Shown here piece by piece: positions 1 to 64,000 of a stretch of DNA of 64,000 nucleotides. This DNA comes from Planctomycetota bacterium. GTDB lineage: Bacteria > Planctomycetota > Planctomycetia > Pirellulales > Pirellulaceae. The DNA is taken from NCBI GenBank assembly GCA_014238905.1, contig JABAAE010000006.1, positions 62,001 through 126,000 of the forward strand, read 5' to 3'. Within the stretch, counting starts at the first letter, position 1, and each line of letters opens with the position of its first letter. The position numbers and the translations under genes are program-made. The notes under the pieces were generated by a model. It was not told the DNA's origin. It did not search any database and saw only the letters and a list, made by a program, of their open reading frames with translations.

Positions 1-138
1 TTTCACAACGTGTTTTGTGCCAACCCATTTTTGGGCCGAGTACTAACAAAAGTATCTTCGCCGACTTGTCGCAGGTCATTTCTACCCCTAGCCTGACTCT
101 GATAGAACCAGGACCTCATATCAGCTTCCACCGGATCA
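1..138. other. Leader region upstream of hutH
   Basis: Three-frame reading shows stops in all plus frames and no recognisable end of an upstream gene. It probably carries the promoter of the hut operon, but I see no clear -35/-10 pair, operator dyad or strong ribosome binding site. Two ATG codons are adjacent at 139 and 142, so the exact hutH start is uncertain by one residue. Confidence 0.4.
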
Positions 139-1677
139 ATGATGGGTAACGACATTTTGACACTTAATGGCGAGCCTATAACAACACGTCACATCGTGAA
201 CATCGCTCGACATGGCCAAAAAGTGAAGCTTTCGAAGAATTGCATCGAGAACCTGCGGTCGACGCGAAAGCTGCTTGACCAAAAGGTAGCCGGACAGTTG
301 CCGTATTACGGAATCAATACGGGATTCGGAGCACTTGGAAAAATTTCAATTGGCCACGATTCACTCCATTCGCTTCAACAAAACTTGATAAGGTCTCATG
401 CCGCAGGTGTAGGACAAAACCTCTCTCGAGAAGTCGTGCGATCGGTAATGGCCGTTCTTAGTGCATCGCTTTGCAGAGGACATTCGGGCGTCAAAGCAGA
501 AACCATTCTTGTCCTTCTTGAACTTTTGAACCACGACCTTACTCCAAGTATTCCGGAAACAGGATCGGTCGGTGCATCAGGAGACTTGGCAGCTCTTTCT
601 CATATAGCCTTGTCAGTGATCGGCGAGGGAACACTTTCCGATAGAGATGGAAAAATCCTGCCGTCGCACAAAGCAATGCAGCGGGTGGGTATCGTACCGG
701 TGGTTCTGGAAGCTAAAGAAGGTTTAGCCCTGATCAACGGAACCCATCTGATGGCCGGTCGCGGCGCGTTGTTGGTCGAGGACTTTCAAACCGTTTTTAC
801 GGCGTCTTTGTTTGCGACAGCAATGTCCATCGATGCCTGCCGAACCACCCCTAACTCGCTTGACCCGCGAATCCACCGCCTAAGGAGAAATAATGGCCAG
901 ATCAAGGTGGCCGAGCGGATTTTAACGTACCTGCACGGTAGCCAAATTGCCCGATCTCACCAAGGTGATGACCCACGGGTTCAAGATCCCTATTCATTTC
1001 GGTGCTGTCCGGCGGTGTTGGGTGCCGCCTGGGAGGCTTTTGGCTACTTTAGAACGGCAATTACAAACGAATTGGGTGCGGTTACCGACAATCCTCTGCT
1101 TTTTGAAGAAAACAGTGATCTGGAAATTTTGTCGGGAGGAAATTTCCACGGAATGCCCATCGCGATCCCTCTTGATGTTCTTGCGATTTCAATCGCACAC
1201 CTTGCCGGAATAACTGAACGGCGAGTCTTTCATATGCTTTCGGGAATTGACCCGGAAGCCCGATTGCCCACTTTCATGACGCCTCAGGCCGGTTTGCAAA
1301 GTGGATTGATGATCGTTCAATATACCGCTGCGGCCTGCTGTAACGAAATCATAGGACTTGCCAATCCCGCCAGCGTTGCCAACCTCTCTACCAGTGCCGG
1401 AATGGAGGACTACAATTCATTCGGGCCTCGGAGCGCGGCAAAGGCAACGCGTTGTTTGGACTTGGCAAAATCAGTTGTTTCAATAGAACTTTTATGTGCC
1501 TCAAACGGCATCGAACATCATCGCCCTTTACGATCAAGCCAGTCGATTGAAAACGGACTCTCTATCCTGCGGACCAAAGTGACACCCTTGGTAGAAGACC
1601 GATCGCCCAGCAATGACATTGCTGAAATTGAAAAGTTAATAAGTGAAGATTCTTTTCAACTCCACCCTTTATCCTAA
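139..1677 (+). CDS. hutH: Histidine ammonia-lyase (histidase)
   Basis: Cytoplasmic enzyme that deaminates L-histidine to trans-urocanate, the first step of histidine degradation. The 512-residue length fits the family. The Ala-Ser-Gly triplet that cyclises to the MIO cofactor is at residues 146-148 ([11 protein letters not shown]). The active-site tyrosine segment YYGINTGFG is near residues 56-64, QDPYSFRC comes later, and SGGNFHG and GMEDYNSFG lie in the C-terminal half, as expected for the HutH/PAL superfamily. It is the first gene of a tight hutH-hutU-hutG-hutI operon; hutU begins 11 bases after its stop. Phenylalanine/tyrosine ammonia-lyases share the fold, but the neighbours make histidase secure. 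Confidence 0.96.
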
Positions 1678-1688
1678 ACCGTTCAATC

Positions 1689-3356
1689 ATGATTCCTGAA
1701 AAGACAGATTCTCGTGAGATTCGTGCACCTCGAGGAAGTCGATTGCAGTGCAAGACTTGGCAAGCCGAAGCCGCAATGCGGATGCTGATGAATAACCTTG
1801 ACCCTGACGTGGCCGAGTATCCAGAAGAGCTTGTAGTTTACGGCGGAAATGGGAAGGCTGTGCGAAATTGGCAAGCGTTTGACGCAATAGTTGATGCTTT
1901 GATTCAATTGGAACCCGACCAGACTTTACTCGTTCAGTCGGGCAAGCCGGTAGGAGTCGTTCAAACCCATGCCGATGCACCACGGGTTCTAATAGCTAAC
2001 TCGAATCTAGTCCCGGCGTGGGCAACACAGGAAAAATTTGACGAATTGGCCGAAAAAGGCCTGATCATGTACGGCCAGATGACGGCCGGTTCCTGGATAT
2101 ACATCGGTACCCAAGGAATTCTACAGGGTACCTTTGAGACATTTGCCGAGTGTGCTCGCCAACATTTTAGTGGCACGCTGGCGGGGCGTTTGTGTGTCAC
2201 TGCTGGCTGCGGTGGGATGGGTGGAGCTCAACCACTGAGCGTAACCATGAACGGCGGCACCTGTTTGATTGCGGATGTCGACCGATCCCGACTGCAGCGT
2301 CGCAAAGAGAATGGTTATCTCGATGAAATCTATGATGACCTTTCCGCTGGCGTCCAGCGATCCATTCACTTAAAAAACGAAAAGTCGGCGACTAGCGTCG
2401 GCGTGGTATGTAATGCCATAGAATTGCTGGAATATTTGTTGCAAAACAAAATCACGCCAGACGTTTTGACTGATCAAACTAGCGCACATGATGCTCTCAA
2501 TGGGTACATTCCGGTCGGAATGGATAACGAAGCAGCCAATCATTTCCGGAAAGACAATCCGAAGGGCTATCAAAAAGAAAGCCTGACATCGATGAAGAGG
2601 CACGTCACGGCGATGCTACATTTACAGGATCGCGGATCGATCACGTTTGATTATGGAAATAACATCCGGCAACGCGCTTTGGAACAAGGCCTCCAGGAGG
2701 CTTTTGATTTCCCTGGCTTCGTCCCTGCCTATATCCGTCCACAGTTTTGTGTCGGTCGCGGTCCTTTTCGATGGGTCGCCTTATCGGGTGAAGCAAAAGA
2801 TATCCATGTAACAGAAGACGCCTTATTAAAAGCTTTTCCTAATGATAAATCGTTACACCGCTGGATTAAGTTAGCTCGTGAACGAGTTGAGTTCCAGGGC
2901 TTGCCGGCAAGAATTTGCTGGCTTGGGCAAGGAGAACGTAATATCGCGGGAGAAGTCTTTAACGATCTCGTTCGAGACGGGAAGGTATCAGCACCCATTG
3001 TGATCGGCAGAGATCATTTAGATTGTGGTTCGGTAGCTTCGCCAAATCGTGAAACGGAGTCCATGAAGGATGGTTCGGATGCTATTAGTGACTGGGCTTT
3101 ACTCAACGCTATGGTAAATGTTGCCAGCGGCGCGAGCTGGGTCAGTTTTCACCATGGAGGGGGCGTTGGCATTGGCTTTAGCCAACATGCCGGCCAAGTG
3201 ATCGTTGCCGATGGAACAAAGGAAGCCGCTGACAGGTTGCATCGTGTTTTAACCAACGATCCGGCTATGGGTGTGTTTCGCCATTCCGATGCCGGTTATG
3301 AATTAGCACATCAATGTGCCAAGGAACATTCGCTTCACATTCCAAGCAAGGACTAA
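1689..3356 (+). CDS. hutU: Urocanate hydratase (urocanase)
   Basis: Converts urocanate to 4-imidazolone-5-propanoate with tightly bound NAD+ in the cytoplasm; second step of histidine catabolism. At 555 residues it is full length. The NAD-binding segment [11 protein letters not shown] is near residues 173-184. The catalytic cysteine lies in [11 protein letters not shown] and computes to residue 410, the number used for the essential cysteine in characterised urocanases. The block [17 protein letters not shown] and the glycine-rich [12 protein letters not shown] segment are also present. The ATG at 1689 lies 11 bases after the hutH stop; hutG starts a few bases after its own stop, so the operon is continuous. 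Confidence 0.97.
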
Positions 3357-3364
3357 TCGGTAGC

Positions 3365-4312
3365 ATGCGATCGCTTTTATGCTCGGGAAACTGGGGAGAC
3401 ATTCGTGAGAATACCGTAGCCCAATTATTCTGTGATTGGACCGATTTCACTTCCACGTCTACCCCGGTCAACATGTCTACCCCGGCCAAATCGACCGCCA
3501 CTGGCTTTGTGGGTATTGGCCTAGTGGGCCTTGCCGATGATCTGGGAGTAAAGCTAAATAACGGACGGCCTGGTGCAATGGGCGGACCCGATGCCTTTAG
3601 ACAAAGCTTGGCACGATACGGGACACGCAATATCCCTCTTTTCTCTGGAGGCCTCCCACGACTGGTCGACTTTGGGAATGTCGTGGCAGCAACAACATCA
3701 AGTGATTTACAACAAGATTTAAAACGTACCCATCAACACATTTTTCAAATTGTGCAGTTTATTTTGTCGCACCGTCTTTTTCCAATTGGCATCGGCGGTG
3801 GCCACGATTTAACCTTGCCGATGGTCCGTGGCGTAGTCGATTTTTTTGGCCAACCATTCGTCGGGGCATACCTTGACGCTCACTTGGATGTCCGAGCAAC
3901 CATTGGATCTGGTATGCCGTTTCGAATTTTGCTTGAAGAAAAAATCGTTACCGAACTCTCTTGTGCTGGCTTGGATTGTTTTGCAAATTCAGTAGATCAT
4001 CAAAAGTGGTTTACTGAAAATGGAGGAAAGCTAAGTCCTGCTGCAGATATCGATTGGCAAGATTTGGATTTTGTCAGCCTCGATTTGGATGTGATCGACT
4101 CCGCTCATGCTCCCGGAGTAAGCGCCCCCAACCCCAATGGCATGAATCCCAATCAGATCGCCAAAATCGTTAATCTCTGCGGTAAATCCCAACGGCTTAA
4201 GTATTTCGATATTATGGAGTTTTGCCCACCCTTCGATTTGGATAATCGAACCGGTCGTTTGGCCGCGCATCTTTTTTGTCAATTCCTTGCGGGATGGTCT
4301 TCTCGGATTTGA
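3365..4312 (+). CDS. hutG: Formimidoylglutamase (ureohydrolase/arginase family)
   Basis: Predicted to hydrolyse N-formimidoyl-L-glutamate to glutamate and formamide, closing the short Hut pathway. The ureohydrolase metal-binding motifs are visible in order: IGGGHDLTLP, GAYLDAHLDVRA and SLDLDVIDSAHAPG. An open frame reaches back to an ATG at 3314 inside hutU. I chose the ATG at 3365 (MRSLLCSGNWG), 8 bases after the hutU stop, giving 315 residues, close to the family length. Agmatinase or arginase would share the motifs; the position between hutU and hutI makes HutG the best call. Confidence 0.9.
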   Translation: MRSLLCSGNWGDIRENTVAQLFCDWTDFTSTSTPVNMSTPAKSTATGFVGIGLVGLADDLGVKLNNGRPGAMGGPDAFRQSLARYGTRNIPLFSGGLPRLVDFGNVVAATTSSDLQQDLKRTHQHIFQIVQFILSHRLFPIGIGGGHDLTLPMVRGVVDFFGQPFVGAYLDAHLDVRATIGSGMPFRILLEEKIVTELSCAGLDCFANSVDHQKWFTENGGKLSPAADIDWQDLDFVSLDLDVIDSAHAPGVSAPNPNGMNPNQIAKIVNLCGKSQRLKYFDIMEFCPPFDLDNRTGRLAAHLFCQFLAGWSSRI

Positions 4313-4350
4313 ACAACAGCTGTTTTTTTATCAGGTGCCCAATAATTGCC

Positions 4351-5574
4351 ATGAAAAAGATCCTGATCAAGAACGCGCGGTGCATTCTGAAGGGCGAAAT
4401 CAGCGCGCCAATTCGCAAACCGCATCCAGATCGTCTGGAATCCGAATTAAACAACGTCCTGATTTCGGCAACCGGTATAGAAGGGGTCTATTCGACAGCC
4501 CATCCGCATCCGATTGATCCCATGCTAGAGGTAGTTGACGCCGAGGGAAAAGTCCTAATGCCATCCTTTGTAGACTGCCATACCCACTCCTGTTGGAGCG
4601 GAGACCGAGTTGATGAATGGAACTGCAAACTAGCCGGCAAATCCTATTTGGATATCCTGCGCTCTGGAGGCGGCATCATGTCAACCGTTCGTGCCGTCCG
4701 AGACTCAAATCAGGATACGTTAACTGAGGACCTACTTGGGCGTCTTGAGTCAATGCTGGCATTTGGCACAACCACAGTTGAGGTAAAGTCAGGATACGGA
4801 CTGCGCATCGACGACGAGCTAAAGATGCTAAGGGCAATTCAAGAAGCTGGAAATCTCTGGTGCGGACGAGTGGTACCGACAGCCTGTATTGGACACGCGA
4901 TTGATCCTGGGGAGAATCAAGAATCATTTGTGACAAGAACCATCGATGAAGTTCTGCCAGCGGTATCAAACGAGTTTCCGGGGATTGCGATTGACGCCTA
5001 TTGTGAAAATGGCGCATGGAGCCTGAATGAATGCAGGAGATTAACATCGGCGGCAATCAAATTGGGACACCCGATTCGAATCCACGCTGATCAGTTCCAT
5101 TCCCTTGGAATGACTCCCTATGCGATCCAACAGGGATTCGTCAGCGTCGACCACCTGGAAGCAACCACCGAAGAAGATCTCTCGCTACTAGCAAGATCGG
5201 CCACCTTTGGCGTCATGCTTCCGATTTGCGGTCTACATGTCGACATGCGTTTTGCTGATGGCAAGTCTTTTTTGCAACACGGCGGGATGTTAGCTATTGC
5301 CACCAATAACAATCCCGGATCCGCACCATGTGTTTCGATGCAAATGGCAATCGCATTGGCCGTACGGTTCAATCATCTCTCTCCAGCTGAAGCTCTTGTT
5401 GCCAGCACCATCAATCCGTCGCGTTTGCTGGGACTCAACGACACTGGGAATATTTTTGTTGGTCAAAGAGCTGACCTGATGTTGCTCAAAACAAAAGACG
5501 AAAGAAACCTAGCCTATGAAATTGGTGGCAACCTGGTGGACTCGGTGTTTGTTGGAGGTCAAAAAGTGATTTGA
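4351..5574 (+). CDS. hutI: Imidazolonepropionase with Asn at the usual metal-binding Asp
   Basis: Amidohydrolase-superfamily enzyme expected to open the ring of 4-imidazolone-5-propanoate to N-formimidoyl-glutamate. The chosen start at 4351 (MKKILIKNARC) gives 407 residues, a normal length; an upstream in-frame ATG at 4276 would overlap hutG and adds an unlikely N-terminus. Metal-site histidines are His77 and His79 (DCHTH) and His245 (IHADQFH). The late segment reads ATNNNPGSAPC, whereas the family pattern I know is AT-D-xNPG; residue 319 is therefore Asn (AAT, 5305-5307) where the metal/catalytic Asp is expected. The remainder looks intact and the gene is in operon order, so activity is uncertain rather than excluded. 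Confidence 0.9.
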   Translation: MKKILIKNARCILKGEISAPIRKPHPDRLESELNNVLISATGIEGVYSTAHPHPIDPMLEVVDAEGKVLMPSFVDCHTHSCWSGDRVDEWNCKLAGKSYLDILRSGGGIMSTVRAVRDSNQDTLTEDLLGRLESMLAFGTTTVEVKSGYGLRIDDELKMLRAIQEAGNLWCGRVVPTACIGHAIDPGENQESFVTRTIDEVLPAVSNEFPGIAIDAYCENGAWSLNECRRLTSAAIKLGHPIRIHADQFHSLGMTPYAIQQGFVSVDHLEATTEEDLSLLARSATFGVMLPICGLHVDMRFADGKSFLQHGGMLAIATNNNPGSAPCVSMQMAIALAVRFNHLSPAEALVASTINPSRLLGLNDTGNIFVGQRADLMLLKTKDERNLAYEIGGNLVDSVFVGGQKVI

Positions 5575-5625
5575 CAACTTTTACGCCAACAGGCCGCTCA
5601 GCCAGCCTAGCTGCAATTGTAATGG

Positions 5626-5637
5626 GGGTAATTACCC
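5626..5637. promoter_or_regulatory. 12-base palindrome, possible operator
   Basis: GGGTAATTACCC is a perfect self-complementary dodecamer 51 bases after the hutI stop. It could be the site of a dimeric regulator or chance; no second copy was noticed nearby. Confidence 0.2.
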
Positions 5638-6066
5638 ATCGGCTGCGGTCTCTTTAAGCTGCTTTGAGATTTTCGGATCATTACCACCAGTGACCATTCA
5701 ATTTGAAGGCTCGATCAGGAATGTGCGAAAATATTTTCGACGTTGCTTGGCACAAATCTAGAGATTGCTCTCCCGGTCGTTTTTTCGCCACGGCGGATTG
5801 TTCTCATTCGCCAAACCCACCATTTCCTGCCGATTGCAAGGGTTTTGACTTTTGGTCAAAATCGCCATCAAGAATTTGCCTTGAGAGTCCTTACACGCAG
5901 TATTTGTTCGGCATTAAAATTAAATTCTCGAAAGAAAAACCCAAGACAATTGGCTTCATGTAAAATCACGCATTGAATATGGCAGTTTTGCAGTGTATTC
6001 GGATTTTATGCACTCACCTGTAGATCCTTTGCCATGTACTGGAGTTAAATTCGAATCTCAAAAATT

Positions 6067-6116
6067 GGTTCTACTGATATTTCATCCTTTTTCATGGGTG
6101 TAATATCAGTGGAACC
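6067..6116. promoter_or_regulatory. Long intergenic hairpin upstream of eda
   Basis: Arms at 6067-6081 (GGTTCTACTGATATT) and 6102-6116 (AATATCAGTGGAACC) are complementary over 15 positions with a single G-T style mismatch. An inner CATCC/GGGTG pairing at 6083-6087 and 6096-6100 prolongs the stem, leaving a T-rich loop. AATT at 6063-6066 and 6120-6123 may extend it outward. No long T tract follows, so a simple intrinsic terminator is not obvious; it may be an RNA element, attenuator or remnant of a small mobile repeat. Confidence 0.45.
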
Positions 6117-6342
6117 GACAATTCGAAAATGATTGATCTAAACCATTTTCAAGGCAAATGATGCACCGCAATCCTTAGCGTCATCAAAGTCTAACGGATT
6201 GTCCACCGAGTTCATCACCGCTGAAATTCGCCTGCAAGGCTGAATTTTGGACTCGGAATCATTTAATCGACTTGCGATGAAACTTTCGACATGAAACGAT
6301 GATAAAATTCCGCAATCCGTCCTTTGTGACCAAAAAGAAAAT

Positions 6343-6347
6343 AAGGA
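6343..6347 (+). promoter_or_regulatory. Ribosome binding site deciding the TTG start of eda
   Basis: AAGGA sits seven bases before a TTG at 6355. There is no suitable ATG nearby that would retain the N-terminal IAILR motif in a sensible place, so this site supports TTG as the start. Confidence 0.5.
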
Positions 6348-6354
6348 ACATCCC

Positions 6355-6990
6355 TTGTCATCAAAAAACAATCAATTCCAACAGCTCTCTCAATCCAAGG
6401 TTATTGCGATATTGCGTTGTGAAAAAGTCGACAGCCTAGTCGATGTTGCCAAGGCCCTTTTAGAAGGCGGAATCCGAATCATGGAGGTGACGTTTACTGT
6501 TCCCAAGGCACTCCAAATAATTGAAGCCGTCGCGGACCAGTTGGGGGATCAAATCCTGCTGGGTGCCGGTACGGTGCTCGATACAGCGACGGCTCGATCA
6601 GCGATGCTGGCCGGTGCAGAGTTTTTCGTTTCTCCCGGAACCTCCCTGGAGGTCATTCAGACATGTCGAACCTATGACAAAATGGTCATTCCTGGGGCCA
6701 TGACACCGACAGAAGTTTTGACCGCTTGGCAAGCTGGGTGCGATGCGGTCAAAATCTTCCCGTCCGACTGTCTAGGCCCAAAACATATCAAGGCACTCAA
6801 AGGACCGTTGCCTCAAATCCCCTTGATTCCGACCGGCGGAATCAACGCTGAAAATGCTCGAGAATTCATGGATGCAGGAGCATTGGCAGTCGGTGTTGGT
6901 GGATCTCTGGCACCCAAATCAGCGATCGAAAGAGGCGATTTGGACATGATTCGTAACAATGCGGCTGAATTGTGTAAGTCTCTCCAATAG
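6355..6990 (+). CDS. eda: KDPG/KHG aldolase family protein
   Basis: Class I (Schiff-base) aldolase that would cleave 2-keto-3-deoxy-6-phosphogluconate to pyruvate and glyceraldehyde 3-phosphate (or act on 4-hydroxy-2-oxoglutarate) in the cytoplasm. The 211 residues span the usual Eda length. Visible motifs: IAILR at the N-terminus, MEVTFT with Glu44, GAGTVL, SPGT, and VKIFPS with Lys133, the Schiff-base lysine position of the family, then PTGGI. The start codon is TTG with a good ribosome binding site. It stands alone, with no edd, kinase or transporter beside it, so the in vivo substrate is open. Confidence 0.9.
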   Translation: MSSKNNQFQQLSQSKVIAILRCEKVDSLVDVAKALLEGGIRIMEVTFTVPKALQIIEAVADQLGDQILLGAGTVLDTATARSAMLAGAEFFVSPGTSLEVIQTCRTYDKMVIPGAMTPTEVLTAWQAGCDAVKIFPSDCLGPKHIKALKGPLPQIPLIPTGGINAENAREFMDAGALAVGVGGSLAPKSAIERGDLDMIRNNAAELCKSLQ

Positions 6991-7207
6991 CGGACGCTAT
7001 CCTCAACCCTTCCAACTTTCCATTTTCCCGGAGATCCAACTCGGTTTTGAACCGGAAGGTCGATGCAATCCAATCTCCGCCATTCAGTCTTTAAAAATAA
7101 ACCAACGCGCAGAAGGCTGAAGGTGTAATAAAGAGTGAACGAGACAATTCTGTCTGGATTTCGATCTGTTTTTCTGATGACATCTAAAATACTCCCATCA
7201 AGAGAGA

Positions 7208-9517
7208 CTAGCGAAATGTCGATCCTGAAACGATTGGCAACTTCGGCACTTGAAATGGGACCGTCGCAAGGGGCCCAACTTTTATAATCGCGATGGGGGA
7301 ATCACCAGCCACTTTCACATTTCGAAAATCCTTCAGTGACTTTCCGATCCCCGTCCACAAGCCATTCTGCAACAAATCACGCCATTGAAACTGAAATTCC
7401 CTTGTCGATTTCTTTTCAATTGAGGCACCGTATATTTCATGCGTCCTCGCAGGAAAACACCTAACCAAATGCGTCACGCCCTTGGTTCGGTCATTTACAA
7501 TCAATTGCACATCGCCAAATGCTGCTTCAACACTGACTTCACTCTTGTTTTCGATGATAACATTGAACGACTCATTTTTTTGTTTGGTCCATCGACTAGA
7601 AATCATCAAACTGGATTTTTTTTCTTCATCGAGGCCCCAATCCAGAGGGTTTTTGACAGGCACCATTTGGGTTGTCATGCTCGGAACCTGGACTTCAAAA
7701 AAGGTAGCTCGATCGTTATCAGCTCCCGCAACAAATCTGTATTTGCCGGCCGACTTGATCGACTGACAAATCCCTTTCACGTTAGACCGCATACCAATGG
7801 ATTCAAAGCCTAACTGATAGCCTGAATTCACAGGCCAAACCTGTTGGTTGGCAACACCGACTCCTGTGCCGTCCACCAGCTTGAAATCCATTGCCATACC
7901 GCTACTGGATCTCCAGGAAATACGATCTATCAGCTTAATGTCGCCTGCCTTTCGCAAGCCACCATCCTTCACTTCAATAATCCTTGAACCAACAAAATCA
8001 GCCTTGTAATTGTAGGAATTAGGTCGTTCACCTGAAGGAACCGACATCACCACAATGCGGTACTCTCCAGGGGACAACATCGCTGTGTTAAATTCAGCTT
8101 TTTCCTTTACACCAATGGCCACGTCTGTCCAAAGTCCGCGGTTCGTATAGGCCATATCCAAATTGAGTGATTGATTGAGGGCAAAGACTCCCGCAAGCAA
8201 ATACTCACAATCCTTCGGAATTCGGCGAACCACAAAGGAAATTGCCTGCCCCTGACTCCGTACCATCCTGAATTCCGTCTTCGGTTGACTCTTGAGGTCA
8301 AGCAAGCGGCTAAATCCACCAATGCTGTAAGAACGCCGCCCGACCTTAAATGACTTGCGAAGGGACAATTGATACCCTGCTTTTTTAAGACCATTCACTT
8401 CAATTGTTGAGCCATTTTCCAAGGCCAACCCGAATGACTCACGCAAAACAAATCCCTGCCTCCCTCCGTTAGGAACGACAAACGGACTGGAATGAGCGAC
8501 CAGTGACAAATTCATATTGATCGATGGATCGTCGCCGGGAATGTCGTATTCGATCACAAGACGGGAAGGTTCAGGGAGCTGTAATTTTCTTGCATCCAAA
8601 AAATCTGCCAAGGAAAAAACCTGAGCTGTGCCGCCCGGAGGAATCACGACGATTCTTAGATTCCCTGGGCGAGGATCTATCGAAAACCTACCATCCTTAT
8701 CCGTTAACACCGGCTTAACCATTTTCGAGAATCCACCAAAACTTCCATAGTGGTTGACTGTCTTACTATTAAATTTCTTCCCATCAAACCCTGAATAGTT
8801 AACGTAGAACTGACCTTCGTAACACACGTAAACCTCCGACTTTTCCACCGGTTGGTTGGCGGCATTCAGAACAACTCCATCTAATGTGGGTAACTCGATG
8901 TAGTTGCCCGTCATTTCAAACTCGACCTTTGCAGTCGATAGGACAACAGGTCGCTCAGCGACATCAGTGATCTCTAGGGACACTTCAAATTCGTTTTTCC
9001 CTACCGATAAAACTTCCAATTTCCCTTTCTTGAGAGCCCCTGATTTCTCAGTCGCGTGCAACTTCAACCACTGTCTGCCATCCAGTTGAATGAGAAAGAA
9101 ATTGTCGCGTGTCTCGCCATTTCCCAGTGCTGAAACCCGACGAACATCAGGCGTGTTCCAGCGGTACTGATGGTCATTCAGCGTCAAAACTAAATTCGCA
9201 GAAGCAAAGCTAAACTCCCTGGGCAATTTACCTCGGTTGCGGATCTGAATTGCAAACAAAGGAGTTTCGGCAGTTCCCCATTTTGTTTTGGCGGTCGAAT
9301 CAATCCGAATCGACATGCCCTCAATCTCGGGACCCCAATCCGTCTTGATTGCCGGATTTTTCTGCTGCGTCGTTTTTTTTTCATCTTTTGAGGACGGCAA
9401 CTGCTCACCAGCCTGACGAGCCTCGGCCAAATCGTCAAACGGTGTAGTCAAGCAAACGAATAAACAAAAAAAACGAACGGTGCTTTTCAAATTGAATCGG
9501 CCTACAAACGGTTCCAT
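7208..9517 (-). CDS. Large secreted protein with carboxypeptidase-regulatory-like domain
   Basis: 769-residue exported protein. An N-terminal hydrophobic segment (about residues 12-28) after a basic stretch looks like a signal peptide. Around residues 60-200 lies a beta-rich module opening with WGPEIEGMSIRI and containing an IRNRGKLP element. Around residues 214-310 is a carboxypeptidase-regulatory/CNA-B-like domain (VVLNAANQPVEKSEVYV, then LTDKDGRFSIDP). A further module near residues 640-700 again opens with WGLDEEKKSS and an IENKSEVS element, suggesting an internal repeat of the first. No catalytic motif was seen. The combination resembles planctomycete cell-envelope proteins with transthyretin-like folds; role unknown. 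Confidence 0.8.
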   Translation of the reverse strand: MEPFVGRFNLKSTVRFFCLFVCLTTPFDDLAEARQAGEQLPSSKDEKKTTQQKNPAIKTDWGPEIEGMSIRIDSTAKTKWGTAETPLFAIQIRNRGKLPREFSFASANLVLTLNDHQYRWNTPDVRRVSALGNGETRDNFFLIQLDGRQWLKLHATEKSGALKKGKLEVLSVGKNEFEVSLEITDVAERPVVLSTAKVEFEMTGNYIELPTLDGVVLNAANQPVEKSEVYVCYEGQFYVNYSGFDGKKFNSKTVNHYGSFGGFSKMVKPVLTDKDGRFSIDPRPGNLRIVVIPPGGTAQVFSLADFLDARKLQLPEPSRLVIEYDIPGDDPSINMNLSLVAHSSPFVVPNGGRQGFVLRESFGLALENGSTIEVNGLKKAGYQLSLRKSFKVGRRSYSIGGFSRLLDLKSQPKTEFRMVRSQGQAISFVVRRIPKDCEYLLAGVFALNQSLNLDMAYTNRGLWTDVAIGVKEKAEFNTAMLSPGEYRIVVMSVPSGERPNSYNYKADFVGSRIIEVKDGGLRKAGDIKLIDRISWRSSSGMAMDFKLVDGTGVGVANQQVWPVNSGYQLGFESIGMRSNVKGICQSIKSAGKYRFVAGADNDRATFFEVQVPSMTTQMVPVKNPLDWGLDEEKKSSLMISSRWTKQKNESFNVIIENKSEVSVEAAFGDVQLIVNDRTKGVTHLVRCFPARTHEIYGASIEKKSTREFQFQWRDLLQNGLWTGIGKSLKDFRNVKVAGDSPIAIIKVGPLATVPFQVPKLPIVSGSTFR

Positions 9518-9930
9518 AACTAATCTATCAACGTAAATAGTGCACTTGGAATGCCATGCTCAGGTCTTAACAATCAGTCTAACCCAAGCTGTTACGGGAT
9601 AATATTAGAAGAGTATGCCAGAAAACGCCATGAGGATGTTGAAACCAAACCAATCGCTTATCGATCTGATTTTTTCCAAACCGAACCGTGATCACATTTC
9701 CACATCTCGCGGTTGGCAAATCATGTGGCAGGCCAATATATTGTAGAAATGCAATCGTCGGGTGGACAGCATCGAACCAACGATTCGACGATGGTCTGCA
9801 GAATCAGATTCACTTGCGATTACCGTTAACCGACTCGCAACCAAGTTCGGCGGCCCCAAACTCGGCAACCGACTTACTGGCAATCAATGCCTTAAAAAGT
9901 CAATCGAGTGACACCAGAAAGGAACAGCAA
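9518..9930. other. Divergent intergenic region
   Basis: About 410 bases between the divergently transcribed secreted-protein gene (minus) and the prolyl oligopeptidase gene (plus). An open frame from 9688 runs in frame into the peptidase but has no peptidase-like sequence or ribosome binding site, so I treat it as non-coding. Promoters for both genes should lie here; none is clear by eye. Confidence 0.4.
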
Positions 9931-12078
9931 ATGCGTAGTCTTCTAGGTTTTTCGTTATTTTTCATGATAGGAATCAACTTGACCGGTCAGGATACAAATG
10001 GTTCGGGATGGAAATATCCGAATTCAAAAACAGTGGATCAGGTAGACAATTATTTTGGCACAGAAATCGCTGATCCTTACCGTTGGCTTGAAAATGATGT
10101 TCGTGTAGACAAGGAGGTTGAAAAATGGGTCGCTGATCAAAATGAACTGACATTTGGGTACCTCAAGACGCTCCCTTTTCGTGAAGAGATCGAGGCCAGG
10201 ATTACAAAGCTCTGGAATTATGAGAAATACGGGCTACCTCGGAAAGCTGGCAACAAATATTACTATTCAAAAAATAACGGACTACAAAACCAGTCCGTTA
10301 TCTATCAAGTTGATTCACTCGATGGCCAACCTAAGATTCTTGTTGATCCTAACCAATGGTCCGACGACGGAACCGTTGCCCTAGCCGGTATGTCATTCAG
10401 CCACGACGGCAATTTGATGGCCTATGGGATTCAGGATGGAGGTTCGGATTGGCGAACATGGAAAGTCATGGACGTACAGTCCGGCAACATTCTTTCGGAC
10501 GAACTGAATTGGATCAAGTTCAGCGGCATTTCATGGTCTGCCGATAACAAGGGATTCTATTACGGCCGTTATGACGAACCACAAAAAGGGGAAAAATTCC
10601 AAAGCCTGAACAAGGATATGAAGGTCTATTATCATCGCGTTGGAACACCTCAGAATGACGACAAGCTGATACACGCAAGTCCTGAAAATCCTGATTGGGG
10701 ATTCCAGACCAACGCCACCGAAGACGGAAAATACCTTGTCATTACCGTCTGGAAAGGGACCGCAGATAAGTATCGAATCAAGTTCAAAGACCTTTCGGAC
10801 ACAGACAATCCAATGGTTGATCTAATCGATAATTTTGAGAATGAGTACAGCTTTATCGGTAACGAGGGTCCCTGGTTTTATTTCAAATCAGACTGGAAAG
10901 CACCCAAAAAATGCGTACTGGCGATCAACGTCAATCATCCCAAATCAGAAAACTGGAAAGTGATCGTTCCACAAGCCAGTGAAACCCTTGACAGCGCTGG
11001 AATCGTCGGTGGAAAGCTGGTGGCAGATTATTTAAAAGATGCAAAGACTCAAATTAAGATTTTCGACTTGGAAGGGCGTTTCGTCCGAGAGGTCAAATTT
11101 CCCGGAATTGGTACAGCGTCGGGTTTTGGGGGCAAGCAGGATCAAGCGGAGACGTTTTATTCATTTTCCAGCTTTGCAACTCCACCGACCACCTTCCGGT
11201 ATGATATGGACACAGGAAAAAGCTCGGTTGTCCGCCGCGCGAAAGTCGATTTTGACCCTCAGGACTATGTGGTCAAACAAGTCTTTTTTGAAAGCCAGGA
11301 TGGAACAAAAATCCCGATGTTTATTGCACACCGGCGTGACCTTAAACTGAATGGCACCAATCCAACGCTATTGTATGGCTACGGCGGTTTCAGTATTTCT
11401 CTGACTCCGAGTTTCTCAATCAGCCGATTACAATGGATGGAAATGGGGGGGGTGTTCGCGATGCCCAACCTACGTGGCGGCGGAGAATATGGAGAACCCT
11501 GGCACTTGGCTGGCACCAAAACTCAAAAACAGAACGTATTTAACGACTTTATTGCAGCTGCTGAATTCCTAATCGACAACCAGTACACCAGCCGGCAAAA
11601 CCTGGCGATTCAGGGAGGCAGTAATGGTGGTCTGCTGGTTGGTGCCTGCATGACTCAACGCCCAGACCTATACGCGGCCTGTTTACCTGCAGTCGGCGTG
11701 ATGGACATGCTTCGATTTCACAAATTCACCGCAGGTCGTTTTTGGGTAGACGATTATGGTTCCAGTGAAAAGAGCCTTGAAGAATTCAAGGCCCTCGCTG
11801 CGTATTCACCCTATCACAATATTCACGATGGAGTGGCGTATCCACCGACGCTGGTCACCACCGCTGACACCGACGACCGGGTCGTCCCGGGCCATAGCTT
11901 TAAGTTTGCCGCCAGACTGCAGAAATCGCAAAGTGGCAGTAATCCTACCCTGATTCGAATTGAAACCAGGGCAGGACACGGTGCAGGAAAACCGACTTCA
12001 AAGATTATCGAGGAGATTGCCGACCAGTGGGCCTTCTTGGTCAAACACCTCAAGGCCAAGCCCCGTTTTGAGGAATAA
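9931..12078 (+). CDS. Prolyl oligopeptidase family serine peptidase (S9A), exported
   Basis: Cleaves short peptides after proline. The start at 9931 (MRSLLGFSLF) is preceded by AAGGAAC and yields a signal-peptide-like N-terminus and 715 residues, matching the family. The N-terminal part carries the typical YPNSKTVDQVDNYFG and DPYRWLEN signatures, followed by a beta-propeller. The catalytic triad is readable in the C-terminal hydrolase domain: Ser564 in GGSNGGLL, Asp648 in TDDRVVPGH and His683 in RAGHGAGKP. A run of eight G at 11445-11452 lies inside the coding sequence. The gene stands alone, ended by a strong hairpin. The predicted site of action is periplasmic, from the signal peptide. Confidence 0.93.
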   Translation: MRSLLGFSLFFMIGINLTGQDTNGSGWKYPNSKTVDQVDNYFGTEIADPYRWLENDVRVDKEVEKWVADQNELTFGYLKTLPFREEIEARITKLWNYEKYGLPRKAGNKYYYSKNNGLQNQSVIYQVDSLDGQPKILVDPNQWSDDGTVALAGMSFSHDGNLMAYGIQDGGSDWRTWKVMDVQSGNILSDELNWIKFSGISWSADNKGFYYGRYDEPQKGEKFQSLNKDMKVYYHRVGTPQNDDKLIHASPENPDWGFQTNATEDGKYLVITVWKGTADKYRIKFKDLSDTDNPMVDLIDNFENEYSFIGNEGPWFYFKSDWKAPKKCVLAINVNHPKSENWKVIVPQASETLDSAGIVGGKLVADYLKDAKTQIKIFDLEGRFVREVKFPGIGTASGFGGKQDQAETFYSFSSFATPPTTFRYDMDTGKSSVVRRAKVDFDPQDYVVKQVFFESQDGTKIPMFIAHRRDLKLNGTNPTLLYGYGGFSISLTPSFSISRLQWMEMGGVFAMPNLRGGGEYGEPWHLAGTKTQKQNVFNDFIAAAEFLIDNQYTSRQNLAIQGGSNGGLLVGACMTQRPDLYAACLPAVGVMDMLRFHKFTAGRFWVDDYGSSEKSLEEFKALAAYSPYHNIHDGVAYPPTLVTTADTDDRVVPGHSFKFAARLQKSQSGSNPTLIRIETRAGHGAGKPTSKIIEEIADQWAFLVKHLKAKPRFEE

Positions 12079-12088
12079 TCAAAATAGG

Positions 12089-12115
12089 GCAGGGGGGCTG
12101 TACCGGTCCCCCTGC
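12089..12115. terminator. Hairpin terminator between convergent genes
   Basis: GCAGGGGG (12089-12096) and CCCCCTGC (12108-12115) form a perfect 8-bp GC-rich stem around an 11-base loop. It lies 10 bases after the peptidase stop and before the end of the convergent sulfotransferase gene. T-rich stretches flank it on both strands (GTTTTG on plus, ATTTTG on minus), so it may serve both genes. Confidence 0.55.
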
Positions 12116-12170
12116 ATCTCGTTTTGATTCAACAAGGCGATTTGGAATTAATCAACCAGATCGATATTCC

Positions 12171-12998
12171 CTATGCATCGTGCCACGGCAAATCGTACCC
12201 CATTTCTGCCATGGCAGCCCCACACACGTCTGTAAACACAGTTCGTTCCTCCCCAGTCCAGAAACGCCACCGGTTACTTCGCTTGGACAAATCCTCGCTG
12301 TCCTGTCGGGATTCGCCTTGGCAGATTGTCGGATGAAAGCGTTTCTTTAATGGAGCAAGACAATCATCATGAAATTCCAAACCTAGAAACATCAACACCA
12401 AAGTCAGGGTCGCTACGAGCTGTTGATTATCATTTTCTAACCACTCGTAACGTATCAATGTGGCATGTGGATTGTCTCGGCAATATTGCACCATGAGGAA
12501 CTGAGCCTGCCAATGGTCGCAAACTTCGCGGAACGACATATGTTGAAAGTTTTTGAATGCCCGAAACGATGAGACGACCTCAATGCCGTTACGCACGATG
12601 TGGCAGATCGCGTGCTTGGGAAAAGCCTGCGCCATGCCCATCGCAGAACGGGGATCGATTTTGCTGTAAGTCGCAACGACTTTTGAATTTTTCAGATTCC
12701 TTATCGACGTCCTCGGCCACAGCAAATTAAGCAACAACTGCTGGTGGCACTTCCAAAATTCGGATTCCTTGACCGCAAGATTCGAACGCCCAAATTCATT
12801 CTCCATAAACAGGTTTGCTCCACGCATCAAATAGTATGCGTAATTGCTTTCCTTATTTCGGCCATTGATTTCAGGATGTGCCGCAATGCAATTTCTAAGA
12901 ACGGTAGTCCCTGATCTCCCAAGGCCACTGACCATTAAGAAGGGAAAATCAGTGAATGGATGCTGGTCATCAGACAGCTCCCTTTTTCGACCGAACAA
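12171..12998 (-). CDS. Sulfotransferase family protein
   Basis: Predicted PAPS-dependent sulfotransferase. The 5'-phosphosulfate-binding loop is GLGRSGTTVLRN near residues 26-37, and the 3'-phosphate-binding motif is in IVRNGIEVVSSFRAF near residues 135-149. The length of 275 residues is normal for one catalytic domain. The start is a TTG at 12998, justified by AGGAGG at 13005-13010. No membrane segment is apparent. The acceptor cannot be told from sequence; planctomycetes carry many such genes, often linked to sulfated polysaccharide or envelope chemistry. It lies downstream of glnS in the same orientation with about 115 bases between. Confidence 0.87.
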   Translation of the reverse strand: MFGRKRELSDDQHPFTDFPFLMVSGLGRSGTTVLRNCIAAHPEINGRNKESNYAYYLMRGANLFMENEFGRSNLAVKESEFWKCHQQLLLNLLWPRTSIRNLKNSKVVATYSKIDPRSAMGMAQAFPKHAICHIVRNGIEVVSSFRAFKNFQHMSFREVCDHWQAQFLMVQYCRDNPHATLIRYEWLENDNQQLVATLTLVLMFLGLEFHDDCLAPLKKRFHPTICQGESRQDSEDLSKRSNRWRFWTGEERTVFTDVCGAAMAEMGYDLPWHDA

Positions 12999-13004
12999 TT
13001 TGGG

Positions 13005-13010
13005 CCTCCT
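13005..13010 (-). promoter_or_regulatory. Strong Shine-Dalgarno supporting a TTG start
   Basis: AGGAGG on the minus strand lies six bases upstream of the TTG at 12998 that begins the sulfotransferase gene. Confidence 0.6.
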
Positions 13011-13027
13011 AAATCGAGGAATAGTCT

Positions 13028-13095
13028 AATCGTTGCAAATGAATTGGACAGAAACCACCAACGGCAAATCGAAATAAGGGGCAATCGCAACGATT
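13028..13095. repeat. Nine-base inverted repeat between glnS and the sulfotransferase gene
   Basis: AATCGTTGC (13028-13036) and GCAACGATT (13087-13095) are perfect inverted copies 50 bases apart. The position is the region before the sulfotransferase gene. It could be a long-range RNA stem or a pair of regulator half-sites. Confidence 0.3.
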
Positions 13096-13113
13096 CGACA
13101 CACATTGCCTGTT

Positions 13114-14790
13114 TTATTTTTTTCCCCGGATCTTCGCCCAGTCATCCTTTAAAGAAACGGTACGATTAAAAACCAGCTTCTCTCCGCTGCTATCTGGATC
13201 GACGGCAAAATAACCCACACGTTCAAACTGAAAACGATCCGCAATGGCGGCGTTCCTTAGTCCAGATTCAACTTTACACCCGGCTAAAACCGTACATGAA
13301 TTGGGGTTGATATACTCCAACCAGTCGCGATCCTTTTCCATCGTCCCCGGGTCCTCTACAGTAAGTAAATGTTCGTATAAACGAATTTCTGCATCCACGG
13401 CATCTTCAGCACTTACCCAATGTAAAGTTGCTTTGACTTTTCTTCCATCGGGTGATTTCCCGCCAGCTGTAGCAGGATCGTACGTACATCGCAATTCTAC
13501 AACCTCGCCAGCTTGGTCCTTGACAACATCGTGACACTTTAAAAAATATGCATACCTCAGCCTGACTTCACCGCCCGGTCTGAGGCGGAAAAACTTTTTC
13601 GGCGGGTCCTCCATAAAATCATCCCGATCAATGAAAATCTCCCTGCCAAATTTGATTTTCCTCGTCCCAGCTTCCGGGTCTTCTGGATTATTAACCGCAT
13701 CCCGATACTCGACCTGATCTTCCGGGTAATTTTCTATCACCACCTTTAACGGTTTTAGAACACCGAAAACTCGCGGTGCGATTCGATTCAAATGCTCTCG
13801 GACACTCTGCTCAAGGAGATTAATTTCAGTCAGGCTGTTCGTTTTAGTTACTCCAATTTTTTGACAAAAATTCCGAATCGATTCCGGCGTGTAACCTTTA
13901 CGCCGCAACCCTGACAACGTCGGCATTCGGGGATCATCCCAACCCTTGACAAGCTCGGCTTCTACCAATTGCAAGAGCTTTCGCTTGCTCATGATCGAGT
14001 AGCTCAAATTAAGACGCGCAAATTCGATTTGCTGTGGATGGAAAATCTCTAATTGATCAAGACACCAATCGTAAAGTGGACGATGGTTCTCAAATTCCAA
14101 GGTGCAAACCGAATGAGTAATTCCTTCGATCGAATCACTTTGTCCATGCGTAAAATCGTAAGTCGGATAGATGCACCATTGATTACCCGTCCTATGGTGT
14201 CGTGCGTGGCGAACTCGATATAGCGTGGGATCCCGCATATTCATATTACTGGATGACATGTCAATCTTTGCACGCAATGTTGCTTCGCCGTTTTTATACC
14301 CGCCATTTTTCATCTTTTCGAAGAGTTCAAGGTTCTCTTCGACGCTACGATTTCGATAAGGACTGTCCTTTCCAGGTTCATTCCAGCGACCGCGGTACTC
14401 ACTCACCATTTCCGCAGGCAATTCACATACATAGGCTTTTTCTTTGTTGATCAATTCAACGGCCCAAGCATAAATCTGTTCAAAATAATTAGAGGCAAAA
14501 AGAATATCACCTTCCCAATGATAGCCCAGCCACTTCACGTCTCCCTTAATGGAGTCCACGTATTCAGTATCTTCAGCCTCGGGATTGGTATCATCAAAAC
14601 GGAGATTGCATTGACCATCGAAATCTTCGGCGATTCCGAAATTCAGGCAAATGGACTTGGCATGGCCAATGTGCAAATATCCATTTGGCTCCGGGGGAAA
14701 CCGGGTGTGAACTCGGCCACGATGTTTACCACTATCATTATCGTCGCTGACAATTTGACGAACAAAATCGACCGTTTTATTATCACTCAT
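13114..14790 (-). CDS. glnS: Glutaminyl-tRNA synthetase
   Basis: Class I aminoacyl-tRNA synthetase charging tRNA-Gln directly with glutamine. I place the start at 14790 ([10 protein letters not shown]), giving 558 residues; an in-frame upstream ATG at 14853 is less likely. Signature 1 is [14 protein letters not shown] with the HIGH element; the second class I signature is [10 protein letters not shown] (KMSKS equivalent). The GlnRS-type catalytic domain and C-terminal beta-barrel anticodon-binding region ([13 protein letters not shown] near the end) are present. It follows gltX with 82 bases between, probably one transcript. Many bacteria lack GlnRS and use the GatCAB route; its presence is a lineage trait. 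Confidence 0.95.
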
Positions 14791-14872
14791 GAATCGGGTT
14801 GCGGCTGAAATATGATGGAAACCGGGAATCCCGGAGAAGAATTGTAATCCCAATTGGGATTTTGGTCGTTTT

Positions 14873-16468
14873 CTAGCTGGAACTTTTATCCGCAGCCTTT
14901 TGTAACGTCTGATCGATTCGGTGCAAACATCGATCTTTCCCTAAAATGGCAAGGGTTTCAAAGTTACCAAAGCCTGCTGCCTTTCCCGTCACCGCAATGC
15001 GGAGAACATTGACAAGCTGTCCCATTTTGATTTGGGTACTGCCAGCAAAACCCCTGATTGCTTTTTCGGTTGACTCCGCATCGTAAACGTCCAGTTCACC
15101 CAGAACGTCTCTTAATCGCTTTAACCACTCGACGGCGTTCTCATCTTTCAAAATCCGTTTTTCAAATGCTTTTTGGTCATAAACCAGTTGATCAGTCGGC
15201 AGAAAGAAATCCTCAAAATCTAGAATATCTCCTGCGATTTGAATCCTGTCGCCTGCGGCCTCAATGATAGATTGAACGTAGCTATCAACACCATCATCTG
15301 CTGTATCAGAAACCAGTTTCGCTTTCTTCAGAAAAGCAAGACATAATTCGCGTTTCGTGTCACTGTCCAGATTATTCATGTAATGTTGCTGAAAAGCATC
15401 CAGTTTCACTGGATCAAAACTCGCAGCCGCCTTGACCACTCTTTCCAGAGAAAACTGACTTATCATGGATGACCTGTCGAAATATTCAGTTTTGTCATCC
15501 AGCGACCAACCCAACAGCAAAAGATAATTGATAACCGCATCTGCTAAAAAACCGGACTGTTCAAAAAAATCGGTGATAACGGGATTAAACAAATTCGAGT
15601 CTGGTGAAACCCCCAGTTTTTCGATGATTGCCAAACCATGATCATTAAGCTTTTTAAAGTCCCGGTTCTTGAGGTACTTATCAAGTTTCCTTTTACTCAA
15701 TTTGACTTTGCTTCCAGGCTCGGCAACAAAGGGAATGTGAGCGTATTGGGGAGGTGTTTTCCCCAACGCTTCAGCAATAAAAATTTGACGAGGGGTATTT
15801 GGCAAATGCTCTTCCGCCCGAATGACATGACTTATTTCAAATTCGTCATCATCAACCACATTTGCCAAGTGATAAATAAATGAGCCATCAGCACGCTGAA
15901 TGACGTAGTCTTTTTCACCTTCCCAGGCAAAACTGACCGTCCCGCGGACATGGTCATAAAACTCGCACTTGCCCTCACGATGCATCTTAAGTTGCACGAC
16001 TGCCTTCCGACCTTCGGCTTCAAATTTCCTGCAATCGTCATCGGATTCCGCCATGAATCGACGATCATAAACATAATTTTGTTTTTCGGAGCGGGCCTTT
16101 TCACGTTCAGCATCCAATTCTCCCGGCCGAGCATAATCACGGTAGGCGTGTCCTGATGCCAAAAGCTGGTCAACGGCTGCCTGATATTTGTCACTACGTT
16201 GAGATTGGTAATAAGGCTCGAATGGCCCACCGACTTCAGGACCTTCATCCCAATCCAACCCAAGCCATTTGAACCCGTTAAGAATTGGCCCTAATGCTTC
16301 AGCGACATTTCGGGTTTGGTCGGTGTCATCAATTCTCAAAATGAACTGACCACCGTGCTTCCTGGCGAATAACCAATTGAAAAGGGCGGTTCGTACTCCA
16401 CCAATATGGAGGTACCCGGTCGGACTCGGGGCAAATCTCGTTCTAACTCTCATTACTTTTTCGATCAT
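14873..16468 (-). CDS. gltX: Glutamyl-tRNA synthetase
   Basis: Charges tRNA-Glu with glutamate. 531 residues. The class I signature is [20 protein letters not shown] at the N-terminus, with [10 protein letters not shown] after it; the KMSKS equivalent is [10 protein letters not shown] near residue 260. The C-terminal half is the helical anticodon-binding domain. It is transcribed first in a gltX-glnS pair. The upstream region contains a run of eight G (about 16517-16524 on the plus strand). Confidence 0.96.
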
Positions 16469-16747
16469 CTGGAGGCGGCGTTTTGAGTATTAGAATGGAT
16501 GACCAACGGTAGGGCAGGGGGGGGCATTCCTGGAGCGACCCAAAAATTGAACAAATTGCTTTTGATCTGAAAAAGTCCGCCACAGATGGAAAATTACACC
16601 GCCCGGTTTTCATTTTCCAAATTGATTTTTAAAAACTAGGTTTGCAAATCAACTTCCGCAACGATTACCGTTCTCAGCGACACCCAGATCAGCTAAACTG
16701 CCAAGACATTGTCCGTCCAACAAAACAGCGATCCAAAAAGGTCGATC

Positions 16748-18682
16748 ATGTCGAGCGAAACAAGGCGAGAAGGGGAACTGGTGCGTCTAGGACCCTATCC
16801 CGAATTTACCTGGCCAGCAATTCTGGTCGGTTGGGCATTGGGCGTCCTCATCGCTGTTTCGATCAGTTACGCAGCGCTCAAATTGGGATTTGCGATTGAA
16901 GGTTCAGAACTGGCCGCGATCTTGGGTTGGGGGATCTTACGAGGAGTGATGCGGCGAACAAGCATTCTTGAAAACAACATCAATCAAACAGTCGCGTCGG
17001 CGGTAAATGGTGCGTCGTCTGGCATTATGTTTTCAGTGCCAGCCCTTTTTATTCTGAGTCGCAAACCTGAACTCGCTTCGGTCGCCGACTTCAACGTCCC
17101 ACTGATGTTGTTTGCGTGTATCGCCGGTGCGTTTATTGGATTGGCTTTTGTGATTCCATTACGCAAGCAGATGATTGATTTTCAGAGATTACCCTATCCA
17201 GGTGGAATCGCTGTAGCGACCATTTTAAAATCTCCAGGGGCGGGCATCCAGAAATCAATATTGCTCTTTGGAGCGGCCATCTTTTCGGCGGTTACTTATT
17301 TGTTGATCACCAATGCCGGCAGTGATGAGCACGTGCAATACCATGTCGGTGAACTCCTTGGTTTACCGCCTCGGTACAACCTCATCTTCTTCGGATCGAT
17401 GATGACGATTGGTGTCGGATTCCTGTCGGGCAAAGGCGGTTTCTGGTTTGGAGCAGGAGGGTTTATATGCTATTGGCTATTGACACCGATCATCGCCACT
17501 GCCGGAACTCTGGACATGCAGTCGTTGGTTGAAATCCCCAGCAAGATGCGATCGTACATTTATAAACCAACAGGCATAGGCATGTTGATTGGTGCTGCTA
17601 TCGGCGGCATCATCATGGCTCTGCCGCTGATCCGAAGCGCCATCTCCTCGATGAACCGGGCCTCAAAGGACAAGTCGGGCGACGGGGCAGGGCAAGACGA
17701 AATGCCTATCTGGTTGCTCGCAACTGCAGTTGGTTTAGGTGCAATTTTGTTGGTTTTCCTCGCCTACTATTCGGTAACCAATATGTCGCTAACGACGGCA
17801 ATTCTCATGGCAGGCCTAGGAACACTTTGGATCTGGATCGCCGGCGTCATTGTAGCGGAGTGTATTGGGCGAACTAACTGGTCACCTCTTTCAGGAATGA
17901 CTCTGATTGCAATTACAATCCTGATTGTCATCGCTATCAATACAGGCATGGGCAAAGCTGAAACGATTGTCAGTTCGCTGATCGTAGGGGCAGCAGTCTG
18001 TCTAGCCATTTCTCAAGCCAGTGACATGATGTTGGATCTGAAATCCGGTTACCTTGTCGGTGCGGTCCCGCGACGGCAGCAGATTGCACAGTTCATCGGA
18101 GCCTGGTTGGGCCCATGCGTTGTCATCGGACTCATGTTTGTTTTGGAAAATGCGGGCAAACCGACTTCGGAAAAAGACACAAATCCTTCAATGGTTGTCG
18201 CCCAAAAAGCCAATCATAACGATCAATCAGAAAACACTGCGGAGGAGGGCGGTTTAGCTGGATCCGGCGAGTCTAATACCAACTCGCAAATCAACATTGA
18301 GGAAAAAAACTACGGCATCGGAAGTGATCAATTTCCCGCAGCTCAGGCAAGTGCCTTGGCAAGTGTTATTGAGGGAATTGTTGATGGTAATGTGCCGGCA
18401 TACAGATACACCGCTGCGGCAATTCTAGGGCTTTTGTTGGCGACCAGCGGTCTTGGAGGAATCGGGGTGATGATCGCTCTCGGTTTTTATATGCCATTCG
18501 ATATCGTTCTGACGTACACGATCGGTTGCACCCTGAGAATTTTTTGCAATCACACCCTTGGTAAAAGATGGTCCGAGGAAGTAGGGATTCCGATTGCTGC
18601 CGGATTGATCGTTGGTGAAGCACTCGTGGGTGTCGGTATAGCGATGCAACGAGCCTTCGACATCCAACTCCCTTGGGTGTAA
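16748..18682 (+). CDS. OPT-family oligopeptide transporter-like membrane protein
   Basis: Polytopic inner-membrane protein of the OPT/YSL superfamily, expected to import small peptides or metal chelates with protons. The start at 16748 follows AAAGGTCG and yields 644 residues; an ATG 39 bases upstream is possible. Roughly 14-16 hydrophobic segments are visible. The first helix region GWALGVLIAVSISYAALKLG and the RLPYPGGIAVATILKSPG block match the bacterial OPT pattern. A hydrophilic Glu/Asn-rich loop lies near residues 470-535. The next gene starts 46 bases downstream and may be co-transcribed. Confidence 0.88.
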   Translation: MSSETRREGELVRLGPYPEFTWPAILVGWALGVLIAVSISYAALKLGFAIEGSELAAILGWGILRGVMRRTSILENNINQTVASAVNGASSGIMFSVPALFILSRKPELASVADFNVPLMLFACIAGAFIGLAFVIPLRKQMIDFQRLPYPGGIAVATILKSPGAGIQKSILLFGAAIFSAVTYLLITNAGSDEHVQYHVGELLGLPPRYNLIFFGSMMTIGVGFLSGKGGFWFGAGGFICYWLLTPIIATAGTLDMQSLVEIPSKMRSYIYKPTGIGMLIGAAIGGIIMALPLIRSAISSMNRASKDKSGDGAGQDEMPIWLLATAVGLGAILLVFLAYYSVTNMSLTTAILMAGLGTLWIWIAGVIVAECIGRTNWSPLSGMTLIAITILIVIAINTGMGKAETIVSSLIVGAAVCLAISQASDMMLDLKSGYLVGAVPRRQQIAQFIGAWLGPCVVIGLMFVLENAGKPTSEKDTNPSMVVAQKANHNDQSENTAEEGGLAGSGESNTNSQINIEEKNYGIGSDQFPAAQASALASVIEGIVDGNVPAYRYTAAAILGLLLATSGLGGIGVMIALGFYMPFDIVLTYTIGCTLRIFCNHTLGKRWSEEVGIPIAAGLIVGEALVGVGIAMQRAFDIQLPWV

Positions 18683-18728
18683 TACTTGTTTCAAATTAAA
18701 AACATAGTTTTTTCGAAACCAGATACAG

Positions 18729-19406
18729 ATGCAAAACAAGATCTTAGGACAGTCACTTTTGTGGATTGGATTTGTTTCAGGTGCTCTAGCCACGGTTTGG
18801 CAGGCGCCCGAAAAAGGTGTTGAATTTGTCAAGGAACTTTCTGACCTGAAAAACCAATCGCAACGAACTCAGGAAGAAAATGACAAACTCAATAAACTTT
18901 TATTCGAGATCGGGGATCTATCGCAAATCGAAATCAAGCAGGATGGATGGCATTTAGTAAATTGGACTTGGTATGGGTGCTCAGCGATTGTCGGAATTGT
19001 CGGGATTGTTTTCATTCGCATCGGTTCAGCTGAGTCCTCGAAAAAATCAGAAAAGACGGAAGCTGGTTTGGCAGAAATTACCACGAGTCTTCACCAATTG
19101 GTCCACAAGGTTGGTCAACTGGCCAAAGAATCAAATTACCTGCCTCCCAGCAAAATCCTTTCCCGGATTGATGAAGACCTAGGAGATGACTTTCGGATAT
19201 TTGCTGACGGTCGTGATAGTCTGGCTGCTGAATTTGGCTTGGCCGTTTTTGCAGATGTCATGTCAAATTTTTCATCCGGTGAACGGTCCGTTAACCGAGC
19301 TTGGTGTGCGGCGGCCGACGGATATGTTGATGAAGCAGAGACTTGCCTTCAGCGTGCAGAGAAAATGTTGCACAGAGCCTACCAAGATCTATCATCCGCT
19401 AAATAA
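18729..19406 (+). CDS. Small membrane protein with coiled-coil segment, unknown function
   Basis: 225 residues that I do not recognise. The first hydrophobic stretch (about residues 5-22) looks like an uncleaved anchor or signal; residues 32-60 are charged with heptad-like leucines (coiled coil); the second hydrophobic helix (about residues 82-100, SAIVGIVGIVFIRIGS) is followed by a soluble C-terminal part with a helical LQRAEKMLHRAYQDL end. The topology would put both termini on the cytoplasmic side. It lies 46 bases after the OPT transporter gene, so an accessory role in that transporter is possible but only inferred. Confidence 0.65.
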   Translation: MQNKILGQSLLWIGFVSGALATVWQAPEKGVEFVKELSDLKNQSQRTQEENDKLNKLLFEIGDLSQIEIKQDGWHLVNWTWYGCSAIVGIVGIVFIRIGSAESSKKSEKTEAGLAEITTSLHQLVHKVGQLAKESNYLPPSKILSRIDEDLGDDFRIFADGRDSLAAEFGLAVFADVMSNFSSGERSVNRAWCAAADGYVDEAETCLQRAEKMLHRAYQDLSSAK

Positions 19407-20128
19407 AGCCTGCAAGGCTTAGGTCCCTAACACCTTTTCACACTGGACACCCAACGTCCGATAATGTTTCTTATGTTCGGTTTGAGTAAGTAAATTCCTC
19501 GGGTTTTATGGCATTCAGTTGCTTTGCATGTCCAACCAACATTCATCGCATCGTCTACCCAATCAAAATATAGAAATGACGACCTTGGGGAAATCTGCAA
19601 CCTGACAGAAAAAGAAGATGGATTTTAAAACAGGCGAACCAGCCAAAACCATAATGTAATGATGAGCGGCTTGATGTAGCACCCAACCAATTGAAAAACG
19701 CAGAAAAAAGCACCCAATGAAATCACCATCGTATCGGGCATCCCAGAAGAGTAACGCCCCCCTTCCCCGTTTGATCACCATTCCGGCTACCACATACCAG
19801 GCAAACCCAATATCAGTAAACTCAGCATGTTGCTTGATGTGAATTGATGTGATGAATAAGAAAGCAATCGTGCTTAATAGGGCACTTTCGGATCCTCGAT
19901 CAAATCCCCAGGTCCGACCGAGGCTCCGTCGTCCGGCCATAAACGATTGTGTACCGCCTGAAATTATCCCGCCATAAAGAATGCAATTAGGAAATAAACG
20001 CGGACAACCGAACCGACGAGTGCCGCCTCTCGGTGACCACCAATCATTTGTAGTCGCACCGGTTGCGTTTCTCCCCAATCAACAAGAAAATAAATGGAGC
20101 AAATAGACTCAAACGGATCATAATTTCA
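19407..20128. other. Gene-poor region with a hydrophobic minus-strand ORF
   Basis: About 720 bases before arsC. The minus-strand frame 20078-19563 (listed separately) is the only sizeable open frame. No tRNA, repeat array or strong hairpin was seen. Confidence 0.4.
19563..20078 (-). other. Hydrophobic ORF of uncertain status, possibly decayed membrane-protein gene
   Basis: 171 open codons on the minus strand with hydrophobic stretches (LLSTIAFLFITSI, IGFAWYVVAGMVI). The neighbouring frame just upstream also reads like membrane-protein sequence (REAALVGSVVRVYFLIAFFM) before a stop, which would fit a frameshifted, decaying gene. No family is recognised and there is no clear ribosome binding site. 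It may equally be non-coding. Confidence 0.2.
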
Positions 20129-20578
20129 ATGTCAAAAAAAAATAAAATCCTCTTTCTCTGTACCGGTAATTCATGCCGCTCTCAAATGGCCGAAGGATGG
20201 GCACGTCACCTCCACAAGGACTTGATCGAGTCCTACTCCGCCGGGATCGAAAAACATGGCCTGAATCCCTATGCGGTACAGGTCATGGCAGAAGCCAACG
20301 TCGATATCACTTCACAGACCTCCAATACTGTCAGCGACCTCGGACCACTTCCATTCGATTATGTCGTAACAGTCTGTGGACATGCCAATGAAAACTGTCC
20401 GGTATTCTTTTCAGAAACAGAAATCATCCACCGGGGGTTTGACGACCCTCCTCAACTTGCAAAGCAAGTTGAGGAGGAATCGGCTAAACTCGATTGCTAC
20501 CGGCGGGTTCGAGACGAAATAGAACAATTTGTGCGACGGTTGCCAGAATGGTTGTCAGCTCGGTCATCTCCAAAATGA
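20129..20578 (+). CDS. arsC: Arsenate reductase, thioredoxin-coupled (LMW phosphatase fold)
   Basis: Reduces arsenate to arsenite using a cysteine cascade regenerated by thioredoxin. The start at 20129 (MSKKNKILFLCTGNS) gives 149 residues. The phosphatase-like loop CTGNSCRSQMAEG holds Cys11, and the redox pair Cys83/Cys90 is in CGHANENC; these sit exactly one residue after the Cys10/82/89 numbering of the staphylococcal enzyme, so the three-cysteine mechanism appears complete. No arsB, arsR or acr3 is adjacent; the next gene is an esterase 44 bases on. A perfect 14-bp inverted repeat lies inside the coding sequence (20447-20477). Confidence 0.92.
   Translation: MSKKNKILFLCTGNSCRSQMAEGWARHLHKDLIESYSAGIEKHGLNPYAVQVMAEANVDITSQTSNTVSDLGPLPFDYVVTVCGHANENCPVFFSETEIIHRGFDDPPQLAKQVEEESAKLDCYRRVRDEIEQFVRRLPEWLSARSSPK
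20447..20477. repeat. Perfect 14-bp inverted repeat inside arsC
   Basis: CCTCCTCAACTTGC (20447-20460), loop AAA, then GCAAGTTGAGGAGG (20464-20477). The whole hairpin is in frame within arsC and encodes the DDPPQLAKQVEEE segment. The stem is long and tight enough to affect the mRNA, and the right arm contains GAGGAGG. Confidence 0.6.
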
Positions 20579-20622
20579 CCAATGGACACAGAAAAACAGC
20601 TCTTAAAACCAAAAGCAAATAA

Positions 20623-21351
20623 ATGCAACAAGAAATTAAAATCGGCCAGTTGGACTGCACAGTAATTGGACCTTATTCCCACACCGAGAAACCAGGTCTA
20701 GTCGTCCTCTTGTGTCATGGATTTGGTGCGCCAGGCACAGACTTGGTGCCCTTGGCGGAAGAAGTCCGGAAAGCCGCAAATCTCCCCAAGTCCAAAGTGA
20801 CTTTTATTTTTCCGGCAGCCCCCCTCGCACTTGAGTCTTTTGGGGGATTCGACGGTCGGGCTTGGTGGATGATCAACATGCAAAAGCTGGCCGACATGAC
20901 CGGAGCCAGAGATTTTTCGGAACTTCGATCGTCGGTCCCGCCAGGAATTATCGAAGCCCGAGAACTCTTGAACGAAACTCTTGATGAAATCTTCCATACA
21001 ACCTCCCTGAGCTGGGATCGCTTGATTATTGGAGGGTTTTCGCAAGGTGCCATGCTGACGACAGATACGGTCCTTCACTCTGACCACAATCCACTGGCGC
21101 TAATTCAAATGTCAGGTACATTAATTTGTGAACACCAATGGCGAAATCAAATTCAGGACCATCACGGCCTTTTGGTGTTGCAGAGTCATGGCACAATTGA
21201 CCCCGTCCTTCCCTTCGAAGCAGCCGAGTGGCTCCGCGATCTTTTTAAGGAAAATGGTTGTCATGTAGATTTTGAAGAATTTCAGGGCGTTCACACCATA
21301 CCCATGTCGATATTGGAAAAGCTCTGCACCTTAATCCAAAAGAACTGTTAG
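20623..21351 (+). CDS. Alpha/beta hydrolase, phospholipase/carboxylesterase family
   Basis: 242-residue serine hydrolase of the carboxylesterase/acyl-protein-thioesterase type, probably cytoplasmic (no signal peptide). The oxyanion region is LLCHGFGAPGTDL near residues 29-41. The nucleophile is Ser140 in GGFSQGAML. The acid is in SHGTIDPVLP and the histidine in FQGVHTIP near the C-terminus, so the triad is complete. It lies 44 bases after arsC in the same direction; co-transcription is likely but a functional link is not evident. Confidence 0.85.
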   Translation: MQQEIKIGQLDCTVIGPYSHTEKPGLVVLLCHGFGAPGTDLVPLAEEVRKAANLPKSKVTFIFPAAPLALESFGGFDGRAWWMINMQKLADMTGARDFSELRSSVPPGIIEARELLNETLDEIFHTTSLSWDRLIIGGFSQGAMLTTDTVLHSDHNPLALIQMSGTLICEHQWRNQIQDHHGLLVLQSHGTIDPVLPFEAAEWLRDLFKENGCHVDFEEFQGVHTIPMSILEKLCTLIQKNC

Positions 21352-21477
21352 ATTTATTTATTCGGACTGAACATCGGACCGTGGGAAAACTCTCTGTAGG
21401 GACAGTCAAAAATCCTGGCGGTCAATTTGTGGAATGACTCGAACGAAACGCATTCTTGGCAAGATTGCGCAAAGAGA

Positions 21478-22041
21478 TTAAATATCAACGTGTACTACCC
21501 ATTGCCGATTTCTTGCAGATCCTGCATTTTGAATCGCTGCCAGTATTTTTTCACCGGGATAATCTCGCTGGTTCATGATTCGAATCAATGGAACACGTGC
21601 ATCCTCAAACGCCTGATCAACAAATGAGTCCCTCTGGCCCTTTTCTTCTTTTGAATGGTCTGGATAAGACATCTCAATGATCACCTTGATGGACAGGTCG
21701 TTTGGATCACAAAGTACAAAATCCACATTTTCGCAATTGATTTTTTTTTCCCATTTCAAAACCAGGGGAACACCAGGCCGCACCTTGAGAACATCAGCGA
21801 TTCGCACCTTCGGGAAAACCACAAATAGATCATCAACAATTACCTTTATTTGATGGTAAAAATCCATCTCCGCAGGCGACATAAGATTGGCTTTGGCTTC
21901 ATACGGATACCGATCATAAGCATTCAACAACCTGAGCAATAAAAGTGGCACCAAGACAATTGCCAACAACAACAAATAAAGCCAACCATTAGCCATAGCG
22001 ATTAACATAGCGATTAACATACAAGTTTGCCCAGCAAACAT
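21478..22041 (-). CDS. DUF2726-like membrane-anchored protein
   Basis: 187 residues from the ATG at 22041, chosen because AAAGG lies about eight bases upstream; the frame is open further back to 22128. One N-terminal membrane helix (LYLLLLAIVLVPLLLLRLL) is followed by a soluble domain with the DUF2726 pattern: LMSPAEMDFYHQIK, VVFPKVRIADVL, VDFVLCDPNDLSIKVIIE and DSFVDQAFEDARVPLIRI. The core resembles a PD-(D/E)XK nuclease-like fold; activity is unproven. A 12-base tandem duplication (21995-22018) repeats MLIA at the N-terminus. Confidence 0.72.
   Translation of the reverse strand: MFAGQTCMLIAMLIAMANGWLYLLLLAIVLVPLLLLRLLNAYDRYPYEAKANLMSPAEMDFYHQIKVIVDDLFVVFPKVRIADVLKVRPGVPLVLKWEKKINCENVDFVLCDPNDLSIKVIIEMSYPDHSKEEKGQRDSFVDQAFEDARVPLIRIMNQRDYPGEKILAAIQNAGSARNRQWVVHVDI
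21995..22018. repeat. 12-base perfect tandem duplication in a coding N-terminus
   Basis: ATAGCGATTAAC occurs twice head to tail. On the coding strand it encodes MLIA-MLIA in frame, so it adds or removes four residues without shifting the frame and multiplies possible ATG starts. Confidence 0.7.
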
Positions 22042-22453
22042 CTCCTGCACCTTTCCGGTCACTTCAGATTTTGGAAAAAATTGAGCTGGATGAATCGTTG
22101 ACAATTCTGGCCAAAATGACCAGATCACTGTCAGGTATTAAAAAAGCTTTTGAAAAAAATATTGACATTATGGGATTCAAATCAACAATTCAGAGGTAAA
22201 CCAGTTTTTGAAATCGGCGGAATAATGGCAAAAACACTCGATTTCGACATTCAAGCCGTGTCATCAATCCGAGTGGGCCGGATACCCATTTTGCAGCGTT
22301 TTTGATTTAATTAAGCTAAGCCCCAGCCAAACGATGCCGCCGATCCCGATTCCAATAATGGAAGTCCTAAAACGAACTTGAGAAGTGTCAGATCAGGATG
22401 CTTTTTTTGTCGCTATTGTCTGAAGTCACCACCACTCCAAATCCAATCTCAAA
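22042..22453. other. Divergent intergenic region before the dus gene
   Basis: About 410 bases with no supported gene. It should hold promoters for the DUF2726 gene (minus) and dus (plus). AT-rich tracts are present near 22140-22200 and 22305; no clear dyad or terminator was seen. Confidence 0.4.
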
Positions 22454-23512
22454 ATGGTTTTTAAAAATCTTTACATCGGCAACGTAAAGATTGGCTCGCC
22501 GATCGTTCAGGCTGCCCTTTCAGGCTACAGCGACTGGCCGATGCGAGTCATTGCTCGGCGACACGGTGCGAGTTACGGGATCTGTGAAGTGATGCTGGAC
22601 AAATTCCTGATTGAATTAAAAGAGCGGAATCGGACCAGTCATTTTTTACATACATCCGACGAGGAACATCCTGTTGGAGGGCAACTGATGGGATCCGAAC
22701 CCGAGCAGTTTTCGCAGGGTGCAAAAAAACTCGTTGCAGCTGGATTTGATGTGATCGACATCAATTTCGGCTGCCCAGTCAAAAAGGTTCTTGGCCGCTG
22801 CCGCGGGGGGTTTCATCTGAGCCAACCCAAAATTGCATTGGAAATTATTTCTAGGACTCGACAAGTTGTTCCCGAAACGGTTCCAGTAACCGTCAAGATG
22901 AGACGTGGCATCGACGACTCTCAACAGAGCAGAGATCATTTTTTTGAGATACTCGATGGTGCCTTTCAAATAGGCGTCGCGGCAGTTACTGTCCACGGAC
23001 GAACCGTAACGCAAAAATACAACGGGCCTAGCCGGTGGGAATTTTTGCGGGAGGTAAAGAAACACGTAGGCGAAAAGACAATTCTCGGAAGTGGTGATCT
23101 ATTTACGCCTGAATCCTGTCTGGACATGATGCGTGAAACAGGAGTTGATGGAGTTACAGTTGCGCGGGGAGCGATTGGCAATCCATGGATCTTCGAGCAG
23201 TCGTTATCTCTGATGCGTGGCGTGCCGAAACCGCCGCCCCCTACCCTGTTCCGGCAAAGGACGGTTATCGAAGAACACTACCGATTGGCAGAGACCCTGT
23301 ATGGAAGCCGGGTCGGACCGATGATGAGAAAATTCGGAATCAAGTATTCGGCTCTCCATCCCCAACATGTCGACGTAAGACAGGCATTTACACGAGTCAA
23401 GGATTTCCAACAGTGGAAATCCGTTCTTGACAACTGGTACGCCAAGGATTTACCGGGAGTTTTTCCGGACGGAAAACTGCACAAAGCGCAAGGTTCATGT
23501 GAAGCGGTCTAG
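22454..23512 (+). CDS. dus: tRNA-dihydrouridine synthase
   Basis: FMN-dependent reductase that forms dihydrouridine in tRNA D-loops. 352 residues, with the TIM-barrel Dus domain over the first ~250. The catalytic cysteine is in INFGCPVKKVLG near residue 103. VTVKMRRGID and AVTVHGRTVTQKY carry FMN/tRNA contacts, and GSGDLFTPE and VARGAIGNPWIF are the phosphate-binding end of the barrel. The stretch GRCRGGF after the catalytic segment differs from the DusB pattern I know from enterobacteria. It stands alone. Confidence 0.93.
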   Translation: MVFKNLYIGNVKIGSPIVQAALSGYSDWPMRVIARRHGASYGICEVMLDKFLIELKERNRTSHFLHTSDEEHPVGGQLMGSEPEQFSQGAKKLVAAGFDVIDINFGCPVKKVLGRCRGGFHLSQPKIALEIISRTRQVVPETVPVTVKMRRGIDDSQQSRDHFFEILDGAFQIGVAAVTVHGRTVTQKYNGPSRWEFLREVKKHVGEKTILGSGDLFTPESCLDMMRETGVDGVTVARGAIGNPWIFEQSLSLMRGVPKPPPPTLFRQRTVIEEHYRLAETLYGSRVGPMMRKFGIKYSALHPQHVDVRQAFTRVKDFQQWKSVLDNWYAKDLPGVFPDGKLHKAQGSCEAV

Positions 23513-23683
23513 CGACATGTTTCCCACGAACTGTTATCCAACGGAACTTTCTCAAATTTTGTTAAACAAAAGGGACGAGAACATCGACTTGGTAAAAAAA
23601 TCAAGGATGTGACAAACCTGCCATTGGTCAGAAAATCCGATCAGTCAAATCGTTTAGAACCAAGATAAAGTTGAAGGAGTGGT

Positions 23684-25114
23684 TTACCTGCGTCGTTCCC
23701 TTGATTTGAAATTTTTCAGCACATCATATTCAGGGCGTTGTTTATAAAACGGATCGAGGGGAAAACAACCAGAAATCAAACCGTTCCGTGGACCAGTTGT
23801 GCAATCGCTAAATGTTCGACATATCTTTTTGCGTTCCAGCGGCATTCCTGAAAGTACGTCTTTCGGCATGGTTGGATAGGAAAGCGCAATCCTGCCTAAC
23901 CCGATAAAATCCGCCTTCCCATCTGTTAATAATCGCTGACCAACATAAGGTAACCACTCCTGCAAATAGGAATAAGCCGATCCCACAAAAATCAATTCTG
24001 GGTTTTTCTTTTTTAGATCAGCAGTAACGTTAATCTGACGAGCCACGCCCATTAATGGGTCTTCGGGTGGTTGATAACCATCCGACGGAGGGAACAATGC
24101 AGGACGCTGAATATGTGGATTGTAATACGGGCTACCCGCTGTTGTGCAAACAAACTGGATACCGATTCGCTGCAATAGCTGCATAAAGCGATGTGGTTCG
24201 GTAAGATCAATACCATTTCCACTACCATCCCCGCCAAATCCAAATCGGTAGTCAGAATCCTGTTGCGGCAGTCCGACATTGTCAGCGTCACCAACAAACG
24301 GAACAAAATCAAACACACTGACCCGCGCACCAATTTTAAGTTTGGTACAAGACTGAATGCCGGAGACAATTTCAACCAGGAATCTGGTTCGATTTTCAAA
24401 GCTTCCTCCAAACTCACCTGGACGATCATAACCGGTCAATATCTCGTGCCCTAAATAACCATGGCAATGTTTGATATCCACGAAATCGAAACCGGATACT
24501 TCTGCCCAAACTGCTGCCTTGATAAAATCATCAATTAGTTGCTTTAAGTCATCGTCCGACAAAATAGCCTGCGATGAATCGATTCCCAATCGCTCATCCA
24601 ATAATGGATGGCGATAAACCGTGCGAGGCTCCAACCGGTCGCTCGAATTAGGTTTGGCAAATCGGCCTGAATGAGTCAACTGAAGCCCTACCAACAAATC
24701 GTCAGTCGTCCCAAATGAAGAGTTGTGAGCATCGACAAGATCTCCCCGCAAACTCTTCAAATCACCGACAGTTTTTTCATTTATTAATAACTGGTTCGGA
24801 TTTGCCCGCCCATCATGCCGGATCGCAATGGCTTCTCCCCCCCAGATCATCTTTGCCCCGCTCAATCCAAAATTCTTCCAACGGCGACGGGTCAATTCGG
24901 TCGGCTTCCCGTCTTTAGTCCCATCCCATCCTTCCATGGGCAAAATGCAAAAACGGTTCCCGACAATCCCGTCCTGATAGTGCATAGAATTTCCCAGTGG
25001 AGAATTCTTACCGGTCATGATCACATCATCAAACGGCAAAGAAATTTTTAATTCGTTTAAACGCGCTGAAAAATCAGCGGCTGTTTTTAATTTAGAAATA
25101 CGGGGAAACGACAT
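23684..25114 (-). CDS. Old Yellow Enzyme family NADH:flavin oxidoreductase
   Basis: 476-residue FMN-binding TIM-barrel oxidoreductase. Recognisable blocks are [13 protein letters not shown] near the N-terminus, [31 protein letters not shown] and the C-terminal [12 protein letters not shown] phosphate-binding region. Family members reduce activated alkenes, including dienoyl-CoA and related acids; I cannot name the substrate. The gene begins six bases after the stop of the DapA-like gene, so the two form an operon and likely act on related metabolites. No signal peptide or C-terminal iron-sulfur/NAD domain of the 2,4-dienoyl-CoA reductase type was seen. Confidence 0.85.
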
Positions 25115-25120
25115 CGCAGA

Positions 25121-26095
25121 TCAACAGCCTTCCCACTGAATCAGTTGACGATGAATGGTCTTCAAGACTTCAATATCCGCCAGCGGTCGATTCGGGGAAT
25201 CAGGATGTGTTTTACCAGAAGCAATCCATCCACGAATATTCAAGAATAAAGCTGCATCATGCTTATAAGCCGGCACCGGATCTCTAAATGAAAAACAACC
25301 CAAGTATTGCAAGAGGTCATTCAATTCATAAAACCGAGCGTCACCACTAGCCCAAAGGGCATCCCTTTTAGAAAAAAAATCAGGAGCAAAAGTACTGAGC
25401 CCTAGCAAATAATCGCTGCCATACATGACCATATCAATAGCTAGATCGTTACCGGTAAAGACCTTAAACTCAGGGCGTAACTCGTTGCGCAGAGCTAACC
25501 GGTCCCATTCTTTTTTACGGGAAAGCGAAGAATGCTTTGCGCCCGTGCACCTTTTGATCTCGAGTAGTTGGCGATAGACTTCCAGCGAATAAATCGCTCC
25601 AAAAGGGGCAAATACATTACTCAACTCGAAACCAATCATCTGGTCACAATTAACTGCCAACTCTCGGTAGCTTTCGACAATTTGATGGTCTGGTTGTCTT
25701 GTCAAACCAAACGACTGAAAAATCACGGGGATCCCACCAAACGACTCGATCAATTCCATCCCACGGGAATAGGCATCCAAGTCAAATCCGTCGCCAAGTT
25801 GGTCGTTAACAAACGCGCCGGCAACGAACTTTCCATCGCCAACGATTGCCTTGGTCTCCCCCATCACCATTTTCTTGGTGGAATCATCAATCAAATTGCC
25901 ATAACCGGTGTCCATATTAACCGCTGGTAATAGCCCCGCATCAAACGTGCGGTGGACATGTCTGCGGAACCCGGGCCAGTCGACTTCGCCTGTGGTAGTA
26001 AATGGCAATAGAATGGCTGAGACACCTGTAATTTTTCGCCTCGTGACGACAGGCACTGGAGCAATGGAAAAGGCACGCTGCTGTGAATCGGTCAT
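25121..26095 (-). CDS. Dihydrodipicolinate synthase/N-acetylneuraminate lyase family protein
   Basis: Class I aldolase/lyase of the DapA superfamily, 324 residues from the ATG at 26095 ([10 protein letters not shown]); the frame runs upstream to 26356 but that extension has no family resemblance. Landmarks are [15 protein letters not shown] near the N-terminus, the [11 protein letters not shown] loop, FQSFGLTRQ and [13 protein letters not shown], whose lysine is the probable Schiff-base residue. It is a paralogue, not a clear DapA: the sequence diverges from lysine-biosynthesis enzymes and the partner is an Old Yellow Enzyme gene 6 bases downstream. It probably acts in degradation of a keto acid or sugar acid. 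Confidence 0.8.
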
Positions 26096-26261
26096 ACAAG
26101 TCCCTGAACGCAAAATGCTTCTGCTCTCACCAATTATTACCGATCCCTCGCGAATTCGAAAGCCAAGACATGATTCAAAAAGGACACAAAAATCAACTTG
26201 AATATTAACAACATTAATATCCTGACAATCAGCCACCCCGATTTTTTTCATAGATATTGAG

Positions 26262-26888
26262 TCATTCGCCGGGACATCTCCAACCACCGTAGCTGTAGAA
26301 CAATTGAAGCGGTATTTATTGAACGCCAGTTTTCCAAATCTTGGATTCGAGACCAAGTTTCAGCACCTTGATGCCAATGGACTAAATCTGGGACTCGGTG
26401 ATTATGTGCACCGTTTGCTACAGTAAGGATTCGACAAATAGATCCTCTTGTCACGAAGCAACTACCTTCGGCAAGCAATCTCAGACGCACGTGGGCAATT
26501 GACAATTGCCTGGCATGTTCCTGCGAATCACAATATCCCAAAACACCCTCCATTGGAGCTGGATCGTGACCATTTGTCCCTTGGTAGCCGACATCGTACG
26601 ATTGTCGATTGCTTTCGACATCTGGACGAAACCTATCAAAGAACGGAACTTTTTCTCAAGGATTCGGAACTGGATTACTTACATTTCAACTACGAAAGAG
26701 ATCTTGAAGAGGATGCCACGCGAGGCTTCAACAAGTCCATCGATTTTTTAGGATTGGCATCGACCAAACCACCGATCTCCCTGCAGAAGCTAGAAGAACG
26801 TGCCGTCTCTGACATTGTCTCGAACTATTCGGCAATACAAAGTCGTTTGAAAAACACACCGTACGAATGGATGTGTGACTCGGATTAA
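26262..26888 (+). pseudogene. Sulfotransferase pseudogene with two in-frame stops
   Basis: One reading frame from about 26262 to the TGA-free end at 26888 looks like the central and C-terminal part of a sulfotransferase: [14 protein letters not shown], then a 3'-phosphate-binding-like ILLSRSNYLRQAIS, and later LDYLHFNYERDLEED and SIDFLGL. It is broken by TAA at 26424-26426 and TAG at 26439-26441, five codons apart. The N-terminal phosphosulfate-binding loop is missing; upstream sequence is the promoter side of the DapA-like gene. The part after the second stop could start at TTG 26448 (146 codons) but would lack the catalytic core. Confidence 0.65.
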
Positions 26889-26942
26889 CGACGGGTCAAC
26901 GCCAATCAATAGAGCCATTTATTTTACTATTGGGCCACCCTA

Positions 26943-28460
26943 TTAGCGGTCATCAGGCTGAATATCGATTCGGTTTGCCTGTGAAAATAAAAATGAAATC
27001 CCCACGCCCAAAACGATAATCGCTACGGTTCCCAATACAATGATCAGATTGGCGTGCCAAGGAAAGGCGAACCAACTGTCGGCAAAGAATATCGGCGACA
27101 GTGTCATCCAGATAATGAACATGACACCAACACACACTCCGGCCAGAGCATGTCGACCCCGAACATCGCGGGCGATCAATCCAAGAATAAAAAGTCCAAG
27201 CATTCCTCCACTAAGGATTCCTGCCAACTTCCACCATGCATCCAAAACAGACTGAGTGCCATTGAGAAAAACCCCCACCCCAATTCCAAGTAAACCGATC
27301 CCAACGGTGGACAGAATTAAAACTCTCTTATCACGTTGTTCGATTTGATCAGGGCCGAGAATCTCGCCTGATTGGAACTGCGGCCAGACATCAATACAAA
27401 TCAGTGTGGCACAGGAATTCAATGATGAGTCAACACTGCTCATCGCGGCTGCCAGAATAGCGGCAATTAACAGCCCGACTAATCCGACCGGAAGTTGGGT
27501 CGATATATAATGGGCAAATGCCTGATCTCCCTGGAAATCAGCGGGCACCAAATCCGGGCGAGCCTGATAATACGCATACAAACAGGTACCGACAAAAAAC
27601 AATAGCGCCGAAACAGGTAGGTAGAGCCAGCAAGCCAGCCAAACGCTTTTCTTCGCCGCTTTTTCGTCGACAGCGGTGGCATATCGTTGGACATAAGTCT
27701 GATCAATGCCAAAATTCTGCAAATTGATAAACAAACCAAATACCAAAATCACCCAAAATGTTGGCTCGCTCAGGGTGTTCGAAAAACTACCCAAAGAAAA
27801 CTTGAGATTCTCAGGATCCTGCAAAGCAATTTCAAATATCTGTTTAGGCCCGTTTGGCATTCCAATCGCAATAAAAACAATCGCCACTAAAATACCGATG
27901 GTCAATACGATACTCTGAACAACATCAGTCCAGATGACAGCTTCAATTCCGCCAAAAAAAGTATAGAGAATGACCGCAATGCCCAACACTAGGATGATCA
28001 ATGGAATTCCAATCCCGGTGAGCGGATGGACAGCCATCGCGACCAGTAACAAGACCGCTCCAATTCGAACCGTTTGCGTAAGTAGAAAACAGAGGATGGC
28101 ATAATTTTTGGCCCATTTTCCGAATCTTATTCCCAAATGGGAATAGGCCGAAACCTGGTTGTTTTTTCGATAAAATGGAACAAACCATTGACACGCGATC
28201 CATGCTGCCAAGGGGAGCGATAAGCTGAAGACGAACGGGTTCCAGTTTCTGTCAAATGAAGCGCCTGGATTACCCAAGAAGCTGATACTGCTCAAATAAG
28301 TTCCAAAAATGGACAGCCCCACGACCCAACCCGCCAAACGCCCCCCTGCATCCATAAACTTACGCGTGGTTGTGTTGTGCCGGGAAAAGTAACATCCAAA
28401 AATAACGATCCCAATGAGGTAGCTGCACAAGACAACTTGATCAATCCAATGCAGATTCAT
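26943..28460 (-). CDS. Sodium:solute symporter (SSS) family transporter
   Basis: 505-residue inner-membrane transporter with about 13 hydrophobic helices and the LeuT-like SSS pattern: FGTYLSSISFLGNPG in the first repeat, YTFFGGIEAVIWTDVVQ, and AAILAAAMSSVDSSLNSCAT in the segment that contributes the sodium site. It should import an organic solute with Na+. The FG-GAP protein gene starts upstream on the same strand (29 bases between), and the DapA-like and Old Yellow Enzyme genes lie further along the same strand beyond the pseudogene, suggesting uptake and breakdown of one solute. Substrate unknown. Confidence 0.9.
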   Translation of the reverse strand: MNLHWIDQVVLCSYLIGIVIFGCYFSRHNTTTRKFMDAGGRLAGWVVGLSIFGTYLSSISFLGNPGASFDRNWNPFVFSLSLPLAAWIACQWFVPFYRKNNQVSAYSHLGIRFGKWAKNYAILCFLLTQTVRIGAVLLLVAMAVHPLTGIGIPLIILVLGIAVILYTFFGGIEAVIWTDVVQSIVLTIGILVAIVFIAIGMPNGPKQIFEIALQDPENLKFSLGSFSNTLSEPTFWVILVFGLFINLQNFGIDQTYVQRYATAVDEKAAKKSVWLACWLYLPVSALLFFVGTCLYAYYQARPDLVPADFQGDQAFAHYISTQLPVGLVGLLIAAILAAAMSSVDSSLNSCATLICIDVWPQFQSGEILGPDQIEQRDKRVLILSTVGIGLLGIGVGVFLNGTQSVLDAWWKLAGILSGGMLGLFILGLIARDVRGRHALAGVCVGVMFIIWMTLSPIFFADSWFAFPWHANLIIVLGTVAIIVLGVGISFLFSQANRIDIQPDDR

Positions 28461-28489
28461 GGCTTCCTCAATAACGCAATCGTTAGGAA

Positions 28490-30442
28490 TTATTTTGACT
28501 TCGCCGGATCTTGGTTGGGATTAGGAAAGTAATACATGAAACCATCCTCGGCACCGACCAACAGTTCAGGTCGTCCATCCTCATCCCAGTCGACGACGGT
28601 GGGACTGGTCGTATGCCCCGCCAGTCGCTTTCTACTGATCGGCCCTTCATTTTTGAATACCCAGCGGTTTGGTTTGGAAGAAACATTCCTAAAAAAATCA
28701 ACACACTGACTATTGACCAGAAGATCAAGTTTTCCATCGGCGTCCCAATCAACGATGCAAATTTTCCGACGGCCGCTCCGACCGGCTTCACCGGAATTAA
28801 GACGCAGGGGATTACCTTTTTCGTCAAAAAAAACCCTCTGCGGAGGAAGTAGAACTACCCCCCTGCCCTGCCGTTTTCTCTCAAAAAAAGCGAGGAATCC
28901 CTCGTGATCCAACATCACCAGATCGGTCATCCGGTCACGATTTAAGTCGATTGCTACTGGTGTAGTTCGCCATTGGGTCACCAACTCATTTCCTGCAGGC
29001 TTCCACCAATTCCATTTGGGAAAGGGTGGGATTTTATCCCACTGAACCTCGATCGGTTGCTGCTTTGCCAATACGGGATTTTTTTTGGTACCTTGGTTCC
29101 GAAACCAGATCACTTTTCCCCAAATCGAATTGACAATCAAGTCCAACAATCCGTCATGATCCCAATCGGCGACGCTCAGGGTTGTATACCCCCATTTGGC
29201 TTCTGCTGGTCCCTGAATTGAACCGTTCCGGCCAGCCATTATCCGGATAGGCTCTCCATCCACTTCAATCAACTTGGGTGCCTCCCAAGAGGGGTTTTTG
29301 CCACCCCCTCTATTTTCAATCCAAGCTATGTTGCCAGCCGTGTTACCGCAAACCAGATCCTCATCACCATCAGCATCCCAGTCAATACTTACCGGCGTCA
29401 CCAACGCTCCGAACTTAAGGTCTCTGGCATACTGTTTGAAATACCGTGGCGGTTTAAACTGAGGCACTCCGTTCTTTACTAAACCGGTGTGTTCGATCAG
29501 GGCAACTCGTCCATCTTCGTCCCCGCATATCAGATCAACATCTCCGTCATGGTCCCAGTCAACCGATACCGGGGTAATCATCTGCAAATCCATACGAATC
29601 TCGGCTTGGGTGTTGGTTAACCTGCGAGGCAAAGTAAAAACGGCCGAAGTGGATGATCCGATATTTTCAAAATAGCTAAATCCATCCAGAAATTCTCCGC
29701 ACAACAGATCAAGATCCCCGTCTCCGTCAAAATCATCTAGGCAGGGTGATGGCATTCCGTAAACTTCAACCGGCTTTCCCTCGGCGGTTATCTTGGCAGG
29801 CACCCCGTATTTTGGTTCTGTGTCAGAACCCACATTGGGAATCAGATACACCCAGCCACGTAAAGGACCATTGGTCCATTTGCCATTTTTATCGTAAGCA
29901 TTGTCCCAACCGTAATCGGTCCAGTCCCCAACACCAACAATTAAATCGTGATCACCATCACCATCGTAGTCCGCATACTTCCATTGATTGGCGCGAATTT
30001 TCTTTGCAGAGTGAATGTTAGGAGTCGGATAAATTGCTCTGGATTGGGTCAGTCCATTCTTAAGAAAATCAGTCCATTCGAGTCCCGCGGTCAGTAGTCG
30101 GGGCTGTCGATTGGCATAGGAGATTTGGGGTGATCGCAGCCCCTTCCCAATCTTCACCGGTGCCTTAAAAATCGGATTAATAGACTGCGGCCCACCGGTA
30201 TTCTCAAAAAGATAGGTTCCATTGGAGGGAACATCAGGACAGGAAACAAGTAAATCCCAATCTCCGTCGGAATCATAATCAACTGGCATAGGCCACGCCC
30301 ATAAACCAACACCTAAATCAACAATCAACTCAGGATAATTATAGGCCACCCTGTCTTGGGTACTGCCTGTTATCGGGCCAATGATCCCCGCACAGAGAAG
30401 CCCAAGCAACACGAATCTAATGAACCGAGCGGTAACGCCCAT
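28490..30442 (-). CDS. Secreted FG-GAP/VCBS repeat protein
   Basis: 650-residue exported protein: signal peptide at about residues 1-28 (FVLLGLLCAGIIGPITG), then a beta-propeller made of FG-GAP-type repeats. At least nine calcium-loop motifs of the D-x-D-x-D-G type are readable, for example VDYDSDGDWDLL, ADYDGDGDHDLI, DDFDGDGDLDLL, IDWDADGDEDLV and VDWDEDGRPELL. Such proteins bind carbohydrate or protein ligands, or are polysaccharide-acting partners at the cell surface. It is the first gene of a pair with the SSS transporter, which points to substrate capture, although no enzyme motif is seen. Confidence 0.88.
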   Translation of the reverse strand: MGVTARFIRFVLLGLLCAGIIGPITGSTQDRVAYNYPELIVDLGVGLWAWPMPVDYDSDGDWDLLVSCPDVPSNGTYLFENTGGPQSINPIFKAPVKIGKGLRSPQISYANRQPRLLTAGLEWTDFLKNGLTQSRAIYPTPNIHSAKKIRANQWKYADYDGDGDHDLIVGVGDWTDYGWDNAYDKNGKWTNGPLRGWVYLIPNVGSDTEPKYGVPAKITAEGKPVEVYGMPSPCLDDFDGDGDLDLLCGEFLDGFSYFENIGSSTSAVFTLPRRLTNTQAEIRMDLQMITPVSVDWDHDGDVDLICGDEDGRVALIEHTGLVKNGVPQFKPPRYFKQYARDLKFGALVTPVSIDWDADGDEDLVCGNTAGNIAWIENRGGGKNPSWEAPKLIEVDGEPIRIMAGRNGSIQGPAEAKWGYTTLSVADWDHDGLLDLIVNSIWGKVIWFRNQGTKKNPVLAKQQPIEVQWDKIPPFPKWNWWKPAGNELVTQWRTTPVAIDLNRDRMTDLVMLDHEGFLAFFERKRQGRGVVLLPPQRVFFDEKGNPLRLNSGEAGRSGRRKICIVDWDADGKLDLLVNSQCVDFFRNVSSKPNRWVFKNEGPISRKRLAGHTTSPTVVDWDEDGRPELLVGAEDGFMYYFPNPNQDPAKSK

Positions 30443-30701
30443 AGCATTGCACCTTAAATTTGAACGGTCGAACCAGTGCCCCTTATCTTGGAAGATCCAG
30501 CCTTGATTTTATCAAATCAAAACAGAATCTTCTGACTAACATCACTATTTTCTGCTGACGCAATATCGTCCCAAAAAACTAGCAGCACATGTCAAATGTC
30601 TAGACAAAAACTGATCCGGTTGACTGTAAAACAACGGCTCATCACCGGCACTCAGTTTCTATTCTAATGAAATCGAAGATGCCATGTTGCCCGGCACTTT
30701 A

Positions 30702-30732
30702 GTGCCTTGGGTCTTCGGTGCCTTGGGTCTTC
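30702..30732. repeat. 16-base tandem duplication
   Basis: GTGCCTTGGGTCTTCG is followed directly by GTGCCTTGGGTCTTC. The left copy overlaps the inverted GGCACTTTAGTGCC. Intergenic repeats of this look are known from planctomycete genomes; function unknown. Confidence 0.65.
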
Positions 30733-30746
30733 TAGCGGTCGGTGTT

Positions 30747-30780
30747 ATTGAGGTTAGCAATATTGAGGTTAGCAATATTG
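30747..30780. repeat. 15-base tandem duplication
   Basis: ATTGAGGTTAGCAAT occurs twice in a row, followed by a partial third ATTG. It starts 15 bases after the preceding, unrelated tandem duplication. Confidence 0.65.
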
Positions 30781-30888
30781 GGAAGTGGGAGTTTTCCAGA
30801 CGAGAAAACGTTCATTCCAACGGCATTCCACCAATCCGCCCTGTAGTGACACCTCGGCCCTCTTGCAGCGTGCCGCTGCCGACGGAGA

Positions 30889-31329
30889 TTACTTCCAGAC
30901 CTGCCACCAAGCGGCTTCCTTCGAATCGATGTTTTGGTCGACATAATCCTGCTTGGTGAGTTCCCGCATCGGAACCGTTACCGTCAAATCATATTCCTCA
31001 GGACGGCTTGCCGGAATTTCACAATCGGTATCGGACTCATAGTCAATCCTGAAAGCAATTCCCCCCAACTGCAAAATATCGCCAGGGAAAATCTCGGCCA
31101 GGCCCACTCGTTTCTCTCGAAGATAAGTGCCGTTTGTTGAATCCATGTCCTTGACCATCAGGGATCCTTGGCCATTCAAAAGCAGCCGACAATGACTTCG
31201 ACTAATCGACTCATGGTCAACAAAAACACCATGCTGGGGGTTCCGGCCAATAACGGCTGGTAACCTTAAGACCCAAGTGTCATGTTCCAAGACCACATTG
31301 GGGGTTAAAAGCGTAAGTTTGTAAAACAT
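30889..31329 (-). CDS. FHA domain protein
   Basis: 146 residues; the forkhead-associated domain fills residues ~5-100 and should bind phosphothreonine peptides. The conserved GR (VIGRNPQHG), SRSHCRL and STNGTYL positions are all present. A C-terminal tail carries DLTVTVPMRELT, a Thr-x-Thr segment that could itself be phosphorylated and bound by the FHA domain, as in short regulatory FHA proteins. No kinase gene lies beside it; it stands between the repeat region and cdd. No membrane helix. Confidence 0.87.
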   Translation of the reverse strand: MFYKLTLLTPNVVLEHDTWVLRLPAVIGRNPQHGVFVDHESISRSHCRLLLNGQGSLMVKDMDSTNGTYLREKRVGLAEIFPGDILQLGGIAFRIDYESDTDCEIPASRPEEYDLTVTVPMRELTKQDYVDQNIDSKEAAWWQVWK

Positions 31330-31493
31330 CGATTACAACCTCATAGCAAAAACAATCCACTTGAACCTAACATTCCGCGATGACCAATCTTAATAAATTT
31401 GTCAAATTACATACAGAATTTGGTCGCCGCGACCCATGATTTATCCGATATTCAGGTTCGGCACGTGCTCAAGAGTGATCGAAATCAGGAACC

Positions 31494-31898
31494 CTACCCG
31501 TTTGGGGGAAAAACGAATGATTCCGGAATCAGTTCGTGGATTTCACTTTCTTTGCGAACTTTCAGGGAAACGGCATCCACCAGAATCACCACCGTTTGCA
31601 AGCCGAATTCAGCAATAAACTGACGGCAGGCGCCACAAGGTGCAACCGCGTTTTTACTCACCACACAAACCGCCTGAAAGCTTTTCTGTCCAGCAGCCAC
31701 AGCATTACAAATCGCCACCCGCTCAGCGCACAAAGTCAACCCATAAGACGCGTTCTCCACATTGCATCCAGCAAAAATCGAACCATCCTCCGCCAACACT
31801 GACGCGCCGACTAGAAACCCCGAATAAGGAGCATAGGCCCGTTCCCTGGACTGGTTGGCTAAATCGATCATTTTCTGACACATACTCAAGTTTTTCAT
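31494..31898 (-). CDS. cdd: Cytidine deaminase
   Basis: Zinc enzyme deaminating cytidine and deoxycytidine to uridine and deoxyuridine. 134 residues, the short homotetrameric type. Zinc and catalytic residues are in NASYGLTLCAERVAI (Cys-Ala-Glu) and APCGACRQFI. Its ATG overlaps the deoA stop by four bases (31895-31898), so it is translationally coupled and acts in the same salvage route: deaminate, then phosphorolyse the nucleoside. Confidence 0.95.
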   Translation of the reverse strand: MKNLSMCQKMIDLANQSRERAYAPYSGFLVGASVLAEDGSIFAGCNVENASYGLTLCAERVAICNAVAAGQKSFQAVCVVSKNAVAPCGACRQFIAEFGLQTVVILVDAVSLKVRKESEIHELIPESFVFPPNG

Positions 31899-33238
31899 TC
31901 CCTGTCTCCAGCATCTATAACCGTTCGAATCAACTTCGGAATCATCGGGGAATCTGGGCTAATCAAGAATGCATTTTCCAAACGACCACAAACACCTTCC
32001 CGATTCGACTTGCCTTTCACCAATTTATTGGCCGTAAACGAAAAGATGGCATCTCCTTGCCGAACCGGGTCGCCGATGCGTTTTAATTGTCGAACCCCCA
32101 CACGAAAATCGATCGAACCGCTCAAATCCATGCGACCACCTCCTAATTCATTCACCGCAAAACCTATTTGACTAGCATCGATTTGGGACAAAAAGCCATC
32201 TCGATCGGTACAAACAGGAATCGTGATCAAGTCCTGATCCATCGGGCCAGACATAAAACTATCGCACGAAAAATCATGAACACCGGTTTGTGATTCCACC
32301 ATTTCCTTGAATCTTTGATACGCCGTCCCATCGGTCAGGATCCGACGCAGTCTGGAACGTTCAAAATGGTCTTGCGCATCTTGAAAAACAGACCGCAACA
32401 ATAAAAACGCTAATTCAACCGTCAGCTCAACAACGTCCTCTGGTCCCCTACCCTGCAGAACTTCAATTGCCTCAACTACCTCGTTGGCATTACCTGCAGC
32501 GGTACCCAAGGTCTGACTCATGTCGCTGAGGATGGCATGGGTCCGCAATCCCAATTCGCCCCCCACTGCGACCAACGACTCTGCGAGTTGGGTTGCCTCC
32601 TCAAGGTTTTTCATAATCGCACCGCTACCAAATTTGACATCCAGAACCAAGGCATCGAGCCCGGCAGCGAGCTTCTTACTGAGGATGCTGGCGGTAACCA
32701 GTGGAATAGACTTGACGGTTCCGGTAACATTTCGCAAAGCGTACAACCTGCGGTCCGCTGGTGCGATCTCGCCGGTCGCCCCGGTAATCACGCAACCGAT
32801 TGAATTAACTTGGCTTTGAATTTCTTCTGCAGAAAGATTCGTTCGGAAACAGGGGATACTCTCTAATTTATCTAGCGTACCTCCGGTCGGTCCGAGTCCT
32901 CTACCTGAAATCATCGGAACCCTTACATCACAGGACGCCAATAACGGGGCTAAAGTCAGCGAAATTTTATCTCCAATTCCCCCGGTGGAATGTTTATCAA
33001 CAACGGGTTTTGATCCCGTCCATTCCAGCTGATGCCCCGAATGAAACATGGCACGGGTAAGCTCAATCGTCTCCGGCAAGCTCATTCCATTGAGTACGAT
33101 CGCCATTGCCAGAGCCGACATCTGGTAATCCGGAACATCACCGACGGCATAAGCCTCAATACACGTTTTTATTTCGTTTGCAGAAAGTTCTTGGCCGTCT
33201 CGCTTTTTTGCAATCAAGTGAACGCAATTAATTTCCAT
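31895..33238 (-). CDS. deoA: Pyrimidine-nucleoside / thymidine phosphorylase
   Basis: Phosphorolyses pyrimidine nucleosides to base and (deoxy)ribose 1-phosphate. 447 residues, full length. The signature SGRGLGPTGGTLDKLESI is near residues 110-127, preceded by KHSTGGIGDKISL, which binds phosphate. The C-terminal alpha/beta domain (GGGRMDLSGSIDFRVG) is present. It is the first gene of a coupled deoA-cdd pair. DeoA and Pdp cannot be separated by eye. Confidence 0.93.
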   Translation of the reverse strand: MEINCVHLIAKKRDGQELSANEIKTCIEAYAVGDVPDYQMSALAMAIVLNGMSLPETIELTRAMFHSGHQLEWTGSKPVVDKHSTGGIGDKISLTLAPLLASCDVRVPMISGRGLGPTGGTLDKLESIPCFRTNLSAEEIQSQVNSIGCVITGATGEIAPADRRLYALRNVTGTVKSIPLVTASILSKKLAAGLDALVLDVKFGSGAIMKNLEEATQLAESLVAVGGELGLRTHAILSDMSQTLGTAAGNANEVVEAIEVLQGRGPEDVVELTVELAFLLLRSVFQDAQDHFERSRLRRILTDGTAYQRFKEMVESQTGVHDFSCDSFMSGPMDQDLITIPVCTDRDGFLSQIDASQIGFAVNELGGGRMDLSGSIDFRVGVRQLKRIGDPVRQGDAIFSFTANKLVKGKSNREGVCGRLENAFLISPDSPMIPKLIRTVIDAGDRE

Positions 33239-33558
33239 CCTCCTAAATCAGATGTTTTGGGAACGTCCACTCGCCACTTCTGTGGAACGTTGGCATGGCA
33301 GCATCATTTTAGCAACTTGGGATCAATCCATGGCATTTTGAATGACGTGGCCCAATTTCACAATGGCGCAAATAATTTCACCCCCGCACAAAGCAAAAAA
33401 CAGAGGCTTAAAAAACAACCTTACTGGAAATCCGGTTCGCCTGACCAACTGAAACCCGTTTATTAGATAGATGGATTCCAACCAGACCATGACACGTCAT
33501 GCCAACTGAAAGCGGAGGCATCCTCCCAACCTGTAGAGCAGAGAACGCACAGTATTCA
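33239..33558. other. Intergenic region upstream of deoA
   Basis: 320 bases between the deoA start and the end of the epmA-like gene, both on the minus strand. A plus-strand open frame covering 33032-33466 is mostly the shadow of deoA. It contains the small dyad CATGAC/GTCATG near 33485-33500. It should contain the deoA promoter; nothing else is supported. Confidence 0.4.
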
Positions 33559-34521
33559 CTAGACGTCCTCCAACGGAAATGCAATCACATCAGACAACTG
33601 AGGGCTTCCGGTTAAGATGGCAATCATCCGATCAACTCCAAATGCCGTACCACAGCAATTGGGTAGATCATCTATCGACAGATCCTCCAAGAATCGGGAT
33701 TCAATGGGCAGCTCTTTCTTCCCGGCAACAATACGTCTCCTATTATTTTCCTCAAGCCGACGGCGATGCTCGCGGTAATCGCAAAGCTCGTGATAACCGT
33801 TAGCCAATTCGATTCCATCGACGTAAAGCTCAAATCTCTCGGCGACATCAACCGGTTGATTATCACGACCAACCTGCGTTCTTGTCTTTGCCAAAGCCGA
33901 TTGCGACGCTGGCCAGTCATAAACAATCACCGCCGAACCAGATCCCCAACTCGGTTCGATCACTTCGGCCATCAAGAGTTGCAACCAGGGAACTGGATCG
34001 CTAAGTGAAAGATCTTCCGGCACCGTCAACTGAGACGTTTTGCAGAGACGTTGCAATTCTCTGGTTTCAACCAGGTGTGGGTCGACATGAAACCTGCTTT
34101 GGAAAGCTTCTCGGTACGACATGCATTGCACCTCTCGGTCAGGAAAAAAAGCCCGGGAGAACTCCGCGAGGAAATTAATTCCCTCCCAATAATCATCACC
34201 TACACGGTACCACTCCAAGATCGTGAACTCCGGATTGTGCCATCGACCGCTTTCGCCGGCACGAATTGCAGGCCCCATTTGAAACACGGCCTCGCATCCT
34301 CGCAGCAACAACCTCTTCATTTCAAACTCGGGAGAAGTTTGAAGAAACAGACCGCCTTGGATTCCTTCTATCTGGACCTGCACCGGATCAATGAATTCAT
34401 CAATCATCGTTCCACGTGACAGAATCGGCGTTTGCACTTCGAAAAAATGGCGAGTGTAGAAAAAGCTCCTAATTTGGCGCAGTAGCTCTGATCTTCGTTT
34501 AAGGTTTTTGATGTCGGCCAT
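33559..34521 (-). CDS. epmA: EpmA-like lysyl-tRNA synthetase paralogue (EF-P modification)
   Basis: 320-residue class II synthetase core without the N-terminal anticodon-binding domain of LysRS, as in EpmA/PoxA/GenX, which attaches (R)-beta-lysine to elongation factor P. Motif 1 region: FFEVQTPILSRGTMIDEF; motif 2: RAGESGRWHNPEFTILEWYR; motif 3: CCGTAFGVDRMIAIL at the end. Lysine-type active-site features such as ELANGYHEL are visible. EF-P and EpmB are not in the window. Length and missing domain separate it from LysRS. Confidence 0.88.
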   Translation of the reverse strand: MADIKNLKRRSELLRQIRSFFYTRHFFEVQTPILSRGTMIDEFIDPVQVQIEGIQGGLFLQTSPEFEMKRLLLRGCEAVFQMGPAIRAGESGRWHNPEFTILEWYRVGDDYWEGINFLAEFSRAFFPDREVQCMSYREAFQSRFHVDPHLVETRELQRLCKTSQLTVPEDLSLSDPVPWLQLLMAEVIEPSWGSGSAVIVYDWPASQSALAKTRTQVGRDNQPVDVAERFELYVDGIELANGYHELCDYREHRRRLEENNRRRIVAGKKELPIESRFLEDLSIDDLPNCCGTAFGVDRMIAILTGSPQLSDVIAFPLEDV

Positions 34522-34655
34522 CGTACAATTCTTTAATCATTCTCGAAGTGTCAGCGACGGCAAAAATCCGATCGGTGGCTCAATCCGTGCTTGCAGAGAT
34601 CCCCGCTGCCACCATTAAAATCTCTGCCAATTTCCGGAACGACACCCACTGCTTT

Positions 34656-35900
34656 TCATTCTAGGGGAGGTTGGCCAGACCGATTCAATCCAAAGCCTCT
34701 CACGTTGGGAGTAGAATATTCAAATTGATTGTAGGTTGCATTCTGAAGTCCGACATCCGCTCCTTGATACGGTGCGGAGCGACTTTCCCGATAGGGATTA
34801 GGGAGCGCAGGGGTATTGATCGGTGCTTGCGTCGGGGGAGGTGGTAAATCACCCTCTCCCCGAAGACGTTGAAATTGTCGACCTGGTCCAAGGGAATTAT
34901 TTAAATTGGCCGCCGCCGGATTTGGAATTTGTTTGGCGATCGATGTTTCATTCATACCAGCAAGTGGCGTCCCTTGTTTGGCAATATCGATCATATTGAT
35001 ATTTCGTGGGCGAGGCATCTGCCAAAGACCGGCGTAGGAGCCATCAATACTATTAGGACGAATACGAGAAAGGTCGATCACAACCTTACCTGGCGTCGCG
35101 GTATTCATCCCGACTTCAATTTCGACTTGCTGGGGCACACTAGCATTCCACTGTGAAAAAAATTGGTGACGCCTGGCGCGACTGGATGCAATCTTGATAT
35201 TGCTCTGGTAAAGCTCTTGTCCGATAACTACGTTCGTTCGCGGATCGACAATAGTCGTCTTTAACATGGTGCCAGATGCCGATTGGTATCGAGATCGAAT
35301 TTCAAGTGATCCCTCTGGCCGCATAAACGGCCCACTGTGTTCAGCTCTGGGATCAAAATAAGCCAAGCCCATTGAATCAATGATCCAGGCCGGTTCAATA
35401 GGCAACATTTTTTTTGCGGAACTGATCGCATATTCGTCATGTCGAGCGTGTAGCACTGCCGGCTGTTGTCCGGGCATCGGGGTCTTGAGCCAAACCCAAA
35501 ACTCATTGTCGTTGCTACCCAAATCGATGCCGGAATTATTCATATTGAGAAGCCCAGCCTGCAAACGCAGGCGGCTTGGCTGTTCGATCGTCAAATCTCC
35601 CGAGAGCGTCGGAGTGCCGGTGGCCCGAACATGGATCTTCGCCTGCAACGATCGTATCGCTTGACTATTGGCGTTAACACGTTGGATGATTTCTTCTTTG
35701 GAAGCGGACTGATTAAAAACACCCGGTGGTGCCTCAACATTCGGGGTAGCCCAACGCAACCACTGACATCCTGACGAGCAAACAGCGATCACAGATGCGA
35801 AGATGAACAGCACTTGTCGAATCATCAACTCAAGACGATGACCTGACCGCCAACGACGTTTTGCCATCATCCAACAGCATTGCCTAGCGTAATCCTTCAC
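34656..35900 (-). CDS. Lipoprotein with LolA/DUF4292-like domain
   Basis: 414 codons from a GTG at 35900 that overlaps the upstream stop (GTGA). The lipobox VCSSGC, about 45 residues in, follows a hydrophobic segment (VLFIFASVIAVCSSG); the ATG at 35825 (MIRQVLFIF) is an equally good signal-peptide start. The mature protein begins with helical SQAIRSLQAKIHVR and beta strands (LSGDLTIEQPSRLRLQ) resembling LolA/LolB-type lipid carriers. The C-terminal 130 residues are Pro/Asn/Gln-rich and probably disordered. Predicted membrane-anchored by lipid. Function inferred only by fold resemblance. Confidence 0.7.
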   Translation of the reverse strand: MKDYARQCCWMMAKRRWRSGHRLELMIRQVLFIFASVIAVCSSGCQWLRWATPNVEAPPGVFNQSASKEEIIQRVNANSQAIRSLQAKIHVRATGTPTLSGDLTIEQPSRLRLQAGLLNMNNSGIDLGSNDNEFWVWLKTPMPGQQPAVLHARHDEYAISSAKKMLPIEPAWIIDSMGLAYFDPRAEHSGPFMRPEGSLEIRSRYQSASGTMLKTTIVDPRTNVVIGQELYQSNIKIASSRARRHQFFSQWNASVPQQVEIEVGMNTATPGKVVIDLSRIRPNSIDGSYAGLWQMPRPRNINMIDIAKQGTPLAGMNETSIAKQIPNPAAANLNNSLGPGRQFQRLRGEGDLPPPPTQAPINTPALPNPYRESRSAPYQGADVGLQNATYNQFEYSTPNVRGFGLNRSGQPPLE

Positions 35901-36583
35901 GAAGTCTTCCCCTTAATTGTACTTTCTTGATCGGCATTTCCGGCATCCATTGCTTCCCGGTTGAGACACTCTTCGGCGTCAGCATCCAAATCTTCTGCCA
36001 ACTCTTCTCCTGTCCCAGTCTCTTCGTTTTTCATGGTGAGGTTTTCAGGCAAACCAGAATCCTGATTCTGTTCCGCATCGTCTTCTAACTCTTCATTGAA
36101 GGGTTCATCCGAAAAAAGCAACTGAGTCAACTCAGATTGGATGGAATCCACTTCACCAGGATCCGGTGTTTGAACAGGAACCTCATAATTCGTACCTCTG
36201 CGAGGACAGGAAACATACATCACCTCGTCACCACATGCGTCCGACGCCGTATCACGTAATCGAAAAATCCGTTTTTGAATGAGCAGTAATGCTAAAACAA
36301 ATTGCGCAACCAATTTCCCTTGGACCGATTGAAAGCTTTCAAAATAGTCGATGATCACATGATCGGGCGCCCAAAAAAATCGGTTTGGATCATGATCGGG
36401 TACTTTGGATCGCCACCAACTAATGCAATTTTCAGGTGGTCCTTGCCAATGAGAAGATGCAATTTCATAACGCATGATCTCTTCATCCTGTTCAACCAAT
36501 ACCGAAAAGTAGCTTTCCCCGGCGACAAGCTCCCGCTCCGAACGGGTGCAAATCCGAGACCTTCGTTTAAAATCGAAGTCCAT
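35897..36583 (-). CDS. Conserved-looking hypothetical protein with acidic tail
   Basis: 228 residues from the ATG at 36583 (MDFDFKRRSR). The N-terminal ~150 residues form a compact domain: CTRSERELVAGESYFSVL, SSHWQGPPENCISWWRS, FFWAPDHVIIDYFES and VAQFVLALLLIQKRIFRL; the Trp/Cys-rich pattern recurs in planctomycete proteins I cannot name. The last ~75 residues are strongly acidic. Its stop overlaps the lipoprotein start (GTGA), so the two are coupled and probably work together. No signal peptide. Confidence 0.7.
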   Translation of the reverse strand: MDFDFKRRSRICTRSERELVAGESYFSVLVEQDEEIMRYEIASSHWQGPPENCISWWRSKVPDHDPNRFFWAPDHVIIDYFESFQSVQGKLVAQFVLALLLIQKRIFRLRDTASDACGDEVMYVSCPRRGTNYEVPVQTPDPGEVDSIQSELTQLLFSDEPFNEELEDDAEQNQDSGLPENLTMKNEETGTGEELAEDLDADAEECLNREAMDAGNADQESTIKGKTS

Positions 36584-36816
36584 AAAGATACCTGAGCCGT
36601 ATTGCTGGAACTGCCGCGTAATGTTTTTCAAAAAGAAAAAGGTCGCAGATGTTAGGCATTCAGACAGAATCACTCAAGGTCGAAGAGTGCTAGCAATACC
36701 AACCATTCCACCATCTCGGCCTACCGAGAAGCAATCCACTCCAACTGACTATGAGCTCCCGGCTGTCCCTTCAAATGGTTCAGCGATATCTTTCATCACG
36801 ACAACCTGAACCTACT

Positions 36817-38619
36817 TCAAAGCAAGCGGTCAAGCTCGTCAACCAAATCGGAAAATTGCGTTAGAGCCGCGTTAACCGGCTCTGGCTTCTCCATATCCAC
36901 CCCGGCGTCGCGGAGAAGCTCCAGCGGCATTTTGGAGCATCCGCCGCTCAGAAATCGCAAATAGTTCTCTAAAGCATTTTCCTGCTTACTCAATACACCA
37001 CGACTCAGTGCAATCGCAGCGGAAAGCCCGGTGGCGTACTGGTAAACGTAAAATGCCCTGTAAAAGTGTGGAATTCGGAAACATTCCAATGCCAACTGGT
37101 CATCAATCTGGAATGCAGGCCCAAAATAGGAAGTTAACAACTCTGAATAAACAGACTTAAATGACTCTACAGTCAAAGGCTCACCCGCCTCGGCCATTTC
37201 ATGAGTCGTCTTTTCAAATTCAGCAAACATGGCTTGGCGAATGATCGTCGACCGGATGTCATCCAATTGGCTATTAACAAAATAGGCTCTTTCACGATCG
37301 TCCCTGGCATTATCCATCAAATGCCTTGCGAGTAATTGTTCATTAAACGTGCTCGCTACTTCGGCGACAAAAATCGAATAATTATAGTATTCATAGGGCT
37401 GGTTACTCGACGAATAATGGGTGTGCATGGAATGACCTGCTTCATGGGTCAAAGTGAAAACATCATTCAGAACATCTGGTTTGTAGTTCATCATTATGTA
37501 GGGCTTCCCATCAAAAACCCCATAGCTGAAAGCCCCACTCTGCTTATTCTGATTGGGATAGCGATCGCACCATCGCCCGCGTAATCCATCCGAAAGTACC
37601 GAACAATAATCATCGCCCAATGGACGTAGCGACGCGATCACGACATCCACAGCCTCATCCCAACTGTGCCTCATTTCAATTTCATTAAGAATGGGAACGT
37701 AGGTATCATAATGATGTATGGATTCAATCCCCATTTTCCGTCGACGGAGATCATAATAACGATGGAGACCGGACAGATTTCCGCGGACAGATTCGATTAA
37801 GTTATCGTAGACCGAGTGAGGAACATCATCGCTGAACAGAGCCTGCGATAAAGCGCCGTCATAGCCACGAACACGGGCATAATAAACATCTTTTTGGATG
37901 GAGCCCTCGAGCAAAGATGCCAAAGTGTTTTGATGGCTATGGAATTGTTCGTAATATTGGTTGAACGCAGTTTTACGAACTTCTCGGTCCGGGGATTTCA
38001 GGAGCTGTGCAAAGGTGGAGTGAGTCAATTCGACCTGCTGGTCTTTCTCATTATTGACCACTCCAAATTTCAAATCGGCATCATTCAATTTTCGAAATGC
38101 ATTGCCTGAAGCTCCGGCCATTTCACCTTGCATAGCGACAATCTCTTCCTCTCGATTGGAAAGAGTGTGCGGCTTGTACCTGGCGATGCGTTCAACCAAC
38201 AATCGAAATTTTTCCATCGCTGAATCTTCCAGGAATCCGGAAATACACTCTTGGGAAAGGGATAGTATTTCAGGTCGAATATAGCTGGAGGCTTCGCCAG
38301 CTTTGGTCGCCAAATTTCGATAGCGAGAAATAAATCCCTGATACAGACTGTTGGTTTGATCCTCGGTGGTTTTCAAGTAGGCATAATTCGCCAGCTTGTC
38401 ACAATCGCGTTCAAAATCGCTGTCGAATTGCAAGCACTCCGCTAAAACGGCTGCACTCTCGCCAAGCCTTCCCTTAAAGGAATCGTAATAATCTATTTTC
38501 GACTCTAACGTTCTTAATCCGGCATCCCACGCGTCATCGGTCTCAAAAAGAAATGTCAGGTCCCAAGTATCGTTCTCGGCAACTTCGGATCGGGATGGAA
38601 TCTTCAACACATCTGCCAT
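36817..38619 (-). CDS. pepF: Oligoendopeptidase F (M3 family)
   Basis: Zinc metallopeptidase degrading oligopeptides in the cytoplasm. 600 residues from the ATG at 38619 (MADVLKIPSR); a TTG at 38640 is an alternative. The M3 zinc site HEAGHSMHTHYS is near residue 390, with the downstream Glu ligand in VAEVASTFNEQL. The N-terminal PepF helical domain and C-terminal FRIPHFYRAFYVYQYATG are typical. It stands alone. Confidence 0.94.
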   Translation of the reverse strand: MADVLKIPSRSEVAENDTWDLTFLFETDDAWDAGLRTLESKIDYYDSFKGRLGESAAVLAECLQFDSDFERDCDKLANYAYLKTTEDQTNSLYQGFISRYRNLATKAGEASSYIRPEILSLSQECISGFLEDSAMEKFRLLVERIARYKPHTLSNREEEIVAMQGEMAGASGNAFRKLNDADLKFGVVNNEKDQQVELTHSTFAQLLKSPDREVRKTAFNQYYEQFHSHQNTLASLLEGSIQKDVYYARVRGYDGALSQALFSDDVPHSVYDNLIESVRGNLSGLHRYYDLRRRKMGIESIHHYDTYVPILNEIEMRHSWDEAVDVVIASLRPLGDDYCSVLSDGLRGRWCDRYPNQNKQSGAFSYGVFDGKPYIMMNYKPDVLNDVFTLTHEAGHSMHTHYSSSNQPYEYYNYSIFVAEVASTFNEQLLARHLMDNARDDRERAYFVNSQLDDIRSTIIRQAMFAEFEKTTHEMAEAGEPLTVESFKSVYSELLTSYFGPAFQIDDQLALECFRIPHFYRAFYVYQYATGLSAAIALSRGVLSKQENALENYLRFLSGGCSKMPLELLRDAGVDMEKPEPVNAALTQFSDLVDELDRLL

Positions 38620-38802
38620 GAATAAACTTTCGGGTAACAATTAATTGTTAGAAATAGATTTGTAAAACAGGACTTGGACAACCTGATAGCAACCGATGCT
38701 ACGGATTTGAACGGTCAAGCTACCGCGATTCACTGGAAAAGCGATGTGAATACAACCAAAAACCTCTTCAATTCGCTTGGCAATCTACAGCGTGACATCT
38801 TC

Positions 38803-39309
38803 TTAAACGTCGTAAGCCTCTCCAATATATTCGACCACATCGCCAACATTGACCACACCACCCTGGATCACCCTGGCATTGATTCCACCGTGTCCACGCA
38901 TAGCATTGTAGCCACCCTCCCCAAGATTTTTCTCCATCCTGGAACAGGGAGGGCAGTGCGTTGTCCCTTGAAAAACAGCTTCACCAATCCGGAAATACTG
39001 TTGTTTTAAGGCAACGAGGTTCAAACCGCTAACGACAATATTTCGCCTCAAGAGCGCAGGATCAACACAATCCCGGCCAAGTATTGCTGCGACGAATTCA
39101 ATGTGTTCTTTTTGAATGAATGTTACCATTCTTTTATCGCCCGGCTTACCGTTGAAATGATCCTCCAGCAGCCCAGTCTGATCATCAGCGGTAACAGTCT
39201 TACAAACCCTGACGGGAAGCTCCCTTCCAGGGCGTATACACATCCATTCGATTTTCCCCGGTCTCGGAAAACGACTCATCAAAGAACTCATTTCTAGACT
39301 GGTGTCCAT
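38803..39309 (-). CDS. MOSC domain protein
   Basis: 168 residues covering a single MOSC domain, the beta-barrel of molybdenum-cofactor sulfurases and related sulfur-carrier proteins. The conserved block is LRRNIVVSGLNLVAL followed by HCPPCSRMEKNLG with the key cysteine, then NAMRGHGGINARVIQGG. The N-terminal ~20 residues are basic, with no signal peptide. Stand-alone MOSC proteins handle sulfur or nitrogenous adducts bound to a molybdopterin; no Moco gene is adjacent. It lies between pepF and thiG, all minus. Confidence 0.82.
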   Translation of the reverse strand: MDTSLEMSSLMSRFPRPGKIEWMCIRPGRELPVRVCKTVTADDQTGLLEDHFNGKPGDKRMVTFIQKEHIEFVAAILGRDCVDPALLRRNIVVSGLNLVALKQQYFRIGEAVFQGTTHCPPCSRMEKNLGEGGYNAMRGHGGINARVIQGGVVNVGDVVEYIGEAYDV

Positions 39310-39350
39310 TCTATTTTCTCAAAATCGATGATTAACTACGCGAGAAGCAT

Positions 39351-40259
39351 TTACTGGTACGGTCTGGTCGAGATTACACCTTCTTCCGGGCTACTAGCGG
39401 AAGCATAAAGCTGCTTGGGAATACGACCTGCCAGAAAAGAAAGCCTGCCCGCTTCAAGGCCCGCTTTCATTGCCATCGCCATTTGAACGGGGTGACGCGC
39501 ATGGGCAATGGCAGTATTTAGCAAAACACCGTCGGCGCCCAGTTCCATGGCCTGGGCGACATCACTGGCAGAGCCAACACCCGCGTCAATAATAACCGGA
39601 TATTCTGGATCACCTTCTTTCAAGTATTCCAAAATAATTTTGAGATTGTTGGCATTGAGAATTCCCTGGCCCGAACCGATGGGACTGCCGGCAGGCATTA
39701 CACTCGCCGCACCAGCTTTTTTCAAACGTACCGCGGTAATGGGATCGTCACTGGTATAGCAAAGAACTTGAAACCCCTCATCGACAAGAATTTCAGTCGC
39801 CTTGATTGTTTCGATTGGGTCCGGAAGAAGCGTCTTACTGTCACCAAGCACCTCCAACTTGACCCAGTCTGCCCCAGGATTCTCAAGTCCTCTGAGAATT
39901 TCACGCCCCATCCTTGCACAACGAACGGCCGTTTCAGCATCGTAGCAGCCCGCCGTATTGGGCAACAAAATGAACCGATTTAGATCCAGGAAATCAAGTA
40001 TGTTTCGTCCCTCACCGTCGTAAAGGCGCTCTCTCCGTATCGCCACGGTAACGCACTCGGTACCCGAGGCCACCAACGAGGTCTGCATTAATTCAAAAGA
40101 ATCATACCGACCGGTTCCCAATATCAGCCGATTAGTCAGCCTTTTTGAACCAATCTTCAAAGGACCATCCGGCTCAGTTAGGTCGGTCGCCCCCGATTGA
40201 TCACAGGAATCCATTTTTTTTGCCGTCACCTCACGACCACCTGCATTTGCTAAACCCAT
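39351..40259 (-). CDS. thiG: Thiazole synthase
   Basis: Forms the thiazole phosphate of thiamine from deoxyxylulose 5-phosphate, dehydroglycine and ThiS thiocarboxylate. 302 residues, of which the first ~35 are an extension before [18 protein letters not shown]. The Schiff-base lysine is in [10 protein letters not shown]. Further blocks: [39 protein letters not shown] and [12 protein letters not shown]. Its ATG overlaps the thiS stop (TAATG), so the pair is coupled. No thiH, thiO, thiE or thiF is in the window, and no TPP riboswitch was seen upstream. Confidence 0.95.
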
Positions 40260-40459
40260 TAGCCGCCACCTGCTAGCGAAACGAGCTCGACAATATCACC
40301 ATCAACCAATTGCACCTGAAGATATTCCTCCCGGCGAACCAACTCTTGATTCACCTCGACTGCTATTTGTCGAGGATTTAAATCACGATCTGCCACCAAA
40401 CCAGCGACGGTGCAATTCGACCTCAAATCGATCGACATACCATTAAGTGTTACTTTCAT
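40259..40459 (-). CDS. thiS: Sulfur carrier protein ThiS
   Basis: 66-residue ubiquitin-like sulfur carrier from the ATG at 40459 ([11 protein letters not shown]); the frame is open further upstream. It ends in SLAGGG, giving the C-terminal Gly-Gly that is adenylated and converted to thiocarboxylate. It is the first gene of the thiS-thiG pair with a one-base overlap (TAATG) to thiG, and is divergent from the TPR gene at 40613. Confidence 0.9.
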
Positions 40460-40600
40460 GCTTTCCTGCCTTCCTCCTCCCATTTTATGGAGTTTTCTTC
40501 AGGCGGCAAAGTGCCGTGTGGAACTTGGTTAAACGAGGCAAGTGATTCCAATTATCGAGGTGATTTTGATTTAGAACGCAAATAAATCCGATTTTCTTCG

Positions 40601-40608
40601 AGGAGGAG
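40601..40608 (+). promoter_or_regulatory. Strong Shine-Dalgarno deciding a TTG start
   Basis: AGGAGGAG ends four bases before the TTG at 40613 that opens the TPR gene. It is the clearest ribosome binding site in the window and marks the first gene of the ExbB/ExbD cluster. Confidence 0.65.
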
Positions 40609-40612
40609 TGCT

Positions 40613-43600
40613 TTGCGCGCCTTGATCTTCAAGAAATGGCCCTTATCCAGAATTCAAATGCGTTGTTTTGATTCAAAAAAGATTTTTCTGCACCTACAGG
40701 TTGCCTTTGCGATCATTCTTCCCAATGCCGGTTCAGCAGGCTGCGCAATGGATGAACCAAAAGTCCCTCAAATAGTCGCCTCCAGCGAGGCTGAAAACCT
40801 CTTTCGTGTAGGATCGGTCCACTATTCTCGAGGAGAATACGAGTTTGCTGTCAAAAGGTTTGAAAAGCTACTGGAAGCCGGCGGCGAGAACAAGACACTT
40901 GCGACCGGACGTTTTTATCTTGCTGAATCCCTCGTTGCTTTGGGGAAATACGAGAAGGCCAGTCAACATCTAACAAAATTTATTAAGGAAAATCCCAATC
41001 ATCAACGTGTGCACCAGGCTCAATATCGATTGGGTGAAATCGCGTTGCATACAGGTGATACCAAGTCGGCGGCACGACATCTACAAATCTTCCTCCAAAC
41101 TAATCCCGATCATCCATTACTTGAATACACGATACCATACCTCGCGGACGTGGAGTTAAAAGAGGGGAAATTGGACTCCGCCCAAAAACTGTTTCAATTG
41201 TCTTTGGCTAAATTCCCGCAGGGTGTTTTGGCCGACGAATCACGGTTTGGTCTGGCTAGGGTACTAGAAAAAACTGAGTCAGAGAACGAAGCGGCTCGTT
41301 TTTATCGAATGCTCATTCACCGACCCGATAGTGGCCGCGTCGCAGACAGCCTCCTGCAGTTGGGAAAGATGCATTTTCGCAGGCAGGAATATGATCGAGC
41401 GATTGATTATCTCTCCCAATTTCGATCAAAATTCGAAAACAATGATCTCATTCATCCGGTCCTGTTTTGGCTGGGCAGAATCGAATTCGAATCTGGCAAT
41501 TTTTCCGGCGCGGAGGAGTACTTTCTGGTCGGACTGAAAAAAAAACCCAACCCGAAAACCAAAACGGCGTTGCGGTACGAACTCGCGCGTAGCCTTGCAA
41601 AACAAAACCAATTTCCTGCCGCGTTAATGCACCTTGAACAGGTACTCCGGGAAAGTCTGGATTCTGACTGGGGTGATGATGCATCGCTGCTTGAAATCCA
41701 GATTTTTCAAAACACGAGTCAGTTTGACGAAACTCTCACCCGTTGTGATGCATTTAAAACTCGATTCCCCGACAGCAAACTTTTACCATCGGTCATGGAT
41801 GCTGAACTCGCCGCTCGGCTTGCAACGGGACAATTTTCCATCACCCAGAATATCGCTAAGGAATTAATTGAAGAAAACCCCCTCAGTGATTCCTCAAGCA
41901 AACCTGAAAAGCAACGATTTGCAGGATGGCAGTACCGTCTAGCCCTTGCTCAAATCCAACAAGAACAGCAAAAAGAGGCTGATGAAACCCTCTCAAAAAT
42001 AGATACTTCAGTTATTGACCAGACAACGCAGGCCGCCATCTATCTTGCCAAAGCATCAGCACAAATAAAAAACAACCGACTAGATGATGCAACTCAATCA
42101 CTGATTCGATTCCTGGAACTGGAAAAAGACGAGACCATTATCCAACAGAACATCTCTAACCTGGCTGCCATTTATGCCAAGCGAAACAACTTTCAAAAAG
42201 CTGATTTTTGGCTCCGCAAGATACAAAGCCCTAATATTCATATCACTACCGCAATCAAACTCGGCGAGATTGCATTCGCCTCCGAGCAGTTCTCTTTTGC
42301 GGCAGACTGGTACACTTTGGCCGCCGAACATGCGGATGACCCCAAGACAAAATCCAAGGCGATGATGAACTACGCTTGGTCACAAAAAGAACTAGGCAAC
42401 ATCTCAGAAGCGATTAAGAGCATTGACCAATTGATTCTTTCACATCCGAATTCTGCTGAAGCGGCAAACGCCATCTATCTTAAAGCCGTATTGCAGGAAA
42501 AGCAGAACAAAAAAGAAAATGCTATCCAAGCTTATGAACTAATAGTCGCTAACCATTCTGACAACCAATATTACGAACAAGCCCTCATTGCATTAAGTCA
42601 ATTATATCGTTCCACAAATTCGGTAAAATTGACTACCCTCCAAGACCACTTCAATCGATTGATCTCGTCCCCAACCAAAAGCAATCAAGACGCACTCTTG
42701 TATGAACTTGGCTGGATGTTGCTGGATTCAAGAGAATTGCAATCCGCAGCACGCTGTTTTGACCAAATCTACAGTGATTTCGCCAAAAGCAGATATTGGC
42801 CGGATGCGACGTATCAATTGTCAGCCCTCAAGCTCAAACAGAACGAAAAGAACGAAGCCAAGCTTCTATTGCAAGCAATTATCAATGCTAATTCTGAACC
42901 TCGAATCGTTGCCAACTCGCTGTTCCAACTTGGAAAGATCTGCTTTGACCAAGGGGAATTTGAAGAAGCCGCGCAGCAAATGCAGCTTTTGACAAAACAA
43001 TTTCCTGCATCGAATTTGGCGATTTCATCGGAGTACTGGTCGGCCGAAGCATCTTACCGCAGCAATCAACTTCAAAAGGCAAAATCGGGGTTTCAAAACC
43101 TTCAAAAATACCAACCAGCGGAGCTTGGCCCAGAAATAGGACCAGCCTCCCTGCAAAGGTGTGCTCAGATTTCAACCGCTCTAAAGCAATGGGAAAACAC
43201 CATCGAGTATGCGAATCAGTTGAAGCAGCAGTACCCCGAGGAGAATCACCTGTACGTTGCCGAATACCTGATTGGCCGAGGCCATGCCGGAATGGGAAAT
43301 TTCAGCAAGGCACGGGCAGCTTATAAACGGTCTTTAAAAAACAAGTTATCACGAGGAACCGAAACCGCTGCTCTCGCACAGTGGATGATTGGTGAATCCT
43401 ATTTCCACCAGGAAGATTTTGAAAAGGCGATTGACGCATACCAGTACACCGAAATTCTCCACGACTTTCCTCTCTGGCAGTCCGCCGCACTCTTGCAAGC
43501 TGGCAAATGCTTTGAAAATCTTAACCAAATCGATGAAGCAATGAACTGCTACCAGAGAATCATTAGCCAATACAAAGAACTAAAGTATGCCAAAGAAGCC

Positions 43601-43672
43601 TCCGAACGCCTCGGGTTGCTTCGTCAACGCGTTTCATCAAACCGGGTCTCGCCGTTACGTGATAACCGGTAG
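40613..43672 (+). CDS. Large exported tetratricopeptide-repeat protein
   Basis: 1019 residues; the start is TTG with an excellent ribosome binding site. An N-terminal hydrophobic stretch (about residues 25-42) ends in AGSAGC and may be a signal peptide or weak lipobox. The rest is an array of TPR helices; examples are GRFYLAESLVALGKYEKASQ, QYRLGEIALHTGDTKSAA and YLIGRGHAGMGNFSKARAAY, with at least 15 units by eye. This resembles the YbgF/CpoB and BamD-type scaffold proteins of the envelope. It is the first gene of a cluster with exbB, exbD and a TonB-like protein, so a role as periplasmic scaffold of that motor is plausible. Confidence 0.88.
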   Translation: MRALIFKKWPLSRIQMRCFDSKKIFLHLQVAFAIILPNAGSAGCAMDEPKVPQIVASSEAENLFRVGSVHYSRGEYEFAVKRFEKLLEAGGENKTLATGRFYLAESLVALGKYEKASQHLTKFIKENPNHQRVHQAQYRLGEIALHTGDTKSAARHLQIFLQTNPDHPLLEYTIPYLADVELKEGKLDSAQKLFQLSLAKFPQGVLADESRFGLARVLEKTESENEAARFYRMLIHRPDSGRVADSLLQLGKMHFRRQEYDRAIDYLSQFRSKFENNDLIHPVLFWLGRIEFESGNFSGAEEYFLVGLKKKPNPKTKTALRYELARSLAKQNQFPAALMHLEQVLRESLDSDWGDDASLLEIQIFQNTSQFDETLTRCDAFKTRFPDSKLLPSVMDAELAARLATGQFSITQNIAKELIEENPLSDSSSKPEKQRFAGWQYRLALAQIQQEQQKEADETLSKIDTSVIDQTTQAAIYLAKASAQIKNNRLDDATQSLIRFLELEKDETIIQQNISNLAAIYAKRNNFQKADFWLRKIQSPNIHITTAIKLGEIAFASEQFSFAADWYTLAAEHADDPKTKSKAMMNYAWSQKELGNISEAIKSIDQLILSHPNSAEAANAIYLKAVLQEKQNKKENAIQAYELIVANHSDNQYYEQALIALSQLYRSTNSVKLTTLQDHFNRLISSPTKSNQDALLYELGWMLLDSRELQSAARCFDQIYSDFAKSRYWPDATYQLSALKLKQNEKNEAKLLLQAIINANSEPRIVANSLFQLGKICFDQGEFEEAAQQMQLLTKQFPASNLAISSEYWSAEASYRSNQLQKAKSGFQNLQKYQPAELGPEIGPASLQRCAQISTALKQWENTIEYANQLKQQYPEENHLYVAEYLIGRGHAGMGNFSKARAAYKRSLKNKLSRGTETAALAQWMIGESYFHQEDFEKAIDAYQYTEILHDFPLWQSAALLQAGKCFENLNQIDEAMNCYQRIISQYKELKYAKEASERLGLLRQRVSSNRVSPLRDNR

Positions 43673-43694
43673 TTCAAAAAACAGGAATATCCAA

Positions 43695-44534
43695 ATGTCT
43701 ATCCGCCGAATTTTTTATATTCAAATCATCATCCTGTTAATAACCCTCTGCTCACAGTCTTCCTACGGCCAGGACAGCAGCACGCTTGCCGAATCAGCGG
43801 GTGCAGATAACAACATTTTTACTTCCAAAAGCCTTTTGGAAATTGCAAGAAACGGCGGCTTGATGATGATTCCTATCGGTGCCGCTTCGGTATTATTACT
43901 AGTTTTCGTTCTGGAAAGGACCATCAGCTTACGGAAAGGCCGCATCATTCCGCGACATTTTGTCAAACTCTTCATCACCCAACTCAAACAGGGACAACTG
44001 AGTCAGAAGAAAGCGATTCGAATTTGTCGTGACCATTCCAGTGTCATCTCCAAGATCTTTCTCGCAGCCTGTCAGAAATGGGGGAGGCCATCGGTGGAAG
44101 TCGAGCAGGCAATTCTGGATGAGGGCGAGCGGGTCTCCTATAAATTGAAAAAACACTTGCGACTAATCAATGGAATCGCGACAGTGACGCCATTACTTGG
44201 CCTGCTGGGAACGGTGCTGGGTATGATCATCGCATTTGATGCAATTGGTAATTCTTCAGCTGGCACTGACCCCAAACTGCTGACTGCAAACGGGATTAGT
44301 CAGGCTCTGCTGACGACAGCCGCTGGTATGAGCGTTGCGATCCCTGCGTTGATCGCCTACATCTATTTCGTTGGCCGCGTGGACCGGCTGATCGTCGAGA
44401 TCGATGCACTGGGACAAAATGTCGTCGCCCATGTCGCATCGGATGGAATTATCATCGAGAAGGACGATTACCTCAACGACGAAGACCCTGAATCAAGCCT
44501 CCGTATCAAAGATAAAAACGAAAAGGCCGCTTAA
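43695..44534 (+). CDS. exbB: MotA/TolQ/ExbB proton channel protein
   Basis: 279 residues from the ATG at 43695 (MSIRRIFYIQ); 22 bases separate it from the TPR stop. A signal-peptide-like N-terminus (IIILLITLCSQSSYG) precedes three transmembrane helices: about 52-74, 152-175 and 190-214. The conserved ExbB/TolQ core includes GIATVTPLLGLLGTVLGMI and ALLTTAAGMSVAIPALIAY. It forms the pentameric channel around ExbD and uses the proton motive force. An extra N-terminal signal sequence is typical of the larger ExbB type. Confidence 0.93.
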   Translation: MSIRRIFYIQIIILLITLCSQSSYGQDSSTLAESAGADNNIFTSKSLLEIARNGGLMMIPIGAASVLLLVFVLERTISLRKGRIIPRHFVKLFITQLKQGQLSQKKAIRICRDHSSVISKIFLAACQKWGRPSVEVEQAILDEGERVSYKLKKHLRLINGIATVTPLLGLLGTVLGMIIAFDAIGNSSAGTDPKLLTANGISQALLTTAAGMSVAIPALIAYIYFVGRVDRLIVEIDALGQNVVAHVASDGIIIEKDDYLNDEDPESSLRIKDKNEKAA

Positions 44535-44607
44535 AAGAGAAATGGTTTGCTAACCCCCTCAAACCCACTTCTTACATTGCAATGCCGTTCAAGTAGGAGA
44601 AAATGAC

Positions 44608-45033
44608 ATGCCTTTGAAAACATCAGAAGACGAACAGGCCACTCTGAATTTGACTCCGATGATCGATATTGTTTTTCTGCTGATCATCTTTTTCATGGTA
44701 GGAAGTCGATTCACCGATCTGGAAGAATCTGAGAAACAAATGCCCCTTGAAGTTCCCAGCATTAGCCGCGCGGGCACATTGACGAGCGCACCTGCGAAAC
44801 GGGTTATCAATGTTTATGACGACCGGATCATGCTGGACGACAGGCAAGTCTCTCTTTCCCAATTGGAAAGCAATCTAGTCGTCGCCAGGAAAGAATACGC
44901 CAACACGGGGGTCATTGTACGTGGTGAGTCACAAATTGCTTACCAGAGAATTGCGGAGGTCCTTGGACGAATCCACGCGGCCGGCGTCAAAGATATGCGT
45001 ATCGCCGTCAAAACCGGAAATCAGGTTAGATAA
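44608..45033 (+). CDS. exbD: ExbD/TolR biopolymer transport protein
   Basis: 141 residues with one N-terminal transmembrane helix. The essential aspartate is Asp20 in NLTPMIDIVFLLIIFF, the proton-carrying position in ExbD/TolR. The periplasmic C-terminal domain (VINVYDDRIMLDDRQVS and VIVRGESQIAYQRIAEVL) has the usual ExbD fold. The next gene starts two bases after its stop, so it is tightly coupled to the TonB-like gene. The start is ATG 44608 after AGGAGAAA. Confidence 0.93.
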   Translation: MPLKTSEDEQATLNLTPMIDIVFLLIIFFMVGSRFTDLEESEKQMPLEVPSISRAGTLTSAPAKRVINVYDDRIMLDDRQVSLSQLESNLVVARKEYANTGVIVRGESQIAYQRIAEVLGRIHAAGVKDMRIAVKTGNQVR

Positions 45034-45035
45034 TC

Positions 45036-47108
45036 ATGCTCCCTGTCATCTCCTATCCAACCGGACTACTACTTGCCGATTTCAGCGGCCTTTCGTTCCT
45101 TGAAATAGCGCTCTGGTCAGGTCTCACCTTGTTCGTGATTTTAGCAACCGTACTGACATGGACAGGCTGGGGACAGGTAAAACCACTGTGGAAATGCGTC
45201 GCGCTTTCGGTGTTTGCGCACATTTTGCTGGGGGGCTATGCCTATGGCACCCGCCTTTTCTATTCGTATTCCAACTCAAGCCAAGAGCAGCCGATCAGCT
45301 TTTCGATCAGCGAAAAAGAAATCGAGCCGGATCTCTTGCCGGATAATCAGGAGAACACCGCTATTGAACCTTGGAATCGGATCGTCAAAGAAGACGGCAA
45401 TGTTCCTCAAGAGGTGTTTCAAGAAAAGCTAAACGCCAACATTTCCAGTCTGCCAGAACGCACACCTGTCCCCAGCCCACTTCAAAACGAGATCCCTTTT
45501 CCCAACCCAAAACTGCCTGACTTGAAGCCCGTTGAAGTTGCGTCAAAAAAATCTCCAATGCCGTCCATCGAACAATTTTCCAACATCAACCAATCGAAAT
45601 TTGAACCGGTGAGACCGGACGAAATAGAGATCCCCAAAAAGACAATCAAACGCAACACTAGTTTCCCAAGTCCCAGCTCGACCGAAAATTTAGTAGAAAA
45701 AATTAAACCTGATTCATCGACAGCGATCAACTCGATTCGAAAAACATTAGCGTCTAATTCTATAGAACCAGATGTCGATGTCGATCAACTCGTCCAAAAT
45801 GTAATTCGCCAACCCACCCACCTTTCCGAAGCCAGCCCGGACCTCCAGGACGTCAACTCCATCACGAACGTCAAAAAGGCTAATGAACAGCCCTGGAACT
45901 CCGCATCGTTCTCTGAAAAAGATCCCTCAAAAACTACGGCGTCTCAAAAATCGTCTCAACCAAGACGGCTGGGTGACGGTCTTCCCATACCCAAGATCTA
46001 TCAAAACCGTTTTAGCACCGATCGGAATCAGATCGTTAAACAGCAAGGTGGGTCACTCGAAACTGAAGAGGCTGTTCGAAATGCCCTGCGCTGGCTCGGT
46101 AGAGAGCAGGAAGACGACGGCAGCTGGAATCCACGACGCTACAACGCAGGGCAGGAAACCAATGTCTATGGCCACAATCGTGGCGGAGCCGGCTACTACG
46201 CTGATAGCGGAATCACCGGTTTGGTCATTCTCGCATTTCTAGGGGCTGGCCATACTCACCTGGAAGGCGAATACCAGCAAACCGTGCAAAAAGGCCTCGA
46301 GTATCTGATTCGCACCCAACACGAAGATGGTAATCTTTCAGGAAATGCCGGGCTTTTCGCGCGAAACTACTGCCATGCCATGGCGATGCTCGCCATTACG
46401 GAAGCCTATTCCATTACGGGTGATTACCGGATCAAGCCCTTCATGGAGAAGGCTCAGCAATTTATTGTTAGCGGCCAAAACAAGACAACGGGCGGCTGGC
46501 GATATCGGCCAGGAGACGATGGGGACATGAGCCAATTCGGCTGGCAGGTCCTTGCGTTAAAGAGTGCGGCACAAGCCGGCGTCGCCATTCCTGGAAAAAC
46601 AGAAATTCTCATGAAGCGATTTGTTCGAAGCTATATAAAAGGATCCTACGGAGGGCTATCCGCCTACCGACCTGCCGAAAAGCCCTCTCGCACCATGACC
46701 GCTGAATCGATTCTCTGCCAACGTCTGTTGAATCTTGAAGTCTCACCTGACGCATCTCGGGAAGCCTTTCAATTTGTGCTTGAAGAAAGACCCGATGAAT
46801 CAAAAATAGAAAATCTATATTATTGGTATTATGCAACTCTGGCATTGCACCATGAGAAAAATATTTTTGAATTCCAAGAAGCCAATTGGCGAAGTTGGAA
46901 TGAGTCATTGACACAAAAACTACTTGGTATGCAAGTAAAAACTGGCAAAGCAACTGGCAGTTACCCAGCCAATTCGCTTTGGAGTTCCTATGGCGGTCGT
47001 TTTTACTCCACAGCCATGTCAACGCTCTCTTTGGAAGTTTATTACCGTTATCAGCCGCAGAAACTCAGGGCCCCTTCGACTGCCTCTAATAACGTTTTTC
47101 GTCGTTAA
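45036..47108 (+). CDS. TonB-like anchored protein with squalene-cyclase-like alpha/alpha toroid
   Basis: 690 residues. Hydrophobic helix 1 spans about 20-44. Helix 2 (51-71, LWKCVALSVFAHILLGGYAY) has Ser58-x-x-x-His62, the pattern that TonB and TolA use to contact ExbB/TolQ, and is followed at 85-88 by QPIS, as in TonB. Residues ~90-330 form a Pro/Ser/Lys/Glu-rich linker that would span the periplasm. Residues ~338-675 form a prenyltransferase/squalene-cyclase repeat domain with QW-like motifs (LGREQEDDGSW, LIRTQHEDGN) and DMSQFGWQVLALKSA; the cyclase DxDD acid is not apparent, so it is probably not a cyclase. The gene starts two bases after exbD. It lacks the normal TonB C-terminal domain. 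Confidence 0.85.
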   Translation: MLPVISYPTGLLLADFSGLSFLEIALWSGLTLFVILATVLTWTGWGQVKPLWKCVALSVFAHILLGGYAYGTRLFYSYSNSSQEQPISFSISEKEIEPDLLPDNQENTAIEPWNRIVKEDGNVPQEVFQEKLNANISSLPERTPVPSPLQNEIPFPNPKLPDLKPVEVASKKSPMPSIEQFSNINQSKFEPVRPDEIEIPKKTIKRNTSFPSPSSTENLVEKIKPDSSTAINSIRKTLASNSIEPDVDVDQLVQNVIRQPTHLSEASPDLQDVNSITNVKKANEQPWNSASFSEKDPSKTTASQKSSQPRRLGDGLPIPKIYQNRFSTDRNQIVKQQGGSLETEEAVRNALRWLGREQEDDGSWNPRRYNAGQETNVYGHNRGGAGYYADSGITGLVILAFLGAGHTHLEGEYQQTVQKGLEYLIRTQHEDGNLSGNAGLFARNYCHAMAMLAITEAYSITGDYRIKPFMEKAQQFIVSGQNKTTGGWRYRPGDDGDMSQFGWQVLALKSAAQAGVAIPGKTEILMKRFVRSYIKGSYGGLSAYRPAEKPSRTMTAESILCQRLLNLEVSPDASREAFQFVLEERPDESKIENLYYWYYATLALHHEKNIFEFQEANWRSWNESLTQKLLGMQVKTGKATGSYPANSLWSSYGGRFYSTAMSTLSLEVYYRYQPQKLRAPSTASNNVFRR

Positions 47109-47258
47109 TCAAACGGGTTGACTGGCGTCACAACCCTGACTTGTCGATTAAATCCCAAGGGAATTCAAAAGTCCCTGCGCATTTTGCTTTGTTGTAGCCT
47201 ATTTTGGTTTAGAATAGTCAAATCAAAAGATAATCAGGAAAGCCTCGGAATTCGGTTC

Positions 47259-48347
47259 ATGCCCATCACTTTTTCGTGCCCCGGTTGTGGGAAACAACTT
47301 TCGGTACCTGATTCGATGTCTGGGAAAGCCGCTAAATGCCCTTGCGGAACCCAATTACAGATACCAAGCCCCGTTCAGGATGCTCAGCCGGCAAGAAGCT
47401 CCTTGGCCACTGCTCAAGAAGCCACAAGGCAAAATCTAAGCAGCCAAGCGCCAACCACGACACAAAGGCCATCTCGTGCCGCCGCTAACGCCCAAGAAAT
47501 GAATAATGGGCAACTCAACCCAGACTTTCAGATTCAATGCCTACAGTGTGGTATCCAGTACCCCATGCGACCAGATCTGATTGGCCAAACAGTCGCTTGT
47601 CGATGCGGAGCGGCTGTCCGCTTCGAGGACCCACTAGGTGAGGGTGGAGTCATGCTTGCCGACCCATTGGACCCATTTCCCAGCGAATCGGACGGGCAAC
47701 CTGTCGCTTACCAATCGATGACACCCGCGGGAACAACAAGAACAAATCTAAGGCAGAAGGAGGACGACGTCCTCAAGATGTATATCAAGGAGGATGACCT
47801 TGAACAACACATGGCAAAGGGATCCCAAAAGAAAACTGGCGCACGGCCTGCTGAGCAAAAGCTCAGAATCAAGATTTGGTTTGGAGTTGGGTTATTACTA
47901 ACATTAATCAATGTACTAAGCTGGCTGCCATTCTTGGATCTTTTTGTAAATCTTCTGGGTATCGAAGTTGGCCTAAATCTTTATCTTGTGGTGATAGCCG
48001 CGACTGCCAGCTATTCGGCGTTAGTAGTACTCATCGCTTCTAGCATATGGGAAACTTATATCAAAGCGAACGAGAAAGGGTGGATGTGCATCGTACCGAT
48101 CCTCAACATGCTCATCCTTATTAGGATCATTGGCGCGCCAACTTGGTGGATCTTTTTGCTGATTATTCCGATAGTCAATATTATTGTTGTATTTATGATG
48201 TTAATCAAACTTGCTGAGTGCTTTGGTCAGGATACACTTTTCGGTTTCGGCTTAGGTCTTTTGGGTTTTGTTTGTTGGCCGATATTGGGTTGGGGGGATG
48301 CCAAATATTTGCCCAAAAAAAAGTTCCCTCAAGTACGGCGGAAATAG
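47259..48347 (+). CDS. Zinc-ribbon membrane protein with DUF5684-like domain
   Basis: 362 residues from the ATG at 47259 (MPITFSCPGCGKQ). Two N-terminal zinc ribbons: CPGCGKQL...CPCG at residues ~7-28 and CLQCG...CRCG around 95-115, joined by Ala/Gln-rich linker. After a charged linker come about four to five membrane helices; the last block, GWMCIVPILNMLILIRIIG then WWIFLLIIPIVNII and PILGWGDAKY, matches the DUF5684/signal-peptidase-I-associated pattern. Cytoplasmic ribbons on a membrane protein suggest nucleic-acid or protein sensing. It is 150 bases after the TonB-like gene and may belong to the same transcript. Confidence 0.78.
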   Translation: MPITFSCPGCGKQLSVPDSMSGKAAKCPCGTQLQIPSPVQDAQPARSSLATAQEATRQNLSSQAPTTTQRPSRAAANAQEMNNGQLNPDFQIQCLQCGIQYPMRPDLIGQTVACRCGAAVRFEDPLGEGGVMLADPLDPFPSESDGQPVAYQSMTPAGTTRTNLRQKEDDVLKMYIKEDDLEQHMAKGSQKKTGARPAEQKLRIKIWFGVGLLLTLINVLSWLPFLDLFVNLLGIEVGLNLYLVVIAATASYSALVVLIASSIWETYIKANEKGWMCIVPILNMLILIRIIGAPTWWIFLLIIPIVNIIVVFMMLIKLAECFGQDTLFGFGLGLLGFVCWPILGWGDAKYLPKKKFPQVRRK

Positions 48348-48451
48348 TCAAAGTACTACTTTTAATATTTCAATGGCCTTGTGCTTGTTGGTCGTTCGGT
48401 ATCTGTCATTCTCTCAGGTAAAGCAATTCTATTCTTAGCGTTGTTGAGTAA

Positions 48452-48504
48452 AGCTTTTTGGGCCAAACCGTGCCCAGAAACGTCCCACGGTTTGGTTTCA
48501 AGCT
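48452..48504. terminator. Bidirectional hairpin terminator
   Basis: CCAAACCGTG (48463-48472) and CACGGTTTGG (48486-48495) form a perfect 10-bp stem around a 13-base loop; AGCTT (48452-48456) and AAGCT (48500-48504) extend it outside an internal loop. It lies between the convergent zinc-ribbon gene and the esterase gene and should stop both. Confidence 0.6.
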
Positions 48505-48505
48505 G

Positions 48506-49414
48506 TTAGAGATTCTCGTCAAACCATCGCAACAAGGCGGTTTCGGCTCTCTGGCCATCCGCTCCCCCAAAACCGTGTGCTGCACCCTTGATCACAATTA
48601 GCTTGTGTTGCACACCTGTTTTTTCAAACGCTTTATGAATCTTCTCGCTGTGAACCAAAGGAACCAATTTGTCCTGATCACCGTGAATTAGCAGTGTCGG
48701 AGCATCGTCAGCAGTCACCTTAAAAAGCGGCGAAACTTGATCCGCCTTTTCAATTCCAAAGTCCAAAGCAGGGAAATTTCGCACAAAATTCGGATCCTCC
48801 ATATACTTCTTTAAAAAAGTAGGTGGAAAATAAGCGACCACTGCTTTCACGCGACTACCAGCGGTCAGCACAGACGAAGGTTGCTTGATTCCGTCGGTTC
48901 CAGTCGTCCCCAGCATCAGGGATAGATGCCCGCCAGCGCTGCCGCCACATACTCCGATACTATCGGGATCAATCCCAAGTTTTTCCGCATTAAATTTCAC
49001 ATGCTTGACAGCGAGCCGGACATCCTTGACGGCGTCGGGAACCTTGTAGCGTGGACTACTTCCATGCCTAACTAGTATCAGGGTATATCCTTGTTTGACC
49101 AATTTTTCAAACAGGTTACGTTTTTCCGGCAATCTGGACCGCACGACCGCCTCTGGCGGTTGCCAGCGCGAAACCCAGCCACCACTGACCATGAATAAGA
49201 CCGCTTTTCCTTTACCGTCGTCGGTCGGAGTCACAACATCGTAAGTTAATGCAAGGCCATCTTTATGACCGTAGACAACGTCTGGACTGATGGTCCGCCA
49301 TGGTTGATCCGCCGAGCCATCTCTGACCAACAAGGTCATCACCATCAGCCACACAAATTTCATACATGGAAAAAGGTGTTTGGTTTTTAGCACTTCTAAT
49401 TTCACGGCAGCCAT
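48506..49414 (-). CDS. Exported alpha/beta hydrolase (esterase/lipase type)
   Basis: 302 codons from 49414; a GTG at 49405 with AAAGG eight bases upstream or the ATG at 49363 (MKFVWLMVMTLL) are alternative starts. All keep a signal-peptide-like segment ending near DGSA. The catalytic serine is in GVCGGSAGGHLSLML, the acid in LLIHGDQDKLVPL and the histidine in GAAHGFGG, so the triad is complete. The MVSGGW segment provides the oxyanion hole. This is the BD-FAE/acetyl-esterase type, often acting on acylated sugars. It stands alone. Confidence 0.85.
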   Translation of the reverse strand: MAAVKLEVLKTKHLFPCMKFVWLMVMTLLVRDGSADQPWRTISPDVVYGHKDGLALTYDVVTPTDDGKGKAVLFMVSGGWVSRWQPPEAVVRSRLPEKRNLFEKLVKQGYTLILVRHGSSPRYKVPDAVKDVRLAVKHVKFNAEKLGIDPDSIGVCGGSAGGHLSLMLGTTGTDGIKQPSSVLTAGSRVKAVVAYFPPTFLKKYMEDPNFVRNFPALDFGIEKADQVSPLFKVTADDAPTLLIHGDQDKLVPLVHSEKIHKAFEKTGVQHKLIVIKGAAHGFGGADGQRAETALLRWFDENL

Positions 49415-49494
49415 CCTTTGAATAAGTTGATCCGGTTCTGTTTCATGGCAAATCAGCGATGGCGATCAACTAAAAGAAAACCATCGAATGCCCA

Positions 49495-50472
49495 TCATAC
49501 CGCAGAAGCCGATACAATCGGACCACGACTCCGAATCGCAGCATCGATACTTTGCAGCTGTTGGGCATCGAGCTTCCACCCCATTCCCCCGGCAGATTCT
49601 TTTATCTGAGCGGGTCTCTTTGCACCGCATAATGCACTGGTAATGCCGGGACGATGAATGGTCCAATTGATAACAATCTGAGATACCGTTTTCTCTATAT
49701 CCAAAGCTATCGCACGCAACTCATCCATAAAATCCTGGTTTTTTTGCCACTCTTCGCCTTGGAACATTGGATATTTTCGACGTCCGTCACGTGGGTCAAA
49801 CTGGTGGTCTCTTGGCAAATGACCGGCCAGAAGCCCCTTCATCAAAGGCCAATAGCACATCACCGAAATGCCTCTTGTTTGAACCCATGGCAATAGTTCT
49901 CCTTCGATTTCCCGTTGCAACATATTGTAATGGGGTTGCACCGCTGAAATGGGGCAAACCGTGGCAAATTCGTTCATTTGAGAAACCGAATAGTTCGAAA
50001 CACCAATCGTCTTGGCCCGACCGGAATCCAGAATTTCTCGAAACGCCGCGGCGGATTCTACCACCGGTACATCAGGGTCCGGAGCATGGTGATACAAAAG
50101 TTCGACAACTCCCGTCTGTAGCCGTTGCAAACTCTCGGAAAATTCCTGTTTGATTTTTTCCGGCCTTCCATTGATTTGGCGAACACCCTGTTCATTCCAG
50201 TGAATGCCACATTTTGTGGCGATGGCAATCTGATCGCGATACCTTGAAAGGGCGCGGCAAATCAACTTCTCACTTTGACCGTTTGCCCCGTAGCAATAAG
50301 CCGTATCAAAGAAATTAATCCCGCTTTGATAAGCTTCCTGCAAGGTCCTCAGACTGTCCTCGTCATTGACATCGATACTGGTCATGCCCGCGATCGGCCA
50401 GCATCCCATCGCGACTGGCGTAATCTCAATAGAAGAATTCCCGATCGTTTGCATCATCTTCGAGTCATCCAA
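49495..50472 (-). CDS. Aldo/keto reductase
   Basis: 325-residue NAD(P)H-dependent oxidoreductase of the AKR superfamily with a TIM barrel. The catalytic tetrad is visible: Asp and Tyr in FFDTAYCYGANGQSE, Lys in AIATKCGIHW and His in ELLYHHAPDPD. The segment KTIGVSNYSVSQMNEF and the C-terminal INWTIHRPGITSALCGAKRP are typical. Sequence alone does not give the substrate. Cytoplasmic. It lies downstream of pheT with ~190 bases between, probably its own unit. Confidence 0.9.
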   Translation of the reverse strand: MDDSKMMQTIGNSSIEITPVAMGCWPIAGMTSIDVNDEDSLRTLQEAYQSGINFFDTAYCYGANGQSEKLICRALSRYRDQIAIATKCGIHWNEQGVRQINGRPEKIKQEFSESLQRLQTGVVELLYHHAPDPDVPVVESAAAFREILDSGRAKTIGVSNYSVSQMNEFATVCPISAVQPHYNMLQREIEGELLPWVQTRGISVMCYWPLMKGLLAGHLPRDHQFDPRDGRRKYPMFQGEEWQKNQDFMDELRAIALDIEKTVSQIVINWTIHRPGITSALCGAKRPAQIKESAGGMGWKLDAQQLQSIDAAIRSRGPIVSASAV

Positions 50473-50598
50473 AAATCAAATGTAAATCGTGAATCGATCG
50501 AACTCGATTTGTGATTGATTTAGTTTAATGCAATAGCTAAAGATTTGCTTGTATTAAACTTGACCAATCCAATGGAGCATCAGATTCCTTTTAAGAGA

Positions 50599-50614
50599 GG
50601 CCCCTGAAGGGGTT
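50599..50614 (-). terminator. Possible terminator downstream of pheT
   Basis: GGCCCC-TGAA-GGGGTT forms a short GC-rich stem (two G-T pairs) about 50 bases after the pheT stop in transcription direction. On the minus strand it is followed by the pyrimidine-rich TCTCTT, a weak U tract. Confidence 0.35.
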
Positions 50615-50666
50615 ACTGAAATCGATCATTGCGGAAAAAAATGCAATCCAAACGCCATGCCGATTT

Positions 50667-52718
50667 TCAAGAAACCAGAGAGGCATCATGCTTTTCACGG
50701 CAGCTTGCGATAATCGATTGGCAAGCATGATCCGCATCTTCGCCGGTCAGTGTTGTCGATGAGCTGCGAAATTTTACCGAAAGCAAAATTCGTTTTTTAT
50801 CCGGTCCATCCTTGGCCGTGTTGCGAAATGTCTCAACGTATTCAACGGATTCAAAAATCTCTCCAGCCGCTTCAGAAACCGACTTGGAAAGATCATTCCA
50901 ACGAAGGGACTCATCCACGACGAAATTGAAATCACGTGTGACTGGAGGCTGCCCACTTATTTTCTCATGCTGAGGCACAAGAATGGCGCCCATCAAAAGT
51001 GCTGACACATCTAATTCCGCTACCGAACATGCTTTTCTAAGTTGAAATTTTGCTTGACCATAGCTCGATACTTCGCCTACAAATCCGACCGTTTTGCCAT
51101 TCAATTGCACAACACTGCCTCTCGAACGGTTCATGATCTTTTCCTCACATAATTTGTAATCGAGCTTTGTTCCGGGATTCATTTCAACGAACAGGGCATC
51201 TACCAGTCCCTTCATTGCATAATAATCCCGGCTTCCGACGAAGGAAAGTTTGAGAGGTTCGCTAGGCAAACTATCAACATTAGGCAAGTAAACCTTAGCG
51301 ATTTCAAATAGCTCCGCTTCCTCACCTCCCCGATGTTCGTTAATACGACGTGACTCCAAAAGGCTGGGCACGAGACTTCGACGAGCGAATTCCACCCGAC
51401 CAATATCTTTAGAAGCCTTCTCGAGCACCCCTAACATGGGTTGGCTTGATACAAGTGGTGCTTGATCAGTCCAAGGTGAAAATTCAACTGACCATGGCTC
51501 TGGCACCAGGCTCGCTGTCATCGATTCATCAAAACCAGCAGCAGTCATCAAAGATCTAATCTTGATCGCGACCCTGTCTTCATTTCTTTTCACCGTGGCA
51601 GCCATTGGCACATCAGCGGTCTCTGGAATCTTGTCGAATCCATAAATCCTTCCAACTTCTTCGATCAAATCACATTCCCGCGACAGATCACGTCGCCAAG
51701 TTGGAGGAATAACGGTCAACACAGATTCATCTGACTTGATTATCTCACAGCCAAGAGCAGCCAAAATCCCTGGTACAACATCGGCTGGAATTTCGATTCC
51801 CAAGATTCTTTTCAGTTGCCGAAATCTCAACGTGACCTCTACAGCGTGGAAACTGGATCTCCCTTCATCAATGATACCTCCTGCCAGTTCACCCCCTGCC
51901 AAATCCAAAATCATCTGACAACACCGCTGACTGGCGTAATCGGTTCCAGTGGGATCAATGGGACGTTCAAAGCGATGGGATGCTGGACTGTGAAGATTCA
52001 ACTGGCGAGCAGTCGACCTGATAGACATGGGAGAAAATTCGGCTGCTTCGATCAATATGTCAACCGTTTGTTCACTGACTTCGGAATCTGCTCCACCCAT
52101 TACACCACCAACTGCCATTGGGCGCTCGGAATCGGCAATAACACAAACCCCTTCGTCCAACCTGTATCTGTCATGGTTGATCGCCAAGAATTCTTCATCT
52201 TTGGTCGCACTACGAACCACAATTTTTCCACCTTTGATTTTTCCATAATCAAAGGCATGCAAAGGTTGGCCAGTCTCCATCATCACGTAATTGGTGATAT
52301 CCGCCACATTGTTGATGGATTTATAACCTGGAAAGACCGCCTGCAAACGAGTGACTAGCCATCCCGGTGAGGGACCAACCTTGACACCACGTATCAATCT
52401 CGCTGTAAAGCGATAACAAAGATCTTCACAGTCCAGTTCCACTTTAAAGGAATCTGCAATTTTCTCCTTCGAGGATGCCAATTCCACGGTGGGAATATTT
52501 AACTCGGTCTGATAGAGCACGGCTATTTCCCGAGCAACTCCAAAGTGTCCGAGGCAGTCAGGCCGGTTACTCGTCACTTCCAAGTCAATCGCAAAGTCAT
52601 CACCAATCTGTTTCGATCCTTCGTGATTGAGACCGGACATGGTCAGTCGCTCAACCAATTCGTCATGGTCCATATTGAGATCGACATAGTCCTTCAACCA
52701 ATTCCATGAAACAATCAT
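50667..52718 (-). CDS. pheT: Phenylalanyl-tRNA synthetase beta subunit, lacking the N-terminal tRNA-binding domain
   Basis: Second subunit of the alpha2beta2 enzyme that charges tRNA-Phe. 683 residues against roughly 790 for common bacterial PheT. After the opening MIVSWNWLKDYVDL and VERLTMSGLNHEG the sequence passes at once to IDLEVTSNRPDCLGHFGVAREIA; the EMAP/tRNA_bind insertion that usually separates these parts is absent. The B3/B4 editing region (VMMETGQPLHAFDY, GVMGGADSEVSEQT), B5 and the core fold follow, and the C-terminal ferredoxin-fold anticodon-binding domain (PPVTRDFNFVVDESL) is intact. It is preceded by a 15-bp tandem repeat, and pheS lies 217 bases upstream. Confidence 0.93.
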   Translation of the reverse strand: MIVSWNWLKDYVDLNMDHDELVERLTMSGLNHEGSKQIGDDFAIDLEVTSNRPDCLGHFGVAREIAVLYQTELNIPTVELASSKEKIADSFKVELDCEDLCYRFTARLIRGVKVGPSPGWLVTRLQAVFPGYKSINNVADITNYVMMETGQPLHAFDYGKIKGGKIVVRSATKDEEFLAINHDRYRLDEGVCVIADSERPMAVGGVMGGADSEVSEQTVDILIEAAEFSPMSIRSTARQLNLHSPASHRFERPIDPTGTDYASQRCCQMILDLAGGELAGGIIDEGRSSFHAVEVTLRFRQLKRILGIEIPADVVPGILAALGCEIIKSDESVLTVIPPTWRRDLSRECDLIEEVGRIYGFDKIPETADVPMAATVKRNEDRVAIKIRSLMTAAGFDESMTASLVPEPWSVEFSPWTDQAPLVSSQPMLGVLEKASKDIGRVEFARRSLVPSLLESRRINEHRGGEEAELFEIAKVYLPNVDSLPSEPLKLSFVGSRDYYAMKGLVDALFVEMNPGTKLDYKLCEEKIMNRSRGSVVQLNGKTVGFVGEVSSYGQAKFQLRKACSVAELDVSALLMGAILVPQHEKISGQPPVTRDFNFVVDESLRWNDLSKSVSEAAGEIFESVEYVETFRNTAKDGPDKKRILLSVKFRSSSTTLTGEDADHACQSIIASCREKHDASLVS

Positions 52719-52734
52719 GATCTTTTATCCCGTT

Positions 52735-52790
52735 GTGTATCGACTTTTTGTGTATCTACTTTTTATGTATCTACTTTTTATGTATCTACT
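52735..52790. repeat. 15-bp tandem repeat, about 3.7 copies, upstream of pheT
   Basis: Copies start at 52735, 52750, 52765 and 52780 (unit ATGTATCTACTTTTT; the first two begin GTG, the fourth is partial). The array ends 17 bases upstream of the pheT start, so it forms the leader of pheT in the pheS-pheT spacer. There is no spacer sequence between units, so it is not CRISPR. Confidence 0.85.
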
Positions 52791-52935
52791 GTGATCGTGT
52801 GTTTTTTTTCGTTCGGAAAATTGGATGCCGACAGCCACCCTCGAGAACTCGTCTACCCATTTACCCAAATATTAACAGCGGTGTTTCGAACCAATTGACC
52901 AAACGGTAACGCCTAAATCCGCGCGGCCTTGCGAT

Positions 52936-53952
52936 TTAAAACTGGTGCAAAAAACGGGTTTCATTTGTGAACAAATCCCGAATGTCGGTAATCGAATGAC
53001 GTCTCATGCAAAGCCGCTCAACTCCCAGCCCAAAGGCAAAACCACTTACTGTTTCGGGATCATAACCCACAGATTGCAGGACGTTCGGATCGACCATTCC
53101 GGCACCACCAAACTCCACCCATTTACCATTCCAATAGTAGTCTGCTTCGACGCTCGGTTCAGTGAACGGAAAAAATGAGGGTCGAATTCTAATTCGAACG
53201 TCCTCACCGAGATAATTGGTGGCAAACAATCTCAATACGGTCTTGAGGTCCGCCATCGTCACATCGACATCAATCATCAATCCCTCCATTTGATGGAACA
53301 TGGGATAATGAGTTCGATCGGCCGTATCAGGGCGATAAACCCTCCCCAGGGAGATAATTCGAATCGGAGGGGGTGTATTCTCCATTACCCGGATCTGGAC
53401 GGTGCTCGTTTGGCTTCGCAGCAACAAAGGTTGGCCCGAGTTTTGATTCGCCGTAGCAAGGTAAAAATTATCAAGCGGGTCACGGGCGGGATGCTCCCGC
53501 GGAATATTTAAAGCCTCGAAGTTATGCCAATCATCCTCAATTTCCGGACCTTCTTCAATTGAAAATCCAAGCCGGCCCATTATGTCCTTGAGCTCTTCGA
53601 TCGTTTGCGTGATCGGATGCAGCCTGCCCATCCGAATCGGGGCACCGGGGAGGGTAGGATCGAATGTTTCATCCAAATCATCCTCAACCGCATTCACCAA
53701 TCGGGATTTGGCTTCCTCAAACGCAGCCTGAATCGCTTTTTTGATTTGATTTAACTTTTGTCCAGCAGCCGGTTTATCTGATTTTTCTACTGAGCCCAAC
53801 AGCTTTTGAGCCGATTTCAACCTGCCGTTTTTTGCACCGAGAAATTCAACCCGACCATCTTCGAGCTGATCTCCCGATTCCGCTTTGGAAAACGCCTCAT
53901 TGGCTGCTGTGCAAAGTGATTCAAGTTCGGAAACAAATTCTTGTAGCGCCAT
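52936..53952 (-). CDS. pheS: Phenylalanyl-tRNA synthetase alpha subunit
   Basis: Catalytic subunit of PheRS, 338 residues. The N-terminal ~85 residues are a coiled coil ([17 protein letters not shown] and the Lys-rich continuation) that binds tRNA. Class II motif 2 is [20 protein letters not shown]; motif 3 is [17 protein letters not shown] at the C-terminus. [17 protein letters not shown] is the characteristic phenylalanine-site block. It lies 305 bases after rplT on the same strand and upstream of pheT. Confidence 0.96.
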
Positions 53953-54257
53953 TTTGCTTGGTCAATAATCCTGAAAAATACCGTTTGACTCCCCCATTTT
54001 AGGGCAGCTTGGCCCGGGAACAAACATGAGTTTTGCGGCCGTCAAACGGCGCGGTTGTAGCCGTTTTTCATCGGACGCTGATCTTCACAATTGCCTACAA
54101 CCCATTCCATTGACAGGTCACCGGGAACCCGCAATGCAGCAATCAAAACGATCGACATTCATCCTAGCACACCCATAGGAGAACGCCTTGCTAGCACGTG
54201 AAAGTACAAAACAGGTCAGATGAGTGCGCGATTTCGATTTAGCCAGCCCAGGTGGAT
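53953..54257. other. Spacer between rplT and pheS
   Basis: 305 bases without a supported gene. It contains the AAACGGC/GCCGTTT hairpin at 54044-54066. It may hold an attenuator or separate promoter for pheST. Confidence 0.4.
54044..54066 (-). promoter_or_regulatory. Hairpin between rplT and pheS
   Basis: AAACGGC (54044-54050) pairs with GCCGTTT (54060-54066) over seven bases around a nine-base loop. On the plus strand five T follow, but the genes are on the minus strand, where no T tract follows. It may be an RNA processing site or attenuator stem, or chance. Confidence 0.3.
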
Positions 54258-54614
54258 TCAGGCAGCCAGAGCTGATTTGGCCGACTCCACAACCCGATCA
54301 AATCCGGCTGGGTCGTGAATCGCCATTTCCGAAAGCGTTTTTCGGTCCAGCTCAATGTTCGCCTTTTTCAAGCCGTGAATAAATACGCTATATCGAATCC
54401 CTCGTTCTCGACAAGCGGCATTGATCCTGATGATCCAAAGCTTACGGAATTCCCGTTTTCGCACTTTTCGATCGCGGAATGCATAAGCGCCAGCCCGCAC
54501 AAGGGTTTCCTTCGCCGAGCGGAGCAAGTTTCTGCGACCACCTCGATAACCTTTGGTCTGTTTAAAGAGACGCTTTTTGGCCTTCGTTCTGGCCGCACCT
54601 TTTCGAGTTCTCAT
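54258..54614 (-). CDS. rplT: Large ribosomal subunit protein bL20
   Basis: Basic 23S rRNA-binding protein needed early in 50S assembly. 118 residues, the standard length, from the ATG at 54614 ([15 protein letters not shown]). The body reads [37 protein letters not shown] and [18 protein letters not shown], matching L20 throughout. It lies downstream of rpmI; in many bacteria L20 represses its own operon by binding the leader, and a hairpin lies in the rpmI-rplT gap. Confidence 0.97.
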
Positions 54615-54652
54615 ATTTCTTTCTTTTTGATCCGCACCCTCAAGGCCCCTAC

Positions 54653-54671
54653 CAACCGTCAATGACGGTTG
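54653..54671 (-). promoter_or_regulatory. Hairpin between rpmI and rplT
   Basis: CAACCGTC (54653-54660), loop AAT, GACGGTTG (54664-54671): a perfect 8-bp stem about 40 bases upstream of the rplT start. It could take part in L20 autoregulation, which is known for this operon elsewhere; that is an inference from position. Confidence 0.35.
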
Positions 54672-54723
54672 AAGGCGTTATTACCCGTGTGCTGGTAGGG
54701 CGGAGAGACCCGCCATTTCTTTA

Positions 54724-54927
54724 CTAATTACTATGTTTCCCCAGAGCCGCCTGAATACTCTTCTCAACGCAAGTCGCCAAGGTACCGGTTCCACGTAAAT
54801 CGCGCTTCCGCTTTTGCGACATTCGAGTCTGCAAATGGCTAGTCCCCGCTTTGCGGTGCTTGGCCTTGCCTTTTGCTGTCAAGCGAAATCTCTTTTTGGT
54901 GCCCTTATGGGTCTTCATTTTTGGCAT
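54724..54927 (-). CDS. rpmI: Large ribosomal subunit protein bL35
   Basis: 67-residue basic protein from the ATG at 54927 ([14 protein letters not shown]). The sequence [20 protein letters not shown] is characteristic of bL35. It is first in rpmI-rplT-pheS-pheT. The usual upstream partner infC is absent: the 580 bases upstream contain no IF3-like sequence. Confidence 0.95.
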
Positions 54928-55507
54928 AGAGCTGCCTTCCCAGATTGAAATTTCCGTAAAATCAAGTGGTGCATTATATCGATGTCCAAAAATTGTCGAA
55001 AGGGCCAAAAGGGGAACTTATCCAAGTTCGGCAGACGAATCCCGTCCCAAAAGCAGAATTCGAGTCCATCCGGCAATTTTTCCTTATTTATTATCCGATT
55101 CAAAACTCAGACCAGCTCGATATTCCCTGCACAAATCTGGTCGCTTCTGGTTACTGGTCCGGGATGGGGATCCCAATCCTCCAATACAACAGCGAAACAC
55201 GCCGCAGAATCCCAAATCGCCCGGCGTCATCCTATGACAGTCTTTACCTGCCGGAGCGACGGGTGTTATGATCCCATCATCAACTGGAAACCGGGTCGAA
55301 CTCTGGTTCAGTCTCCAGAGGATGTCAGAGACTCGAGACATTGCTTTCGATAGGCTTTTTCCACGAATTCCAAATCGTTTTCGCCTAATTGCCCCCATTC
55401 AATTCGACATGCTGAACCAACCCGTTAATCACTACCAATAATTCTAAATCGCAACCTGTTTTCGCAACCGAAAACCGTTACTGGCTGAAATCCAACAGCA
55501 ACACGTT
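54928..55507. other. Long leader/intergenic region upstream of rpmI
   Basis: 580 bases between divergent rpmI (minus) and a sulfotransferase gene (plus). Open frames of 60-120 codons exist on both strands but show no domain, no ribosome binding site and no IF3 similarity. The region must hold the promoter of the ribosomal-protein operon and probably its leader RNA. Confidence 0.45.
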
Positions 55508-56257
55508 ATGCAATGTGATGATTTTTTTCTAAATCACTTAAATACTGCCATTCAGACGTCGCTCCAACAGCGTGACGAACTGAAGGTTTTCTTGCACATT
55601 CCCAAGACAGCAGGTTCATCGGTGCAACGAGACCTGCAATGCGAATTTCCAGACAACCACCACATTCCCACCCCTCAACTGGAAGAAAGATGGGACCAAT
55701 TCATTGCCTTGGCAAACTATCAGGACATCCACCACGTTCGTGGGCACATAACGCATCAACATCTTCTAAAACTTGATCAGAAACGCATTCCTTTTCAGGT
55801 CATCAGCTACCTTCGGCATCCACTGCATCGGTTAAAATCGCATTTCAACTGGGTGCACACCAGTATCGACCCCAAGTTTTTAAAATCGACTCCGTCCAGT
55901 AGTTTTCGTGAATTCGCACAAGGACGGATGGAGAATTACTTGACCAATCGCCTTGTTGGTCCTTGCGAATCGGCTGAAGAGGCTTTGCAAAAAATCAAAC
56001 GGCGGTACTGGTTTGTGGGCTTGGCAGAGTACTACCATCTTTGCCAAGGAGTCTTGATGAAAGCCATGGGACGCAATTACAGAATTCGCCCACCCAAAAA
56101 CCAGACGACACAGAAAATGCCATCGGTCCAGTTGGAATTGGATAGAGAACTGCTGGAAGAATTACAAGATGGTATGAAAATCGATTTTGCTGTTTTTGAA
56201 TACTTCCGATCCGCGTGGGAGAAAAAAATCAATGAAGCGTGCGAATTGCTGTTTTGA
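55508..56257 (+). CDS. Sulfotransferase (carbohydrate type, sulfotransferase family 2)
   Basis: 249-residue protein with the phosphosulfate-binding motif VFLHIPKTAGSSVQRDL near residues 27-43 and the 3'-phosphate-binding motif YLRHPLHRLKSHFN near 103-116, the pattern of HNK-1/chondroitin-type and heparan uronyl 2-O-type sulfotransferases. GHITHQHLLKL lies between them. No signal peptide or membrane anchor, so it would act in the cytoplasm on a nucleotide sugar, lipid or glycan precursor. The start is ATG 55508; no strong ribosome binding site. It stands alone. Confidence 0.85.
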   Translation: MQCDDFFLNHLNTAIQTSLQQRDELKVFLHIPKTAGSSVQRDLQCEFPDNHHIPTPQLEERWDQFIALANYQDIHHVRGHITHQHLLKLDQKRIPFQVISYLRHPLHRLKSHFNWVHTSIDPKFLKSTPSSSFREFAQGRMENYLTNRLVGPCESAEEALQKIKRRYWFVGLAEYYHLCQGVLMKAMGRNYRIRPPKNQTTQKMPSVQLELDRELLEELQDGMKIDFAVFEYFRSAWEKKINEACELLF

Positions 56258-56311
56258 TAGCGTTACGTTTCTGATTCCTTGATCGGTCAATCCCTCATAT
56301 CGTGCTGACAG

Positions 56312-56391
56312 CATGCGGTGACGTTGCCATCCGATGACGTTGCCATGCGGTAACGACGCCATGCGGTAACGATGCCATGCGAGGTAGACGA
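56312..56391. repeat. 16-bp tandem repeat, about 4.5 copies
   Basis: Units begin at 56312, 56328, 56344 and 56360 with consensus CATGCGGTAACGNTGC, and a partial fifth unit starts at 56376. Copies differ at a few positions (GTGACG, CCGATG). The array fills the gap between the convergent sulfotransferase and CocE genes. No spacers, so not CRISPR. Confidence 0.85.
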
Positions 56392-56425
56392 CGAGCCCAA
56401 CCACCAACAAACGCTAGGCAGGCGT

Positions 56426-58306
56426 TCACTGGTTCATAACATGTAACGTTAGATGACTGGGAAATCGCTTGGAGAAATAAACGCGATGAACGGCTGATTG
56501 AAAATCCAATTCGACGGCTTTAAAAATATTAGGGACATACTTTTGTGGATTCCGATCAATCAAGGGAAACCACGTGCTCTGCACATGCACCATGATCCGA
56601 TGCCCTTTTTTGAAAGTATGAAAAACATCCTGCAATGGTACTTCGAGTTGGGCAACTTGCTTGGCGACAAATGGTTCTGGCTTATCAAAACCATTCCGAA
56701 ATCGCCCCCTTAAGACTTCACTACGCACCATTTGCTGGTAACCACCAAGATCGATCTGGGCTCGTCGGGGATCTGAGGGAGTCGATTCTGGGTAAACATC
56801 GATCAATTTCACGATCCAGTCCGCAGCGGTTCCGGTTGTTGAAACATGTAATGATGCGGTAATAGGCCCCGCCAAGGTAACATCCTGCTCCAACACGTCT
56901 GTCGCAAACACAAGAACATCGTCCCGTTGAGATGCAAACCGCTGATCGTCGGTCATATACGGGCGCGGTGTAAAACGAATCTTCAGGTCTTCTCGCTTTC
57001 GATAGGGAACCGGATCTGCCGGATCACTGGTGAACTGACGATAGTCGTTCTTTGATGAATCGTGTCCCGAAAACGTTAGTGATTTACCTGAAAAGGACAG
57101 GGTCTTGGTCGAACTTGGTTTAGGGGGCCAATTCGCGTACTTGTGCCATTTCTTGCGGCCGGTATCAAAAACCAACGCTTCGAATTTCGGTTTCCCCCCC
57201 TGCCCTTTGAGAAAATGGCGAAAAAAAGGTGCCTCGACTTCCTGCTGGTAAAATTCCGAAACATTTTCTCCAAATCCAATATTACCAACCACCTGACTAA
57301 CCTCCTCCTTCGCCCAGTCTCCGTGGCTCCATGGCCCCATTACCAAACAGTTAAAGGTGTTTGGGTTATTTTTTTCAATCGCCTGATAGATATTCAACGG
57401 TCCGTAAAGGTCCTCCGCATCAAACCAACCTCCGACCGTCATAACGTTGGTATGTACATTTTTCAGATGCTGAACAATCCCACGTTTTTTCCAGAACGTA
57501 TCGTAATTGGGGTGCTCAACAAGTTGGTGCCAAAAAAAATTATCTTTGCCGTAGTATTTTTTTGAATTCGATAACGGGCCCAGATCCATATAAAACTTGT
57601 AGGCATCGGTTTCCGTCACTGGAGCCAACTGATACCAGGGAACATCGGTTGGTCCTCGGTGTTGGTATCCAAACACACTGGTCGCCATCCAGTACATTTG
57701 AACATACGCTCCTTGATGATGAAAATCATCAAAGAAAAAATCTCCAATCGGTGCTTGGGGAGAAGCAGCCACCAAAGCCGGATGCGATTCAGGTAATGCT
57801 GCCGCTGTGTAAAACCCGGGGTAGGAGATCCCCCACATTCCAACTTTCCCGTTGTGGTTTTGTAGATGGTTCAACAACCAGGAAATCGTGTCATAAGTAT
57901 CTGAGCTTTCATCAACTGCCATGTCTCCTACGACATGAGGTCGCATATTGTCGTAACGTCCCTCGGACATCCAACGCCCGCGAACATCTTGTTTGACAAA
58001 TATATACCTCTCACTCTCCATGAAGCGAGAAGGACCAATCCGTGTTGGAAACCCCTGTTTGCCATATGGTTTACAGCTGTAAGGGGTGCGATTCAACATA
58101 ATTGGATAGTCTCGTGTTCGATCTTTGGGGGAAAAAACGACCGTATGCAACGCGACTCCATCCCGGACTTTGATCCTGAATTCCTGCTTGGTGTAGTTCT
58201 TTCGAATCAACTCTTCCCGTGATTGCCCCAAGCCAAGATCTGGCCCGACTAAACCAAAAACAAGAAACAAGAATAACGCACTGTTCCCAAAAAAGAAGTT
58301 CTGCAT
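56426..58306 (-). CDS. CocE/NonD family hydrolase (X-Pro dipeptidyl-peptidase S15 type), exported
   Basis: 626 residues with an N-terminal signal peptide (ALFLFLVFGLVGPDLGLG). The alpha/beta hydrolase core contains VKQDVRGRWMSEG and the nucleophile Ser161 in GMWGISYPGFYTAA. The acid lies in the VMTVGGWFDAED area and the histidine in VMGPWSHGDW. A C-terminal jelly-roll domain (VTLAGPITASLHVSTTG and HRIMVHVQSTWFPL) is typical of CocE/S15 proteins. Substrates in the family range from X-Pro peptides to esters. It begins three bases after the DinB stop, third in a DUF971-DinB-CocE operon. Confidence 0.9.
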   Translation of the reverse strand: MQNFFFGNSALFLFLVFGLVGPDLGLGQSREELIRKNYTKQEFRIKVRDGVALHTVVFSPKDRTRDYPIMLNRTPYSCKPYGKQGFPTRIGPSRFMESERYIFVKQDVRGRWMSEGRYDNMRPHVVGDMAVDESSDTYDTISWLLNHLQNHNGKVGMWGISYPGFYTAAALPESHPALVAASPQAPIGDFFFDDFHHQGAYVQMYWMATSVFGYQHRGPTDVPWYQLAPVTETDAYKFYMDLGPLSNSKKYYGKDNFFWHQLVEHPNYDTFWKKRGIVQHLKNVHTNVMTVGGWFDAEDLYGPLNIYQAIEKNNPNTFNCLVMGPWSHGDWAKEEVSQVVGNIGFGENVSEFYQQEVEAPFFRHFLKGQGGKPKFEALVFDTGRKKWHKYANWPPKPSSTKTLSFSGKSLTFSGHDSSKNDYRQFTSDPADPVPYRKREDLKIRFTPRPYMTDDQRFASQRDDVLVFATDVLEQDVTLAGPITASLHVSTTGTAADWIVKLIDVYPESTPSDPRRAQIDLGGYQQMVRSEVLRGRFRNGFDKPEPFVAKQVAQLEVPLQDVFHTFKKGHRIMVHVQSTWFPLIDRNPQKYVPNIFKAVELDFQSAVHRVYFSKRFPSHLTLHVMNQ

Positions 58307-58309
58307 AAA

Positions 58310-58858
58310 TCACCTGAGAGGCTGTTTACCAATGAGTCTCCTAATCAAACCGATTTGACCAGCATGCAACATTTCGTGATCGCTGGCAAATAGCAAGGCA
58401 CCATATCTTGTAGCAAATCCTGCGTGGGGTGGCTCAATCGCCTGATCGAGACTCCTCAATTCAAACCCTGGGAGCTCGACAAGCATCTGTTGATGGACCC
58501 GGTTTAGTATTTCTCGAATTTCTCGTGGTGAGGGATAATCTGCTGGATTGGAAGATGGCGTCGTCCCTTTACTAAATTTCTTCCTGAATGCCCCGGACAT
58601 CAATTGCAAGTCAATCTCGGCTCGTCCACGCTGGCGAAACAGCGTCAGCCCGTACTGCGACATTGCAATGTGCCCGACCTGCCAAGCAATATGCGTCACT
58701 CCAGCCAATGGCTGGTCAAACCATTCTTCATCGTCAAGATCGTCAATCAATGACAATGTATAGCGTCTTACAAATTTCAGATGTTGGATCACACATTCAA
58801 TCGGTGTCGTATTAGAAATAGATTCAACGCTGGCGGAACTAAAAATCGAATCAGTCAC
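58310..58858 (-). CDS. DinB-family protein
   Basis: 182 residues of a four-helix-bundle DinB/YfiT-like domain. The metal-binding histidines are visible in ITHIAWQVGHIAMSQ and ASDHEMLHAGQIGLIRRL. Family members are metal-dependent hydrolases or thiol transferases such as bacillithiol/mycothiol S-transferases. The start overlaps the DUF971 stop by four bases and the CocE gene begins three bases on, so all three are co-translated. Confidence 0.83.
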   Translation of the reverse strand: MTDSIFSSASVESISNTTPIECVIQHLKFVRRYTLSLIDDLDDEEWFDQPLAGVTHIAWQVGHIAMSQYGLTLFRQRGRAEIDLQLMSGAFRKKFSKGTTPSSNPADYPSPREIREILNRVHQQMLVELPGFELRSLDQAIEPPHAGFATRYGALLFASDHEMLHAGQIGLIRRLIGKQPLR

Positions 58859-59184
58859 TTGTTACCCATCGAATAAAGAAAATCAAAGGTAAAGATCCCG
58901 TTGGAATGACCATCACTAAAGGTGATCGAATAAGCATAATTCCCAACGGGTCTCATTTGCCGAATCGTCAAAAGTTGTTTTTGTTCCGAAGAAACTATCG
59001 GCAATAAACTATTTTCGGCAGTCTGCGGAGGAAGACTCCTTTGTTCACGACAATTGGCGCACGGGCAGCTGTCACGCAAATCCCGGATAGCGATCTTGTC
59101 AGATGTTGAGTCACTCCAGCGAACGACCAAGTAGTCATTTTCGATTTTCAATTCAGCAGGATAGTTGTTCAAAATCAGATCCAA
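58855..59184 (-). CDS. DUF971 domain protein
   Basis: 109 residues matching the DUF971 / gamma-butyrobetaine-hydroxylase-like N-terminal domain: VVRWSDSTSDKIAIRDLRD then SCPCANCREQ, with the Cys-x-Cys-x-x-Cys metal-binding cluster, and ITFSDGHSNGIFTFDFL. Elsewhere this domain occurs beside ApbC/Mrp iron-sulfur carriers; none is in the window. First gene of the overlapping DUF971-DinB-CocE operon. Confidence 0.87.
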   Translation of the reverse strand: MDLILNNYPAELKIENDYLVVRWSDSTSDKIAIRDLRDSCPCANCREQRSLPPQTAENSLLPIVSSEQKQLLTIRQMRPVGNYAYSITFSDGHSNGIFTFDFLYSMGNK

Positions 59185-59298
59185 CTAGAATTTGGCGTTT
59201 GGGAAATTGTACTTCATGAACCAGTGTCAAACAGAGAGATGCATTGCGAGTTCCCTCTAATCGGTGTTGCAATTACGGGAACAATCTAAAAAAGGTAT

Positions 59299-60036
59299 TC
59301 AAGAGTCAATTCGTCTGGGCGTTGGAAACTCGATCGTAAACTGGGTCCCTAACCCCGGCTCACTTTGAACACTAATCGTACCGCCATGGGCCTCAATAAA
59401 GCGCTTTGCCGTCGGTAAACCCAAACCGCTCCCTCCGTCTTTTCGAGTGTAAAATGCCTTAAACATGTTCATTAACGTGTTGTCATCCATGCCACAACCA
59501 TTGTCGATCAAATCAAGGGCAACACCATTTCGGGTCAACCTTGTCCTGACCAAAAACTGACCACCATCAGGCATCGCCTCAATGGCATTCTTCACAAGAT
59601 TTTGCAGAGCGACTTGAACCATTTGCCGATCCAACATGACCGCTGGCAGCTCCGCATCCAGATGCCGCTGAACCTCAATTCCCGAGTCAGCTGTTTCAAT
59701 TCCGAAAAAACCAAGAACCGATTCGACTTCCAGATTGAGATCCCCAATATGCAAGTCGATTTCTTCGGGACGTGAATAGCGCAAGAAGTCCCTGACCAAC
59801 TCATTTAATCGACCACACTGCTTACTAAGCTCCTTTAGTTTCTGCAGGGTTCGGCGCTCATCCGGCGTCGATGGATTTTCAAAATCCTCCGTCATCAATT
59901 CCACATTAAGGCTGATGACGGACAATGGTGTTTTAATCTCGTGGGCTAGCGATCCAGCCAACTCAGCCAGCTCGTGGTACTGAAGACGTAGCCTGGCAAT
60001 TTCTTTTTCGTTTTTATCGTCAGCCGTTTTAGACAT
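59299..60036 (-). CDS. Soluble sensor histidine kinase
   Basis: 245 residues from the ATG at 60036 (MSKTADDKNEK). His32 in GSLAHEIKTPLSVIS is the phosphorylation site, followed by the dimerisation helices and the ATPase boxes: N box LQNLVKNAIEAMP, G1 LDLIDNGCGMD, F/G2 FYTRKDGGSGLGLPTAKRF. No transmembrane helix or large sensor domain; a short N-terminal coiled coil precedes the H box. This is the NtrB/ZraS-like form. No response regulator lies next to it, so the partner is elsewhere. Confidence 0.92.
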   Translation of the reverse strand: MSKTADDKNEKEIARLRLQYHELAELAGSLAHEIKTPLSVISLNVELMTEDFENPSTPDERRTLQKLKELSKQCGRLNELVRDFLRYSRPEEIDLHIGDLNLEVESVLGFFGIETADSGIEVQRHLDAELPAVMLDRQMVQVALQNLVKNAIEAMPDGGQFLVRTRLTRNGVALDLIDNGCGMDDNTLMNMFKAFYTRKDGGSGLGLPTAKRFIEAHGGTISVQSEPGLGTQFTIEFPTPRRIDS

Positions 60037-60157
60037 TGGTAATTCGCACCTGTCAACGAACCGTAAATTCGCGACCAACGCAGGTTGATTCGATTGAACT
60101 TTTCGAGCGTATTCCACCGAAACGGAAATCTTCTACTCTCTTTTTATCAGAAAACCC

Positions 60158-60176
60158 ATTTCAAGTGTCTTGAAAT
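60158..60176 (-). promoter_or_regulatory. 8-bp dyad upstream of the histidine-kinase gene
   Basis: ATTTCAAG (60158-60165) and CTTGAAAT (60169-60176) are perfect inverted copies around TGT. It may be an operator in the promoter region of the kinase gene. Confidence 0.3.
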
Positions 60177-60264
60177 TCCACATTTCATCCACGGCACAAC
60201 GCGAATAATTGACAGAGATTTTTTCCAAGGGTTATCGGCAGTCTCAGAACGTTCCTCTGAAGGC

Positions 60265-60297
60265 ATTAAAAACCCCGGCTCAAAAGAACCGGGGTTT
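60265..60297 (-). terminator. Intrinsic terminator of the rpsO-pnp operon
   Basis: On the minus strand AAACCCCGG and CCGGGGTTT form a 9-bp stem with a 10-base loop, followed by TTTTT. It lies about 70 bases after the pnp stop, a canonical Rho-independent arrangement. Confidence 0.75.
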
Positions 60298-60364
60298 AGA
60301 TTTCGGGGAACTCAGTCCCAGCAAGCAGTGAAAGAACCTCTCCCACCACCTTCATCCTGAACGA

Positions 60365-62857
60365 TTAATATCGTCCGCGGTCTCCACCACCAGATCGGCC
60401 ACCACCACTGGAACGACCACCGCCACCAGAACGACCACCGCCACCGGAACGACCACCGCCACCAGAACGACCACCGTCGGAACGACCACCGCCGCCACCG
60501 GAACGACCACCGCCGCCACCGGAACGACCACCGCCGCCTCGATAGCCTCGGCCTTGATCACCGCGGTCATCGACATCATCACCTCTGGGCTGATTATCAC
60601 CATCATACTCGTCGTCTTCGAAGTTCTCGTCATCCTCGAATCCGTCATCGAAATCTTCGGTGTCGTCGTACCCTTCTTCTTCGAATTCATCCTGATTGGA
60701 ATCTTCGAAGTCATCATCATTTTTAGTTTTACTGGTACTTTCTTCGGCGACGTTGAATTCGTCTTCAAGTCCCAATTCTTCCAAAGCAGCCCGACGACTC
60801 AGCTTCACTCGGTCATGATCATCAACATCGATAACCTTGACCTTCATTTCATCACCGACCGAACAAACGTCATCAACATTGCTGATAAATCCGGTTGACA
60901 ATTCGCTGATATGGCAAAGCCCATCTCGACCAGGCAGAATCTCCACAAAGGCTCCAAAATCACGGACACTGGTGACAGTTCCATCGTAGATCTTGTTGAC
61001 TTGGACAGTTGCCGTGCAGGCTTCCACCCGCGCTAGTGCTTTTTTGGCACGTTCGCCATCCAATGCAGAAATGGTCACGGTGCCATCATCATCCACTTCG
61101 ATAACAGCCTCTGTTTCTTCCTGAATGGTCCGGATGTTCTTTCCGCCAGGACCGATCAAAGCACCGATCTTGTCGGATTGGATCTTCGTGCGAACTAAAC
61201 GTGGGGCACTTTCAGACACTTCTGCGCGAGGCTTGGAAATAGTTTGCATCATCGTCTTGAGAATCACCATACGAGCCTCTTTAGACTGCACCATGGTTTC
61301 CCTGATAATTCTTTCGCTGACACCGGTTACTTTCAGATCTAACTGAATACCGGTGATGCCGTTTTGTGTTCCAGCAATCTTGAAGTCCATATCACCGAAG
61401 TGATCTTCATCGCCAAGAATGTCGGTCAAAAGCACAAAGTCGTCATCGCTTCTTCGCACCAAACCTACCGATATCCCCGCCACAGGGTTGGTAATTTTGA
61501 TACCTGCGGCCATCAAACCCAAAGTTGCTCCACACACCGAAGCCATCGATGACGAACCATTGGATTCCAAAATGTCGGAGACGATTCGGATCGTGTAAGG
61601 CGAATCTTCCGGGTCAGGCAAGACTGACTTCACACTTCTCTCGGCCAATGCCCCGTGGCCAATTTCGCGACGTCCGGGACCACGAATCGGTCGACATTCA
61701 CCCACCGAAAATGAAGGGAAATTATAATCCAGCATGAATTTCTTCGAGTATTCCTCGACCAGGCCATCAACCCTTTGCTCATCGCGACCTGTTCCCAAGG
61801 TAACGGTGATCAAGGCTTGAGTTTCCCCGCGTTGAAACACAGCTGATCCGTGAACGCAAGGGAGTACATCAACTTCGCATTCGATATCACGAACAGTCGA
61901 GCAATCACGCCCATCTGGTCGCGTCCCGGAAAGAATCAGTTCTCGAACAACCTTTTCCTCTAAATCGTGCCACACACTACCAAATCGATTCGAGCAAATG
62001 GCTCCCTCAGCATCCGAATCGGGAATGACATCTCCGCGTGCTTTTTCTTTCAGCGCCGAAACAGCTTCCGCACGGGCCTGTTTTCCACTGGTCTGCTTGG
62101 CGGCCTTGAAATCCTCAAAATAGGCGTCATTCAATCGGTCAAACAATCCATCGTCTTCGGCAGGAACGTACTCTTCTTTTTTGACGTCGCATGCTTCATA
62201 AAGCTCATGCTGCAAAGCACAAATGTCCTTAATGACACCATGGGCAAACAGAATGGCATCCACCATCTCGTCTTCTGGGATTTCCATCGCAAATCCCTCG
62301 ATCATCGCAACTTCGGTATCACTGCCCGAAACGATCAGATCAAGATCACTCTGCTCCAATTCACTGTGCGTCGGGAAGGGAATAAACTCTCCGTCCACCC
62401 GCCCCACTCTGACTGACGCAATCGGGCCTTGAAACGGAAGTGGGGAGATAAACATCGCCGCACCTGCGCCATTCATGGCCAAAACGTCGCCATCGGTCTG
62501 CCGGTCACTTGACATGACAAACGCCTGGCACTGAACCTCCTCGATATAGCCTTTGGGGAACAACGGCCGGATCGGACGGTCCATTAAACGAGCCGTCAAT
62601 GTTTCCTTCATCGTCGGACGCCCCTCCCTCTTCAGGAATCCGCCAGGAAACTTACCCGCCGCACAAGTGCGTTCGCGGTAATCACATGTTAAAGGGAAAA
62701 AATCCTGGCCAGGACGAGAGGAACCGGAGGCGACTGCCACAAGTACCACGGTATCGTTGAATCGTGTCAACACGCAGGCAGCAGCCTGTTTTGCCAGCTG
62801 CCCGGTTTCAAACGATAAAACCCCATTACCTATTTTCTTTTCAACTTTTACTTTCAC
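60365..62857 (-). CDS. pnp: Polyribonucleotide nucleotidyltransferase with acidic and Gly/Arg/Ser-rich tail
   Basis: 3'-to-5' phosphorolytic exoribonuclease, 830 residues against ~700 usual. Two RNase PH domains (DYRERTCAAGKFPGGFLKRE near 70-90; GRREIGHGALAERS near 400), a KH domain (KIGALIGPGGKNIRTIQEET) and an S1 domain (GTVTSVRDFGAFVEILPGRD) are in order. After about residue 705 comes a strongly acidic tract, then from 771 to 830 a repetitive Gly/Arg/Ser segment of GGGGRSGGGG type. The start is GTG at 62857 with AGAGGT seven bases upstream. Downstream of rpsO, as in most bacteria. Such tails bind RNA in other ribonucleases; that role is inferred here. Confidence 0.95.
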   Translation of the reverse strand: MKVKVEKKIGNGVLSFETGQLAKQAAACVLTRFNDTVVLVAVASGSSRPGQDFFPLTCDYRERTCAAGKFPGGFLKREGRPTMKETLTARLMDRPIRPLFPKGYIEEVQCQAFVMSSDRQTDGDVLAMNGAGAAMFISPLPFQGPIASVRVGRVDGEFIPFPTHSELEQSDLDLIVSGSDTEVAMIEGFAMEIPEDEMVDAILFAHGVIKDICALQHELYEACDVKKEEYVPAEDDGLFDRLNDAYFEDFKAAKQTSGKQARAEAVSALKEKARGDVIPDSDAEGAICSNRFGSVWHDLEEKVVRELILSGTRPDGRDCSTVRDIECEVDVLPCVHGSAVFQRGETQALITVTLGTGRDEQRVDGLVEEYSKKFMLDYNFPSFSVGECRPIRGPGRREIGHGALAERSVKSVLPDPEDSPYTIRIVSDILESNGSSSMASVCGATLGLMAAGIKITNPVAGISVGLVRRSDDDFVLLTDILGDEDHFGDMDFKIAGTQNGITGIQLDLKVTGVSERIIRETMVQSKEARMVILKTMMQTISKPRAEVSESAPRLVRTKIQSDKIGALIGPGGKNIRTIQEETEAVIEVDDDGTVTISALDGERAKKALARVEACTATVQVNKIYDGTVTSVRDFGAFVEILPGRDGLCHISELSTGFISNVDDVCSVGDEMKVKVIDVDDHDRVKLSRRAALEELGLEDEFNVAEESTSKTKNDDDFEDSNQDEFEEEGYDDTEDFDDGFEDDENFEDDEYDGDNQPRGDDVDDRGDQGRGYRGGGGRSGGGGGRSGGGGGRSDGGRSGGGGRSGGGGRSGGGGRSSGGGRSGGGDRGRY
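60368..60547. repeat. Repetitive coding segment of the PNPase tail
   Basis: About 180 bases built from imperfect repeats of 18-21 bases encoding Arg-Ser-Gly-Gly-Gly-Gly units (nine Arg-Ser pairs by eye). Likely to vary in length by slippage between strains. Confidence 0.8.
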
Positions 62858-62864
62858 TATCGTT

Positions 62865-62870
62865 ACCTCT
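62865..62870 (-). promoter_or_regulatory. Ribosome binding site supporting a GTG start of pnp
   Basis: AGAGGT on the minus strand lies seven bases upstream of the GTG at 62857; no closer ATG is in frame. Confidence 0.55.
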
Positions 62871-63089
62871 TCACATAATCAAAATGGCACCACACAACAT
62901 CGTCAGCACCAACGGTAAAATCATCCCGTTTGAAAAAGAAATACATACTCTAAAGAACAGCGTCCAAGCCACTTCGAGCACGAATTGAAAGAAGCATTTC
63001 GTTATTCACTCATGCGAATCCCAGCCATATAAGGCGATTGGGACGAAGTCTCAATTCTAGATCCGTTAACTAAATAACTACCGAATCGA

Positions 63090-63359
63090 CTATTTTCGAA
63101 TACCAAGTTTTCCAATGATATCGAGGTAGCGTTGAGCGTCGATCTCCCGGAGATAATCAAGTAGGCTACGACGACGGCTGACCATCGCGAGCAAACCCCG
63201 TCGAGTCGAATAATCTTTTGAGTGAACACGCATGTGTTCAGTCAAATTATTGATCCGCGTTGTCAAAACTGCTATTTGCACTTCTGGGGAACCGGTGTCT
63301 TTCACACACTGCCGGTTTTCCTCAATAATCTGGTTCTTTCGCTCTTTCGTGATCGTCAT
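63090..63359 (-). CDS. rpsO: Small ribosomal subunit protein uS15
   Basis: 89 residues, standard length. [21 protein letters not shown] and [22 protein letters not shown] are the S15 signature segments that bind the 16S rRNA three-way junction. It is the first gene of rpsO-pnp; the 232-base spacer to pnp is AT-rich with no second gene. Confidence 0.97.
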
Positions 63360-63619
63360 TAGCTACCGAATTTCCTCTACTACCTTACAGCTTTCCCGTT
63401 TCAGAGCCCGTTTTTCCTACATTACTTGGACAAAACAACGACTTAATCAAAGCCGCTTCAATCACCCATTTCAAATCGGAATTCGTTCGAAATATCTGTT
63501 CGAACACTAACACAATGCGATAGTCTATCGGATCGACAATTAGTTGCAACCCATAAACCGGCTTGAAAGGGAACCCGTTTTCCAGGTTGAGCCAATCCGC
63601 GTCTGAGTCTCCAACCAAA

Positions 63620-64000
63620 TCACTGGGTCATTCGGTGGATAGGGACAGGACGGCCTGGCTGAAATGCCTGGATGCCCGTCAAAGACAATTCAACAAGTCC
63701 TCGCCTCGCCAGACGGTCCACCACGTTTTTTACGGTTTTTTCCAAAGTATTGGGATCGGTTGCCACCCGGGCATTCACGATTAAATCTGCTGAATTAGTC
63801 CAAATCTCTGATTTGAGAGACAATTCAGGCGCCGCATCACTGGCAACCAGGTTAGCAATCGCCGAATGCGTCGACTCAGTCATATTTTTGGATTGGCCCA
63901 ATATCTTCAAATGCACCGGCTCCGCCCTGTTTTCCCTGAGTTCTAAGGCGATTTCCTCTATTAATTGCAATACCAAACGGTCCAGTTCGAATTTCCCTCG
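63620..64000 (-). CDS. C-terminal part of a gene running off the window, possibly a CobW/P47K-like protein
   Basis: The frame is open from the window end to the stop at 63620, about 126 codons. Only the C-terminal part is visible: helical DRLVLQLIEEIALELRENRA, HLKILGQS, then SADLIVNARVATDP and the terminal FQPGRPVPIHRM. The last motif recalls the C-terminus of CobW/P47K-type GTPase metallochaperone proteins in related bacteria. The GTPase part would lie beyond the window, so the call is tentative. An internal TTG at 63976 is probably not the start. Confidence 0.5.
   Translation of the reverse strand, partial: RGKFELDRLVLQLIEEIALELRENRAEPVHLKILGQSKNMTESTHSAIANLVASDAAPELSLKSEIWTNSADLIVNARVATDPNTLEKTVKNVVDRLARRGLVELSLTGIQAFQPGRPVPIHRMTQ

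Follow-up and report, generated by a model that had tools for sequence, protein, structure and literature searches.

We analysed a stretch of 64,000 nucleotides (the window) from a planctomycete of the family Pirellulaceae. Genes for histidine degradation lie together on its forward strand and were assigned as follows.

139–1677, + strand: hutH, histidine ammonia-lyase (NF006871, 549.7 bits, cut-off 524; TIGR01225, 534.1 bits, just below the cut-off of 539.15)
1689–3356, + strand: hutU, urocanate hydratase (TIGR01228, 903.7 bits, cut-off 375)
3314–4312, + strand: hutG-like formimidoylglutamase (best family TIGR01227, 158.8 bits, under the cut-off of 229.15)
4351–5574, + strand: hutI, imidazolonepropionase of the Asn319 type, 407 amino acids (open reading frame, TIGR01224, fold model)

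The hutI gene starts with ATG, its frame is intact and without internal stop, and it is the only HutI match in the genome; the genes for the other histidine-degrading steps lie beside it (139–4312). The longest open reading frame of the hutG-like gene overlaps the 3′ end of hutU by 43 bases, so its true start is probably downstream of 3314. Against the imidazolonepropionase equivalog TIGR01224 the HutI protein scored 350.7 bits (curated cut-off 298.15). Its predicted structure (pLDDT 87.6, pTM 0.90) found its best fold match in the Bacillus subtilis enzyme 2bb0, with a Z-score of 53.8, an rmsd of 1.9 over 402 residues and a TM-score of 0.93. Based on the family model, the predicted fold and the gene context, we identify the protein as HutI.

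Residue 319 and the metal site of HutI

The original prediction stated that codon 5305–5307 (AAT) places Asn where HutI carries a metal-binding Asp, and that His77, His79, His245 and residue 319 correspond to His80, His82, His249 and Asp324 of the Bacillus enzyme. Both statements hold. Residue 319 lies in the sequence A-T-N-N-N-P-G, the family motif being (T/S)-D-x-N-P-G, and it aligned with the motif Asp in each of four solved HutI sequences (2oof, 2puz, 2gok, 2bb0); counting along the 2bb0 alignment returned the same four equivalences. The solved enzymes are those of B. subtilis (2bb0/2g3f) and Agrobacterium (2gok/2puz) and an environmental HutI (2oof/2q09). Across 195 non-redundant HutI sequences covering the site, position 319 was occupied by Asp in 140 and Asn in 55 and by nothing else, and Asn321, Pro322 and Gly323 were invariant (195/195), which puts the placement of Asn319 beyond chance. 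The features of the site are the following.

4579–4587, + strand: His77-x-His79, strand-1 metal ligands (His80/His82 of 2bb0; invariant in 195 HutI)
4903–4905, + strand: Asp185, acidic position peculiar to the Asn subfamily of Planctomycetota (nearly all Asp-type HutI have Pro)
5083–5085, + strand: His245, metal ligand (His249 of 2bb0; invariant in 195 HutI)
5092–5094, + strand: Gln248 (Glu252 of 2bb0; Gln in every Asn319 enzyme)
5152–5154, + strand: His268, proposed general base (His272 of 2bb0; counterpart of His249 of AtzC by order in the site)
5305–5307, + strand: Asn319 (AAT), at the strand-8 site where B. subtilis HutI has its metal-ligand Asp324 (sequence, alignment to four solved HutI and 54 of 54 Asn-type relatives)

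The remaining pocket residues (H77, H79, R86, Y99, Y149, H182, H245 and H268) are all present in the window enzyme and invariant in the 195 sequences, the 55 Asn-type ones included; His268 was also invariant in all 231 loci that were read. Beside them, Gln248 was found in 55 of 55 Asn-type enzymes, the 140 Asp-type enzymes being divided between Gln (90) and Glu (50) at this position.

The Asn319 subfamily of Planctomycetota

HutI is rare in the order to which the window belongs, with matches in 17 of 396 genomes at an E-value of 1e-20. In a search of the phylum, the closest homologues were 48–62% identical to the window protein and came nearly all from the class that has Phycisphaerae metagenome-assembled genomes as its named members (L025–L029). 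Asn was present at 319 in the 20 top loci below the window itself, as it was in L013 and L025–L028; L029 ends before residue 319 and was counted in neither state. The next nine loci of the phylum search carried Asp, and the order of the window also contains 15 loci of the Asp type. Within the Phycisphaerae-type class, 110 of 298 genomes had a HutI. All 49 high-scoring enzymes (409–655 bits) carried Asn, whereas Asp was found in all 10 that were read out of the 61 lower-scoring ones (350 bits or less). Beyond this class, Asn occurred in the window and in one further genome of its order. Comparison with close relatives, which the original prediction had proposed, thus shows Asn to be normal in this clade, in every close homologue covering the site. 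Both Asn codons are used in the Asn type, AAC in 44 cases and AAT in nine.

A tree of 65 HutI sequences, for which we masked columns 185 and 319 and removed five duplicate rows, separated all 26 Asn-type rows together with L029 from the rest by a branch of length 0.6 with an SH-aLRT support of 100. The window HutI fell inside the Asn group, among rows of the family that we coded f24, and the HutU and HutH trees showed the same split. Near-identical rows were likewise dropped from the comparisons of subfamily-specific columns and of loci from the Bacteroidota phylum. The locus counts show Asn319 to be fixed in a deep-branching HutI subfamily of Planctomycetota, and the HutI tree gives it a single origin there. 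The most divergent member, L107 (genome G758), combines Asn319 with Pro185, Leu at 223 and an altered HxH context (H-A-H-L).

Nearly all Asn-type genomes contain a single HutI match. At the 26 Asn-type loci with flanking sequence, we identified hutG in 13, hutU in 10 and hutH in six, with at least one of these genes in 19; the other seven had no further hut gene in the flanking stretch, some of the contigs being short. The hutG genes that adjoin HutI at 13 of these loci are similar to the divergent hutG-like gene of the window. For 14 pairs within the subfamily, dN/dS ranged from 0.045 to 0.53 (the highest value being that of L105/L166) and was 0.25 or lower in 10, as expected of enzymes under purifying selection.

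In the trees, HutI, HutU and HutH of the window all group with Phycisphaerae-type genomes, and a genome of the same genus (G001) gave no HutI match. The simplest reading is that the hut genes were probably acquired horizontally from a Phycisphaerae-type relative, with loss of the hut genes in G001 as a possible alternative. Contamination of the contig was considered and rejected: the peptidase gene at 9688–12078 is 79% identical to that of G001 and only 40–47% identical to its counterparts in Phycisphaerae genomes of the Asn type, which assigns the contig to its host. The hut genes (139–5574) are missing from G001, in which the KDPG aldolase and peptidase genes found downstream in the window adjoin each other. 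In the window, an open reading frame of 769 residues (7208–9517, − strand) sits between the aldolase and peptidase genes; it has no match in the corresponding stretch of G001.

Exchange of Asp and Asn in a second lineage

We identified HutI matches in 74 Pseudomonadota genomes, 136 genomes of the Bacteroidota phylum and 40 Bacillota genomes, and read residue 319 in the 30 best-scoring loci of each group and in six more. Genome G1046 was assigned to the Bacteroidota through the Flavobacteriales locus L030. Asn was found in none of the 31 Pseudomonadota and none of the 30 Bacillota loci examined, and in one of 35 loci (L214, genome G1380) in the phylum of L030. As only the best-scoring loci were read at 319, the number of independent origins of Asn is a lower bound. 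Asp was kept in 140 of the 195 HutI and in 61 of the 61 Pseudomonadota and Bacillota loci examined, which argues that Asp matters in most backgrounds.

In the neighbourhood of G1380, comprising 30 HutI loci from this genome and its relatives, seven enzymes carried Asn and 23 Asp, and the proteins were 60–89% identical. In G1380 itself, a single stretch carries hutU, hutI, FtcD and a cyclohydrolase-like gene. The tree of these loci needed three changes between Asp and Asn, all three forced by well supported branches. One Asp-type enzyme (L278) was nested, with support, among Asn rows; it shares 81% identity with the Asn-type L276. According to this tree, Asp and Asn have replaced one another three times or more within a group of closely related enzymes, in an unrelated lineage.

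Position 248 differed between the two types in this lineage, with Gln in seven of seven Asn-type against three of 23 Asp-type enzymes, the other 20 having Glu. Glu248 was never found together with Asn319, either among the 55 Asn-type sequences of the main set or among these seven. Two enzymes, L278 and L282, carried Gln248 with Asp319 and adjoined the Asn rows, and the second-lineage tree fits the suggestion that Glu changed to Gln at 248 first and Asp to Asn at 319 second. An independent-pairs test of 248 against 319 had only three pairs, of which one was in favour (in most pairings), none was against and the rest showed no difference (sign test p = 1). L218, which formed an odd and very long branch in the neighbourhood tree, was dropped from the tree used for this test.

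Several HutI loci had unusual reading frames. Two from the Bacillota phylum (G1507:C1:770796-772211 and G1593:C1:1824483-1825997) were apparently split near residue 150 by in-frame segments of about 270–380 bases; the frames that hold them are open over 576 and 630 residues, and the segments would be insertions in the enzyme. The matches at G1319:C10:254861-255994 and G1415:C98:1574-2698 (L275) contain in-frame stops, two TAA and one TGA, for which pseudogenes, recoding and errors are candidate explanations.

Proposed catalysis with Asn319 and comparison with known amidohydrolases

Mononuclear amidohydrolases are widely held to need the strand-8 Asp as base or metal ligand, and annotation pipelines and readers call an enzyme dead when this Asp is lost. 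The closest fold to the window HutI model outside HutI itself was that of AtzC (Z-score 36.9, 15% identity). In AtzC, both His249 and Asp303 form hydrogen bonds with the water on the metal; kcat was 90.4 per second for D303N and 35.8 for D303A, compared with 26.2 in the wild type, whereas H249A had no detectable activity (PMC4577212). The premise of the original prediction that this Asp binds metal and activates water is thus weaker than stated, both Asp303 variants of AtzC being fully active.

Based on the fixed subfamily, the retained pocket, purifying selection, the hut neighbourhood, the repeated exchange of Asp and Asn and the AtzC kinetics, we consider it probable that the window encodes a working imidazolonepropionase from an ancient subfamily of Planctomycetota, whose strand-8 Asp has given way for good to Asn. 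The original prediction had left three options, namely an enzyme that uses Asn, a pathway impaired at step three, and a G-to-A change or sequence error; of these the first is the best supported, the second is unlikely and the third is excluded. In the mechanism that we propose, His77, His79 and His245 would hold one divalent metal. Asn319 would be a neutral partner, whose side-chain oxygen may hold the water or the metal or which may touch neither. By analogy with AtzC and TrzN, His268, not an Asp, would take the proton from the metal-bound water, and the resulting hydroxide would open the imidazolone ring to give formimidoylglutamate. Gln instead of Glu at 248 probably permitted the change at 319.

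The alternative that survives best, though we judge it unlikely, is a rearranged site in the Planctomycetota subfamily, in which Asp185, three residues past the pocket residue His182, does the job of the lost Asp319. The pairing was attractive at first, as Asp or (once) Glu occupies 185 in 53 of 54 Planctomycetota Asn-type enzymes and in none of 48 Asp-type enzymes. Most Asn-type enzymes also have a loop after His182 that is shorter by two residues, and in the predicted structure residue 185 comes after the third barrel strand (E173–181). However, Asn319 occurs with Pro185 in L107 and in seven of seven Asn-type enzymes of the second lineage, so Asp185 is not needed for Asn319, which weakens strict compensation. 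The same long branch carries changes in at least 15 columns, and the pairing may therefore reflect one event.

Somewhat less likely still is an impaired or repurposed protein, a poor or dead hydrolase kept for another role, with step three left to another enzyme or to the decay of imidazolonepropionate, which is unstable and may decay by itself. The loss of a supposed metal ligand and the seven of 26 Asn-type loci without a visible hut neighbour would agree with this. Against it stand the invariance of the other pocket residues, purifying selection, the hut neighbours at 19 of the 26 loci, the single HutI match in nearly all these genomes, the repeated exchange with active-type relatives and the activity of AtzC D303N (PMC4577212).

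We regard as improbable a change of substrate, whereby the Asn type would open another imidazolone or a hydantoin ring. Several columns close to conserved motifs are peculiar to the subfamily (W82, W223, R243, R339, E384, R385) and HutG is divergent, both compatible with such a change, but R86, Y99, Y149 and H182 are unchanged, the second-lineage Asp and Asn forms are up to 81% identical, and the adjoining HutU scores as urocanate hydratase rather than as the thiourocanate or S-methyl thiourocanate enzyme. Deamidation of Asn319 after translation, which would give a working enzyme with Asp, is chemically possible for any Asn and is fast when Gly follows; we give it hardly any weight, since Gly follows Asn319 in none of the 55 sequences, in which the next residue is varied or bulky (C 15, F 10, L 7, A 5 and others). 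A sequencing error or recent G-to-A lesion in this genome, although AAT and GAT differ by one base, is refuted by Asn in every close homologue across many separate assemblies, with both Asn codons in use.

The sequence comparisons suggest that the strand-8 Asp is less indispensable than textbooks hold. Evolution would have tried the change from Asp to Asn repeatedly in a single enzyme, on one occasion long enough ago to mark a subfamily, and natural pairs such as the 81%-identical L276 (Asn) and L278 (Asp) allow a direct test of whether Asp or the strand-6 His activates water. The case also warns that one lost "catalytic" residue is poor ground for declaring a pathway broken. More tentatively, and with rather less than even confidence, we propose that Asn319 HutI represents a natural amidohydrolase metal-site class in a core amino-acid pathway, in which Asn and Gln stand for Asp and Glu/Gln, the ring would be opened without either of the two pocket carboxylates, His268 would be the sole base, and the change at 248 came first and permitted that at 319.

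The window HutI resembles the solved HutI enzymes in fold, length, the HxH motif, His245, His268, the pocket Arg/Tyr/Tyr/His and its position in a hut cluster; it differs from them at strand 8 (Asn, not Asp), at residue 185 (Asp, not Pro) and in about 15 more subfamily-specific columns. We found no report of this variant in a literature search on HutI with Asn, planctomycete HutI and Asn in amidohydrolase metal sites, conducted largely outside subscription papers. AtzC, an N-isopropylammelide isopropylaminohydrolase, is described as holding one metal with three His and an Asp (PMC4577212), and differs from Asn-type HutI in that its natural enzyme has the Asp and acts on another substrate. Two published results, and the retention of Asp by most HutI, speak against the role proposed for His268. 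In a two-metal amidohydrolase, Ala at the equivalent Asp (D583A) is reported to have abolished activity (PMC13081902). For AtzA, Asp327 serves as the base in one of the two mechanisms offered in the account cited here (PMC4356373). The triazine hydrolase TrzN is, like Asn-type HutI, a mononuclear amidohydrolase that naturally lacks the strand-8 Asp; its Thr325 at this place is described in that account as unique in the family, and His274 bonds to the metal-bound water (PMC4356373). Unlike Asn-type HutI, TrzN has Thr and not Asn, and it is a narrow-spread herbicide degrader and not a subfamily of an amino-acid pathway. TrzN also uses Glu241 where Asn-type HutI has Gln248, a candidate equivalence by position only (PMC4356373). 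The "ninth subgroup" of the TrzN type, as defined in the same source by Thr at strand 8 (PMC4356373), does not include the window enzyme, which has Asn. The mononuclear site of subtype III is made of His, His, His and Asp, as in AtzC and AtzA; by analogy the window HutI would work like this subtype, yet with Asn319 it is a non-member by the strand-8 Asp definition.
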